Source: a virus
IMG/VR virus record: IMGVR_UViG_3300046722_000186
Coordinates: 1 to 41,921 of that record
Strand: one strand, 5' to 3'
Length of the DNA: 41,921 nt
Numbering within the stretch: the stretch's first letter is position 1; each line of letters starts with the position of its first letter. A model generated the notes under the pieces. The model saw only the letters and a program-made list of their open reading frames with translations, was not told the origin of the DNA and searched no databases. Both the position numbers and the translations under genes were made by a program. This document shows, one piece after another, positions 1 to 41,921 of this stretch.

Positions 1-19
1 GGCTGGTGAGATGACATCC

Positions 20-48
20 TTGACAGGGTTCACCAGCGTGGTGACAAT
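20..48 (+). promoter_or_regulatory. Rightward early promoter PR (cro promoter)
   Basis: A consensus -35 TTGACA (20-25) is followed, after exactly 17 bp, by GACAAT (43-48, 4 of 6 consensus). Transcription should start about 7 bp downstream, at or next to the cro ATG at 55. There is no Shine-Dalgarno sequence between, so the mRNA is probably leaderless. A perfect 15-bp operator fills most of the spacer, so repressor binding would exclude RNA polymerase. Confidence 0.75.
30..44. promoter_or_regulatory. Operator OR1, palindrome TCACCA-GCG-TGGTGA
   Basis: A perfect 6-3-6 inverted repeat lies between the -35 and -10 of PR. The same half-sites recur at 41386-41400 and, with one change, at 41351-41365, on the other side of the repressor gene. 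A half-conserved copy (TGGTGA at 4-9) has its centre 35 bp upstream. The 35-bp centre spacing is the same as that of the pair near 41358/41393. Confidence 0.72.
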
Positions 49-54
49 CCCCTC

Positions 55-261
55 ATGCGCCTTCGCCAGTATCTTTCTGCCCACGATATCTCCATGGCGG
101 CGTTCGCAGCGCGCATCGGCGTCAGCACGCAGGCGGTTCATCGGTATCTGACTGGCGACCGTCTGCCGCGTCCCGACGTGATGATGCGGATCAAGGAAGA
201 GACGCGCGGCGCGGTGCAACCCAACGACTGGTTCCGTCCTCCTGGGGAGGCCGCCGCCTGA
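55..261 (+). CDS. cro: Cro-like helix-turn-helix repressor
   Basis: A 68-residue protein with a helix-turn-helix at about residues 12-38 (AAFAARIGVSTQAVHRYLTG), typical of Cro/CI-family DNA-binding proteins. It diverges from the repressor gene across the operator region and is the first gene of the rightward operon, the position of lambda cro. The ATG lies 7 bp from the -10 box and lacks a ribosome binding site, which points to leaderless translation. By analogy it would repress the repressor promoter and moderate early transcription. Function is inferred from size, fold and position. Confidence 0.82.
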   Translation: MRLRQYLSAHDISMAAFAARIGVSTQAVHRYLTGDRLPRPDVMMRIKEETRGAVQPNDWFRPPGEAAA

Positions 262-297
262 ACACCTGACGACGTCACGACCAAGGGAGGGAACCGT

Positions 298-369
298 ATG
301 CACACCAATGACATGACGCTCACACGCTTACCCTCGCTCGGCTCGTTCTGGCACGTTGGGATGGCGTAA
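298..369 (+). CDS. Small ORF after cro (23 aa)
   Basis: ATG at 298 has a good ribosome binding site (AGGGAGG at 284-290, 7 bp spacing) and opens a 23-codon frame ending 5 bp before the next start. The product resembles nothing I know. The stretch 340-353 inside it (GGCTCGTTCTGGCA) is shared at 12 of 14 positions with the leftward leader at 41286-41299, so it may be a regulatory segment with a leader peptide. Confidence 0.4.
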   Translation: MHTNDMTLTRLPSLGSFWHVGMA

Positions 370-374
370 GCGTC

Positions 375-761
375 GTGGCCAAGTCACCACAGAAATCCTG
401 CGACATGGCCGAACTCGCCATCCCGCTGGTACGCAAGCTGGTGGGCGCGCGCCGACGCTATGGCATCGCCTGGGACACCTCATTCACGGATGCGGGACTG
501 GAGCTGGGCATCAGCCCATGGCGCTGCCGGACGCTCTACTACCGGCTGGCGGGCATTCGCCCGGCGCTGTTCGCCGAGTGGAACCGACTGCGCGAACGCG
601 GCGCGCTGATGCTGCGGCAGGAAGCTGCGCGGCTGCGACGGTTTGCCGATGAGCTGGACGCCGAGGCCGACGCGCTGGAGAGCGGCCAATCCCAATACCC
701 ACGGAGCACTGAATGCGCACCTGCGCCTGGCGACGCTGCCTTGCGCGAGGCGGCCGAGTGA
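375..761 (+). CDS. Hypothetical early protein with a helix-turn-helix-like segment
   Basis: A 128-residue protein starting at GTG 375. The middle (about residues 50-70, DAGLELGISPWRCRTLYYRL) looks like a helix-turn-helix, and residues 80-105 form a charged helix rich in Arg, Glu and Ala. It sits in the rightward early operon between two tiny ORFs. It may be a DNA-binding accessory or regulatory protein, but I do not recognise the family. Start choice is uncertain; the next in-frame ATG is at residue 11. Confidence 0.6.
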   Translation: MAKSPQKSCDMAELAIPLVRKLVGARRRYGIAWDTSFTDAGLELGISPWRCRTLYYRLAGIRPALFAEWNRLRERGALMLRQEAARLRRFADELDAEADALESGQSQYPRSTECAPAPGDAALREAAE

Positions 762-796
762 TCGCGGCACGTCTCGATAGAATGTCGAGGGATCGG

Positions 797-874
797 ATGA
801 CGCTCACGCTGGAACTGCTGCTGCTGTGGCTGCTGGCCGACGCGCTGATCGCGGTCGTGGTGCTGTGGCGGTGA
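797..874 (+). CDS. Tiny single-span membrane protein (25 aa)
   Basis: ATG 797 is preceded by GAGGGATCGG and encodes a 25-residue, almost wholly hydrophobic peptide (LELLLLWLLADALIAVVVLW) ending in Arg. Its stop overlaps the GTG start of the nuclease gene as GTGA, the junction used throughout this operon, which supports it being translated. Function unknown. Confidence 0.5.
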   Translation: MTLTLELLLLWLLADALIAVVVLWR

Positions 875-1374
875 GTGACGACCGGCCGATGCGTGTTGGT
901 GGCGGCGTCCAGACTGCCGAGGTGCGCGTCACCACTGGCCGCGCCTGGCGGCTGGTCGAGGAGCTGCAGCCAGAAGACGAGCTGCACGCCAGCGTAGCCG
1001 ACGCCCTCGACAAGCTGCTGCTGCCACCAGCGCGGTGGACGACGTTCCCGGCCGGATCCGTCCCGCTCCCGCCCCGCTATGCGGCCAAACTGTCGCGCCT
1101 CGGTCTGAAACGTGGCTGGCCGGATGTGCAGATCGTGTTCGGTGGTCGCATCTACGGCGTCGAACTGAAGCGCCGCGGCGGCAAGCTGTCGCGCACACGG
1201 ATCGTGCGCACCCGGCGCGGATCCCTGCGCGAGCTCGTGGGCCAGGAGGACGAGTTCCCGCGGCTGCGTGAGGCGGGCATGGAAATCGCGGTGTGCAACT
1301 CGCTACCCGCCGTGCTGGCGTTCCTGGCGTCGGTGGGCGTGCCCTTGAGGCCATACACGGACATGGCCGCGTGA
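871..1374 (+). CDS. VRR-NUC-like (PD-(D/E)XK) nuclease
   Basis: A 167-residue protein. The segment around residues 78-105 carries the VRR-NUC signature: GLKRGWPDV with Asp85, then GVELKRRGGKLS with Glu98 and Lys100, matching the PD...ExK active site. VRR-NUC proteins are structure-specific endonucleases common in phage replication and recombination regions, resembling Holliday junction resolvases. I chose GTG 871 because it overlaps the preceding TGA as GTGA and places the conserved part at the usual distance; upstream codons belong to the tiny membrane gene in another frame. Confidence 0.75.
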   Translation: MSDDRPMRVGGGVQTAEVRVTTGRAWRLVEELQPEDELHASVADALDKLLLPPARWTTFPAGSVPLPPRYAAKLSRLGLKRGWPDVQIVFGGRIYGVELKRRGGKLSRTRIVRTRRGSLRELVGQEDEFPRLREAGMEIAVCNSLPAVLAFLASVGVPLRPYTDMAA

Positions 1375-1997
1375 TCGCGGCGCTCTATGTGCAACGGGAT
1401 GGCGTATACGCCGGCATTGATGGTGTCGAGCTATGGGACGAGGCACGTGACGCACGCACCTATGCTGGTCCGTGGCCTGTGGTGGCGCATCCGCCGTGCC
1501 AGCGCTGGGGCAGGTTCTGGCATGGCAGCCCACGTAAGCCGCATCAGTATGCTAAGGGTGATGACGCCGGCTGCTTCGCGGCTGCGCTGGCTTCTGTGCG
1601 GCACTGGGGCGGTGTGCTGGAGCATCCGGCGCATAGCCATGCGTGGCTGGCTCACGGGCTTCCCTGGCCGTCTGCGAGCGGCGGGTGGCAGGCTGATCTG
1701 TCCGGCGGCTGGTGCTGCCATGTCGAGCAGGGCTGGTATGGGCACCCCTCCCGCAAGGGTTCGTGGCTCTACGCGGTGGATTGCGATGTGCCGGAACTGA
1801 AATGGGGCAGTAGCGGGCAGCGCCTCGATCCGGTGATGGTGGAGCGGCACGGCTACGAATATGCGCGTCGCAAGGGCCTCGTCTCGATGGTGGGGGGCAA
1901 GCGCAAGACGGAGATCAGGAACGCAACGCCGCCCGCGTTCCGCGATCTGCTGCTGGCAATCGCCGCGAGCGCGCAGCCGGGAGTGCTTGCAGCATGA
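1371..1997 (+). CDS. Conserved phage protein with HPPCQRWGRF motif
   Basis: A 208-residue protein starting at GTG 1371, overlapping the nuclease stop. It contains VVAHPPCQRWGRFWHG (about residues 39-54), GGVLEHPAHSHAW and GGWCCHVEQGWYGH, and ends RNATPPAFRDLLLAIA. I recall this layout from many phages of GC-rich hosts, without a fixed function. The PPCQ motif resembles motif IV of cytosine-C5 methyltransferases, but the glycine-rich SAM motif is not evident, so a methyltransferase call is not justified. Its 3' end overlaps the convergent leftward gene by 83 bp. Confidence 0.7.
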   Translation: MIAALYVQRDGVYAGIDGVELWDEARDARTYAGPWPVVAHPPCQRWGRFWHGSPRKPHQYAKGDDAGCFAAALASVRHWGGVLEHPAHSHAWLAHGLPWPSASGGWQADLSGGWCCHVEQGWYGHPSRKGSWLYAVDCDVPELKWGSSGQRLDPVMVERHGYEYARRKGLVSMVGGKRKTEIRNATPPAFRDLLLAIAASAQPGVLAA

Positions 1998-2148
1998 ACC
2001 GCAGCGCCACCCGCGCAGGCCCCGGCACATTGCGCACGCCGCTCTCCCACTGCTGCACGGCGCGCACGGTGCATTCCAGCGCGGTGGCGAGTTGCTGCGT
2101 GGTGAGGCCCAGCCGCTCGCGGGCGGCGCGGACTTCAGCGGGCTGCAC
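1915..2148 (-). CDS. XRE-family helix-turn-helix regulator
   Basis: A 77-residue protein starting at GTG 2148, with a clear XRE/HTH_3 domain at residues 3-45 (RERLGLTTQQLATALECTVR, then QQWESG) and an Arg-rich tail. It is the second gene of a two-gene leftward unit, overlapping the first by 14 bp, so the pair is coupled. It probably autoregulates the promoter at 2349-2377, which carries an inverted repeat. An antisense regulatory unit inside the rightward early operon suggests a role in lysogeny or superinfection control. The last 25 codons overlap the convergent gene ending at 1997. Confidence 0.68.
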   Translation of the reverse strand: MQPAEVRAARERLGLTTQQLATALECTVRAVQQWESGVRNVPGPARVALRFMLQALPAARSRRLPAADRGTRAALRS

Positions 2149-2320
2149 GGCGGCGCTTCGGCTCGGCGGTCGCGACCACGACGCCATCCAACAGCGCGCG
2201 GTGCGGATACTGGATCGCGTAGGCCGGAAGCTTTCTGGCGATCTCTTCGACGGTACCGGTGAAGGCGCCCTCGCCGCGCAGTTCCCACCCCCGGCCCCTG
2301 TCCATCTCGATCCGCAGCAT
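2135..2320 (-). CDS. Small hypothetical protein paired with the XRE regulator
   Basis: A 61-residue protein starting at ATG 2320 with GGAGA eight bases upstream. It is charged (LRIEMDRGRGWELRGEG) and ends KRRRAAR. It is the first gene of the leftward pair, read from a strong promoter 29 bp upstream, and precedes an overlapping XRE gene. Small-protein-plus-HTH pairs can be toxin-antitoxin modules, but nothing here resembles a known toxin, so that is speculation. Confidence 0.6.
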   Translation of the reverse strand: MLRIEMDRGRGWELRGEGAFTGTVEEIARKLPAYAIQYPHRALLDGVVVATAEPKRRRAAR

Positions 2321-2348
2321 TGTCGTGGTCTCCGTTTCTGTGCCCCGA

Positions 2349-2385
2349 GATATACGAGCATTGTTCGTGGGTGTCAAGCACAATG
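2349..2385 (-). promoter_or_regulatory. Leftward promoter with flanking inverted repeat
   Basis: On the minus strand, TTGACA (2377-2372) and TATATC (2354-2349) are separated by exactly 17 bp, the best promoter match in the window. CATTGT (2359-2364) and ACAATG (2380-2385) flank the -35 box as an inverted repeat, a plausible operator for the XRE protein encoded downstream. Transcription would run into the 2320-1915 pair. Confidence 0.72.
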
Positions 2386-2409
2386 TTCGCTGCATGGGGA
2401 TGTTGCCGC

Positions 2410-2514
2410 GTGAGCCTGCTGCGCGCCATCGCCTTCACGGCCTGCGCGTGGGGGCTGGCGTTCCTGTGCACCTGGTTCGCGACGCTCGCGCTCGGCAGTG
2501 GAGCGATCCGATGA
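2410..2514 (+). CDS. Small single-span membrane protein (34 aa)
   Basis: GTG 2410 follows GGGGA by nine bases. The 34 codons encode one hydrophobic helix (LLRAIAFTACAWGLAFLCTW) with a Ser/Gly-rich end. The stop overlaps the ATG at 2511 as ATGA. Function unknown. Confidence 0.45.
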   Translation: MSLLRAIAFTACAWGLAFLCTWFATLALGSGAIR

Positions 2515-2561
2515 AGCCGCGAACGCCGAGAGTACCATGCAAGCGGAGCGCACATGAGTGA
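2511..2561 (+). CDS. Possible 16-aa peptide or leader of the next gene
   Basis: A 16-codon basic frame (MKPRTPRVPCKRSAHE) begins at an ATGA overlap with the membrane ORF and ends 8 bp inside the next gene. It contains one outlying copy of the 9-mer unit found in the 3426-3740 array (GAGAGTACC at 2528, GAGCGCACA at 2546). It may be only a coupling leader. Confidence 0.25.
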   Translation: MKPRTPRVPCKRSAHE

Positions 2562-3420
2562 CCACGTAGACCCGTCGCTACTGACGCCCATACAGAAGCT
2601 AACCAAGGATCTGCGCGAGGCATCACGCACGCTCGGTCCCTCTGAGGCGCGCTTTCTCGTAGATGCATACTACAAGATCCAGGAAGACCGTATCCGCTCC
2701 GCTCACCAGGTTCGCACGCTGTCACAAGCCACCGACGACAAAGCGCCCGAGCCGCACGACACCATTGCGTGGCTTTTCACCCAGGAACAAACGCTGGAAA
2801 ACCAGATCAAAGCTGCGCTCGATGTCTATGGCGCTGGCCAGCCTGCTGGCGTGTGGATGCGCAGCATCGTGGGCATTGGCCCGGTCATTACCGCCGGCTT
2901 CCTGGCGCATATCGACATCGCCAAAGCCCCGACCGTCGGGCACATCTGGCGGTTCTGCGGCCTCGATCCGACGGTCAAATGGGACAAGGGCACCAAGCGC
3001 CCGTGGAATGCGTCGCTCAAGCGCCTGTGCTGGATCGTCGGGGAAAGCTTCACCAAGGTCAGCAACCACCCCGATGACACGTACGGCAAGCTCTACCAGC
3101 AGCGCAAAGAGCGTGAGATCGCGCGCAATGAAGCTGGTGACTACGCTGAGCAGGCTGCCGCCTCGCTCACGGCCAAGCGCTTCGGGGACGATACGGCTGC
3201 CAAGAAGCATTACTTGGCGGGGAAGCTGCCCCCTGCGCGCATTCACCTCCGGGCGCAACGCTATGCGGTCAAGATATTCCTGAGCCATTTCCACGAGGTC
3301 TTGTTCTTCACCGCGTATGGGGAGCGCCCGCCCAAACCGTATGTGCTGGATCACGTTGGTGGCCATGTGCATCGCATCGAGGTTCCAAACACCCACCTCG
3401 TGCCGGGGTTAAAGCCGTGA
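2554..3420 (+). CDS. Protein with IS110-transposase-like C-terminal (Transposase_20-like) region
   Basis: A 288-residue protein starting at ATG 2554. Residues 104-165 (SIVGIGPVITAGFLAHIDI, then WRFCGLDPTVKWDKGTK and LKRLCWIVGESF) resemble the helix-hairpin-helix-containing C-terminal domain of IS110/IS116 transposases, including the GIGPVTA and GLDP landmarks. The N-terminal DEDD catalytic domain is absent. The remainder is helical and charged. It is therefore probably a DNA-binding or structure-recognising early protein, not an active transposase. Its TGA overlaps a GTG at 3417, and the frame beyond the stop stays open through the adjacent repeat array. Confidence 0.65.
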   Translation: MSDHVDPSLLTPIQKLTKDLREASRTLGPSEARFLVDAYYKIQEDRIRSAHQVRTLSQATDDKAPEPHDTIAWLFTQEQTLENQIKAALDVYGAGQPAGVWMRSIVGIGPVITAGFLAHIDIAKAPTVGHIWRFCGLDPTVKWDKGTKRPWNASLKRLCWIVGESFTKVSNHPDDTYGKLYQQRKEREIARNEAGDYAEQAAASLTAKRFGDDTAAKKHYLAGKLPPARIHLRAQRYAVKIFLSHFHEVLFFTAYGERPPKPYVLDHVGGHVHRIEVPNTHLVPGLKP

Positions 3421-3425
3421 GGGGA

Positions 3426-3740
3426 GAGAGTTCCGGTATCGCCGAGCGAGCCGCTGGCAGTGAGTGTGCCGTTAGAACAGAGCGAGCCGTCGTCGCGGAG
3501 AGTGCCGCAAGACTTGAGCGAGCCGCAGCGCGGGAGAGTACCATGGTGCACGAGCGAGCCACCATCACGGAGAGTACCGTCGGAGATGAGCGAGCCGTTG
3601 ACGATGAGAGTGCCGAATGGATCGAGCGAGCCATGTTCGACGACAGTAACGTGCCGTCCGAGCGAGCCCTGGTCGGCGAGTGTGCCGAGGAGATCGAGCG
3701 AGCCAGGACAAGGGAGATTACCGTTGGTGAAGAGCGACTA
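3426..3740. repeat. 36-bp tandem array of alternating fixed and variable 9-mers
   Basis: GAGCGAGCC occurs exactly eight times at 3444, 3480, 3516, 3552, 3588, 3624, 3660 and 3696. A second 9-mer, GAGNGTNCC-like (GAGAGTGCC, GAGAGTACC, GAGTGTGCC), lies midway in each unit at 3426, 3462, 3498, 3534, 3570, 3606, 3642, 3678 and 3714. Between them are unrelated 9-bp segments. A degenerate unit (GAGCGACTA) closes the array at 3732. The frame from GTG 3417 reads ERA-xxx-ESA-xxx; the frame continuous with the upstream gene past its TGA reads SEP-xxx-RVP-xxx; the reverse strand reads GSL-xxx-GTL-xxx. I cannot tell whether it is coding, but near-absence of synonymous change in the 9-mers favours nucleotide-level constraint. 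Confidence 0.9.
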
Positions 3741-3781
3741 CGCTTCTTCCGACTCAATCGTTTCTGGGATATGAACGAGAA

Positions 3782-3803
3782 CGCCCCGGCGGGAACCGGG
3801 GCG
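3782..3803 (+). other. Perfect 8-bp GC hairpin downstream of the array
   Basis: CGCCCCGG (3782-3789) pairs with CCGGGGCG (3796-3803) across a 6-base loop. No U-run follows, so it is not a standard intrinsic terminator. It lies between the 36-bp array and the winged-helix gene and may be an attenuator, pause site or structured leader. The frame through it (MNENAPAGTGANCIG) stays open. Confidence 0.55.
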
Positions 3804-3908
3804 AACTGTATCGGAATAACCGGCTTCGGGGTTGCACCCACCGAAGGGGAAGAAGCTGACGCCCCCTTCATAACGCAGCTCCGTGGCCTGAGCAAGGGAG
3901 CGCGTACT

Positions 3909-4166
3909 ATGGTCACCTCGTATTCACATTCGAGGCCGGAAGGCCGATCCCACCGCGCCAAGATCGAGCGGTGGATATTGCCCAAGCTGCACCCTGGCTG
4001 CCGGGTGCCTAGCGCCAACTGGATGGCGAGGTTCCTCGGGATTTCGTCCTCTGAGGGCGGGCGGCAGATCCGGCGGGCGCTGACGGAAGCTGGCATTGCC
4101 ACAGAGACGCGTGGGGTGGGGCGTGGGCGGCGGATTTATGTGGTGACATTGGGAGAGCGGCCATGA
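3909..4166 (+). CDS. Winged helix-turn-helix protein
   Basis: An 85-residue basic protein. ATG 3909 has AAGGGAG about 8 bp upstream, better than any start further back, although the frame is open to GTG 3417 through the repeat array. Residues 25-80 (LHPGCRVPSANWMARFLGIS, then RQIRRALTEAGI and GRGRRIYVV) show a recognition helix followed by a beta-wing, typical of small phage DNA-binding proteins next to replication genes. Its stop overlaps the replication gene start as ATGA. It may bind the array upstream or the iterons downstream; neither is shown. Confidence 0.6.
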   Translation: MVTSYSHSRPEGRSHRAKIERWILPKLHPGCRVPSANWMARFLGISSSEGGRQIRRALTEAGIATETRGVGRGRRIYVVTLGERP

Positions 4167-4969
4167 GTGATCTGCCGCATCCGCTGACGCCACCGGACTG
4201 CGACTTGCGCGGCTTCGAGTGGATGCAGCTCTGGGGCCATCGCATGTTCACCAGCAGCTGGTATCGGGCTGCCCGCAAGGATGGCCGCGGCGGCATCGCG
4301 TCGCTCAAGCTGTACTGGTCTGCCATGCTGCAATGCCCAGCCGGCAGCCTGCCCAACGACGAGGAGGAACTCTGCATGCTGGCCGACTTTGGCGAGGACA
4401 TGCGGGCGTGGGCCAAGCACCGGCCGGTTGCCATGCACGGGTTCGTGCTGTGCGCCGACAATCGCTGGTATCATCCGGTGGTAGCGGAACAGGTGCTCGA
4501 TGCCTACGACCGGAAGCTCAAATCAACCCGCACCAGGGAGGTTGACCGGGAGCGTCTCAAGCGGTGGAGGGCAAACCACAACGGCGCCACCCCACCCGAC
4601 AAACCCAACGGGCAAACCCACCCAGAACCACCTCGTGAAACGCGTTTCGAAACGCCGACTGAAACGCACCACATACCACTAATGCGAATGCCTGAAACGC
4701 GTTTCGAAACGCAGCATGAAACGGGGTGTGAAACCCCCGACGAAACGTCGCGCGCGACTACAAGACAGTACCAGACAAGACAAGACAGTCCCCCCCTAAG
4801 CCCCCCCCAAAGCCGGGGGGGGCGGCGTGGCGCGCCAAAACCACCCCGCAGTGGCTTCAAAGCCGTCGAGCAACGGCTGGCAACAATCGAGGGAACCGCC
4901 GAGGAAGTGGCGGAAATGCACGAGTTTGCCAGCCGGCTGCGGCTGGTGGCAGGAGGTGGAAATGGCTGA
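4163..4969 (+). CDS. DUF1376-type phage replication protein
   Basis: A 268-residue protein. Residues 1-115 (LPHPLTPPDCDLRGFEWMQL, LKLYWSAMLQCPAGSLPNDE, and NRWYHPVVAEQVLDAY) match the DUF1376 domain found in phage replication-initiator-like proteins. Residues 150-205 are low-complexity, with repeated ET tetrapeptides encoded by the GAAACG iteron array, and are followed by a Pro/Gly stretch encoded by C and G homopolymers. This resembles lambda O, where the origin lies inside the initiator gene. ATG 4163 overlaps the preceding stop (ATGA). The 3' end overlaps the next gene by 8 bp. A one-base loss in the homopolymers would fuse the two frames. Confidence 0.72.
   Translation: MSDLPHPLTPPDCDLRGFEWMQLWGHRMFTSSWYRAARKDGRGGIASLKLYWSAMLQCPAGSLPNDEEELCMLADFGEDMRAWAKHRPVAMHGFVLCADNRWYHPVVAEQVLDAYDRKLKSTRTREVDRERLKRWRANHNGATPPDKPNGQTHPEPPRETRFETPTETHHIPLMRMPETRFETQHETGCETPDETSRATTRQYQTRQDSPPLSPPQSRGGRRGAPKPPRSGFKAVEQRLATIEGTAEEVAEMHEFASRLRLVAGGGNG
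4637..4747. repeat. Iteron-like GAAACG array, candidate replication origin
   Basis: GAAACGCGTTTCGAAACG (18 bp, containing two overlapping 12-bp palindromes) occurs exactly at 4637-4654 and 4694-4711. GAAACG or GAAACC units fall at 4637, 4649, 4661 and at 4694, 4706, 4718, 4730, 4742, all 12 bp apart within each block. The array lies in the middle of a replication gene, as the lambda origin does in gene O. The following 40 bases hold C7, C8 and G8 runs. Origin function is inferred. Confidence 0.65.
4790..4822 (+). other. Homopolymer tracts C7, C8 and G8 with 8-bp hairpin
   Basis: C7 at 4790-4796, C8 at 4801-4808 and G8 at 4815-4822 lie within 33 bp. C8 and G8 pair perfectly around the loop AAAGCC. 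In the +1 frame a TAA lies at 4797-4799, but that frame is open from 4800 on and runs into the next gene (stop at 5433-5435). Slippage losing one base in C8 or G8 would give a fused protein. Confidence 0.6.
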
Positions 4970-5435
4970 CCAACTCATCGTTCAGCGCTGGCTCATCCGG
5001 CTCGGGAAAATCACCAGCGCCAGGATCAGCGAGGACGACGCCGCCGATTTCATCGAGGAATTCTCCCCGCTTCTCGCCATGCGGTTCGGCGATGACGCGT
5101 TCACAAATGTCTCCCTCGAATTCGTCGCAGCGGAATGTAAATACCTCCCCACATACGGCGAACTCGTCGCCCTGCTCCGCGACTGGAAACGACAACTGCC
5201 AGCGCCATCCTATCCCGCCCTCAACGACAACGTGGCCGACATGGATGCCAAAAACCGACACTGGCTGAGCTACTACCAACGCCGCGAACGCGAGGGCTTC
5301 ACACCCCTCCGCGAGAAGGACGGCCGACTGTCCAGACCAGACATCACCGATTGGCGCGAACACACCCTCAGCCTGATCCGCCAACACGCCCCCGACGCCT
5401 GGGCCTACCTCCACCGCAATCACCATGCCGCTTGA
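4962..5435 (+). CDS. Hypothetical replication-region protein (possible helicase loader)
   Basis: A 157-residue protein with an excellent AGGAGGT (4951-4957) before ATG 4962. It is mostly helical and acidic in the first half (LGKITSARISEDDAADFIEE, then YLPTYGELVALLRDWKRQ). Its place directly after a DUF1376-type initiator is that of a lambda P- or DnaC-type helicase loader, but I see no AAA+ motifs, so the role is only contextual. Residues HHAA at the end are encoded by a 17-bp element that recurs at the end of the next gene. Confidence 0.6.
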   Translation: MADQLIVQRWLIRLGKITSARISEDDAADFIEEFSPLLAMRFGDDAFTNVSLEFVAAECKYLPTYGELVALLRDWKRQLPAPSYPALNDNVADMDAKNRHWLSYYQRREREGFTPLREKDGRLSRPDITDWREHTLSLIRQHAPDAWAYLHRNHHAA

Positions 5436-5440
5436 CGCCA
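5424..5440 (+). repeat. 17-bp direct repeat, copy 1, at a stop/start junction
   Basis: CATGCCGCTTGACGCCA here is identical to 5644-5660. Each copy carries the TGA stop of one gene and the overlapping ATG of the next (HAA-stop / MPLDA). The pair brackets the zinc-ribbon gene precisely, as if that gene had been inserted or duplicated as a cassette. Confidence 0.85.
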
Positions 5441-5655
5441 CCATGACCCCCGCGCCCACCTTCGAGCCCCTCTGGTGCGCCTGCAAAGCCTGCGGCCACT
5501 GGTGGGACGACTGGCAGCCCAACAACGTCCCCGTCGCCACCTGGATCGCTCACATCCGCACCCTCCAATGCCCCAACTGCGGCCAGGGCCGACGCAACGT
5601 CCTGCTCCGCACCAAGCCCCTCGCCGAAAAGCCCGATGCCGATCATGCCGCTTGA
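5425..5655 (+). CDS. Small zinc-ribbon protein
   Basis: A 76-residue protein with two CxxC knuckles: CACKACGHWWDDW near residues 18-30 and CPNCGQGRRN near residues 49-58, spaced as in a zinc ribbon. Such proteins often bind nucleic acid or polymerase. ATG 5425 overlaps the upstream stop by 11 bp; a second ATG at 5443 is possible. It is bracketed by identical 17-bp repeats and precedes the NusG-like gene, so a transcription accessory role is conceivable but unproven. Confidence 0.65.
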   Translation: MPLDATMTPAPTFEPLWCACKACGHWWDDWQPNNVPVATWIAHIRTLQCPNCGQGRRNVLLRTKPLAEKPDADHAA

Positions 5656-5660
5656 CGCCA
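5644..5660 (+). repeat. 17-bp direct repeat, copy 2
   Basis: Identical to 5424-5440, 220 bp downstream. It forms the junction between the zinc-ribbon gene stop (5653-5655) and the NusG-like gene start (5645). Confidence 0.85.
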
Positions 5661-6217
5661 ACCAGCCACAGTGCGTAGCTACACCAGAACCCGCAGTCGG
5701 CGACCTCGGGTGCGGTAGCCGTTGGGGCGTCGTTCACACCCACCCACAAGCCGAGAACTGGGCCCGCGACAACCTCCAGCGCCAAGGCTACCAAGTCTGG
5801 CTCCTCACCCGCTCAGTCCTGCGACGCGACCCAGCCACCCGCACGATGTCCAGGCTGGTCCACGTCCCGCTGTTCAGCAGCTACCTGTTCGTGGGCATAC
5901 AATCACCCTGGGCGCCCATCGCTCACACATTCGGGGTTAATCGCCTCATGATGGCAGGGCCAAACCCGTATCTACTGCCAGAGGGCGCTGTGAGCGCGCT
6001 ACGCGGCGTTCAGGAGCTGGCCGCTACCCAACAGTGGAAAGAGGCCCAATGGCACCTGGGCGACGCTGTGGCGCCTCGCGTGGGGCCTCTGGCAGGGCTG
6101 CCAGGGGTGGTGCTGGCAACCAACGGAGAAAATGCCACCGTCGGCATCCTGTTCCTCGGACAACTCCGCGAAGTCGTCTACCCATTCGACGCACTCGTCG
6201 AGCGTCAGGACTACTAG
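5645..6217 (+). CDS. NusG/RfaH-like transcription elongation factor
   Basis: A 190-residue protein. Residues 23-120 form an NGN domain (WGVVHTHPQAENWARDNLQR, then YQVWLLTRSVLRRD, HVPLFSSYLFVGI, and GVNRLMM). Residues 130-185 form a KOW domain (LGDAVAPRVGPLAGLPGVVL, then NATVGILFLGQLREVVYPFD). The NGN domain of this family binds the RNA polymerase clamp and suppresses pausing; RfaH-type paralogues act on specific operons. Located at the end of the early operon just before packaging and late genes, it could promote long late transcripts. ATG 5645 is chosen because it lies in the 17-bp coupling junction. Confidence 0.85.
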   Translation: MPLDANQPQCVATPEPAVGDLGCGSRWGVVHTHPQAENWARDNLQRQGYQVWLLTRSVLRRDPATRTMSRLVHVPLFSSYLFVGIQSPWAPIAHTFGVNRLMMAGPNPYLLPEGAVSALRGVQELAATQQWKEAQWHLGDAVAPRVGPLAGLPGVVLATNGENATVGILFLGQLREVVYPFDALVERQDY

Positions 6218-6219
6218 CC

Positions 6220-6501
6220 ATGCCAAAGCTGCATCAGAAACCTTACAGGCCACCGCCACCACCAAGACCAACCAACGAAATCGGCGCCAGGCTCTGGGAC
6301 ATCATCTACGCAGTCCCACCAAGACCAGCCAATGGTGGATCAGACGCCAGGATCTGGGATGTCCTTCACAAGTGGCCAAAGACCGATCACGAAATGGCAG
6401 CCTTTCATAACTACTGGCGTGTCGTCATGGAACACGAACGAAACAAACACAAGGAGTGGGAGGATGCTAGGCTTAGTGTGCACCTAAAGGACGGAGCATA
6501 G
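6220..6501 (+). CDS. Hypothetical protein with a duplicated N-terminal segment
   Basis: A 93-residue basic protein starting two bases after the NusG-like stop. It has an internal duplication: PPPPRPTNEIGARLWDIIYA is echoed by PPRPANGGSDARIWDVLHKW. The C-terminal part (HNYWRVVMEHERNKHKEWED) is a charged helix. It lies directly before the putative small terminase gene. I do not recognise the family. Confidence 0.6.
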   Translation: MPKLHQKPYRPPPPPRPTNEIGARLWDIIYAVPPRPANGGSDARIWDVLHKWPKTDHEMAAFHNYWRVVMEHERNKHKEWEDARLSVHLKDGA

Positions 6502-6505
6502 GTCG

Positions 6506-6874
6506 TTGTTAACACTTACCGAACCACGCAGATTTGGTAACCGAACCGGCGGCGGACGCAAACCAGGCAGCGCAAATAGCGTCAATGCCGACGTCCGCGG
6601 AATGGTCCTGCAAGCCCTACATCGCGTTGGTGGCGTGCGCTATCTGGCCGAGCAAGCCATCGCTAATCCAACCACATTCATGACGCTGCTAGCCAAGGTA
6701 ATGCCGACATCCATCGTGTCGCCGCCGGGCTCGCATCTGCACTTCCATCTCGAAGCAGCAATGCGCGTATCAGCAGAGCTGCAGGGCCAGGCCAAGCGCA
6801 TAGTTACGCTAGAGCCGCAGGCAGAAGACGCACCGCCAGCATCATTGCTCGATGCACCATTGCCCGAGGAATAG
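6506..6874 (+). CDS. terS: Putative terminase small subunit
   Basis: A 122-residue protein from TTG 6506 with GGAG about nine bases upstream. The N-terminal part (NRTGGGRKPGSANSVNADVR) and a following helix (GMVLQALHRVGGVRYLAEQA) match the pattern of small phage packaging proteins that recognise phage DNA ahead of the large terminase. No other candidate lies upstream of terL, which is separated from this gene by a 2.8-kb block of small genes and a 584-bp gap, an unusual distance. The identification rests on pattern and position. Confidence 0.5.
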   Translation: MLTLTEPRRFGNRTGGGRKPGSANSVNADVRGMVLQALHRVGGVRYLAEQAIANPTTFMTLLAKVMPTSIVSPPGSHLHFHLEAAMRVSAELQGQAKRIVTLEPQAEDAPPASLLDAPLPEE

Positions 6875-7458
6875 CGCGCTCTACGTATCTACGCGTGCAT
6901 GTGCTGACAGCGGTATATACATAGTGGCTGCAACCTACGCGTGCCACGAACAACGAGAGACTGTGGTGATGTGCGTTATCGTGTCCGCAAACCCATCTTA
7001 TCGGACGTAACTATACCGCAACTATAAGTAGTGCATGTTGCAGTGCAGCGTGTAGCTACAGAGCCACCACAGAGTAGCGAACCAACACAGCCAACATCGA
7101 TGCAGACCGGCCACGTGCACACAGCAGCACCAACGCCCTAGCCGTATCGCACCACCACCACGATCGAGGGGGTGTTGGTGCCCCCCCTTCACGCGACGTC
7201 GTCTGACACCCACGCCCACCCTCACACTCTCCCAAAATTTTTGGCACAAATCCCACTGTATCTACACCGGCATATACACATGACATGTGACACTCTATCG
7301 CTCTCGATATTCCCGCGGTGTTTGCGGTGCGGTGTGTTGCGTGGGGTGGTGCCTGAGGGTGCGTGTGCGTGTGGGTGTTGGTTGGTGATGGTGGATGGAG
7401 AGGCGCGGTCTGTGGGTGAGGCGACGCAGCCGTATATGCACCGTGATATACAGGTGAC
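6875..7458. other. 584-bp non-coding region between terS and the membrane genes
   Basis: No convincing gene on either strand. It holds CTACGCGTGC twice (6889-6898, 6935-6944), GTATATAC (6913-6920), and three of the genome's GTA(T/G)CTAC sites (6885, 7052, 7258). About 7060-7240 is C/A-rich on the plus strand and about 7320-7425 is G/T-rich, with runs such as GCGTGTGCGTGTGGGTG facing ACACCCACGCCCACC. It may contain a packaging (cos/pac) site, a late promoter, or a second replication element; the sequence alone does not decide. Confidence 0.6.
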
Positions 7459-7647
7459 ATGATGACGATTGGGTTTGTGTTTTGGCTGGTGATGCTCATC
7501 TGGATCATTTTTTGGGCGTTTGGGAACTTCACGCCGGCGGGTCAGCCGTATTGGAACCGTGGTGGGTGGCTGGTTGGGTTTGTGCTGTTCTTCCTGCTTG
7601 GCTGGGCGGTGTTTGGGTTCATGATCCAGGGGCCTGGTGTGCGGTGA
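7459..7647 (+). CDS. Two-span membrane protein, holin candidate
   Basis: A 62-residue protein with two hydrophobic segments (IGFVFWLVMLIWIIFWAF, residues 3-21, and WLVGFVLFFLLGWAVFGFMI, residues 37-57) joined by a short loop containing NRGG. Size and topology fit class II holins, but there is no adjacent endolysin to support it. ATG 7459 follows CAGGTGAC; ATG 7462 is equally possible. Its stop overlaps the next GTG. Confidence 0.6.
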   Translation: MMTIGFVFWLVMLIWIIFWAFGNFTPAGQPYWNRGGWLVGFVLFFLLGWAVFGFMIQGPGVR

Positions 7648-7766
7648 ACCTGCTCGTCGTCATCCTGCTGGTGCTGCTGCTGTTTGGTGGCCTTGGGGCC
7701 CGCGCAGCCGAAGTAAGCGACGCCAGACGGACAAATTCCGCTCACTTTATAACCAACAGGGGCTAG
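7644..7766 (+). CDS. Small single-span membrane protein (40 aa)
   Basis: GTG 7644 overlaps the previous stop as GTGA. The 40-residue product starts with a hydrophobic helix (LLVVILLVLLLFGGLG), resembling the first half of DUF3309-type proteins, then a short polar tail. It belongs to a cluster of four consecutive tiny genes and may take part in lysis. Confidence 0.5.
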   Translation: MNLLVVILLVLLLFGGLGARAAEVSDARRTNSAHFITNRG

Positions 7767-7771
7767 ACGTC

Positions 7772-7840
7772 ATGAAACGAGCGGTGCTTGGCGTCGGGTT
7801 GCTGGGGCTGGGGTTGGTGCGGCCGCGGCGGGTGTCATGA
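7772..7840 (+). CDS. Tiny hydrophobic ORF (22 aa)
   Basis: ATG 7772 opens 22 codons (KRAVLGVGLLGLGLVRPRRV) with basic ends and a Gly/Leu core. Its TGA overlaps ATG 7837. It may be a signal-like or coupling peptide; no ribosome binding site is obvious. Confidence 0.35.
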   Translation: MKRAVLGVGLLGLGLVRPRRVS

Positions 7841-8073
7841 GCACTACGATCGAGGCCATCAAGGATCTTCGTGGCGCCATCAAGGAGACCGCTGCGGAGG
7901 TGCTGGCGGCGAAGTATGGCTTCCCCGGTGATACTATACCCGACGAGGCTGCCGACAATTTCATGCTGGCCTACCGGCCCCTCGAGGATGCCAGCATGCG
8001 TCTGGGCAAGGCGATCCAGGCGCTTGATGGGGGCGTCAGCGTCTACGACAAGCGCACTACTGTTGGAGCGTGA
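7837..8073 (+). CDS. Hypothetical acidic protein
   Basis: A 78-residue, mostly helical acidic protein (TIEAIKDLRGAIKETAAEVL at the start). ATG 7837 overlaps the previous stop (ATGA) and its own stop overlaps the next ATG. I do not recognise the family; it is translated as part of the coupled 7459-8494 cluster. Confidence 0.6.
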   Translation: MSTTIEAIKDLRGAIKETAAEVLAAKYGFPGDTIPDEAADNFMLAYRPLEDASMRLGKAIQALDGGVSVYDKRTTVGA

Positions 8074-8267
8074 TGAGCGAGGAAAAGACGACCAGGCTGT
8101 GGCTATGGAAGAACGGCGACCATTATCTCGCATTTGACAATCCGTGTCCGTGCTACCCGGACGGCGGCGATCCTCTGGTGCTGGGAGAGCCAGTCGGTGT
8201 CGCCCTCCTGACCCCATCGACGCCTGGATGGCAGAAATGGGATGACCAGGGGCGTTACGTGGCCTGA
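8073..8267 (+). CDS. Hypothetical protein
   Basis: A 64-residue protein starting at ATG 8073, overlapping the upstream TGA by one base. It contains LWLWKNGDHYLAFDNPCPCY and ends QKWDDQGRYVA. The stop overlaps ATG 8267. No family recognised. Confidence 0.6.
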   Translation: MSEEKTTRLWLWKNGDHYLAFDNPCPCYPDGGDPLVLGEPVGVALLTPSTPGWQKWDDQGRYVA

Positions 8268-8494
8268 TGGCCGAGGCGCCGCCCAACGGCAATGGTGGTG
8301 GCCACACCACGGTGGTGCAGGCGGCGATCAAGCTGGGGGGGCAGGCTGCGCACACGTTGGGTCCGCAGTTTCTGGCGCTGATCATCGTGAACGGCTTGGC
8401 GTTGGGTTTCCTGTTCTGGTTTGTCGATGCGCGGGCTCGGCACACTGCGGAGGTGCTTAATCAGTTGCTGTCGGCGTGTCTGACGAGGCAATAG
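8267..8494 (+). CDS. Single-span membrane protein
   Basis: A 75-residue protein with a Gly/His-rich N-terminus and one membrane segment (FLALIIVNGLALGFLFWFV, about residues 35-53) followed by a basic, cytosol-like tail. In phages, such proteins next to a two-span holin candidate can be antiholins or spanin parts, but no lipobox or second spanin is visible. Its 3' end overlaps the convergent gene at 8457-8663. Confidence 0.55.
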   Translation: MAEAPPNGNGGGHTTVVQAAIKLGGQAAHTLGPQFLALIIVNGLALGFLFWFVDARARHTAEVLNQLLSACLTRQ

Positions 8495-8663
8495 CCGCTT
8501 CCTGCTCGCGGTGTACCTCATCGAGCAATTCTGCCAGCGTCGGGATTACCTTTGGCGGGCAGGAGGAGCGGACCGGGAGATGGATCGCGGTGAGCCTGCA
8601 CCGCTGGCACTGATATCCTCGCTCGCCGTTCGGGGCTGTAATCGCCAGCCAGTCGTGGGCCGT
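8457..8663 (-). CDS. Small Cys-rich protein, apparent ACG start
   Basis: On the minus strand an open frame follows a TGA (8679-8681). It has a perfect AGGAGG (rc of 8667-8672), and the first codon at plausible spacing is ACG (8663-8661). There is no ATG, GTG or TTG before the conserved-looking part AHDWLAITAPNGERGYQCQR. The CxxC...SSCPP cysteines and a charged C-terminal helix (TLAELLDEVHREQEAAIASS) look like a genuine small zinc protein. Either it uses a non-canonical start, or the start was lost by a T-to-C change and the gene is inactive. Confidence 0.5.
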   Translation of the reverse strand, partial: TAHDWLAITAPNGERGYQCQRCRLTAIHLPVRSSCPPKVIPTLAELLDEVHREQEAAIASSDTPTATD

Positions 8664-8714
8664 ACCGCCTCCTACTCTTCAAAATGCCCATTTCCGATAG
8701 CTACCCCCAGTCAG

Positions 8715-8733
8715 GTGCCAGTTGCCACAATTG
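8715..8733 (+). repeat. 19-bp direct repeat, copy 1, before the zinc-knuckle gene
   Basis: GTGCCAGTTGCCACAATTG here matches 8943-8961 at 17 of 19 positions. The pair brackets the zinc-knuckle gene just as the 17-bp repeat brackets the zinc-ribbon gene at 5425-5655. Confidence 0.8.
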
Positions 8734-8742
8734 AAGACGACG

Positions 8743-8940
8743 ATGACACCTAATTGGTGCTCTTATTGCGGCTCGAAAGACCATCCGACGAGCCACTGCC
8801 CGAAGACCTGTGGCGGCTCATCTAACCGGCAGCATCTGCGGTGCTCGTACTGTGGCGCTAGGGACCATAACTACGAAGCGTGCACGAAGCACTTCGGCAG
8901 TGGGAAGTTGCCCGGCGCCGTGCGACTGACAGACAGGTAG
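8743..8940 (+). CDS. Protein with two CCHC zinc knuckles
   Basis: A 65-residue protein consisting mainly of two copies of CX2CX4HX4C: CSYCGSKDHPTSHC and CSYCGARDHNYEAC, joined by a Ser/Asn-rich linker. This spacing is that of retroviral nucleocapsid and CNBP-type zinc knuckles, which bind single-stranded RNA or DNA; it is uncommon in phages. ATG 8743 is the most likely start, though TTG 8722 in the repeat is possible. It is flanked by 19-bp direct repeats and lies next to the tRNA gene. A nucleic-acid binding role is inferred from the fold. Confidence 0.65.
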   Translation: MTPNWCSYCGSKDHPTSHCPKTCGGSSNRQHLRCSYCGARDHNYEACTKHFGSGKLPGAVRLTDR

Positions 8941-8942
8941 TA

Positions 8943-8961
8943 GCGCCAGTTACCACAATTG
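8943..8961 (+). repeat. 19-bp direct repeat, copy 2, after the zinc-knuckle gene
   Basis: GCGCCAGTTACCACAATTG, 17 of 19 identical to 8715-8733. It ends six bases before the 3' end of the tRNA gene. Confidence 0.8.
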
Positions 8962-8967
8962 GGGCGG

Positions 8968-9041
<74 letters not shown>

Positions 9042-9069
9042 GGCCACACCTACCGCATGGAGAGCCGCG

Positions 9070-9369
9070 ATGCCAGCAACCATGAAGCACGTCATATCCG
9101 TTCCCTGGACGGACGAGGAGCGCACCACGCTGCGCCGGATGTGGGAGAACGGCATGGGCTGCACGCTCCTCGGGCGCATGCTGGGGCGGTCGAAGTACTC
9201 CGTGCGGTCCGAGATCGAGACGCTGAAGCTGGGGCCGCGTGGCGGCCTCCAGGGGCTGCCAGAGGCGCCTCCTGGCCGGGTGGTGCTGGCACGCGCACAG
9301 CCGAAGCCACTGCCGCCAGGCGCCCGCACGCTGCCGCCGCTGCCGAGTGAGATGAACGTACACGAATGA
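9070..9369 (+). CDS. GcrA/Myb-like helix-turn-helix protein
   Basis: A 99-residue protein. Residues 10-52 (VPWTDEERTTLRRMWENGMG, then LLGRMLGRSKYSVRSEIETL) match the N-terminal SANT/Myb-like helix-turn-helix of GcrA-type and related phage regulators. The C-terminal half is Pro-rich and probably disordered. GcrA is an alphaproteobacterial cell-cycle regulator, so this supports that host class. ATG 9070 follows GGAGAGCCGCG. It lies just upstream of the terminase genes and could regulate them, or act as a packaging-site binder. Confidence 0.68.
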   Translation: MPATMKHVISVPWTDEERTTLRRMWENGMGCTLLGRMLGRSKYSVRSEIETLKLGPRGGLQGLPEAPPGRVVLARAQPKPLPPGARTLPPLPSEMNVHE

Positions 9370-9662
9370 ACGATAGCGGCGAACTGGAGAAGCTTCCGAT
9401 ATCGGCCAGGCAGATGTCGCTCGATCTGCACCTGTTGGTGCGTTCTGTGGAAGGCGGCGGGCCGCTTGATCTCAATGTCTATGTGCTGGACATCGCTGCT
9501 GACCGTGAGGCGCATGTGTGGCCGATCACGGTATGCATCCAACCTTCTGGCGGCCCGACCAAAGAGACCGCTTTTGACCTGACGCCGCTGGGCGCAGCGA
9601 CATTGCGGGACTTTCTTGATTTTCTGGTCCGCACCAAACCCTGGCTGCCGGAATTGCCATGA
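9366..9662 (+). CDS. Hypothetical protein upstream of terL
   Basis: A 98-residue protein in ATGA overlap with both neighbours. The segment PLDLNVYVLDIAADREAHVW has a beta-strand pattern, followed by a C-terminal helix (AATLRDFLDFLVRTKPWLPE). No recognised family. Position alone would allow a terminase accessory role. Confidence 0.6.
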   Translation: MNDSGELEKLPISARQMSLDLHLLVRSVEGGGPLDLNVYVLDIAADREAHVWPITVCIQPSGGPTKETAFDLTPLGAATLRDFLDFLVRTKPWLPELP

Positions 9663-11131
9663 GCGACACCGCCGCCACGAATGACTATGCGGAACGGATG
9701 CCACCGACCTGGGCAGAGGCGATTGCCAGAAGCCCGAACCCGTATGACGTCAGCCTGGCGCGGTATGCCAGGGCGCCGATCGCGTTTGTTCGTGAAGTTC
9801 TCAACGCGGAACCCGACGACTGGCAGTTAAAGGCGCTGCGGGCGCTGGCACGCGGCCACACCCGGATAGCGATCCGGAGTTGCCATGGGCCGGGCAAGAC
9901 GGCGCTGGCGGCGTGGGTGATCGTGTGGTTCAGCAATACGCGCGCGCCGTTCAAGCTGGCCTGCACTGCGCCCAGCAGTCCCCAACTTTTTGATGCGCTC
10001 TATCCCGAGATCATCAAATGGCTGGATCGGCTGCCGGGTGCCTGGCGGGATCTGTGGACGGTCACCAGCGATCATATAACGCTGAAGAGCAACCCGGAGT
10101 GCTTTATTACCGCGAGGACCAGCAGGCCCGAGACGCCCGAGGCGCTGGCGGGGCTGCACTCGGACAACATCATGCTGGTGGTGGACGAGGCGTCAGGTGT
10201 GCCGGAACAGGTGTTCGAGGCGGCATCAGGATCTATGTCCTCGTCAGGAGCAATAACTCTACTCATTGGGAATCCGACACGATCTAGTGGGTTCTTCTGG
10301 AAAGCCTTCATGCTGGAAAGGGATAGATGGTTCTGTCTCAAGGTTGGATATACTGACAGCCCAAGGGTGACGCAGGACTTTGCTGAGGAGATTGCCGGGC
10401 GGTATGGCGCCGACAGCAATGCGTATCGGGTGCGGGTGCTGGGGGAGTTTCCGCTGGCTGATGCGGATACGCTGATCCCGGCGGAGCTGGTTGACAGCGC
10501 GATGCTGCGGGATGTCGCCATTGACCACTCCGAGCCGGAGTTGTGGGGCTGTGACGTGGCCCGGTTCGGCACGGATGCGTCTGTCCTCATTAAGCGCCGG
10601 GGCAACGTGGTGACCGAGATGCCGCGGTCGTTTCATCAGCTGGATACCATGATGCTGGCGGGGGCGATCAAGGCGGAATGGGACGCGCAGATCCAGAAGC
10701 CGGCGCTGATTTGTATCGACGTCATAGGGATTGGTGCGGGGGTGGTGGATCGGCTCAATGAGCAGGGGCTGCCCATTCTGGGGGTGAATGTCAGTGAGAG
10801 CCCGAGTACGACCGGGCGGTATAGTCGGCTGCGAGATGAGCTGTGGGTGCGCGCCAAGGAGTGGCTGTCCACGCGCGCTGTGCGGCTGCCCAGGCATGAG
10901 CGGCTGCGGGATGACCTGGTGGCGCCGCGGTATAGCTTCCTGAGCGATGGGCGGCTGAAGGTCGAGGACAAGAACGCGATGCGGGCCAGGGGGCTGCCGA
11001 GCTGCGACTACGCGGATGCGTTGAATTTGACGTTCTGCCAGCATGGGCTGGGGGTGGGCTCGGGCATGAGCGGCGGGATCTACGACAAGGTCGGGCTGCG
11101 CATGGATTTAGGCGCAGAGGTGGAGGTATGA
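9659..11131 (+). CDS. terL: Terminase large subunit
   Basis: A 490-residue DNA-packaging motor. The ATPase part shows Walker A CHGPGKTALAAW (about residues 75-86), Walker B IMLVVDEAS (about 170-178) and a coupling motif GNPTRSSGFFWKAF. The RNase H-like nuclease part has GCDVARFGTDAS (near 296) and ICIDVIGIGAGVVDRL (near 352), each with an acidic metal ligand. It translocates DNA into the prohead and cuts it. ATG 9659 overlaps the upstream stop. A stretch of about 140 bp near 10231-10370 uses unusual codons (ATA, AGA, TCT, ACT) compared with the rest. Confidence 0.93.
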   Translation: MSDTAATNDYAERMPPTWAEAIARSPNPYDVSLARYARAPIAFVREVLNAEPDDWQLKALRALARGHTRIAIRSCHGPGKTALAAWVIVWFSNTRAPFKLACTAPSSPQLFDALYPEIIKWLDRLPGAWRDLWTVTSDHITLKSNPECFITARTSRPETPEALAGLHSDNIMLVVDEASGVPEQVFEAASGSMSSSGAITLLIGNPTRSSGFFWKAFMLERDRWFCLKVGYTDSPRVTQDFAEEIAGRYGADSNAYRVRVLGEFPLADADTLIPAELVDSAMLRDVAIDHSEPELWGCDVARFGTDASVLIKRRGNVVTEMPRSFHQLDTMMLAGAIKAEWDAQIQKPALICIDVIGIGAGVVDRLNEQGLPILGVNVSESPSTTGRYSRLRDELWVRAKEWLSTRAVRLPRHERLRDDLVAPRYSFLSDGRLKVEDKNAMRARGLPSCDYADALNLTFCQHGLGVGSGMSGGIYDKVGLRMDLGAEVEV

Positions 11132-11457
11132 GGCGTTATCCTCTGAAGGTGGTGGTGGCGGCTGAGCGGGCGCAGGACGAGCTGCGTGCCTCGCATTTCG
11201 CAGAGCGTGAGCGGACATACGCAGAATATCCGATGCATATCGCGGCGCTCATTGAACGTGATCCGCAACGATTGGCGGAGGAGGCGGCAGCGCGAGTGGC
11301 ATGGCAGGCACGGCGGAAGCGGTGGCGTGCGGAGGATCGCCAACGAGCGCGCGATGAGAAGCACGAGGCGAAAGCTGCTGCCGTCGCCTGCCTGATTGAG
11401 GCATTCATCGAACTGCGGCCTTACGTCGGGACAGAGGGCGCTGAGGTGGAGGCATGA
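11128..11457 (+). CDS. Hypothetical helical protein
   Basis: A 109-residue protein, strongly helical and rich in Ala, Arg and Glu (RLAEEAAARVAWQARRKRWR), likely a coiled coil. It overlaps terL and the next gene by ATGA. No family recognised; position between terminase and portal could mean a head-assembly accessory. Confidence 0.6.
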   Translation: MRRYPLKVVVAAERAQDELRASHFAERERTYAEYPMHIAALIERDPQRLAEEAAARVAWQARRKRWRAEDRQRARDEKHEAKAAAVACLIEAFIELRPYVGTEGAEVEA

Positions 11458-11678
11458 GGCGTGATCCTGAGAGGCCGTTGACCACGACGCAGGCGCTCAT
11501 CCTCATACTTCGGCGTCGTGGCCTGACGATCCAGGAGGTTACAGCAATGCTGAGATGGCGCGATCCGTCACGCATCCAGCAACTTGAGAGCAAGGCTATG
11601 CGAGAGTTGCCGCAGGATCATGCGTTGGGCTTGGCGCGACAGATCCTTTATCAGCGTATTAAGAGGATAGCGGTATGA
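11454..11678 (+). CDS. Helix-turn-helix protein, sigma-factor region 4-like
   Basis: A 74-residue basic protein. Residues 10-55 (TTQALILILRRRGLTIQEVT, then MLRWRDPSRIQQLESKAMRE) resemble the helix-turn-helix of region 4 of sigma factors or a small terminase-like binder. It lies in a chain of ATGA-overlapping genes between terL and the portal. It may be a late regulator or DNA-binding packaging factor; evidence is limited to the fold pattern. Confidence 0.55.
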   Translation: MRRDPERPLTTTQALILILRRRGLTIQEVTAMLRWRDPSRIQQLESKAMRELPQDHALGLARQILYQRIKRIAV

Positions 11679-12163
11679 GCGGACTGCTTGGTCCTATGGT
11701 CGCCCCCGGCATTACGCCGGATAGCGGGCAGGGGCAGCTGGCGACAGCGATCAGCAGCTTCTTCGGTGGCGGGACACCCCAGTTCCAGACGCCCACGCCG
11801 CAGGCCCCGGCCCCAGCACCAGATCCGACGTACGACAAATGGGGCCATGTGGTCAGCGGTAGCCCCCAAGGGCAGATGCCGCAGGCACAGGGGCCCACCG
11901 TCCCATCGCTGAACGTGGGGCCAGGATTGGCACAGGCTCCGCAAGGGACCGGTGCCTCGGGCTACGATATGTGGGGCAGGCAGGCGCCACCCCCGCCGCA
12001 GGCCGCAGCAGGCGCGCCACAACTACCTGGATTGGCCGACATCATGAAGCTGATCCAGGACTATCAGGCCCGGCAGGCGCTGCTGAACGCCAATAACCCG
12101 CAGGGGCTGCTGGGGGGTGACCACAGCGAGGGCGGCGGCGGTGGCGCAGAGGGGACCATGTAG
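11675..12163 (+). CDS. Pro/Gly/Gln-rich hypothetical virion protein
   Basis: A 162-residue low-complexity protein with two similar segments (DPTYDKWGHVVSGSPQGQMP and GASGYDMWGRQAPPPPQAAA) and a C-terminal helix (LADIMKLIQDYQARQALLNA). It ends one base inside the portal start. Composition suggests a disordered head or connector accessory protein. Confidence 0.58.
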   Translation: MSGLLGPMVAPGITPDSGQGQLATAISSFFGGGTPQFQTPTPQAPAPAPDPTYDKWGHVVSGSPQGQMPQAQGPTVPSLNVGPGLAQAPQGTGASGYDMWGRQAPPPPQAAAGAPQLPGLADIMKLIQDYQARQALLNANNPQGLLGGDHSEGGGGGAEGTM

Positions 12164-14883
12164 TGAGCGGACTGATCCAACGACCCGGCGGCCTGCTGTC
12201 CCCCGGACCCATGGGCATGCCCCCTGGCATCATCCCGCCCCTGCCGCCGCTGCAGGGACTGGTGCCGTCCGGCATGCAGCCGCAGGGCTTGAACCTGGGC
12301 AGCGAGCAGATGCTCGCATATCTGGTTCCTCAGCCGCGCGCCGATATCCCGGACGACCCGGATCAGAACCTGCCCCCATCACTGCGCCGCTATGCCGCCG
12401 GATTGCGCCCGACACCTAAGCCCGCCGGCGTGCCCTGGCAGCAGGAGATCGTGTTCGAGCGCCTCGGCAAGGACGATCGAGAGATTGAGGCGGTCGCCCA
12501 GTATTATTTCAAGATCGCACAGAACTACGACATGTACCTCAGCCGCGAACGGATCACGGCATCGCAGTACTATGACGGACGGCCATTGGGGGACGAGACA
12601 CCAGGGCGGTCACAAATCGTGCTCACGGTGGTGCGGGATACGATCAGGAGCACGCTGCCGAGCCTGCTCCGCGTCTTCACCGGCGTCGAGGATCCGGTGA
12701 GCTTTGAGCCCATCAGTTCCGAGATCACCGGCAATGACCAGCTCGCCACCATGCTGTCGAAGCAGGCGACCGACTACGCCCGCTGGGCGCTGTTCACCGC
12801 CAACCACGGCTGGCAAGTGCTGCACGATGTGTTGTTGGACGCCCTGACCAGAAAGGCAGGGTGGGCGCGCTGGTACTGGGGCAAGCGCGAGCAGATCCGC
12901 ACCGATGTGTGCGAGGGCCTGCTGCAGCCGCAGCTCCAGATGCTGCTCGCGCAGCCGGGCATCGAGGCGCAACGCATCGTCCGCCGCCCGATGACCGACG
13001 AAGAAGTCTCCACCCTGCAAAAGACCCCAGACGGGGCGATGTATCTACAGCAGGGCGGCGCACCCGAAATGTGGGCCGCTACCATTACACGGACGGCACA
13101 GCAGAACTGGCCATGTGTCGAAGCCGTGCCGGCCGAGTGCGTCTGGGTGGTGGCCGACGCCAACGATGTCGGGACCGCGCGCGGTATCTTCCACGTCAGA
13201 GACGTTCCAGCCTCCGACCTCATCGAGATGGGGCTGCCGGAAGATAAGATCCTGAGCTACTGCGACACCATGATGCGGCCGCAGCAGCGCCGCGAGATGA
13301 TTGCCCGCAATCCATCCCAGGGCCTCAACATCAAAGCCTCGCCACCGAACGACCGCAGCATGGGCATCTGTCGCTACGCCGAGGGCTGGATCCGCTGCGA
13401 TACGGATAACGACCACAAGGCCGAACTCATCCACGTGCACATGTTGGGCAATGCGACCAAGATGATCCAATGGGAGCGCTGCGACGAAATCCCGCTGGCG
13501 TGTTTCACGCCATACAGAGAACCCGGCCGCCTGATCGGCTACAGCCAGGCCGACATGGTCATGGACCTGCAGCGGGTCGAAAGCCGGGTGATGCGGGCGA
13601 CGCTCGACAGCCTGGCCCAGAGCATGTTCCCGCGGACCGTGGTGACGCTGGGGCAAGTGAACCTCGCGGATGCCCGTCAGACGGCGATCGGCAGCATTAT
13701 CCGGACGACGCAGGCGGGGGCAGTGACGGAGCTGGTGAAGCCCTACACCGGCGAAGCAGCCCTCAACATGATGCAGGCCCTGGAGGCGATCCGGGAGAGC
13801 AGGACAGGCATTACCCGGGCCAGCCAGGGACTGACGGTGGACGAGCTGCAATCAACGGCGCCCGTGGCCGTGTCGGCGCAGACGTCGGCCGCACAGGATC
13901 GGCTGGACATGATGGCGCGCACGCTGGCCGAGACTGGGCTGGCACCATTGTATTCGGGGCTGCTGAAGATGATGGCGCGGCACCAGGACCGACCGAATGT
14001 GTACAGGATTAGGGGCCAATGGGCGGCGATCGATCCGCGGGCATTGGGTGTGATGTGGCAGACCAGCGTGAACGTCGGCGGCAAGGGCATGCCCATGGAA
14101 CGGCTGGCGATGTTGAGCCAAATTGCGGCGAAACAAGAGATGATCATGGCCAGCCAGGGGCTCGATAACCCCCTGGTCGGCGTGCCGGAATACCGCAATA
14201 CGCTGTCGCGCATGTTGGAGACCGCCAACATTGCCGATGTGTCCTCCTACTTCAAAGCCCTGCCCCCGGGGTTCCAGCCGACGCCGCCACCGCAGCAACC
14301 CGATCCATCGCTGATCCTCGCCCAGGTGCAGGCCGGCAAGACCGCGGCTGACGTTGAGAACGATCGCGCGTCAGAACAAACCAAGCGGGCGCAGATGCTG
14401 ACCGAGGACGACTTGAAGAGGGATCAGGCGGCGCTCGATGCCTGGACCAAGACATGGGTCGCAGGCGCCCAGTTCGGCACCCCGGTGCCGTCACTCACCG
14501 AGTTCCAGCAGGCCATGGCCAGCAAAGTGCCGGGCATCCAACTGCTCGGCAATCTGCCGCCGCCCACCAGCCCCCAGATGCCCGCGACGACCCAAGGAGC
14601 GACGCCACCACAGCCGCCCCCTGGAGGGCCTCCACGGCCTCCGCAGGCGCCGCCACAGGCACAAGGGCCAATGATGCCGCCACGGCCGCCACAGCCCATG
14701 GGGCCGCCTGTGGGCTCGACCAACCCAGCGCAGGCGATGGCGACGCGCCAGGCGCTCATGCAGGGGCAAATGCCCAGCGCGTATGGGAACATCGCAGCAC
14801 GTGCCGCAGGGCAGAGCCTGTTCGGACCCGGAGGGCCTGCCCTGCCGCGGCCGGGCGGCGCGCCACCACAACCAGGGCAGTAA
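12163..14883 (+). CDS. Portal protein (P22-like)
   Basis: A 906-residue protein. The core (about residues 90-700) resembles P22-type portals: an N-terminal KDDREIEAVAQYYFKIAQN, a wing with IRSTLPSLLRVFTGVEDPVS, and a conserved LEAIRESRTGITRASQGLTV followed by a helical region with SAAQDRLDMMARTLAETGLA. The last 170 residues are Pro/Gln-rich and probably disordered, making it longer than P22 gp1 (725). It would form the dodecameric ring through which DNA enters and leaves. GTG 12163 overlaps the preceding TAG by one base. Confidence 0.85.
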   Translation: MSGLIQRPGGLLSPGPMGMPPGIIPPLPPLQGLVPSGMQPQGLNLGSEQMLAYLVPQPRADIPDDPDQNLPPSLRRYAAGLRPTPKPAGVPWQQEIVFERLGKDDREIEAVAQYYFKIAQNYDMYLSRERITASQYYDGRPLGDETPGRSQIVLTVVRDTIRSTLPSLLRVFTGVEDPVSFEPISSEITGNDQLATMLSKQATDYARWALFTANHGWQVLHDVLLDALTRKAGWARWYWGKREQIRTDVCEGLLQPQLQMLLAQPGIEAQRIVRRPMTDEEVSTLQKTPDGAMYLQQGGAPEMWAATITRTAQQNWPCVEAVPAECVWVVADANDVGTARGIFHVRDVPASDLIEMGLPEDKILSYCDTMMRPQQRREMIARNPSQGLNIKASPPNDRSMGICRYAEGWIRCDTDNDHKAELIHVHMLGNATKMIQWERCDEIPLACFTPYREPGRLIGYSQADMVMDLQRVESRVMRATLDSLAQSMFPRTVVTLGQVNLADARQTAIGSIIRTTQAGAVTELVKPYTGEAALNMMQALEAIRESRTGITRASQGLTVDELQSTAPVAVSAQTSAAQDRLDMMARTLAETGLAPLYSGLLKMMARHQDRPNVYRIRGQWAAIDPRALGVMWQTSVNVGGKGMPMERLAMLSQIAAKQEMIMASQGLDNPLVGVPEYRNTLSRMLETANIADVSSYFKALPPGFQPTPPPQQPDPSLILAQVQAGKTAADVENDRASEQTKRAQMLTEDDLKRDQAALDAWTKTWVAGAQFGTPVPSLTEFQQAMASKVPGIQLLGNLPPPTSPQMPATTQGATPPQPPPGGPPRPPQAPPQAQGPMMPPRPPQPMGPPVGSTNPAQAMATRQALMQGQMPSAYGNIAARAAGQSLFGPGGPALPRPGGAPPQPGQ

Positions 14884-14886
14884 CCA

Positions 14887-15234
14887 ATGCCCGATGATCC
14901 AAAGTTTGAAATTGTTCGTACCCGGACTGTACGCAAAGGCAAGCGAGTTACGCTGACAATCACCATGATGCTCAAGGATGCTTATACGGCGATCGAACTG
15001 TATGACCTGATGACAGCATGCGTTCCCGTAGGCGGCATTCCTGGCGTTACAGTGAAGGAAACCGAGGAGGCTGACACCATGGTCACACGCGCAACAGGCT
15101 CGCAATCAACAAAAACCGTGCCCCGCCAGGGTCAGAATAAGCCCCAGAGCGGGGGTGCCGCCGGCGCTGGCAAGGACCGCGGCACCGCCAAGCTGCCCAC
15201 CATCAGCAGAACCACAGCGCCCAAGTCGCGGTAG
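14887..15234 (+). CDS. Hypothetical protein after portal
   Basis: A 115-residue basic protein. The first half (KFEIVRTRTVRKGKRVTLTI) looks folded with a helix (DAYTAIELYDLMTA); the second is Ser/Gly/Lys-rich and disordered. No recognised family. It sits in the head-gene cluster. Confidence 0.58.
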   Translation: MPDDPKFEIVRTRTVRKGKRVTLTITMMLKDAYTAIELYDLMTACVPVGGIPGVTVKETEEADTMVTRATGSQSTKTVPRQGQNKPQSGGAAGAGKDRGTAKLPTISRTTAPKSR

Positions 15235-15237
15235 CCC

Positions 15238-15483
15238 GTGAGCGAGCCATCACGTAATTACTTCGTTCGCAGCGGTGGGGTTGGCGACTACATCACGCAG
15301 CAGAATCAGTTCACCATCACCCGCGAAGCGTTCTGCAATCCCGAGTTCGCTACCCTGGTCGAGTCCCTGCGCGAAAGCGTCGAAGCACTCTGCCAATCCC
15401 ATCCAGACGAACAGCTCGATCGCATCATCATCCAACTGGACTACGGCGTGATACCGTTCAAATCAACCGGCAACCATCCATGA
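15238..15483 (+). CDS. Hypothetical protein
   Basis: An 81-residue protein from GTG 15238, three bases after the previous stop. It contains NYFVRSGGVGDYITQQNQFT and a helix LVESLRESVEALCQSHPDEQ. Its stop overlaps ATG 15480. No family recognised. Confidence 0.58.
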   Translation: MSEPSRNYFVRSGGVGDYITQQNQFTITREAFCNPEFATLVESLRESVEALCQSHPDEQLDRIIIQLDYGVIPFKSTGNHP

Positions 15484-15752
15484 GCGACCTCTCACGCGAG
15501 GAACGCCACGAGATCCTGCGCCGCGGCTCCGAGAGCCACCGCCTGCTGCAGGATACCGAACTGATGAGCATCCTCACGTTTATCCGGGAAGGCGCCGTGC
15601 AGACCGCCGTTCATGGGGCCGATGCCAGGGAACGTGAGGACGCCCGCAACCTCGCCCGCGCGATCGACCACCTCGCTACCGAGATGCGCACCCGGCTCGA
15701 CACCGCATTGCTACAGGGCCAGCGCGAGGCCGATGGGCGCCGGTTTGAGTAG
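15480..15752 (+). CDS. Helical hypothetical protein, homologous to the adjacent spacer sequence
   Basis: A 90-residue helical protein (SREERHEILRRGSESHRLLQ). Residues 25-34, DTELMSILTF, resemble the peptide DRELMDVLTF that the 32-nt spacer at 15774-15805 would encode in one frame (7 identities and one conservative change in ten). The stop codon lies inside the first, degenerate repeat of that element. Function unknown; position between portal and scaffold suggests head assembly. Confidence 0.58.
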   Translation: MSDLSREERHEILRRGSESHRLLQDTELMSILTFIREGAVQTAVHGADAREREDARNLARAIDHLATEMRTRLDTALLQGQREADGRRFE

Positions 15753-15834
15753 CCCCGCATGTGCAGGGAACGTGCCGACCGCGAGCTGATGGACGTGCTG
15801 ACCTTCGGGTCAACCCCGCACGCGCGGGGAACGC
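15745..15834 (-). CRISPR. Mini-CRISPR array candidate: two type I-E-like repeats, one 32-nt spacer
   Basis: Repeat at 15806-15834 has the core CCCCGCACGCGCGGGGAAC, characteristic of type I-E repeats read in reverse (about 26 of 29 positions agree with the common consensus as I remember it). A degenerate copy lies at 15745-15773 (core CCCCGCATGTGCAGGGAAC, about 19 of 29 identical). The period is exactly 61 bp, leaving a 32-nt spacer at 15774-15805, the standard type I-E spacer length. Read on the minus strand, the intact repeat comes first and the degenerate one last, as in terminal repeats. No cas genes are in the window, so host Cas proteins would be needed. Two chance hairpins are the main alternative. 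Confidence 0.6.
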
Positions 15835-15871
15835 TCCACCCTACACACGCTAAACCCAAGATGGAAACCCC

Positions 15872-17005
15872 ATGAGCGAGAGTAGCAGTAGCAGTTCCGC
15901 GCCCGCACCGGCCGCAACCCCCGCAGCAGCCCAGCCAGCCACCCCAGCGCCAGCCAGCAACGACGCCGGCCTGGCCAATGCACCAGCCCCCGCCAGCCAG
16001 GAGGCCATCAGCCTCTCCGACGCCGGCCGCATGCTCGCCGCCAAACGCCGCCAGGATGCCGCAACAGCACGCCTCAATCCCGTGCAGCAGGGGCCAGGCG
16101 AGGCACGCGCCACGCCAGCGCCAGCACAACCGGCGGCGCCAGCAGAGTCCAAACGAGATGCCCCCACCGACAGCTACGACACCATCGCCAAGGCACTCGG
16201 GCTCGATCAGGGCGCGGCGCCAACTCCTGCCGAGGGTGCCCCCACCGAAGGGGCAAGCGACGGCGTCTTCACGATCGACGGCCACCGCGTCACCGCCGCA
16301 CAGATCAGGACGGCGATGGGGCAGGCCGTCGATTACACCAACAAGATGAAGGACCTGGCCCAGCAGCGCCAGCAACTCCAGCAGCAGGCCGAGGCACTCG
16401 CCACCGTGCTGCCCCATATCCAACCCGAACTCGCCAAACTCGGGCAGCAGCTGCAAGGCGCCGCGCCACCCGATCCATCGCTCATCGACACCGACCCACA
16501 AGGCTACCTGCGCCAGTTCGCCGCCTACCAGGCCGCGACCGCGGAGCAGCAACGCCTGGGCACGCTGACCCAACTGCAACAGCAAGCCTACGAACGTTCG
16601 ATGTCGCAGCAGGTCGAGGCCGGCAATAAGATGCTGAGCGAAAAATACGAGTTCTGGCGCGATGATGCGTCCCGAAGTGCGGTCCAGCGCGACATCGCCC
16701 GTTGGGCCGAGGCCAAGGGCGGCTACACCCGCCAGGAACTCCAGGGGCTCTCCGACCCGCGCCACGTCGAGTCGATGATGAAGGCCATGATGTTTGACAG
16801 ATTGGTGGAGGGCGCCAAGACCCGCGCGCCCCAGCCAGTGCAGACCGCACAGGTGCGCGGCGTGCGGCCGCCACCAGCTCCCGCCGCCGCGGTGCAGGCC
16901 ATGGAACAGGCGTTCGAGGCCGCACCGAATGCCCGCAACGCCGCAGCCCTGCTCAGCGCCCGACGCTCCGCAGCCGCCGGCAGCAACGGCAGCGGGCGGT
17001 ATTGA
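15872..17005 (+). CDS. Putative scaffolding protein
   Basis: A 377-residue protein directly upstream of the major capsid gene. It has an Ala/Pro/Ser-rich disordered N-terminal third, a central acidic and Gln-rich coiled-coil segment (MKDLAQQRQQLQQQAEALAT), a helical section (EKYEFWRDDASRSAVQRDIA) and a basic C-terminus with Pro/Ala. This architecture and position are typical of scaffolds that guide capsid assembly and then leave. ATG 15872 is preceded by GATGGAAACCCC. Confidence 0.7.
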   Translation: MSESSSSSSAPAPAATPAAAQPATPAPASNDAGLANAPAPASQEAISLSDAGRMLAAKRRQDAATARLNPVQQGPGEARATPAPAQPAAPAESKRDAPTDSYDTIAKALGLDQGAAPTPAEGAPTEGASDGVFTIDGHRVTAAQIRTAMGQAVDYTNKMKDLAQQRQQLQQQAEALATVLPHIQPELAKLGQQLQGAAPPDPSLIDTDPQGYLRQFAAYQAATAEQQRLGTLTQLQQQAYERSMSQQVEAGNKMLSEKYEFWRDDASRSAVQRDIARWAEAKGGYTRQELQGLSDPRHVESMMKAMMFDRLVEGAKTRAPQPVQTAQVRGVRPPPAPAAAVQAMEQAFEAAPNARNAAALLSARRSAAAGSNGSGRY

Positions 17006-17265
17006 CGACACCGTAGCTACATCCCTACGGTGGGTTGTCGGTCGGGGGCAGTCTCACCTTCGGGGTTACCAAGCAACGATCGGGCCGTGCAGTCGCAGGA
17101 TGACCAAGTCGGGCCGTCAGCACGCACCGGAGTCTCTCCCTCGCGGGGTTACCAACCGGTAAACGCCTGATAGGTCAGTCAGTCCGCTCCATTGCGAACC
17201 AGCAATTTTGGTTCAACCGGCATGCAGCGTCGTAGCTACGCGCGTGCCATGCAATGGAGATGGAC
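17006..17265. promoter_or_regulatory. Structured leader upstream of the capsid gene
   Basis: This 260-bp gap holds a strong hairpin (CACCGTAG 17009-17016 with CTACGGTG 17025-17032). It also holds two related elements 83 bp apart ending in CGGGGTTACCAA (17061-17072 and 17144-17155), each preceded by GTCTC and a C-rich stretch that could pair with the GGGG, and two GTAGCTAC palindromes (17013, 17232). There is no reading frame. It may hold a late promoter, processing site or stabilising 5' structure for the capsid mRNA. Confidence 0.55.
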
Positions 17266-18249
17266 ATGGCCGTTCCCGCACAGGGAGCCGCACCCGCAGG
17301 CACTTACATCGAGACCGCAGCCGTTGGCGTCCGCGAAGACCTCGCGGATATCATCTATCGCATCGATCCCGACGAGACACCGCTGGTCAGTGCGTGCCCA
17401 CGAGTAGGCTCAAAGCAAGTATTGACAGAGTGGATCGTTCAAGAGCTTAATCCAGCCGCAGACAACGCCCAGCCTGAAGGCTTTACTGCTGTTATGCAAG
17501 CAGTAATTAAACCGGTGCGGCTCAACAACGTCTGCCAGATACTTGCAAGGACCGTGGGCGTGTCCAACACCCTGCGCGTGGTGGACGTCGTCGGGGGCGA
17601 GGACGAGTACAACCGCAACATGATCCTCCGCGCCATGGAAGTGAAGCGCGACCTCGAGTTGGCAGTGACCAGCCCGCTGGTACGCACCATCACCGATCCG
17701 CGCCATATGTCGGGCCTGCCCTGCTATACTAACTTCGGCTCGCGCGGCGCTGGTGCTGGCGTCATGCCGATCGGTGATGGCTCCAACGCAGGCACCGTCG
17801 GCACCGCGTTCGACCTCACACTCGCCGTCGTCAACGCCGCCATCCAGCAGTGCTGGCAAGCCGGCGGCAATCCCACGATCGGCATCATGTCGGGCAACAT
17901 CAAGAACTACTTCGCGACGCTCAGCCAAGGCGGCACCGGAAATCCCATTGTCGCCCAAAATATCGTGCAGGCGTCACCAACCGGCGAGATGACCATCCAG
18001 GGCGCGGTAGATGTGTACAGGACGAACTTCGGCACGCTGCAGCTCACGCCGGATCGCTTCTGTCCCGCCCACCAAATCCTGCTTGTATCTACGGACTATG
18101 TCGAGATGGCGCCGTTGCCAGAGCGCGATATGGTCCAGCAGGACTACGCCCAGACAGGAGATAATTCCCAAGGTGGCGTGATTTTCGAGGGGTGCATTAG
18201 ACCGACTGCTCCTAAGGCGCATGCCACAATATTCGATCTTAATCAATAA
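17266..18249 (+). CDS. Major capsid protein (DUF5309/SU10-type)
   Basis: A 327-residue protein. The start VPAQGAAPAGTYIETAAVGV, then LADIIYRIDPDETPLVSACP and a C-terminal part with YRTNFGTLQLTPDRFCPAHQ match the DUF5309 family that includes phage SU10 capsid protein, an HK97-fold shell protein. Three ATGs (17254, 17260, 17266) are in frame; only 17266 has a proper GGAG six bases upstream, so it is preferred. Segments near 17401-17520 and the last 80 bases use AT-richer codons than the middle, consistent with gene conversion next to the HNH insertion that follows. Confidence 0.85.
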   Translation: MAVPAQGAAPAGTYIETAAVGVREDLADIIYRIDPDETPLVSACPRVGSKQVLTEWIVQELNPAADNAQPEGFTAVMQAVIKPVRLNNVCQILARTVGVSNTLRVVDVVGGEDEYNRNMILRAMEVKRDLELAVTSPLVRTITDPRHMSGLPCYTNFGSRGAGAGVMPIGDGSNAGTVGTAFDLTLAVVNAAIQQCWQAGGNPTIGIMSGNIKNYFATLSQGGTGNPIVAQNIVQASPTGEMTIQGAVDVYRTNFGTLQLTPDRFCPAHQILLVSTDYVEMAPLPERDMVQQDYAQTGDNSQGGVIFEGCIRPTAPKAHATIFDLNQ

Positions 18250-18312
18250 AATCAGCGGCTTAGTCTGTATCTACAAGGGACAGATTGCCGATATGGCTAA
18301 AGGACTATCATC

Positions 18313-18816
18313 CTACTTCTTCCTTCGCCCGGCCTGCTGCCAGATGCGGAACGCTGTGCGTTTGCACTCGCGGCATTTCCGGGTGATGGAGCCGTCGCGA
18401 TGCTGACGTTCGAGGATCACATTCTCGGCCGTCAGTTCGTGGCCTCGCGGGCAGTGCGTTCGGGGGATTGCGGTCAGTCTGGCTCGCACCGCCTTCATGT
18501 GCTTCGACGCAGTGGTTGGCACGAGACCGCGCAGGACGTTCATGCTGGCGGTCACCGCTTCGAGGTGGTCGGGGTTGATGCAGCCCTTGATGCGGCAGAG
18601 GTGGTCTATCTGCAGCCCGTCTTGGATTGGTCCCTTGGCGTATTCAAACGCCAGCCGATGGGCGGGAATGGACACCCCTCGTCTGCCCGAAGGCACGCGA
18701 CCGTAGCCATCGTGCGCGATAGTGCCGTTCCAGATCCAACAGCCGCTGAAAGGCACGGGGATGCAGCGCTCGAACAGTTCGTTGAGCGACACAGGGAACC
18801 GCTGCAATGTGGTCAT
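18313..18816 (-). CDS. HNH homing endonuclease, antisense to the structural genes
   Basis: A 167-residue protein. It carries GCWIWNGTIAHDGYGR (residues 25-40), AHRLAFEYAKGPI, the HNH core LQIDHLCRIKGCINPDHLEA (residues 69-88) and a C-terminal zinc-like CPRGHELTAEN...CRECK. Free-standing HNH genes of this type nick or cut recipient phage DNA and spread by gene conversion. It is inserted antisense immediately after the capsid gene and overlaps a small Cys protein gene upstream by 4 bp (ATGA). Confidence 0.88.
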   Translation of the reverse strand: MTTLQRFPVSLNELFERCIPVPFSGCWIWNGTIAHDGYGRVPSGRRGVSIPAHRLAFEYAKGPIQDGLQIDHLCRIKGCINPDHLEAVTASMNVLRGLVPTTASKHMKAVRARLTAIPRTHCPRGHELTAENVILERQHRDGSITRKCRECKRTAFRIWQQAGRRKK

Positions 18817-19007
18817 TGAGCGTCTCCCACATCCGCCGCGTCATCCGCCTCAAGCTCTTCGAGGCAGGTGAAGCACACCCAACCTCGAAACTCTCCGTAT
18901 GGATCTTGGTCGAAATGCAAGCCGCTGCTGCCGGGCGGATCGCCGCAGCATTGACAGCGCGCCGGTTTGGTTCGGGGGAAGAATCGTCTATCGTAAGTCG
19001 CAGCCAT
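18813..19007 (-). CDS. Mini endonuclease VII-like Cys protein
   Basis: A 64-residue protein with AGGGAGGT five bases before ATG 19007. The pattern CQCCGDPPGSSGLHFDQDP followed by GEFRGWVCFTCLEEL recalls recombination endonuclease VII (CxxC, LxxDH, GxxRGWxC, CxxC), but the catalytic HD/HN pair is changed to FDQD and the protein is far shorter than T4 gp49. It may be a zinc-binding remnant or regulator co-transcribed with the HNH gene. Confidence 0.6.
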   Translation of the reverse strand: MAATYDRRFFPRTKPARCQCCGDPPGSSGLHFDQDPYGEFRGWVCFTCLEELEADDAADVGDAQ

Positions 19008-19090
19008 AACAACCTCCCTACAGGTGTTTGGTCAGGGGCGTTGCTGGCTTCCAAGGGCCAGCAGCACCCCGCTTATAGCGGCATCCCGCT

Positions 19091-19414
19091 ATGACCGACA
19101 GACCGTTCTTCGAGTCCTGGAACCCGGTAACGCAGCGGTCAACCGAGATCGTGACCGATAGCGAAACCGGGCTTCCGGTCATCATCACCTCGCAGAACAC
19201 CCGCCCCATTGTCGAGAGCGCGAAGCAACTCGCGTCCAACTTCGACAAGCACCGACCGAACCCTGACGGCATCACCCACGTTGCGCGCATTCCGATGGTG
19301 ATCTGGCAGCAGCTCCAGAAGCTCGGGATCACGAAGGACCAGAAGGCGCTCAACGCGTGGCTCGATGAGCGCGACAACCGCGTATTCCGCACCGACGACG
19401 CCCGCAAGATCTGA
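19091..19414 (+). CDS. Hypothetical head-region protein
   Basis: A 107-residue protein beginning TDRPFFESWNPVTQRSTEIV and containing IPMVIWQQLQKLGITKDQKA. It is encoded right after the capsid gene and HNH island; proteins of this size and place in podoviruses are often found in the virion, but no domain is recognised. ATG 19091 follows the codon for the genome's AT-poor junction without a strong Shine-Dalgarno. Confidence 0.6.
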   Translation: MTDRPFFESWNPVTQRSTEIVTDSETGLPVIITSQNTRPIVESAKQLASNFDKHRPNPDGITHVARIPMVIWQQLQKLGITKDQKALNAWLDERDNRVFRTDDARKI

Positions 19415-19425
19415 AGGAGACCATC

Positions 19426-19764
19426 ATGGCCAGCCCAACCAAACACGACGCTCCGCATGCCGGCAGCATGAAGCCCACGCCTGGCGTCGGCGGCGCTCCC
19501 GCAACCGCTGGGAGCATGCAGCCCATGGCGGGGCACGTTGCACAGACGCCCGAGACCAAGGGCGCCGAACCGGTCATGGTCGAGGGCATCGACCCCGTGC
19601 TGCTGCATCGCCTCTATCCCGACGCCGACAGCGCCGAGGATGTGGCCGCCAAAGCGCTCGCGCAGGGCAAGGAGACCTGGGAGCAAGGCTCGACGCTGGT
19701 CGCGGCACAGCAGGTGCCGATCTCGATCGAGGGCGACCCGGCAGTAGCAAAGCCCAAGTCATGA
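19426..19764 (+). CDS. Hypothetical virion protein, paralogue of the next gene
   Basis: A 112-residue protein with AAGGAGA before ATG 19426. A low-complexity His/Ala/Gly/Pro N-terminus is followed by EPVMVEGIDPVLLHRLYPDA, closely matching EPVLVEGIDQVLLIRLYPEA in the following gene. The two thus arose by tandem duplication. A decoration or head-tail role is likely from position. Confidence 0.62.
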   Translation: MASPTKHDAPHAGSMKPTPGVGGAPATAGSMQPMAGHVAQTPETKGAEPVMVEGIDPVLLHRLYPDADSAEDVAAKALAQGKETWEQGSTLVAAQQVPISIEGDPAVAKPKS

Positions 19765-20264
19765 GCGGCACCGGCACCATCGAGCCAGTGCTGGTCGAGG
19801 GTATCGACCAGGTGCTGTTGATACGTCTGTATCCCGAGGCAGAGGCTCTCAGCGCTGCCGGCGATGCTGCGCTGGCGCAGGGCGTGGAGACTGCGGCCGC
19901 CGGCGCCGTGCTGGAGGGCAGCCAATACGAGCCGGTGCTGATGGCGGACGCGGAGGGCGGAGAGGGTGGCGGCCCCGACCCGGTGCCCACCACGCCCCCG
20001 ATCAACGTCGATGTGCCGCATGTCCAGCAGGCTGGCAGCGAACTCACCTGCACAATGGGCAACTGGGAGGGCATGCAGGCAGAGCCGCACAGCTACGCCT
20101 ATCAGTGGCAGCTGGATGGCGCCGACATCACAGGCGGCACGGCATCGCTGCCAATCATGGCGGATGACGTCGGCAAGACGGCAACGTGTGTCGTCACCGC
20201 GAGCAATGCCATCGGCAGCACGGCAGCGCCACCCAGCAACGGCGTGGTCGTGACGGCCCCCTGA
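19761..20264 (+). CDS. Virion protein with C-terminal Ig-like domain
   Basis: A 167-residue protein. Residues 7-50 duplicate the core of the preceding gene (EPVLVEGIDQVLLIRLYPEA). After a Gly/Pro linker (residues 68-80), residues 85-167 form an Ig-like beta domain: GSELTCTMGNWEGM, YAYQWQLDGADITGGTASLP, DVGKTATCVVTASNAIGS. Ig-like domains on phage capsids and tails are surface-exposed and bind carbohydrates or mucus. It looks like a duplicate that acquired a display domain. ATG 19761 overlaps the preceding TGA. Confidence 0.72.
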   Translation: MSGTGTIEPVLVEGIDQVLLIRLYPEAEALSAAGDAALAQGVETAAAGAVLEGSQYEPVLMADAEGGEGGGPDPVPTTPPINVDVPHVQQAGSELTCTMGNWEGMQAEPHSYAYQWQLDGADITGGTASLPIMADDVGKTATCVVTASNAIGSTAAPPSNGVVVTAP

Positions 20265-20941
20265 TGGCATCCCTCGCGCAGCTCCAGGCCGACGTGGCGT
20301 CCTACCTCAACCGGCAGGACATCCTGACCAACGGTGTCATGCCGGGCTGGGTGGCCGCCGTGGAGACGGAGCTGGCCCAGACACTGCGCGCACGCTGCCA
20401 GGTGGCGTCCGCCATCCAGCCGATTGACGCCGCATACATCGCGCTGCCGTCCGACTTCGCCACCATGGAGAGCATCAGGGACGCAACAACCGGTGAGCTG
20501 CTCGTCCTCAAGGACGAATGGTCGGGTCATTGGTCATCGCAGTATCAGCCGATCGGCTCGCAACCCTACGACGCGATCACCGCGCTGAGCGGCCCCAGCG
20601 TGGCCTACAGGCTGGTGGCGAACTGCATTGAGCTGCTTCCTCATCCGAACGTTCCTAATCCCCCGGACCCAAACTGGCAGCCCCAGCAAATTTTAATGGG
20701 ATGGTACAGGAAACCCAGACCACTTCTCTTACCGACCGACACCAACCCCATTCTTGAGAACCTGTATTCCGTGTATTTATGCGGGCTTGTCAGGGAGGGG
20801 GCGATTTGGGCATTGGACGACGCCCGCGCCCAACAAATGGATGCAGCGTTTCAACAAGCAGTAACAAGAGCTAACCTTTGGAAGCAACAGTCAGACTATA
20901 GTGGCGCTCCATTGCGAGCGGAGATGGCAACATGCTTCTAG
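20264..20941 (+). CDS. Head-tail adaptor protein
   Basis: A 225-residue protein (SLAQLQADVASYLNRQDILT, then TELAQTLRARCQVASAIQPI and ENLYSVYLCGLVREGAIWAL). Size, helical N-terminus and position after the capsid cluster fit the connector/adaptor proteins below the portal of podoviruses. ATG 20264 overlaps the upstream stop. The last 250 bases are AT-richer than the start and adjoin an HNH gene, so the 3' end may have been replaced by conversion. The end sequence MATCF may therefore be altered. Confidence 0.68.
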   Translation: MASLAQLQADVASYLNRQDILTNGVMPGWVAAVETELAQTLRARCQVASAIQPIDAAYIALPSDFATMESIRDATTGELLVLKDEWSGHWSSQYQPIGSQPYDAITALSGPSVAYRLVANCIELLPHPNVPNPPDPNWQPQQILMGWYRKPRPLLLPTDTNPILENLYSVYLCGLVREGAIWALDDARAQQMDAAFQQAVTRANLWKQQSDYSGAPLRAEMATCF

Positions 20942-20958
20942 GTGTGCCATACATACTT

Positions 20959-21402
20959 ATGAGCAAAGCTATTCCTTGGCAAGAGCGGGTTATCCCTGAG
21001 CCAAACTCTGGCTGTCTTCTGTGGGAAGGCGCCACGTCTAGATACGGGTACGGACATATCAGGCGAGCGGGCAAGGATGTCGTGCTGCACCGTCATGTCT
21101 GGGAAGAGACGTGCGGTCCGATCCCAGATGGCCTCCATGTCTTGCATCGCTGCGATGTTCCCGCATGCGTCAACGTCGAGCATCTGTTTTTGGGAACGCG
21201 CTTCGACAACATGCAGGATATCGTGGCGAAAGGACGCCACACCTCCAATCGGGCAGGCTTCCTGCGCAACAAGACCCACTGCAAAAACGGCCACCCATAC
21301 GTTGAGGCGAACATCGGTGTGACGGTAGCGGGCCATCGCTTCTGCCGCGTCTGCAAGAACCTCTACATGCAGCGTTATAGCGCTGCCAAGAAAGCGCGCT
21401 GA
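20959..21402 (+). CDS. HNH homing endonuclease
   Basis: A 147-residue protein: EPNSGCLLWEGATSRYGYGH, LHRHVWEETCGPIPDGLHV, the HNH core LHRCDVPACVNVEHLFLGTR, then a C-terminal CKNGHPYVEAN...CRVCKN zinc motif. Same family as the gene at 18313-18816 but sense to its neighbours. ATG 20959 is preferred over ATG 20932, which overlaps the adaptor gene; both have weak ribosome binding sites. It is inserted between the adaptor and fibre genes. Confidence 0.87.
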   Translation: MSKAIPWQERVIPEPNSGCLLWEGATSRYGYGHIRRAGKDVVLHRHVWEETCGPIPDGLHVLHRCDVPACVNVEHLFLGTRFDNMQDIVAKGRHTSNRAGFLRNKTHCKNGHPYVEANIGVTVAGHRFCRVCKNLYMQRYSAAKKAR

Positions 21403-22586
21403 TGGCAGTCCTCCAGCGCCTCGCTCTCCGCGGCACGCCCAAGGCCACCAAGGCGGCCGCGCGCTACACCCCAGCAGGCGGCGCCGAGCGCTGCGGCATG
21501 TGCCGCCACTACGTCCCGTCCAGTTCCTGCGCGCGCATCGAGGGGCCGGTGTCTGCCGCGGGATGGTGCCAGCTGTATTCGCAGCAGGTGACGTGGCGGC
21601 CGCGTGCGGGGCAGGACGCTGGGCTCAACCCCGGAGGCGCCCCGGCGCCGACGCTCGATATGTCGTTCCTGACGCCCGGTTCACTCGATGGCCGCATCAC
21701 GTTCACACGGGCATCCACAGCGACATACTTCGATGCCACCGGTACGATGCAGACGGCGGCAGTGAATGCGCCCCGCTGGGATTACAACCGCACGACACTC
21801 GTGCTCAACGGTCTGTTGATCGAGGAAGCGCGAACCAACAGCGTGTTGAACAGTGCGACGCTCACCACCCAGTCCGTTGCCGTCACGGCAGTCCCCTGGA
21901 CGCTGTCATTCTACGGGACCGGCACCATCACCAAGAGCGGCACGGCGACGGGGGCGCTGGTTGGAACGGGAGCAACTCAACGTGTGTCGCAGACCTTCAC
22001 ACCAACCGCCGGCTCGCTGACGCTGACCGTCACCGGCACCGTGAGCAACGCTCAGTTGGAAGCCGGCGCGTTTGCTACATCGTATGTGCCAACTCTCGGC
22101 ACGACAGCCACACGCGCGATCGATAGCGCCATTATGTCCACGTCGCCGTGGTTTACCAATGCGCTGGCACTTAGCGCCGTGGTCGATGGAATACTTCCTG
22201 CTGCTGGCATCCAAACTACTTGGTTTGAGTTTGACGACGGGACTACCGCCAACAGAATGCAACTCATCACCCCGGTAGCCGGAAACACGGTATCGTATTT
22301 CGAGGTTGTCGGAGGCGTCACCAACGCAAACATCACCATTCCATCTGCGCCGCTGGGGCTGGGAACACCATTCAAAGCCGGCTTATCGACTGCGTCCGCG
22401 ACGCATCAGATTGCCTTTAATGGTGGGGCGCCCATGCTTAACACCAGCGCGACCAATCCGCCGCCAGTCACAACGCTGCGTCTTGGCAAACCGTTCACAG
22501 CGACCAACAGCGCACTCTATCTGCGTCGGTTCCGCTATTGGCCGCTGGCGTTGTCCGACAGCCAGCTGCAATCGGTGACCACCTGA
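21402..22586 (+). CDS. Tail fibre-like protein with HiPIP-like Cys N-terminus and LamG-like body
   Basis: A 394-residue protein. Residues 24-50 contain four Cys in ERCGMCRHYVPSSSCARIEG and AAGWCQLYS, resembling the cluster ligands of high-potential iron-sulfur proteins. From residue 85 it shows LDMSFLTPGSLDGRITFTRA and LNGLLIEEARTN, the opening of laminin-G/concanavalin-like phage fibre proteins, followed by beta-rich repeats and a C-terminal FRYWPLALSDSQLQ. Likely a receptor-contacting tail protein. ATG 21402 overlaps the HNH stop by one base. Confidence 0.7.
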   Translation: MAVLQRLALRGTPKATKAAARYTPAGGAERCGMCRHYVPSSSCARIEGPVSAAGWCQLYSQQVTWRPRAGQDAGLNPGGAPAPTLDMSFLTPGSLDGRITFTRASTATYFDATGTMQTAAVNAPRWDYNRTTLVLNGLLIEEARTNSVLNSATLTTQSVAVTAVPWTLSFYGTGTITKSGTATGALVGTGATQRVSQTFTPTAGSLTLTVTGTVSNAQLEAGAFATSYVPTLGTTATRAIDSAIMSTSPWFTNALALSAVVDGILPAAGIQTTWFEFDDGTTANRMQLITPVAGNTVSYFEVVGGVTNANITIPSAPLGLGTPFKAGLSTASATHQIAFNGGAPMLNTSATNPPPVTTLRLGKPFTATNSALYLRRFRYWPLALSDSQLQSVTT

Positions 22587-23146
22587 TGGCCCTCTCGTTC
22601 GCCACACCGTTCGATTGCTGGATGGGCCTCGTGTCTGACGGTGTCGAGGTGAGCGGAGCGGGCTATGTCCGTCGTCCGGCTGAGTTCTTGGCCACAGCTA
22701 AGAACAGCGTCATCGGCGCCAACATCGCCACCGTGCAGTGGCCACCGTGCGGACCCGACTGGGGCGCCATCGATACCGTCAACATCTATGATGCGCTCAC
22801 CGGCGGGCATCTCATCGGCACTGGGCTCACGACCACCATCGTGCAGACCGCGATGTATGACATCCTACGCGTGCCTGCCGGCGGCTATCAGGTCTACAAC
22901 GCGGTGCGCCCGTTGGGCTTCGGTACACTCACCTGGGGCACCGGCAAATACGCCACTTGGCACTATCTCACGCCGCCATCCAGCGGCCTCGGCTCGTCCT
23001 ACGATGTCGGGCCATATGGTGTTGGCCCGTATGAATACAGCGAACAGACGGTTCTGTTGCTCAAGACGTTCGGCACGGTGGCACTATGCGGCGGTAATCC
23101 CGGCATCTGGGCACCAGGCCCATTCGACGTGGTGGCAGTATCATGA
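22586..23146 (+). CDS. Hypothetical tail protein
   Basis: A 186-residue beta-rich protein with ATPFDCWMGLVSDGVEVSGA at the start, VQWPPCGPDWGAIDTVNIYD in the middle and Gly/Tyr-rich YDVGPYGVGPYEYSEQTV near the end. It overlaps the preceding stop (TGATG) and the next start (ATGA). Probably a tail or fibre accessory; no domain recognised. Confidence 0.62.
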   Translation: MALSFATPFDCWMGLVSDGVEVSGAGYVRRPAEFLATAKNSVIGANIATVQWPPCGPDWGAIDTVNIYDALTGGHLIGTGLTTTIVQTAMYDILRVPAGGYQVYNAVRPLGFGTLTWGTGKYATWHYLTPPSSGLGSSYDVGPYGVGPYEYSEQTVLLLKTFGTVALCGGNPGIWAPGPFDVVAVS

Positions 23147-23520
23147 GCGGCAACGGCACCGATTACACGCTGACCCCTAATCTTGGTCTATATAAACCGA
23201 TAGCCAACATGGCGGTCGGGCTGTGGGGAGACCTGTGGAACAGCAATGCCGACGCGATAGATAGCGCTATTCACGCCTCAACCGGCGGTGGGCCATATCT
23301 GCCGCTGGCCGGCAACGCTACCGTATTCGGCCCCACCACGTTCGGCAGCGTTGGTTTTAATGGCACTGCACCGCCTGCCAAGCCGACAGGGTGGGGCGCT
23401 CCCACTGGCACAGCAACGCGTTCGACGTTCGTCACCTCGTCCGTGACGCTGCCGGCGCTTGCGGAACACGTCAAGGCGTTAATCGATGACCTGACAGCAT
23501 ACGGATTGATCTTACCATGA
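23143..23520 (+). CDS. Short tail fibre N-terminal-like protein
   Basis: A 125-residue protein. DYTLTPNLGLYKPIANMAVG with WGDLWNSNADAIDSAI is the attachment-type N-terminus seen in several phage fibres; two following genes begin with related text (TPNLGLIMPNYDMDDGLWGY; TPNYHFDLPTIGGSQDTWG). It ends with a short helix (LPALAEHVKALIDDLTAYG). Probably one of a set of fibres sharing a docking site. Confidence 0.66.
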   Translation: MSGNGTDYTLTPNLGLYKPIANMAVGLWGDLWNSNADAIDSAIHASTGGGPYLPLAGNATVFGPTTFGSVGFNGTAPPAKPTGWGAPTGTATRSTFVTSSVTLPALAEHVKALIDDLTAYGLILP

Positions 23521-25196
23521 GCGGCGGCCAATACACGACGACGCCAAATCTGGGCCTCATCATGCCCAACTACGACATGGATGATGGCCTCTGGGGTTAC
23601 CATCTAAATAATAACGCTAGCGTGCTGGATAGCGCGATCGGCGCACTGCAGAGCGATGTCACTGGCGGCCCGTTCCTGCCTCTGGCAGGCGGCAGCGTGT
23701 TCGGTGTCGTCGATATCGTCAACAACCCATTCACATTCATAAATACATCGCCCTTCGAGACCCATGTGCTGATGGCGCAGATCGGCTCGCAAACCCCGCT
23801 CCAGATTGCTCTCCAGGGCGGCGGCACAGGCGGTCCTGGCGTTGCCGGCTACTTCAATGGCATTTCCAGCGCGATCACTGTCCCTGCTGGCAACTTGACA
23901 CCCTCCGGCGCTCAGGCGTTCGCTGGGTTTGTCCATAGTTCCTGTGCGTTCTTGCCGGGCACGCAGAGCGGGCCAGGGGCGACTGCGCTCTATGGTATGG
24001 CGGTCGCGAATGGATCGAATGTCCATGTCTGGGGTGGCAACATCGTCATCAATGACGGCCCTAATTACGCCAAGGATGGCAGCACTAGCCAGGTGATAAA
24101 TGGGCTTGAGATCGACGTTAATATGTATAATGGCGGCTACGCCGACCCGACGCAGAATACCGCTATTCAAGTAAATACAATTCACCTTAATACCCGCAAT
24201 CCGCCGCGGCCTGGATCTTTTGCATATTCGGTAGCCTGCGGCACGCAGTATTTCCCCGTTAGCTATGCTTTTGCATCGCTACAAGGGTCTGCCACCAACG
24301 CCTTGTATGTCGGTCCCACGACATTCTTTCCGCCAGCGTGGATCGGCCCCATTACCGCCGTCCTCAATCAGACGGTTCAGCCCACGGTCCCGAATGGCCT
24401 AGCGTATGTTTGCACGGTTCCTGGCGTCACAGGGGCGACGGAGCCAGTGTGGCCGGCCAGCGGCTCCGTGACGGACGGCGCGGCAACCTGGACCTATCAG
24501 CGGACGCTGGCCGATACCTCTCAGGCTATCCTCTGGAACTATGTGGACGGCTCGGCAACACCCACGCAGCGGCAGATCCGGATGCAGGTTCTGCCAACAG
24601 TCCAGGGCGGCAATCTGACGATAACGGGCGCGCCAGGGACAGCCGGCATCACGGCGAGCGGCGGGGTGGTCTCCAACGGTCCCAGCGAGACCGGATTTTC
24701 ATTCAACGTGCCTTACAATTCAGCTGGCAACAATGCGATTAACTATAACTCTGCCAGCAACAGCGTGACAAACCTGGGATTAGCTTTGGGCGCAGTCCAG
24801 ACTGTCGGCAACACTAATAATGCCGGGATGTCCAGCCAGAAGATCCAGCTGGGATTTTCCAACACGGCGGCAGCGACGGTGCAGAACTATCAGATGGTTG
24901 TCGCTCCGACCGCGACAGGCGGCACACTGCAGTTCAATGCGACTGGGCAGGACGCCAACCTGTTCGTCAAAACCGGTTTGCAAGTGGGATCGCCGACTGG
25001 CGGCATGGGCACCGTGGGCACCGTCAAGGCATCCGGCGCCGGGACGTTCAACGGCGGGTTCGGTGTGTTCACCACGACAACGCCCGTAACCACCAAGCCG
25101 ACTTTGACCGGGGCATGGGCCGGCAACACGGCTGGCAAGGCCCTAGCGACACTGCTCGCAAGCTACGGGCTGTTGACGGATAGTACTTCAGCCTAG
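23517..25196 (+). CDS. Tail fibre / spike protein
   Basis: A 559-residue protein whose first 35 residues share the fibre docking sequence (TPNLGLIMPNYDMDDGLWGY). The remainder is Gly/Asn/Thr-rich beta structure without charged helices, as in trimeric fibres or spikes. Its C-terminus (NTAGKALATLLASYGLL) parallels the short fibre before it. It overlaps the neighbouring start (ATGA) and, at its end, the convergent endonuclease gene by 4 bp. Confidence 0.72.
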   Translation: MSGGQYTTTPNLGLIMPNYDMDDGLWGYHLNNNASVLDSAIGALQSDVTGGPFLPLAGGSVFGVVDIVNNPFTFINTSPFETHVLMAQIGSQTPLQIALQGGGTGGPGVAGYFNGISSAITVPAGNLTPSGAQAFAGFVHSSCAFLPGTQSGPGATALYGMAVANGSNVHVWGGNIVINDGPNYAKDGSTSQVINGLEIDVNMYNGGYADPTQNTAIQVNTIHLNTRNPPRPGSFAYSVACGTQYFPVSYAFASLQGSATNALYVGPTTFFPPAWIGPITAVLNQTVQPTVPNGLAYVCTVPGVTGATEPVWPASGSVTDGAATWTYQRTLADTSQAILWNYVDGSATPTQRQIRMQVLPTVQGGNLTITGAPGTAGITASGGVVSNGPSETGFSFNVPYNSAGNNAINYNSASNSVTNLGLALGAVQTVGNTNNAGMSSQKIQLGFSNTAAATVQNYQMVVAPTATGGTLQFNATGQDANLFVKTGLQVGSPTGGMGTVGTVKASGAGTFNGGFGVFTTTTPVTTKPTLTGAWAGNTAGKALATLLASYGLLTDSTSA

Positions 25197-25591
25197 ACGC
25201 CAGGGAGAGAGAATTGCGGACTTTGGTTGATAGCGTTGAACTTCAGGTAGGCTGCCAACTTCAGCAGACGGGATGTATCGTCTTTAACGAAGCCGAGGAC
25301 AGTATTGCATTTGCCGCAAATCCATCCGCGGAAATGCCCCCTGGTATGGCAGTGGTCAAACATAATGCGCCCTTCCTCGCCACACGCCTCGCAGCTATTC
25401 GGCCTTGGACGACCAGCGAGGATTTCACGCTCTTTAATCGTGCGTGCCCAGTAGCTCTTGTTGTTGTTCTTTCGCTGCTTCTGTCGGTCCTTGCCTTTTC
25501 CTCTCGCGCGGTCCCACGCGTTCATCTTGTCGCGGTTCTTCACGCGGTAGGCGCGCATATATGCCGCCTTTTCTGCCTTAGACTGCGCCAC
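25193..25591 (-). CDS. Recombination endonuclease VII-like protein
   Basis: A 132-residue protein from GTG 25591. A basic N-terminus (KAAYMRAYRVKNRDKMNAWD) precedes the endonuclease VII core: CEACGEEGRIMFDHCHTRGH, FRGWICGKCNTVLGFVKDD. This is the CxxC...DHxH...GxxRGWxCxxCN signature of T4 gp49-type and related homing nucleases. Antisense location between fibre genes suggests it spreads as a free-standing homing endonuclease rather than resolving packaging junctions. Confidence 0.85.
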   Translation of the reverse strand: MAQSKAEKAAYMRAYRVKNRDKMNAWDRARGKGKDRQKQRKNNNKSYWARTIKEREILAGRPRPNSCEACGEEGRIMFDHCHTRGHFRGWICGKCNTVLGFVKDDTSRLLKLAAYLKFNAINQSPQFSLPGV

Positions 25592-25739
25592 AGCCCCGGT
25601 CCTTTCCTAGAGGGATCGTCGGTTAGGGATGGCAGCGGTGTATCCAGCACTGCTGCCAACCCGATTGTAGCATAGGCCCGCGGCATGGACATGCAGCCGA
25701 TCGAACCCAACCGACAGCACCACCGCATAGGAGAGCACC

Positions 25740-26063
25740 ATGGCCACATTCGCCGGCTCGATGTCCAACACCGCGCAGCCCAACCCGCAATGGGTGCCGT
25801 GCGATGGCGCACCGCATTACGTGCTCTACGATAAGCAGGCGCGGCGCACGCCTGGCGTGCTCTCCGAGGGCAATCGTCAGGATTATCTGCGTAGGGTTGG
25901 GTGGCAAGGCCGACGCCGTGGGCTAGGTGCGATGGGCTGGATAATCTGCACCCCTTACGATAAGACATCGACTTGGAAGATCTCGCTCGCTGATGATCCA
26001 GTCGAGACGGCGCTAACGCCCCCCGTTCCGTGGCCAGGAAAGCCACCGGCGGGGATCGCTTGA
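25740..26063 (+). CDS. Hypothetical tail-region protein
   Basis: A 107-residue protein with TAGGAGAG before ATG 25740. It contains WVPCDGAPHYVLYDKQARRT and RRGLGAMGWIICTPYDKTST. It is beta-rich and resembles no family I know. It lies between the nuclease gene and the next fibre, overlapping the following start. Confidence 0.55.
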   Translation: MATFAGSMSNTAQPNPQWVPCDGAPHYVLYDKQARRTPGVLSEGNRQDYLRRVGWQGRRRGLGAMGWIICTPYDKTSTWKISLADDPVETALTPPVPWPGKPPAGIA

Positions 26064-26308
26064 TGAGCGACGCCCCGAATGGTGCTGTTACCCCCGAGCA
26101 GCCGCTGAGCGTGACGCTGTCGATCGCCCAGTGGCGCGCGGTGCTGGAGACGCTGGCGCGGCCGCTGGTGCCCATCCAGCAGTTGATCGGACAGATCGAG
26201 GCCCAGTGCCAAACGCAGATCCAGCGGCTGCAGCAGCCACCCATGGCCATGAACATACCGATGCATCGTGGCAATGGAGCGGACGCCGAGGAGCGCGCCC
26301 ATGAGTGA
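26063..26308 (+). CDS. Small helical tail-region protein
   Basis: An 81-residue protein from ATG 26063. One helix-rich segment (VTLSIAQWRAVLETLARPLV, then QLIGQIEAQCQTQIQRLQQ) is followed by a Met/Pro-rich end. It overlaps ATG 26301. Such small coiled proteins next to fibres can be assembly chaperones, but this is conjecture. Confidence 0.55.
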   Translation: MSDAPNGAVTPEQPLSVTLSIAQWRAVLETLARPLVPIQQLIGQIEAQCQTQIQRLQQPPMAMNIPMHRGNGADAEERAHE

Positions 26309-27122
26309 TGCGTTTACACCCAACTACCATTTCGATTTACCTACAATTGGCGGCTCACAAGACACGTGGGGCAACAAGCTGAACGCCAACTGGTCGGCGC
26401 TCGACGGCTTCCTGCACACGCTCACCGGCGGCACCGGGCCGACCGGCAGCTTCTTGCCCACCACTGGGGGCACCATCAGCGGCAGTATGGTTGTGACCGG
26501 CGGCCTGGATGTCAAAGGCGCCCTCGGTTGCGAAGGTGGGGCAACCATCAGCACCCTCGCCGTCAATGGCGCCATCTACTTCGCCCGCTCACAGGTCACC
26601 GACTTCACCATCACGCGCAGCTTCCCGCAGCGCATCCTCGAATGGGCCACCAACGTCACCGACGTTTACAACGAGTCAACCGGCGACCGCTTCTGGAACG
26701 CCAATACGTCTCAAATGCAACTATCCTACGGCGGTAACCTCACCATCGTGGGCAACGGCTTCAAGCCCGGCGGCGGCGCATGGGCCGCCACATCGGATGA
26801 GCGGGTGAAGACAAATGTGCGGCCGTACGGTGCTGGTCTCGCTGATATCTGCGAGCTGCTGCCGATCGCGTTCGAGTACAACGGCGAAGGCGGCACGCGG
26901 GCTGACGGCGTCACCCACTACGGCCTCTCGGCGCAGGCAACGCAGCGCATCATGCCAGAACTGGTGTTCGAGATGGGAGCACCCCGGATGGATGGATCGG
27001 TCGATCCGCTGCTGCTGCCAGGGCAGTTGGGCACCCAGCTGGGACCGCTTCTGTTGGCCGCATGCAACGCCATCCGCGAACTGGCAGAGCGCGTGACGCA
27101 ACTGGAACTTACGAGTGCCTAG
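26301..27122 (+). CDS. Tail fibre with S74 intramolecular chaperone
   Basis: A 273-residue protein. The N-terminus (TPNYHFDLPTIGGSQDTWGN) is the shared fibre docking type; the middle has TGG-rich beta repeats. From residue 165 the sequence SDERVKTNV begins a Peptidase_S74 chaperone domain, with GLSAQATQRIMPELVFEMG and a final trimerising helix (LAACNAIRELAERVTQLELT). In this family Ser165 starts autocleavage after trimer folding. ATG 26301 overlaps the previous stop. A receptor-binding fibre is likely. Confidence 0.82.
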   Translation: MSDAFTPNYHFDLPTIGGSQDTWGNKLNANWSALDGFLHTLTGGTGPTGSFLPTTGGTISGSMVVTGGLDVKGALGCEGGATISTLAVNGAIYFARSQVTDFTITRSFPQRILEWATNVTDVYNESTGDRFWNANTSQMQLSYGGNLTIVGNGFKPGGGAWAATSDERVKTNVRPYGAGLADICELLPIAFEYNGEGGTRADGVTHYGLSAQATQRIMPELVFEMGAPRMDGSVDPLLLPGQLGTQLGPLLLAACNAIRELAERVTQLELTSA

Positions 27123-28677
27123 GCTCACCCAATCGCCGCCCCCCGGCATCGTGCGCGAAAGCACCAGCGAGGCCACTTCTGGGAGGTGGTTCGACGGAAA
27201 TAACGTGCGCTGGCGGGGCGGTGTGCTGGTGCCAGTCGGCGGTAACGCCGTGGTGCAGGGCAGCGGCGTGTCGGACGTCCCACGCGACGTCGTCACCTGG
27301 CACGACAACAGCTATCAGCGCTGGGCAGCGTTCGGCACCGATACCCACCTCTGGGCCTACTGCTTCGACACCCAGGCGCTCTACGACATCACACCGACTG
27401 GGGCGCCCCCGATCCTGCCGCCAGGCTATGCCAGCGGTTACGGCCTCGGGTTCTATGGCGATGGCAAGTACGGGATCTCATCACCTACCGGCAGCCCGAT
27501 CGGGCCACCCGGCATCCTCGGCGCGGTCACCGACTGGTGGTCGATGGACACATTCGGCGAGCTGCTCGTGGTCGTCCCAACCCAGGACGGGCATCTGTAT
27601 TCCTGGGATCCTAAGACGCCCGGCGTGCCTGCCACGCAGGTGCTGAACGCGCCGGTCGGCAACCGCGGCGTCATCGTCACCGATCAGCGGCAGGTCGTGC
27701 TCTACGGTGCCGGCGGCGATCCGCGTCGCGTCGCCTGGTCCGACCAGGAGGACATGACCGTCTGGACGGCCGATGTGACCAACCTGGCGGGCGACAAGCA
27801 GCTGGTGACCAGCGCGGCCGCGCTCACGGCGTGCAAGGTGGCCGCGGGCATCATGATCTTCACGACCAACGACGTGCATCTGATGACCTATGTCGGGCCA
27901 CCCTATGCCTATGGCATCAACCAGATCGGCGCGGGCTGCGGGCCGATCAGCCCTCGTGCAGTCGCTGGCGCCGGCTCGTTCGTTGCGTGGATGTCGGCGC
28001 AGAACTTCTGGCTCTACAACGGCACCGTCCAGCCATTGCCCTGCGACGTGAAGAACTGGTTCTTCACCACGCTCAAGGCAGGCGGTGCGGGGCGGCTCTT
28101 CGGCTCGGCCAATCCCCAATTCGCTGAACTCTGGTGGGACTGGCCGGATGAGACGTCATCGGACGGCGAGAACAACGCCTACATCGCGATGAATTACACC
28201 ACCATTCCAGGCTATTGGCTGCTCGGACGGCGCGCACGCACAGCCGGCGATCGCATCGGCACGCTCGATTACCCCATCCTCGGCGGCACCGGTCCTGGTG
28301 GTGGCGGCGCGCTCTATCAGCACGAGAGCGGCTGGACGGACAACGGCGCACCACGGGCCAGCGCCGGCGAGGTGTTCGCGGAGAGCGGCTCCATCAACCA
28401 GGGCGAGGGGGATATCCGGTTCCACGTACGCCAGGTCGTTTTCGATGACACCACCGATCCCACGCTGGCGCCGCATTTTGGCTTCCGGTTCCTGGCCCGC
28501 GAACAGCCACGCTCGCCGGTCGAGACCGATAGCGGACTGCTGACCGAGATCCACGACGGGCTGATGGATGCGCGCATCTCTGGTCGCAGCATTCGCATGC
28601 GCATCGAGGCGATCGATGACGCGCCGTTCAGCGTCGGGCGCAATCGCATCGACATCAGCGCCGCGGGCAAGCGCTGA
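27115..28677 (+). CDS. Tail hub/nozzle protein (gp10-like beta-propeller)
   Basis: A 520-residue protein from GTG 27115. Repeating blades are visible: DVVTWHDNSYQRWAAFGTDT, LLVVVPTQDGHLYSWDPKTP, RVAWSDQEDMTVWTADVTNL and GSFVAWMSAQNFWLYNGTVQ. This blade pattern with the AWSD...D..W motif is that of P22 gp10-type packaged-DNA stabilisation proteins and other podoviral nozzle proteins. It likely closes the portal channel and carries fibres. Start overlaps the fibre stop. Confidence 0.72.
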   Translation: MPRLTQSPPPGIVRESTSEATSGRWFDGNNVRWRGGVLVPVGGNAVVQGSGVSDVPRDVVTWHDNSYQRWAAFGTDTHLWAYCFDTQALYDITPTGAPPILPPGYASGYGLGFYGDGKYGISSPTGSPIGPPGILGAVTDWWSMDTFGELLVVVPTQDGHLYSWDPKTPGVPATQVLNAPVGNRGVIVTDQRQVVLYGAGGDPRRVAWSDQEDMTVWTADVTNLAGDKQLVTSAAALTACKVAAGIMIFTTNDVHLMTYVGPPYAYGINQIGAGCGPISPRAVAGAGSFVAWMSAQNFWLYNGTVQPLPCDVKNWFFTTLKAGGAGRLFGSANPQFAELWWDWPDETSSDGENNAYIAMNYTTIPGYWLLGRRARTAGDRIGTLDYPILGGTGPGGGGALYQHESGWTDNGAPRASAGEVFAESGSINQGEGDIRFHVRQVVFDDTTDPTLAPHFGFRFLAREQPRSPVETDSGLLTEIHDGLMDARISGRSIRMRIEAIDDAPFSVGRNRIDISAAGKR

Positions 28678-28892
28678 TGGCACGGCCACAGGCACCCGCC
28701 CCGTTCGTTGCGCCACAAAGCGGTGACATCAATCAGCGGTTTGCCCTCGTGGCTGCCGCGATCAACGGCAAGGCGCCATCAACCACCACGCCGGCCTTCG
28801 ACAGCATCGTGCTGCGCGCGCCGGACGGTTCCAACTGGGTGGTCAGCGTCAATGCTGCGGGCGCGCTGATCACCACGCAGGTGATGACGTGA
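28677..28892 (+). CDS. Small hypothetical tail protein
   Basis: A 71-residue protein (PQSGDINQRFALVAAAINGK; PDGSNWVVSVNAAGALITTQ) with a beta-rich C-terminal half. It begins in a TGATG overlap and its stop overlaps GTG 28889. No recognised family. Confidence 0.58.
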   Translation: MARPQAPAPFVAPQSGDINQRFALVAAAINGKAPSTTTPAFDSIVLRAPDGSNWVVSVNAAGALITTQVMT

Positions 28893-29269
28893 GCTTATCT
28901 GGTGGGGAAAAAGCCCATCGGCTACAGAAATCGCTGGAGTGCGGCGGTATGCAGACCCACCGCATGGACGACGTCGTGCGGATGCTGAAAGCCGGCGAGG
29001 CTCGTTTATTCGAGAATGAAGGCGGCGTCATTGTCGCTGAAATAATCACGTTCCCATTGCTGAAGACGGTGAACTTCTGGCTCCTCGCAGGAGAACTTCG
29101 AGATATCCTGGCCTTGGAAGACGAGGTTCTCGATTGGGCGACTGCCCATGGTTGCACGATAGCGAACGCAGTAGGGCGCCCTGGTTGGGGGCGCGTGGCA
29201 GCACCCACCGGATGGAAACCGTGGCTGCCAAACTTCTACAAGCCGCTGGCGGTCCCCGATGGCACGTAA
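28889..29269 (+). CDS. GNAT-like / T7 gp13-type internal protein
   Basis: A 126-residue protein. RMDDVVRMLKAGEARLFENE, TFPLLKTVNFWLLAGELRDI and DWATAHGCTIANAVGRPGWG followed by GWKP resemble small acyltransferase-fold proteins encoded next to podoviral internal virion genes (T7 gp13 position). The catalytic role is uncertain in that group. Codons are AT-richer than the neighbours. GTG 28889 overlaps the previous stop. Confidence 0.62.
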   Translation: MSLSGGEKAHRLQKSLECGGMQTHRMDDVVRMLKAGEARLFENEGGVIVAEIITFPLLKTVNFWLLAGELRDILALEDEVLDWATAHGCTIANAVGRPGWGRVAAPTGWKPWLPNFYKPLAVPDGT

Positions 29270-29747
29270 GCCAACGCAAGGGCTGCTCGGGACGCTGCCG
29301 GAGCCGGTGGCTGATGTCGCCGCGCAGATCGCTGCCGTCGCGGACCCTCGCAGCGCCAAGACCTCGGCATTCATGGCCAAGGGCACCAAGCTGCCGCGCT
29401 CGCTGCCGGCGGGACTGGTAAAGGCCACACGCCCCGAGGGCACGCTGGTCACCAACTCGCCGGCGCAGGCGAAGCAGTTCAAGGCGCGTACGCTGACCGA
29501 TGGGCACCTCGCGAAGCAACTTGGCTACCCCGAGAGCAAGCGCCACGCCCTCGCAGCATCCGGCGCGCAGCGTGCTGTGCTGGTGCAGGGCCGCACCCCA
29601 TCCGGTGCCGTCGCGCATGAGAGCGTCGCCAGTCCGGCCGGTGTTCGTGCCGCGGCGAAGGCCGCTGCGAAGGCGGTCCCTGGCGGACATGTCGTGGTGA
29701 CCTCGCCACTGGCAGCGCTGTTCCGCCGCGCCGTCATGAAACGATAG
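29259..29747 (+). CDS. Putative internal virion (ejection) protein
   Basis: A 162-residue Ala-rich basic protein (VADVAAQIAAVADPRSAKTS, then AAAKAAAKAVPGGHVVVTSP). It leads the block of four ejection-type genes and overlaps the acyltransferase-like gene by 11 bp. Small Ala-rich proteins with this location enter the host with DNA in T7- and P22-like phages; this is positional inference. Confidence 0.58.
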   Translation: MARKPTQGLLGTLPEPVADVAAQIAAVADPRSAKTSAFMAKGTKLPRSLPAGLVKATRPEGTLVTNSPAQAKQFKARTLTDGHLAKQLGYPESKRHALAASGAQRAVLVQGRTPSGAVAHESVASPAGVRAAAKAAAKAVPGGHVVVTSPLAALFRRAVMKR

Positions 29748-29756
29748 GAGCCGGCG

Positions 29757-31049
29757 ATGGCTAAAAATAAGAGCGGCAGCCAACAGACACAGCAGAGCGG
29801 CACCTCTAACACGTCCGGCACTTCCTCGACGGAATTACCGCCGTGGCTGACGCAGGCCGCACAACAGGCGGTCGGCACCGCGCAGACGATCAGCCAGGAT
29901 CCCAACTTCTTCAACCCATACACCGGCCAGCAAGTTGCCAACGTGTCGCCCGGCACGCAGCAGGGCTGGGACTACGGCACCAACACCAACCCGTACCAGA
30001 TGGCGTCCAACATCGGGGGTGCGACCAACAACCTCTACTCGACCATCGCCAGCTATCTGCCGCAGGCACAGTCGTATCTACAGCAGGGCCTCGGGCAGGC
30101 ACAGCAGGCCGAGAACACCGCCCAGACCGGCGCGATGGGGGCGATCGGAACCGGGTTGTCGCAGGGACAATCAGCGATCAACACCGGGCTCGGTAACGCG
30201 CAGGGGCTGTTGGGCAACTGGGCCGGCGTCGGGCCAATCAGCGCGCAGCAGGTCGCCCAGAACGCACAGAGCATGATGAGCCCTTACCAGCAGTCGGTGA
30301 TCGATCCGACCATGGCGCTTGGCAAGCAGGCGCTGCAGCAGAACCTGCAACAGGTCGGCGCCAACGCCAATCAGGCCGGCGCGTTCGGCGGCTCGCGCCA
30401 GGGCGTCATGGAGGGCGTGGCACAGTCGCAGGCCGCGCTCGGTGAAAGCAACATCCTCGGCCAGATGCTGAACACCGGCTACGGGCAGGCGCTGAACTCC
30501 GCGACCAGCCTCGCCAATACCCAGCAGGGTCTCGGCGAGGGCGCGGCGCAGGCGCTGGCCGGCTACAATGCCAACGCCGGCACCAGCTTCGCGGGACTGC
30601 TCAACCAGGGCGGACAAACCCTGGCTGGTATCAACGCAGGCGCAGGCAATGCGCTGGCGCCGCTCTATGGGACGGCCGGCGGCCAGATGGCTGGCTACAA
30701 CCAGGCCGACATTACCAACGCGCTCACCACCGGGAGCGGCTTGCCGCAGCAGTATCTCCAGAATTTGTTGGGCATCGGCGGCCTGCAGCAGAGCCAGGAT
30801 CAGGCCAACATCAACGCGCAGATGGGCAACTACTACGCGAAGCAACAGCAGCCGCTGCAGAACCTCGACACGCTGCTCAGCACGCTCAGCGGCGTGCCCT
30901 ACGGCACCACCGGCACCACCACCGGCACCGGGACGACATCAGGCACCACGACGGGCACCACGACGCCGAGCACAGTGGATCAGATCGGGTCGTATCTCGG
31001 CTTGATCAGCAAGGTCGCCCAGGTCGGTGGCGCGGCAGCGGGGATTTAG
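29757..31049 (+). CDS. Internal virion / DNA ejection protein
   Basis: A 430-residue Gln/Asn/Gly/Ala-rich protein. GANANQAGAFGGSRQGVMEG and repeated NAGAGNALAPLYG/AQQAQ-like helices are typical of podoviral ejection proteins (T7 gp14 / P22 gp7 class). The end is a Thr/Gly low-complexity run then YLGLISKVAQVGGAAAGI, a small hydrophobic helix. It has GGAG before ATG 29757. Probably delivered through the tail into the cell envelope. Confidence 0.7.
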   Translation: MAKNKSGSQQTQQSGTSNTSGTSSTELPPWLTQAAQQAVGTAQTISQDPNFFNPYTGQQVANVSPGTQQGWDYGTNTNPYQMASNIGGATNNLYSTIASYLPQAQSYLQQGLGQAQQAENTAQTGAMGAIGTGLSQGQSAINTGLGNAQGLLGNWAGVGPISAQQVAQNAQSMMSPYQQSVIDPTMALGKQALQQNLQQVGANANQAGAFGGSRQGVMEGVAQSQAALGESNILGQMLNTGYGQALNSATSLANTQQGLGEGAAQALAGYNANAGTSFAGLLNQGGQTLAGINAGAGNALAPLYGTAGGQMAGYNQADITNALTTGSGLPQQYLQNLLGIGGLQQSQDQANINAQMGNYYAKQQQPLQNLDTLLSTLSGVPYGTTGTTTGTGTTSGTTTGTTTPSTVDQIGSYLGLISKVAQVGGAAAGI

Positions 31050-31051
31050 CG

Positions 31052-31453
31052 ATGAGCGATTTCTTTTCCGGCTTTGCGCCCCAGATGTCTCCCGGTCAGG
31101 CAGGGACTGGCGGGTTTGTGGCGCCCCTCGTCGATGATCCAAACACAGCCCTCGGCCAACAAGGCTCGGGCGGCATCGACTACTCGAAGCTCGCTGCGGG
31201 GCTGAAGGCTGTCAGCGACGCATCCACGGCAGGCCCGCAGAAGCCGGCCGTGTCCAACCTGCCCCCAGGGGCACAGGCGGCAACCGGGCAGGCCGCCAGC
31301 GGGGCCTACAGCGGCAACCCCGCGGCGATGAACGCGCTCGTCCAGATGCTGATGCAGCGGGTGCAGACGCTGCGGGACGCCAGCAATCCGGCTACCGCAC
31401 GCCCGGTCAATCTCGGCGGCGGGTCACGGGCTACAGGGTTGCTTGGTCTATAG
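31052..31453 (+). CDS. Hypothetical virion protein in the ejection cluster
   Basis: A 133-residue low-complexity protein (GFAPQMSPGQAGTGGFVAPL; DYSKLAAGLKAVSDASTAGP) starting two bases after the preceding stop. It ends with a helical segment (MNALVQMLMQRVQTLRDASN). Position suggests a minor ejection component. Confidence 0.57.
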   Translation: MSDFFSGFAPQMSPGQAGTGGFVAPLVDDPNTALGQQGSGGIDYSKLAAGLKAVSDASTAGPQKPAVSNLPPGAQAATGQAASGAYSGNPAAMNALVQMLMQRVQTLRDASNPATARPVNLGGGSRATGLLGL

Positions 31454-31462
31454 GGGGCGCAC

Positions 31463-33616
31463 ATGGCAGCCGACGACACCGAGACCCAGACGACAGCACC
31501 CACAGCGCCAGCCTCGCCCGACATGCTCGCGCAGGCGATGCAGCTCGCGCAGCAACTCGCGCCGCAGCCGATACAGCCCGACACCACACCAGCCCAGGGC
31601 GGGATCGTGGGGCTGCTTGGCAAGATCGGGAGCGCGCTCGCTGGCGGCACAGTGACCGACGTCATGTCACCCGCGCAAAAGGAACGCGCCGGGCTGCGCG
31701 CGCTCGGAGACTTCGGCACCAGCCTGATGGCGGGCTCGGGCTACTACCCGGGCAAGCCGATGTTCGGCGGGTTGGCGCAAGGCTTTCAGGGCGCCGAGGC
31801 GAGCGAGCGAGGCTCCGAGCAGCAGGTGGCGGCGCAACTCGGGGCGCAGCAGGACTACCAGACCAAGCAGGCGGCGTTGCGGCTGAAGGCGCTGCAGGAC
31901 GCACTGCCGCTGCTGCAGATGCAGCGCGCCGGGACAGTGCCCAACGTGCTAGCGAGCGGGCCAGCTGTGCCAGGGACCGCTACGGGGGCAGGTGGGCCGG
32001 CTAATGCCGTTCCTGCTCCGCTGACACCGTTCATCGCCAAGAACCTGCCGGCTGGTGTGTCCCCGGCCGAGGACCAGATGGTGCGGACCGTCTACGGCGA
32101 AGCGCGCGGCGAACCGCTCGCGGGCCAACAAGGCGTGGCTGCTGTCATCAAGAACCGCATGGCGGCGGGCAACCAGGACGCGCAGAGCGTCATCTTTAGG
32201 CCCGGCGCTTTCACCTCCTGGGCCGACAAGCAACGGCCGGACCTGGAGGCGCTCAGCCCCAGCGATCCGAAGTATCAGGACATCCTGAACAAAGCCGTGC
32301 GCCCGGTAATGAGCGGCGACGCGCAAGATCCAACCGGCGGCGCCACCAACTTCTACGCCCCAAAGCTAATGCCCGGTGGGGGTCCATCATGGGCTGCGAA
32401 CCAACAGCCTTCCGCCGTCATCGGCGGTCATCAGTTCTACAAGCTGCCGTATGGGGCGCCACCCACGGCGCAGGTGGCCGGGCCAGGGGCGCCCACGGGC
32501 GGCCCCGCAGCCACGCCGGCCCCGATTACCCCAGCACCATCCGAAACGCCGCCAGCACCTGACACACGGCCGGATGACGCGCTGACGTGGGAGGAGTTCC
32601 AGGCCCGGCACGGCACACCGATCACCGCAACATCGCGACCCGACCTGGTTGTGCCGGTAGATCCGCAGTCGGCTACGGAACTGCAATCCTCGATGGCGCA
32701 GGCCAAGCATGATGTGGACTACGCCATCGCCCCAGCGGACAAGACCAAGGCACAGGCCCAATATACCGATGCCAGCAGCAAACTTGCCTCGTTGAGGCAG
32801 GACGCCGCCGCCAAGACGGCCGCGAACGTCCTCGCCGCGCAGAAGCAGCAGGGCGAACTGCTAAGCCCGCTGTATCAGAAGGCGAAGGAACTCGCGCAGG
32901 CGCCAGTATTGGAGAAGCAGAGGGGCCAGCAGGCCGTCGACCTGGAGAACGCAAAGGCCGGCAATCAGGCCAACGTCAAACTGACCAACGATGTCAACGA
33001 GGACATCAAGAACTCAGGCACGCGTATCGATGATCTGCAGTTGCTGCGTGGGCTATCAGATAATGTCGGCGCCGCGACGCCGCTGACCTCGATCAAGGTC
33101 GGCGGCAGATCGCTAGCCGACCTCATCTCAGCCACCGGATTTGGCGGCCAGGATCTGCGAGACAAAGCCGGCGCGGTGCAAGCGTTCCGTGCTGGCGTCC
33201 TTAGTATCGTGCGTGATCTGCGCTCGGGTGGCGCGGCAACCGGTGAGCCACGCTCAAACCAGGATTTGGAATTCGTCACCGGCATGGCGCCGAGCGAGTG
33301 GCAAGACCCCAAGACACGGGGCGCCATCATTTCATTCCTACAGCAGGTCAATCAGCGTCGTGTCGATGTTGGGACCGAGTATTCACGCCAGCTGGCAACC
33401 AAGCAGCCAAATGGACAACCCACGCCAGCCGGGCTGGCGCTTGCCCAGGCGCGCGACAGTCTGCCACCTATGGTCCCGCCTATACCTGCGAACCTCATGG
33501 CCAAAGATCCAGCGACAACGCAACTGCGGCAAGAGTGGTTTGAGAGGAATGTTAAACCAGGCACATTCTTCCGTTACCCTAATGGCCATATTGACCTTTA
33601 CAAAGGTCCGCAATAA
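31463..33616 (+). CDS. Large internal virion protein with SleB-type cell wall hydrolase domain
   Basis: A 717-residue protein. After a disordered N-terminus, residues 200-330 form a Hydrolase_2/SleB domain: EDQMVRTVYGEARGEPLAGQ (catalytic-type Glu in YGEA), VAAVIKNRMAAGNQDAQSVI, GGATNFYAPKLMPGGGPSWA and IGGHQFYKLP. A Pro-rich linker and a long helical C-terminal half follow. It is presumably a virion-associated lysin that opens peptidoglycan during DNA entry, like T7 gp16. It is the only cell-wall hydrolase I can identify in the genome. Confidence 0.8.
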   Translation: MAADDTETQTTAPTAPASPDMLAQAMQLAQQLAPQPIQPDTTPAQGGIVGLLGKIGSALAGGTVTDVMSPAQKERAGLRALGDFGTSLMAGSGYYPGKPMFGGLAQGFQGAEASERGSEQQVAAQLGAQQDYQTKQAALRLKALQDALPLLQMQRAGTVPNVLASGPAVPGTATGAGGPANAVPAPLTPFIAKNLPAGVSPAEDQMVRTVYGEARGEPLAGQQGVAAVIKNRMAAGNQDAQSVIFRPGAFTSWADKQRPDLEALSPSDPKYQDILNKAVRPVMSGDAQDPTGGATNFYAPKLMPGGGPSWAANQQPSAVIGGHQFYKLPYGAPPTAQVAGPGAPTGGPAATPAPITPAPSETPPAPDTRPDDALTWEEFQARHGTPITATSRPDLVVPVDPQSATELQSSMAQAKHDVDYAIAPADKTKAQAQYTDASSKLASLRQDAAAKTAANVLAAQKQQGELLSPLYQKAKELAQAPVLEKQRGQQAVDLENAKAGNQANVKLTNDVNEDIKNSGTRIDDLQLLRGLSDNVGAATPLTSIKVGGRSLADLISATGFGGQDLRDKAGAVQAFRAGVLSIVRDLRSGGAATGEPRSNQDLEFVTGMAPSEWQDPKTRGAIISFLQQVNQRRVDVGTEYSRQLATKQPNGQPTPAGLALAQARDSLPPMVPPIPANLMAKDPATTQLRQEWFERNVKPGTFFRYPNGHIDLYKGPQ

Positions 33617-35802
33617 TGGCGGACCCATTGGACTACACCGCGACCCAAGGTGCGGCTGGGGCGGCCAGCACAGCAGCCTCGTCAGCGCCTCAGAGTTATG
33701 ATCCTCTGGATTACACCACCCACCCAGAAAACGGCGGGCGCGACGCTACGCAGTCGTCCCCAGCGCGAGCACTGCCGCCGCCGTCCATCACGGGGTCGTC
33801 GTGGTCATCGATCGGCGGTAATGAGCGTGGCGAGCCTACGCCATACGGCGGCGTAAGTACGTTCCTGCGCGCGCTTGATGAGGGCGCCGGGTTTGACACC
33901 ACGGCAGTCACCAACACGCCACCGCCCCCTCGCGCCGACAATCCGTGGGCAACGGCGATCGGGCAGGACGTTGCCAAGGCAGCCGGCACGGTAGGCGGTA
34001 TGGCCAAGGGGCTAAGCTTCGGCCTGGCGCCACGACTGGACAGCGCGATCGCCACACCAGGACAGCAACTAAATGCCCTGCCGCAGGCAAAATTCGAGGC
34101 GGACCAACCCGGACTGCAGACTGGCGCGGAAATCGTCGGGTCTCTCCCCACAGCCGCGATCGGCGAGAGCGCACTGACGCGGGTTATCCCGCCGTCGCTC
34201 GGCACCAGCGTATTGCACCGTGCCCTTGATGTGCTGGGCCAGGGGGGCCGCGGGGCGATCGTGGGCGGCACCGCAGGGGCAGGCATGAACGAAGCCGACC
34301 CGCTCTCTGGCGCCGCCGCTGGCGCGGTCGTCGGCGCCGGCATCCCGAGCATCATGGGTCTGGCGAAGCTGCTGGGAAAGCCCGCGGTGGATGCGGTGGC
34401 TGCGCGGTTGGTGCCGAGCGCCGCGGAGGCACAGGCGCGGGCCAAGATCGCCCAGGCGTTTACCCGCGATATGCTATCCCCCGCGCAGGCTCAGACGGCG
34501 CTGGCAACACTCGGCCCAGAGGGCGCGCTGATCGATACCGGCCTACCCAAGGGCAACGTCATCGGCCTGGGCGCTGGCGTCGCCAACCAGCCAGGCAACG
34601 CCCGCGGCATCGCGACGCAGTTCCTTGAGGGGCGCATGGAGGGGGCGCCGACCCGGATCAATGCTGCGATCAATGCTGCGACCGGCAACCCGGAGAACTT
34701 CCACGCCACGATGAACAACCTGGCGGACCTGCGTTCCACCAACGCCGCCCCGCTCTACGAACAAGCCTTCAGCAAGCCGGCCGGGATGACCGACAATATT
34801 AAGGGCATGCTGGACGATCCTGTTGCACAGCAGGGACTCAAGGAAGGTTTGGAACTCCAACGGATCGCAAACTCCGCCCGCATCGGACGCGGCGAGGCGC
34901 CACTGCCGACGACCGACCCGGCCATCCAATACGACGCTGACGGCGTTCCGCGCATCGTCGGCGTGCCGAACATGCGCAGCCTCGATGCTGTCAAGCGCGG
35001 CATGGATCAGATGATGGAGGCTGCCCGCAGCGATGTCACCGGGCAGGTCGCATGGACCCCAAAACTGAGGGAGATCGATGGTCTGCGCCGTGCCTGGGTC
35101 TCAGCCCTCGACCAGAACAACCCGGACTATGCCGCGGCGCGGGCAGCCTGGGCTGGTCCGTCAGAGGCGCGCGACGCCATGGAGATGGGCCGGAACATCC
35201 TGAACAACGATCCCGAGGTGACCGCTCAGACAGTTGCCGGGCTGTCGGACGGGAATAAGGACTTCTTCCGCGCCGGCGTTGCGCGGGCGCTGAAGGACCG
35301 GGTGGACGCGACACAGGAGGGGGCGGACGCAACGCGCAAGATTTTTGGCAACACGCTGATCCGCAACAAGATCGCCGCAGGCTTCGGTGACGATGCCACG
35401 TTTAACCAGTTCCGTTCGACAATGGAGAACGAGGGGACATACGCGCAAACCCGCAACGCCGTGCTGAGTGGCTCGCGGACGGCTCCGCTAGGCGCCGACA
35501 TCAAAGACGTGGACTATTCGGCGCCCCTCATGCTCGCTGCGGCGGGGCATCCGGTGGCTGCCGCCGGCAAGCTTATCGCAAGCCAGGGAGGGGCGACCCC
35601 GCTCGATACCAACCCGGTGCGCACCGCGATTGCCAAGCTGCTGTTTAGCGGCGGCCAGAGTAATGACTTCTTTAACGCGCTGGGAAATGTGCAAAACCGG
35701 CAGCTCACCCCGTGGGTGCGCGTGCCGGCCGGCATCACAGGAGCGATCCAGGCAGCCCAGCCACCACCGAGGCGGCAACAGGGGCTGCTCGGTCAGCAGT
35801 AG
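33616..35802 (+). CDS. Large internal virion / ejection protein
   Basis: A 728-residue protein starting at ATG 33616, overlapping the previous stop by one base. It has DPLDYT repeats at the N-terminus (PLDYTATQGAA; YDPLDYTTHP), a Gly-zipper-like hydrophobic segment (GGRGAIVGGTAGAGMNEADP, GAAAGAVVGAGIPSIMGL near residues 210-250) and a long helical remainder. These are features of membrane-spanning ejection proteins (P22 gp16/gp20, T7 gp15/gp16). Last gene of the rightward late operon, ending 10 bp inside a convergent gene. Confidence 0.7.
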   Translation: MADPLDYTATQGAAGAASTAASSAPQSYDPLDYTTHPENGGRDATQSSPARALPPPSITGSSWSSIGGNERGEPTPYGGVSTFLRALDEGAGFDTTAVTNTPPPPRADNPWATAIGQDVAKAAGTVGGMAKGLSFGLAPRLDSAIATPGQQLNALPQAKFEADQPGLQTGAEIVGSLPTAAIGESALTRVIPPSLGTSVLHRALDVLGQGGRGAIVGGTAGAGMNEADPLSGAAAGAVVGAGIPSIMGLAKLLGKPAVDAVAARLVPSAAEAQARAKIAQAFTRDMLSPAQAQTALATLGPEGALIDTGLPKGNVIGLGAGVANQPGNARGIATQFLEGRMEGAPTRINAAINAATGNPENFHATMNNLADLRSTNAAPLYEQAFSKPAGMTDNIKGMLDDPVAQQGLKEGLELQRIANSARIGRGEAPLPTTDPAIQYDADGVPRIVGVPNMRSLDAVKRGMDQMMEAARSDVTGQVAWTPKLREIDGLRRAWVSALDQNNPDYAAARAAWAGPSEARDAMEMGRNILNNDPEVTAQTVAGLSDGNKDFFRAGVARALKDRVDATQEGADATRKIFGNTLIRNKIAAGFGDDATFNQFRSTMENEGTYAQTRNAVLSGSRTAPLGADIKDVDYSAPLMLAAAGHPVAAAGKLIASQGGATPLDTNPVRTAIAKLLFSGGQSNDFFNALGNVQNRQLTPWVRVPAGITGAIQAAQPPPRRQQGLLGQQ

Positions 35803-35999
35803 GGGGCTACTGGGCGGCGTGCGAGGCGCTGGGCAAGCTTGAGCCGCGCGATGGCGCGGTAGTGAGCCTCGATCGCCAGGATCCTCTCCATCGGGCGAGC
35901 GGGTCCGGTGCAGGCTTGATACAGCACCCAGGCAGGGCCGCCGATAATCAGCGTCAACAATACGGCGAAGACGCCGAGGCCAATGAGGATATCCATCAC
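35793..35999 (-). CDS. Single-span membrane protein
   Basis: A 68-residue protein with an N-terminal membrane helix (ILIGLGVFAVLLTLIIGGPA, residues 4-23) and an amphipathic basic helix (ERILAIEAHYRAIARLKLAQ). Two start codons (35999, 35996). It is the last gene of the leftward operon and meets the late operon tail-to-tail with a 10-bp overlap. It could be a spanin-like or superinfection-exclusion protein; no proof. Confidence 0.62.
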   Translation of the reverse strand: MMDILIGLGVFAVLLTLIIGGPAWVLYQACTGPARPMERILAIEAHYRAIARLKLAQRLARRPVAPYC

Positions 36000-36051
36000 A
36001 TCGATCCAATCACAGTGGATGAGGCGGCGCTATCAACGCCGCCCCTCCGTG

Positions 36052-36528
36052 TTAAAGCAAGTATCGCCATCTTCTTCCTCCACGAATGGCGCTGATCGTG
36101 GTTTCTGCAACACCAAACTCAACAGCAAACGAACGGCCAGTGCGCCAGGTCTGTTGTCTGATCGCTAGGACGTCTGCTTCCGTCAGTCTTGAGTTATAAC
36201 GATCCGAGCCTCTGCTTTCTGTCCCGTGCCGCAACTTATCCATCCGGTTCTCACGGACGGTCGCCCACCGCAAATGCTTGGGTGCAACGCACGCTCGGTT
36301 CCCGCACCAGTGCGCTACGTGGGGTTTGTCCTGCGGAGGCGCTCCGTGGACCAGAGTGCATACAACGCGAGCCGCCGTGCCGCGAATGCCAGGAAATCTG
36401 ACTTGGCCATATCCAGTAGTTGTTAACCCATATGGCCAGATCAAACAGTCACTGCCAGCATAGCCAATAGCCGTAGGGATAAAAGCTGGAAGCGCTCCTC
36501 GTGGAGCTCGCATAGGGTGGTCCTTCAT
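36052..36528 (-). CDS. HNH homing endonuclease with C-terminal helix-turn-helix
   Basis: A 158-residue protein: DCLIWPYGLTTTGYGQV, HVAHWCGNRACVAPKHLRWA (HNH core) and VRENRMDKLRHGTESRGSDR, then a C-terminal NUMOD-like helix-turn-helix (LTEADVLAIRQQTWRTGRSF, EFGVAETTISAIRGGRRWRY) that contacts target DNA. ATG 36528 or 36513 may be used; neither has a strong ribosome binding site. It lies in the leftward operon in the sense orientation. Confidence 0.87.
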   Translation of the reverse strand: MKDHPMRAPRGALPAFIPTAIGYAGSDCLIWPYGLTTTGYGQVRFPGIRGTAARVVCTLVHGAPPQDKPHVAHWCGNRACVAPKHLRWATVRENRMDKLRHGTESRGSDRYNSRLTEADVLAIRQQTWRTGRSFAVEFGVAETTISAIRGGRRWRYLL

Positions 36529-36598
36529 ACGCCCGGTGAGAGACGCTGCGCCGGTTGGGCAAGTCGGCGCGGCGTTCAGGGCGGGAGCGGCTTCCGAG

Positions 36599-36624
36599 GG
36601 CTGCTTCCGCCCGAATTGTATCAG
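36599..36624 (-). repeat. 26-bp direct repeat, copy 1, at a stop codon
   Basis: Matches 38419-38444 at 25 of 26 positions. On the minus strand it overlaps the TGA of the small zinc protein gene and contains TGATACAATTCGGGCGG. TACAAT could serve as a -10 box for the genes downstream. The two copies bracket the recombinase, its satellites and the 37844-38221 pair. Confidence 0.8.
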
Positions 36625-36773
36625 CGGTTCAGCATTCGAGCCATGGCGGTCGTTTGGGATTGTGACTCAGTGTCTTTCATGGGAGGCAGGGGGCACCCTG
36701 GCATAGAGCAGTGGTGTGTTCCCTCTGCGCCGCATTTTCGGCAGAGGATCGTCGTATTGGGTTCACTCGGCAT
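36621..36773 (-). CDS. Small Cys/His zinc-type protein (50 aa)
   Basis: A 50-residue protein with CRKCGAEGTHHCSMPGC (residues 11-27), a compact CxxC-HHC-C cluster likely to bind zinc. ATG 36773 overlaps the preceding gene by 11 bp with AACGGGAGG upstream. The stop is fused to the 26-bp repeat. Part of the recombinase operon. Confidence 0.62.
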   Translation of the reverse strand: MPSEPNTTILCRKCGAEGTHHCSMPGCPLPPMKDTESQSQTTAMARMLNR

Positions 36774-36939
36774 AGCCTGCAACCTCCCGTTCGACGTAGA
36801 TACGCAGCCCTGGCAATGATCGCCACTGGCCCTTGAAATAGCGAACGTCGTCCATGTCTGTTTCGCGATCCTTATCCCGACACCACTTGGCAGCCGCAGC
36901 GTTCACCTGGGCCGCAGTCGGCTCGGTCGTTTCAGGCAT
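36763..36939 (-). CDS. Hypothetical protein (58 aa)
   Basis: A 58-residue protein (TAAQVNAAAAKWCRDKDRET; DDVRYFKGQWRSLPGLRIYV) from ATG 36939 with GGAG ten bases upstream. It overlaps both neighbours (8 and 11 bp), so it is translationally coupled in the recombinase operon. Not recognised. Confidence 0.6.
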   Translation of the reverse strand: MPETTEPTAAQVNAAAAKWCRDKDRETDMDDVRYFKGQWRSLPGLRIYVEREVAGYAE

Positions 36940-37153
36940 CGGGGGTCTCCCTTACAAGGTACGCTTGCCGCTCAAGTTCTGCCCACAGTTGTCTATCGTC
37001 AGCGCCCTCCACCTTGATGCAGCGACCCTGCCATTCCATTGAGACAAAGAGCCGTCGCTCGCCGTCCTGCCGGTAGTGGTTCATGCCTACGATCGACCAG
37101 TCCGCCAGCCGATGGGACCGCCACGGGAAGCCGCACACATTGGGTTCAGCCAT
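36932..37153 (-). CDS. Hypothetical protein downstream of the recombinase
   Basis: A 73-residue protein with WSIVGMNHYRQDGERRLFVS and CIKVEGADDRQLWAELERQA, a beta-hairpin plus helix pattern. ATG 37153 overlaps the recombinase stop by 8 bp. Function unknown. Confidence 0.62.
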   Translation of the reverse strand: MAEPNVCGFPWRSHRLADWSIVGMNHYRQDGERRLFVSMEWQGRCIKVEGADDRQLWAELERQAYLVRETPDA

Positions 37154-37763
37154 TCTGTCTCTCCCTCGCGCGTTTTAGTGCCTTGATGAACCCAGGCACG
37201 CTCATGCCAGCAGCGCGGCTCCCAGGCTTCGTGCCTAGCTTGGCCCACCTCAATATAGCCTCGTCCCCGTGCTTCGCCTTGATGCCGCCCTTCCGGCCTT
37301 CAGCCGCAGCACGCGCCAGACCGGCGATCGTCCGCTCCCGGCTTAGATCACGCTCGAACTCAGCCATCACCGCCAGCATCCCAAACATGAGGCGCCCTGC
37401 TGCGGTGGTGGTGTCCAACCCCGAGTTGTCCAAGAGCCGTAGGTTGGCACCCTTCGACCGAATGCGCTCGGCAATCTGGTGCAGCGCCACGTTGTTCCGC
37501 GCCAACCGGTCGAGCTTCCACACGACAACGGTATCGTCCTCACGCACGTCCTTCATCATCGCGTCAAACTGGGGGCGCTTGATTGCGGCGCCGCTCACCT
37601 GTTCGGTATAGATGTCGGAGGGATGGACGCCAGCACGGGTCAGCGCATCCACCTGAAGCTGCGGGTTCTGATCGACGGTCGAGACGCGGGCGTAGCCGAT
37701 CATGTGCCCCGGCCCATCGGCCGGGGGAGGCGTCGGGGCCCGTTTCTTCCTGTTGACCGCCAT
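37146..37763 (-). CDS. Small serine recombinase (resolvase/invertase family)
   Basis: A 205-residue protein. Residues 21-150 are a resolvase catalytic domain: MIGYARVSTVDQNPQLQVDA (nucleophile Ser28), DTVVVWKLDRLARNNVALHQ, GLDTTTAAGRLMFGMLAVMA and EFERDLSRERTIAGLARAAA. A short C-terminal helix-turn-helix-like region follows. It lacks the long zinc-ribbon and coiled-coil domains of large serine integrases, so it is more likely to resolve multimers, invert DNA or act as a compact integrase. GAGGTT lies 8 bp before ATG 37763; ATG 37703 is possible. Expression comes from the promoter at 37797-37825. Confidence 0.9.
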   Translation of the reverse strand: MAVNRKKRAPTPPPADGPGHMIGYARVSTVDQNPQLQVDALTRAGVHPSDIYTEQVSGAAIKRPQFDAMMKDVREDDTVVVWKLDRLARNNVALHQIAERIRSKGANLRLLDNSGLDTTTAAGRLMFGMLAVMAEFERDLSRERTIAGLARAAAEGRKGGIKAKHGDEAILRWAKLGTKPGSRAAGMSVPGFIKALKRARERQNG

Positions 37764-37787
37764 TCCTTACAACCTCGCTAAACAATG

Positions 37788-37826
37788 CTTGACAGAGGTA
37801 TAGTTTACCCCTAGAAGGATGTCAAG
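37788..37826. promoter_or_regulatory. Interleaved divergent promoters between recombinase and 37844 gene
   Basis: Minus strand: TTGACA (37825-37820), 17 bp, TATACC (37802-37797), leading to the recombinase. Plus strand: TTGACA (37789-37794), 17 bp, TAGAAG (37812-37817), leading to the 37844 gene. The two promoters occupy the same DNA face to face, and CTTGACA...TGTCAAG forms an inverted repeat. RNA polymerase bound to one should exclude the other. Confidence 0.65.
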
Positions 37827-37843
37827 GAAACACGGAGACCCCA

Positions 37844-38017
37844 ATGACCATCTCTCCCCAACTCCAAGCCCTTCTGGTCCTCAAGGACCACAACTACATC
37901 GGGGAGATGGGCCTCCCAAAATATCAAGGGTGCCACACCGGCACCCATCACTTCATCCTTCAAAATGGGGACCGGGTCCGAGTGGACCTAGTTCTCAACA
38001 GGGTCGAGGGGGCGTAA
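37844..38017 (+). CDS. Small hypothetical protein (57 aa), opposite the recombinase
   Basis: A 57-residue protein (TISPQLQALLVLKDHNYIGE; THHFILQNGDRVRVDLVLNR) with GGAG at 37834-37837 before ATG 37844. Fold prediction by eye: a helix then beta strands. It diverges from the recombinase and is followed after 6 bp by another small gene. The TAA stop sits in the loop of a hairpin that reaches the next ATG. Confidence 0.62.
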   Translation: MTISPQLQALLVLKDHNYIGEMGLPKYQGCHTGTHHFILQNGDRVRVDLVLNRVEGA

Positions 38018-38023
38018 GCCCCC
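38008..38023 (+). other. Stop-in-loop hairpin controlling the next start
   Basis: GGGGGC (38008-38013), GTAA, GCCCCC (38018-38023): a perfect 6-bp GC stem and tetraloop. The loop bases 38015-38017 are the TAA stop of the upstream gene; the stem ends directly at ATG 38024. Ribosomes terminating upstream would melt the stem, so it looks like a translational coupling switch. Confidence 0.65.
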
Positions 38024-38221
38024 ATGGCCGACTACGTCAGGATGATGCAGGCCGACGGCAATGAGCGAGAGCACGATGCCCACATTCGCCTTACGACGTT
38101 GGCGAAAAGCATCCAGTCTCAGCTTGGGCTTGGATGGTCTGAAGCCATCAGCGCAGCCGACATGCACATATACGGGCCGTGGCGCCGTCCTGGCGACAAT
38201 GGCGGGCCGCTTTTGGACTGA
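38024..38221 (+). CDS. Small hypothetical protein (65 aa)
   Basis: A 65-residue protein (ADYVRMMQADGNEREHDAHI; RLTTLAKSIQSQLGLGWSEA; ending GPWRRPGDNGGPLLD). Mostly helical with a Gly/Pro tail. It has no separate ribosome binding site: the ATG abuts the hairpin at 38008-38023, so translation probably depends on the 37844 gene. Function unknown. Confidence 0.6.
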   Translation: MADYVRMMQADGNEREHDAHIRLTTLAKSIQSQLGLGWSEAISAADMHIYGPWRRPGDNGGPLLD

Positions 38222-38235
38222 CCAACAACCCCCCG

Positions 38236-38396
38236 ACTTGGCATAGGAGGACAGAGCGTGCTTCGGCACGATCGAGAGACACGTGATGAGGCGACGAACC
38301 AGACATCGGACGTACGTGCCGATCCTCGTCGGGCGGAGATGGATGCTAGCTCTATGCCTCTGCAAATATCGCCTCCTGTCCTCCTATGTCAAGTGA
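38236..38396. repeat. 19-bp inverted repeat flanking 123 bp without a convincing gene
   Basis: ACTTGGCATAGGAGGACAG (38236-38254, plus strand) and ACTTGACATAGGAGGACAG (38396-38378, minus strand) match at 18 of 19 positions. Each contains AGGAGG and a TTG(G/A)CA. They could be outward remnants of a duplicated promoter or ribosome binding region, or arms of a recombination site near the recombinase block. The intervening DNA has no supported gene. Confidence 0.7.
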
Positions 38397-38418
38397 ACCA
38401 TCAACCCCCCGTCATTTT

Positions 38419-38444
38419 GGCTGCTCCCGCCCGAATTGTATCAG
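38419..38444 (-). repeat. 26-bp direct repeat, copy 2, at the RecT-like stop
   Basis: Second copy of the 36599-36624 element (one mismatch). On the minus strand it begins five bases after the TGA of the RecT-like gene, again placing TGATACAATTCGGGCGG just past a stop codon. Confidence 0.8.
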
Positions 38445-38449
38445 GCGCG

Positions 38450-39445
38450 TCAGCCTGCCGCGAGGTGCTCCTCGCCTTTGATCACGACCTCGTCCAGGTC
38501 GTCGTCTACGGCCTCCGTCTCATCCGCGGGGAACCTGTCGAAAGCATGGTTCAGCGCATAGGTGACCCACATGCTCAGTTCCGGTATACCGGAGTTCTGC
38601 GCTGCGTGGACGGATTTCAGGCCGCCAACTGCGACAACATCGGCCCGCGATCGCGCCAGCGCCAGCTTGGCCAGCAGGTTCCGCTTCCATCTCTCCTCGT
38701 CCGTCTCGCGCGGCTCTGTCTCATCGGCCGGCTTCTGACGGTAGAACCGGTTCTGGGCTGGATCGGCCTCATACACCTCCGTGTCCGCTTTGCGTGGCGC
38801 GCGCGGCGTGGCGGCTGCGGCAGAGCGCAGGGGGATCGTATCGTTCAGGGCATCCCTCGCTGTGCGGATAGGGGCAATCGGTTCATCGCTCGCAATTTCA
38901 CCCTCGATGGTCGGCCCCATTTCCTCCCGCGAGTAGACGCCAAGGATGACCGCCGGTGTCCAGCGACGCGCCCACACCCTGGCGCCGTGATAGACGAGCT
39001 GTTGGTCAGGTTGGCGCTTCCACATCTCGTTGTTCGTGCGCGCCTCGCGGAACGTGACGCTCACTGTGCGTGGGTTTGTTTCACCGCGACGGGTGGCGCT
39101 GACTGTGACCGCGCGCGCATCCCCCTCGCCGGTAAATGAGTAATCAATGTGGCCTACTATGGCGCCGCTGGTCTCGACCGCTGCCGCGACCAGCTTCCCC
39201 TCGTGCATCATCTTTCCGCTGATGACTGACGTTGCCTGCGCGACAGCGAATGGCGACATGCCCCAACGCATCGCTTGCTCTATGACCATCAGGCAATCGC
39301 CAGGACTGTCCTGGAGGTGCTTCGGCACGGTGCGGGCGCGAGCCATGAACTCAGCGAGCCGTAGCGCGTCGTCCATGTTGCGCGGCACCAGGCCGGTGCC
39401 GGGATTGAATGAAGCGGTGTCGGGTGTCGTCAGTGCTTGGCTCAT
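38450..39445 (-). CDS. recT: RecT-like single-strand annealing protein
   Basis: A 331-residue protein. The segment LRLAEFMARARTVPKHLQDS, DCLMVIEQAMRWGMSPFAVA, SVISGKMMHEGKLVAAAVET and WARRWTPAVILGVYSREEM is characteristic of phage RecT-type annealing proteins. It anneals complementary single strands during recombination and replication, usually with a partner exonuclease; the VRR-NUC-like protein is the only nuclease candidate. ATG 39445 with GAGGACG upstream fits better than the longer frame, whose extra 24 residues overlap the HNH remnant. The last 110 residues are divergent. Confidence 0.82.
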   Translation of the reverse strand: MSQALTTPDTASFNPGTGLVPRNMDDALRLAEFMARARTVPKHLQDSPGDCLMVIEQAMRWGMSPFAVAQATSVISGKMMHEGKLVAAAVETSGAIVGHIDYSFTGEGDARAVTVSATRRGETNPRTVSVTFREARTNNEMWKRQPDQQLVYHGARVWARRWTPAVILGVYSREEMGPTIEGEIASDEPIAPIRTARDALNDTIPLRSAAAATPRAPRKADTEVYEADPAQNRFYRQKPADETEPRETDEERWKRNLLAKLALARSRADVVAVGGLKSVHAAQNSGIPELSMWVTYALNHAFDRFPADETEAVDDDLDEVVIKGEEHLAAG

Positions 39446-39523
39446 GTCGTCCTCAGTGGCTTGTTTGCGTAGTAGTAGGCGAGGCAATAGGCCCGCCTCT
39501 TCTCTGGGTTGGCCCAATACCTG

Positions 39524-39622
39524 TCATGTGCGTCCAGTCCAGATCCAACAGCCGGTCGCTTCCTTTGCGTAGTGCTGGTGGAAATACACGACCGGATCGC
39601 GAGGCTTAGGTCCACGCTTCAT
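39524..39622 (-). pseudogene. HNH endonuclease remnant (N-terminal 32 aa)
   Basis: ATG 39622 overlaps the preceding stop as TAATG. The 32-residue frame MKRGPKPRDPVVYFHQHY then ATGCWIWTGRT matches the opening of HNH homing endonucleases (GPKP...GCWIWTG) and stops where GYG and the HNH core should follow. The next 80 bases, in another frame, read DRYWANPEKRRAYCLAYYYA, like nuclease linker sequence. A decayed homing gene is likely; a functional micro-protein is the alternative. Confidence 0.5.
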
Positions 39623-40104
39623 TAGCTGACTCGTATCGTTAATTGTGCTTCAGGATTTCGTAACTCTGCCCCAGGCACACTCTCACCAGCACGCAGGGCT
39701 TTGCCGAGCGCGATCATATCAACGCTGACGCGGGAGAACCTGTCGGGGACCGCCATAGCGTCGGTAACGATCGGCTTGCGCGGATAGGAAATGCTCGCTG
39801 TATATACTGGGCGCTCAAGAGGGCTCACCCCGAGGGCCTCCACGATGCGCGTGGCTATCTCCCGTGCCCGATCAGACCTTGCCTCTATGCGGCGGGCGCG
39901 TTCCCTCGCTAGTTCCGCCAGCTTTTTGTCAGCGATCGACCACTCCACGATCTTGTCGAGCAGTTCAAAGATTTCGCTCTGCCCTTCGATGACCCCGAGC
40001 AGCAATTCGTGGTCGTCGTCATCCGGCAGCGCGCTGATGGCCTCCATCGCCGCACTCATGGCACGCTCGATCGCTGCGCCGTGGGGGATGCTAGATGACG
40101 GCAT
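39622..40104 (-). CDS. Gp157-family protein (Sipho_Gp157)
   Basis: A 160-residue protein. ELLLGVIEGQSEIFELLDKI, ADKKLAELARERARRIEARS, REIATRIVEALGVSPLERPV, YTASISYPRKPIVTD and VPDRFSRVSVDMIALGKALR follow the Siphovirus Gp157 pattern: helical N-terminus, then the ASIS motif and a C-terminal IALGKAL. Members occur in recombination operons beside RecT or single-strand binding proteins; the original association was with phage resistance. ATG 40104 overlaps the upstream gene by 14 bp and is chosen over the longer frame. Confidence 0.85.
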   Translation of the reverse strand: MPSSSIPHGAAIERAMSAAMEAISALPDDDDHELLLGVIEGQSEIFELLDKIVEWSIADKKLAELARERARRIEARSDRAREIATRIVEALGVSPLERPVYTASISYPRKPIVTDAMAVPDRFSRVSVDMIALGKALRAGESVPGAELRNPEAQLTIRVS

Positions 40105-40294
40105 CGCAGTCGTCCTTGTCAGCATAAATGAACGCATCCACCGCTACCGCCATGCGCTCCATGTGGCGGACCTGACGCGACAGGTCGAGCAGTACGCGCG
40201 ACAGGTGCGCGGCGTTCTGCGGCGGCATTGCCTGCCCTTTCGCCCCCCAGGCGATAATCCAATCCGCCAGGTTGGCAAGCTCTGTTGATATCAT
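40091..40294 (-). CDS. Small hypothetical protein
   Basis: A 67-residue helical protein (STELANLADWIIAWGAKGQA; SRVLLDLSRQVRHMERMAVA; ending DDCDAVI) with GGAGA before ATG 40294. It overlaps the Gp157-family gene start. Probably co-functional with recombination genes; not recognised. Confidence 0.62.
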   Translation of the reverse strand: MISTELANLADWIIAWGAKGQAMPPQNAAHLSRVLLDLSRQVRHMERMAVAVDAFIYADKDDCDAVI

Positions 40295-40321
40295 GGTGTG
40301 GTCTCCAATGCTGATGGGGGT

Positions 40322-40597
40322 TCACGCCCCCGGGATGTCGGATTGCAGCGGCAGTTCGTCGTCGTCTGGCGGTTCGTGGATGGCCCCCGGGACGTGCTGC
40401 GGGGGCTCTGGCACCGCCTCCAGCGGCGGCTCTGGCACAGCCTCCAGCTTGCGGGGCCTGCCACGGCGCGGCGGGCGCTCGATCAGATCGATCATGGAGC
40501 GCACCTCTTCGATGCGGGACCGAACGGCCATGGCGTCCAACTCCAAGTCACGCTCACGGGTGCGCAGCGCCGCGAGCAGATCGGGGCAGGCGTTCAT
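40322..40597 (-). CDS. Coiled-coil protein with AT-hook-like motif
   Basis: A 91-residue protein. Residues 5-40 form a helix (RTRERDLELDAMAVRSRIEE), followed by RRGRPRK, an AT-hook core that binds the minor groove, then a Pro/Glu repeat (LEAVPEPP twice) and an acidic end. ATG 40597 overlaps the upstream stop (ATGA); longer frames lack a ribosome binding site. Likely a DNA-associated early protein. Confidence 0.62.
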   Translation of the reverse strand: MNACPDLLAALRTRERDLELDAMAVRSRIEEVRSMIDLIERPPRRGRPRKLEAVPEPPLEAVPEPPQHVPGAIHEPPDDDELPLQSDIPGA

Positions 40598-40779
40598 GGC
40601 GCGACCTTTCGGTGTTCGCGCGCCAACTCTTCGAGATATACGCAGAAAGCCCGCAGCACTTCTGGCTCCAGGGCAACGAAGTGGTCGCCATGTTCGCGGG
40701 GCGCGCGGAGGACGACGCTGTACCCGTCGAAGGACACGAAAAGGCCGTCGCCCAGATAGGTCTCGGGGTGCCCGCTCAT
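40594..40779 (-). CDS. Small hypothetical protein (61 aa)
   Basis: A 61-residue protein: GDGLFVSFDGYSVVLRAPRE (beta-hairpin), FVALEPEVLRAFCVYLEELA (helix). ATG 40779 overlaps the preceding stop (ATGA). Similar short beta-alpha proteins are frequent in phage early operons. Function unknown. Confidence 0.62.
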   Translation of the reverse strand: MSGHPETYLGDGLFVSFDGYSVVLRAPREHGDHFVALEPEVLRAFCVYLEELAREHRKVAP

Positions 40780-40943
40780 GGCTGCTTCGCCAATCCGACG
40801 CCCTCGATGCCACGCAGCCAGGTATCGACCGTGTCCTGGATATGTTGTGCCAGTGCGTGCAGGGCTTCGTGGTAGTCGGCGCCCAGATCGAGGTGGCGGA
40901 GGAAGTACTCGGCCAGCAGTTCGCATTGCGGGTCGTAGCTCAT
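40776..40943 (-). CDS. Small hypothetical protein (55 aa)
   Basis: A 55-residue helical protein (CELLAEYFLRHLDLGADYHE; LAQHIQDTVDTWLRGIEGVG). ATG 40943 overlaps the upstream stop (ATGA). No recognised domain. Confidence 0.6.
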   Translation of the reverse strand: MSYDPQCELLAEYFLRHLDLGADYHEALHALAQHIQDTVDTWLRGIEGVGLAKQP

Positions 40944-41158
40944 GCCGCTGCCCGCCTCCGCTGCTTCGTCCGCTCCACTACTGCCTCGAACGCGGCCAAC
41001 TCGGGCGCAAGAAATTCGCGCCTGAACCGTGCGATGTCGTGCATGGCCAGCTTGCGCCAGTAGGGGCGGAAGGCTGGGCTGGCGGCCCGATACTCGGCGA
41101 TCGAGGCCAGCAGTTCGTCGAGGGCCTGCTGGCGCAGCGTGCCGGTTACATTTGGCAC
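40940..41158 (-). CDS. First gene of the leftward operon (hypothetical, 72 aa)
   Basis: A 72-residue basic helical protein (LRQQALDELLASIAEYRAAS; AMHDIARFRREFLAPELAAF; ending RTKQRRRAAA). GTG 41158 is the likely start; upstream codons in frame are not protein-like and there is no good ribosome binding site. It lies about 190 bp downstream of the presumed PL start. Confidence 0.58.
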   Translation of the reverse strand: MPNVTGTLRQQALDELLASIAEYRAASPAFRPYWRKLAMHDIARFRREFLAPELAAFEAVVERTKQRRRAAA

Positions 41159-41348
41159 ACCAATACGCTCGTTTCGATCGGAACGACTGGCGCAATTATC
41201 GCTTGGTCTATGTGACTGAGGGATTACACTGACGCTGGAGGCGTCTTGCGGACGCGGGGATACAACGAACGGGAGGGCCGAACCTTGCCGAAACGAGCCG
41301 CCGTAAAAGCCATACATCGTGAACGCCTTACGCCAGATGACGCAGACA
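41159..41348 (-). other. Leftward leader between PL and the first gene
   Basis: About 190 bp without a supported gene. On the minus strand it holds GGCTCGTTTCGGCA (41299-41286), shared at 12 of 14 positions with 340-353 just after cro. Downstream lies a small hairpin GCGTC-CGCAA-GACGC (41255-41241) with the 5-bp stem and 5-base loop of a boxB. These recall nut sites, but no N-like protein is identified. Confidence 0.4.
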
Positions 41349-41400
41349 ATTCACCACATTGGTTAGACGATAGTCAACAGGAAAATCACCACTATGGTGA
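41349..41400 (-). promoter_or_regulatory. Leftward promoter PL with operators OL1 and OL2
   Basis: Minus strand TTGACT (41377-41372), 17 bp, GTGAAT (41354-41349). OL1, TCACCA-CAT-TGGTTA (41351-41365), fills the spacer; OL2, TCACCA-CTA-TGGTGA (41386-41400), lies just upstream of the -35. The arrangement mirrors PR with OR1 and OR2, including the 35-bp centre distance. OL2 followed by TTTT also forms a short hairpin that could end repressor transcription. The -10 is weak. Confidence 0.62.
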
Positions 41401-41404
41401 TGGC

Positions 41405-41755
41405 CTATCTGGTGGGCCGCTTCCTGGGTTTTCCGTTGAGAATGTAGATCCCCTTGCTGGCGGCAAAAGCAGCGATCATGCGCCTTTCGTCCAAGCTCAG
41501 GATGCGCCAAAAACGAATGAGGGCAGCCTCCTCAAGCAGCTCGACTGCCTCGCGGTTATCTGGGGTGCTGTCCGCAAAAAGATCGGCGGGTCCGACTCCT
41601 AATGCTGTAGCAATCAGCCGCATCCAATCTTCGTTCAGACGGCGGTCGCCTAGCTCCAGCCGCGAGAGTTGCTGAACGCTGGTGCCGACACGTTCGGCAA
41701 CCTCTTCCAACGTCAGTCTTCTGGCGAGCCGCAACGGACGTATGCGATTGGGCAT
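41405..41755 (-). CDS. cI: CI-like prophage repressor without peptidase domain
   Basis: A 116-residue protein. Residues 8-55 are an XRE helix-turn-helix (RLARRLTLEEVAERVGTSVQ, QLSRLELGDRRLNEDWMRLI, then GVGPADLF). The C-terminal part (AVELLEEAALIRFWRILSLD) probably dimerises. There is no S24/LexA-type autocleavage domain, so RecA-driven cleavage is unlikely and induction needs another route. ATG 41755 is favoured because the helix-turn-helix then begins at residue 8 and the start lies directly after a -10 box; the longer frame would run over the operators and cro. It probably binds TCACCA-N3-TGGTGA. Confidence 0.82.
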   Translation of the reverse strand: MPNRIRPLRLARRLTLEEVAERVGTSVQQLSRLELGDRRLNEDWMRLIATALGVGPADLFADSTPDNREAVELLEEAALIRFWRILSLDERRMIAAFAASKGIYILNGKPRKRPTR

Positions 41756-41803
41756 ATCGCATAATGGTTGTTCTGGTGATTCAGCCCACGCCCCGGCTGG
41801 TGA
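41756..41803 (-). promoter_or_regulatory. Repressor promoter PRM with OR2 and OR3 half-sites
   Basis: Minus-strand CATTAT (41766-41761) lies five bases before the repressor ATG, so transcripts should begin at or next to the start codon without a ribosome binding site. No good -35 exists (GTGGGC at 41789-41784), as in activator-dependent lambda PRM. OR2, with one intact half TGGTGA (41798-41803) centred 35 bp from OR1, lies immediately upstream; another TGGTGA (41774-41779) lies within the promoter. Confidence 0.55.
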
Positions 41804-41921
41804 GATGACATCCTTGACAGGGTTCACCAGCGTGGTGACAATCCCCTCATGCGCCTTCGCCAGTATCTTTCTGCCCACGATATCTCCATGGCGGCGTTCG
41901 CAGCGCGCATCGGCGTCAGCA
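41795..41921. repeat. Terminal direct repeat, right copy
   Basis: Exact copy of bases 1-127. The repressor-cro intergenic region is continuous only when the two ends are joined here. The cro reading frame starts at 41849 and is cut by the window end. Confidence 0.93.

What the first reader, a model, noticed from the sequence alone, without database searches (positions are those of the whole stretch)
15745..15834. Phage-borne mini-CRISPR array whose spacer resembles the gene next to it
Seen: two copies of a type I-E-like repeat exactly 61 bp apart, enclosing a 32-nt spacer (15774-15805), the standard type I-E geometry. One repeat is nearly canonical, the other degenerate as terminal repeats often are. 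Also seen: one frame of the spacer encodes DRELMDVLTF, while the gene directly beside it encodes DTELMSILTF. Known: mini-CRISPR arrays with one or two spacers occur in some archaeal viruses and bacteriophages and can target related viruses using host Cas proteins. Inference: this phage carries a single spacer aimed at the homologous gene of a diverged relative, at the same locus, for superinfection exclusion. It avoids self-targeting because its own gene differs at about one third of the positions.
Basis: partly seen in the sequence, partly recalled or inferred. Interest (0 to 1): 0.9.

Follow-up and report, generated by a model that had tools for sequence, protein, structure and literature searches.

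The report
Phage mini-CRISPR aimed at its relatives
This phage carries a tiny one-spacer CRISPR unit without any Cas genes; its sister units in related phages nearly all match the version of the neighbouring gene found in rival phages, which suggests that phages borrow the host's CRISPR machinery against each other, and may even use it to spread the unit itself.

Summary
A one-spacer type I-E mini-array lies on the minus strand at 15745-15834: intact repeat, 32-nt spacer, degenerate terminal repeat. It is not chance. Two relatives carry an array at the same junction with a different spacer; most relatives have none there. I found 23 such arrays (29 spacers) in this phage family and related records. 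The 5' repeat keeps the 8-nt crRNA handle in 22 of 23 arrays, the terminal repeat in 1 of 23; all 46 keep the stem. Thirteen spacers match another phage at <=7/32 mismatches; nine best hits have an AAG/ATG PAM (p~1e-12); two are exact, between two phages that target each other. The carriers' own alleles have seed mismatches or a lost PAM. In full-length genomes, 10 of 12 targets lie at the array's own locus.

So it is a virus-borne mini-CRISPR array (known kind) directed at related phages. The window's own spacer has no near-exact target (best 5-6 mismatches, in the homologue of the adjacent gene). Superinfection exclusion is inferred. The same-locus bias, and arrays shared inside 0.1-0.5 kb identical tracts, fit linkage to a self-resistant allele or RNA-guided homing; the latter would be new and is testable. 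Host, crRNA and interference are untested.

The parts
15806..15834 (-). leader-side (first) type I-E repeat GCGTTCCCCGCGCGTGCGGGGTTGACCCG, intact stem and intact 8-nt handle TTGACCCG
15774..15805 (-). 32-nt spacer AAGGTCAGCACGTCCATCAGCTCGCGGTCGGC (canonical orientation); 5-8 mismatches to the homologues of the adjacent gene in relatives, 13 to the phage's own allele
15745..15773 (-). terminal repeat ACGTTCCCTGCACATGCGGGGCTACTCAA: hairpin stem kept, handle lost; overlaps the stop codon of the flanking gene
15835..15871 (-). short leader region upstream of the first repeat, largely shared with the same-site array of G012; no convincing promoter by consensus
15480..15752 (+). flanking 90-aa gene of unknown function whose homologues in relatives contain the presumed protospacer
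15549..15580 (+). the phage's own, diverged allele of the presumed protospacer (13/32 mismatches)
14527..14558 (+). protospacer-like site (3 mismatches) in this phage's portal gene for the spacer carried at the same site by relatives G011/G012
17257..17288 (+). site at the start of the major capsid gene with 4 mismatches to spacer S7 of G022/G023 (exact in G011/G012)

Best explanation
A phage-borne, Cas-less type I-E mini-CRISPR array. It would be transcribed from the minus strand; the host's Cas6e would cut at the two hairpins and one crRNA would be loaded into the host's Cascade, steering Cascade-Cas3 to the allele of the adjacent gene found in related, competing phages. The carrier is spared because its own allele is diverged in the seed or lacks the PAM. 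SHOWN: repeat-spacer-repeat geometry; same-site array with a different spacer in relatives; crRNA-type handle asymmetry; PAM-flanked, seed-perfect matches to relatives for sister arrays; self-avoidance; no cas genes recognised in the window. INFERRED: transcription, processing, use of a host I-E system, interference, and that this particular spacer has a live target (unsampled). The array probably works as an interviral weapon tied to its own locus.
For: Same-site arrays with different spacers in G000-G002 versus G011/G012, and no array in most other relatives. In 23 arrays of the family and related records the 5' repeat keeps the handle in 22/23, the terminal repeat in 1/23, and the stem is kept in 46/46 (p 1.3e-10). 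13 of 29 spacers match another record at <=7 mismatches; 9 of the 13 best hits have an AAG/ATG PAM (background 2.4%, p 1.7e-12) and all 9 have no seed mismatch, while own alleles carry seed mismatches or lost PAMs. Reciprocal exact targeting of G012 and G022 by S3 and S7. Reversed-spacer controls give essentially no such hits. No convincing cas gene among 46 window proteins (one Cas7g hit at E 0.0025 is taken as chance). Genomes with repeats of this type encode Cse1/Cas8e.
Against: No near-exact target for the window's own spacer; the closest ones have 5-6 mismatches, with seed mismatches or PAM ATA. The host is unknown. Promoter evidence is weak, and the isolated transcript is not predicted to form the two repeat hairpins as its minimum-energy fold. 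The leader-side repeat sequence varies from array to array within one phage, so it is not simply a copy of one host repeat.
Confidence: 0.82

Rival explanations
1. RNA-guided homing: the array is a selfish element like a free-standing homing endonuclease. Its crRNA cuts the empty-site allele of the same locus in a co-infecting relative, and recombinational repair (the phage encodes RecT- and Gam-like proteins) copies the array together with the flanking resistant allele into the relative.
For: 10 of 12 targets in full-length genomes lie at the array's own locus, including all 8 single-spacer arrays tested; S22 fits too. Arrays shared by diverged phages sit in perfect-identity tracts of 511, 503 and 103 bp against 92, 85 and 84% identity over alignable parts. 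In multi-spacer arrays B1 and B2 the leader-distal spacer is on-locus and a leader-proximal one is off-locus. The genomes carry classical homing elements: HNH endonucleases and group I introns in the capsid gene.
Against: Linkage between an array and its own resistant allele, under frequent recombination, predicts the same proximity and the same exchange tracts. The A1 pair has another identical block of 552 bp without an array. Cascade-Cas3 degrades DNA processively, which is less favourable to repair than a clean cut (general knowledge). No direct conversion event was seen.
Confidence: 0.33
2. RNA anti-CRISPR (Racr): the repeats are decoys that sequester Cas6e/Cascade of the host; the spacer is incidental.
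For: Racrs are phage-encoded repeat mimics, and two I-E Racrs were tested (PMC10651486). One record keeps a solitary repeat-like hairpin (G002 site 2549).
Against: Spacers are 32 nt, have PAM-flanked seed-perfect targets in relatives, turn over at fixed sites, and avoid self; a decoy needs none of this. A secondary decoy effect is not excluded.
Confidence: 0.1
3. Dead relic of recombination between a host CRISPR array and the phage genome.
For: The window's terminal repeat is degenerate and its spacer has no close target. In G047 array H the own gene copy (1 mismatch) lies directly behind the terminal repeat, as a crossover inside a spacer would leave it.
Against: Stems kept in 46/46 repeats and handles in 22/23 first repeats, spacer turnover and current exact targets point to selection in the family. 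A relic state of this one array remains possible.
Confidence: 0.12
4. Chance, or ordinary hairpin terminators.
For: GC-rich hairpins are common, and the terminal repeat is degenerate.
Against: Exact 61-bp spacing kept in same-site relatives with another spacer; 0.03 matches expected; reversed-pattern control 0 in 45 records.
Confidence: 0.01

Closest known systems
Virus-borne mini-CRISPR arrays of Saccharolobus portogloboviruses SPV1/SPV2 (Medvedeva et al. 2019, PMC6858448)
   Same: 1-2 spacers, no cas genes, same genomic position with different spacers in relatives, reciprocal targeting of close relatives, own alleles mutated, targets close to the array
   Different: Bacterial tailed phages and type I-E repeats; five or six arrays in one genome (G047); terminal repeat lacks the handle; no clear leader; targeting not shown experimentally
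Phage and prophage mini-arrays targeting adjacent genes of relatives (Faure et al. 2019, as cited in PMC6858448 and PMC8616872)
   Same: Cas-less bacterial phage arrays, adjacent genes in related phages targeted, no obvious leader
   Different: Here measured across a phage family: 10 of 12 targets on-locus, PAM and seed statistics, and arrays exchanged in short identity tracts
RNA anti-CRISPRs, Racr (PMC10651486)
   Same: Phage-encoded copies of host-type CRISPR repeats
   Different: Racrs are solitary repeats that inhibit Cas; here there are two repeats and a functional-looking, turning-over guide
Free-standing phage homing endonucleases (PMC10448857 on nuclease genes at phage exchange boundaries, abstract only)
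   Same: Sit beside the sequence they would cut in relatives; carrier allele resistant; move with flanking DNA
   Different: Specificity would come from an RNA guide and borrowed host Cas proteins; homing itself not demonstrated

Membership tests
Virus-borne mini-CRISPR array | two or more type-specific repeats at constant spacing enclosing 1-3 spacers | tested here: met
Virus-borne mini-CRISPR array | no cas genes in the virus | tested here: met
   one weak Cas7g hit (E 0.0025) taken as chance
Virus-borne mini-CRISPR array | spacers match related viruses with the PAM of the type (family level) | tested here: met
   sister arrays
Virus-borne mini-CRISPR array | the window's own spacer matches a related virus near-exactly | tested here: inconclusive
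   best 5-6 of 32 mismatches in the homologue of the adjacent gene
Virus-borne mini-CRISPR array | carrier not self-targeted | tested here: met
Virus-borne mini-CRISPR array | repeats match the CRISPR repeats of the host | tested here: inconclusive
   host unknown; similar repeats in genomes with Cse1, none identical in 398 genomes of the phylum
Virus-borne mini-CRISPR array | transcribed, processed, blocks a rival virus | not testable with these tools
   needs small-RNA sequencing and plaque assays
Type I-E CRISPR | 29-nt repeat with CCCCGC/GCGGGG stem and 8-nt 3' handle, 32-nt spacer, AAG/ATG PAM | tested here: met
RNA anti-CRISPR (Racr) | solitary repeat without a cognate guide | tested here: not met
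   two repeats with a guide; inhibition of Cas not testable
Homing element | targets the empty-site allele of its own locus in relatives | tested here: met
   10 of 12 targets on-locus
Homing element | cleavage leads to copying of the element with its flanks | not testable with these tools
   identity tracts are consistent but not proof

The most novel reading that the evidence does not exclude
Mini-CRISPR arrays in these phages are RNA-guided homing elements, a natural CRISPR drive. A single-spacer array cuts the allele of its own neighbouring gene in co-infecting relatives, and recombination copies the array plus the immune allele into them, using host Cas proteins in place of a homing endonuclease.
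Probability: 0.33. Interest if true: 0.92.

Novelty: new member of a known kind. Interest (0 to 1): 0.72.

Why it matters
Medvedeva et al. [quoted passage not shown] This phage family gives many arrays, full-length relatives and statistics (10 of 12 targets on-locus, PAM p~1e-12, exchange tracts up to ~0.5 kb), so the open question becomes directly testable: exclusion of rivals, linkage to a resistant allele, or RNA-guided homing. If homing is true, it would be a natural CRISPR-based drive in phages and a new way for CRISPR parts to move.

Tried and rejected
Chance or terminators: rejected. Exact target of the window's spacer: two degenerate IMG/VR scans found only the array copies and 6-mismatch homologues. 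Host: a genome scan for the site-B type of repeat gave two thermophilic Rhodobacteraceae with Cse1; their spacers do not convincingly match these phages; 398 genomes of their phylum gave no identical repeat and only remote capsid homologues. Annotated phages: no DNA match to this region, capsid <=38% identical at protein level. A common -10 promoter upstream of the arrays is not significant overall; strong hairpins follow the terminal repeat in about 7 of 23. Off-locus targets S3 and S6 were mapped and are truly far. Searches were argument errors.

Full report
WHAT IS THERE. The window is a 41,921-bp IMG/VR virus record, 63% GC, of a tailed phage. It encodes portal, scaffold and capsid proteins, terminase, RecT and Gam-like proteins, a serine invertase, several HNH endonucleases, an IS110-type transposase and a NusG-like protein. 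Between a 90-aa gene of unknown function (15480-15752) and the scaffold gene (15872-17005) lie two I-E-type repeat units, 15745-15773 and 15806-15834, exactly 61 bp apart, enclosing a 32-nt spacer. The 20-nt core is found nowhere else in the window at up to 3 mismatches (0.03 expected). In canonical orientation the array is on the minus strand; the nearly canonical repeat is the leader-side one and the degenerate one is terminal. No convincing cas gene was found among 46 window proteins.

SAME SITE IN RELATIVES. 29 IMG/VR loci encode the flanking 90-aa protein. Two of them (L002, L003; records G001, G002) carry the same array. Two others (L012, L013; records G011, G012) carry an array at the same junction with a similar leader-side repeat, a completely different 32-nt spacer and a cleaner terminal repeat. 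Most other relatives have only a short gap there; L014 may be a deletion remnant. A site with array presence/absence polymorphism and spacer replacement is not a terminator and not chance.

A FAMILY OF ARRAYS. Scanning relatives and IMG/VR gave 23 arrays with 29 distinct spacers in this phage family and related or similar records; one related record (G047) has five or six arrays. The reversed-pattern control was empty in 45 records. All 46 first and last repeats keep the hairpin stem. The 8-nt handle that becomes the 5' end of a crRNA is intact in 22 of 23 first repeats but in only 1 of 23 terminal repeats (p 1.3e-10). This is what selection for a single crRNA would give: the last repeat needs only the hairpin. 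In multi-spacer arrays the leader-proximal repeats are identical and the last is different, as expected if extra spacers were added at the leader end by a host Cas1-Cas2 (inference).

TARGETS. 13 of the 29 spacers match another record at 7 or fewer of 32 mismatches; 9 of the 13 best hits have an AAG or ATG PAM (background 2.4%, p 1.7e-12), and none of these nine has a seed mismatch. Two are exact: S3 of G012 in G022 and S7 of G022 in G012, so two array-bearing phages target each other. S6, S22 and S28 have one mismatch, S10 two. Reversed spacers give essentially nothing comparable. The carriers' own alleles are spared: seed mismatches (S7, S8, S9, S11, S24) or a lost PAM (S20, S21, S25, S28).

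THE WINDOW'S OWN SPACER. S1 is 5 to 8 mismatches from the homologues of the adjacent gene in many relatives and 13 from the phage's own copy. The best hits have PAM ATA, or ATG with 6 mismatches. Two degenerate scans of IMG/VR found nothing closer. Its exact target is unsampled, or the spacer is outdated.

SAME-LOCUS BIAS. For 12 spacers with a target in one of 17 full-length records, 10 targets lie inside or within 300 bp of the homologues of the array's own flanks (taking chance as about 9% each, p 2e-9). All 8 single-spacer arrays in that test are on-locus; a ninth (S22) targets a gene that the array locus has lost in the carrier. The two off-locus spacers (S3, S6) are leader-proximal members of multi-spacer arrays whose leader-distal members (S5, S7) are on-locus. 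Independently, for 9 of 24 spacers the match within 600 bp of the array ranks among the best 5% of windows of the carrier's own genome (p 1e-6). The partial contigs were found through genes near site A, so only full-length records were used for the main test. Target conservation may still add some bias, and several arrays share a site.

EXCHANGE. The three arrays shared by diverged phages lie in perfect-identity tracts of 511, 503 and 103 bp while the pairs are 92, 85 and 84% identical over their alignable parts; in the second pair the next longest tract is 82 bp. In the first pair one other block of 552 bp exists, so mosaicism is general. Conditioning on an identical spacer favours such a result, so this shows recent exchange, not its cause.

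MECHANISM. Best supported: host-dependent interviral targeting. The steps from transcription to interference are inferred. Why the target is the neighbour: either recombination would separate an array from a distant resistant allele, so that only linked arrays persist, or the array homes. Both fit; the data reject target choice at random along the genome.

KNOWN OR NEW. Virus-borne mini-arrays, reciprocal targeting, self-avoidance and nearness of target to array are known from SPV1/SPV2 (PMC6858448), and adjacent-gene targeting by phage mini-arrays is cited there and mini-arrays are reviewed in PMC8616872 and PMC11656645. The literature searches run here showed no paper that treats mini-arrays as homing elements; the library is not complete. 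Membership is therefore a new member of a known kind; the family-wide same-locus statistic and the exchange tracts are, to my knowledge, new and make the homing question testable.

Noticed in passing
L007-L011, L018 (records G006-G010, G017), same junction as the window array; also L218, L221: A different element sits at the same site in six relatives: minus strand GCGTCTCGGACCTCATTGAAGC - about 36 variable nt - ATCTTCCGAGACGC, with 10-bp inverted clamps and an ATTGAAGC handle. The variable part is a diverged piece of the flanking gene (five records) or of the next gene (G010). In L218/L221 CTCGGACCTCATTGAAGC recurs with other clamps (GACGTTGC/GCAACGTC), and the sequence after it has a 25-nt inverted copy nearby. 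Possibly another kind of guide unit.
   Followed up: partly
L054, L056-L060, L062 (capsid gene): The major capsid gene of seven relatives is interrupted by about 295 nt; Rfam identifies a group I intron in the five tested.
   Followed up: partly
window 18313-18816 (-) and 36052-36528 (-): HNH endonuclease genes, the first directly downstream of the capsid gene, close to where relatives carry mini-array site B or the intron.
   Followed up: no
G002:2549-2577 (-), and terminal repeats of site C in G022 and G050: A repeat-like hairpin is followed by a TATACT/TATGCT-like box and a GC-rich hairpin with a T run in G022/G002, as if a small RNA started at the old terminal repeat.
   Followed up: no
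G047:25857-25945 (-) and 370-519 (-): In array H the carrier's own gene copy (1 mismatch to the spacer) lies directly behind the terminal repeat, its PAM replaced by the repeat end. In array I two consecutive spacers look like variants of the same target.
   Followed up: partly
window 8966-9041 (-): A tRNA-Met (CAT) gene in the phage genome.
   Followed up: no
window 2554-3420 (+): IS110-type transposase gene inside the phage record.
   Followed up: no
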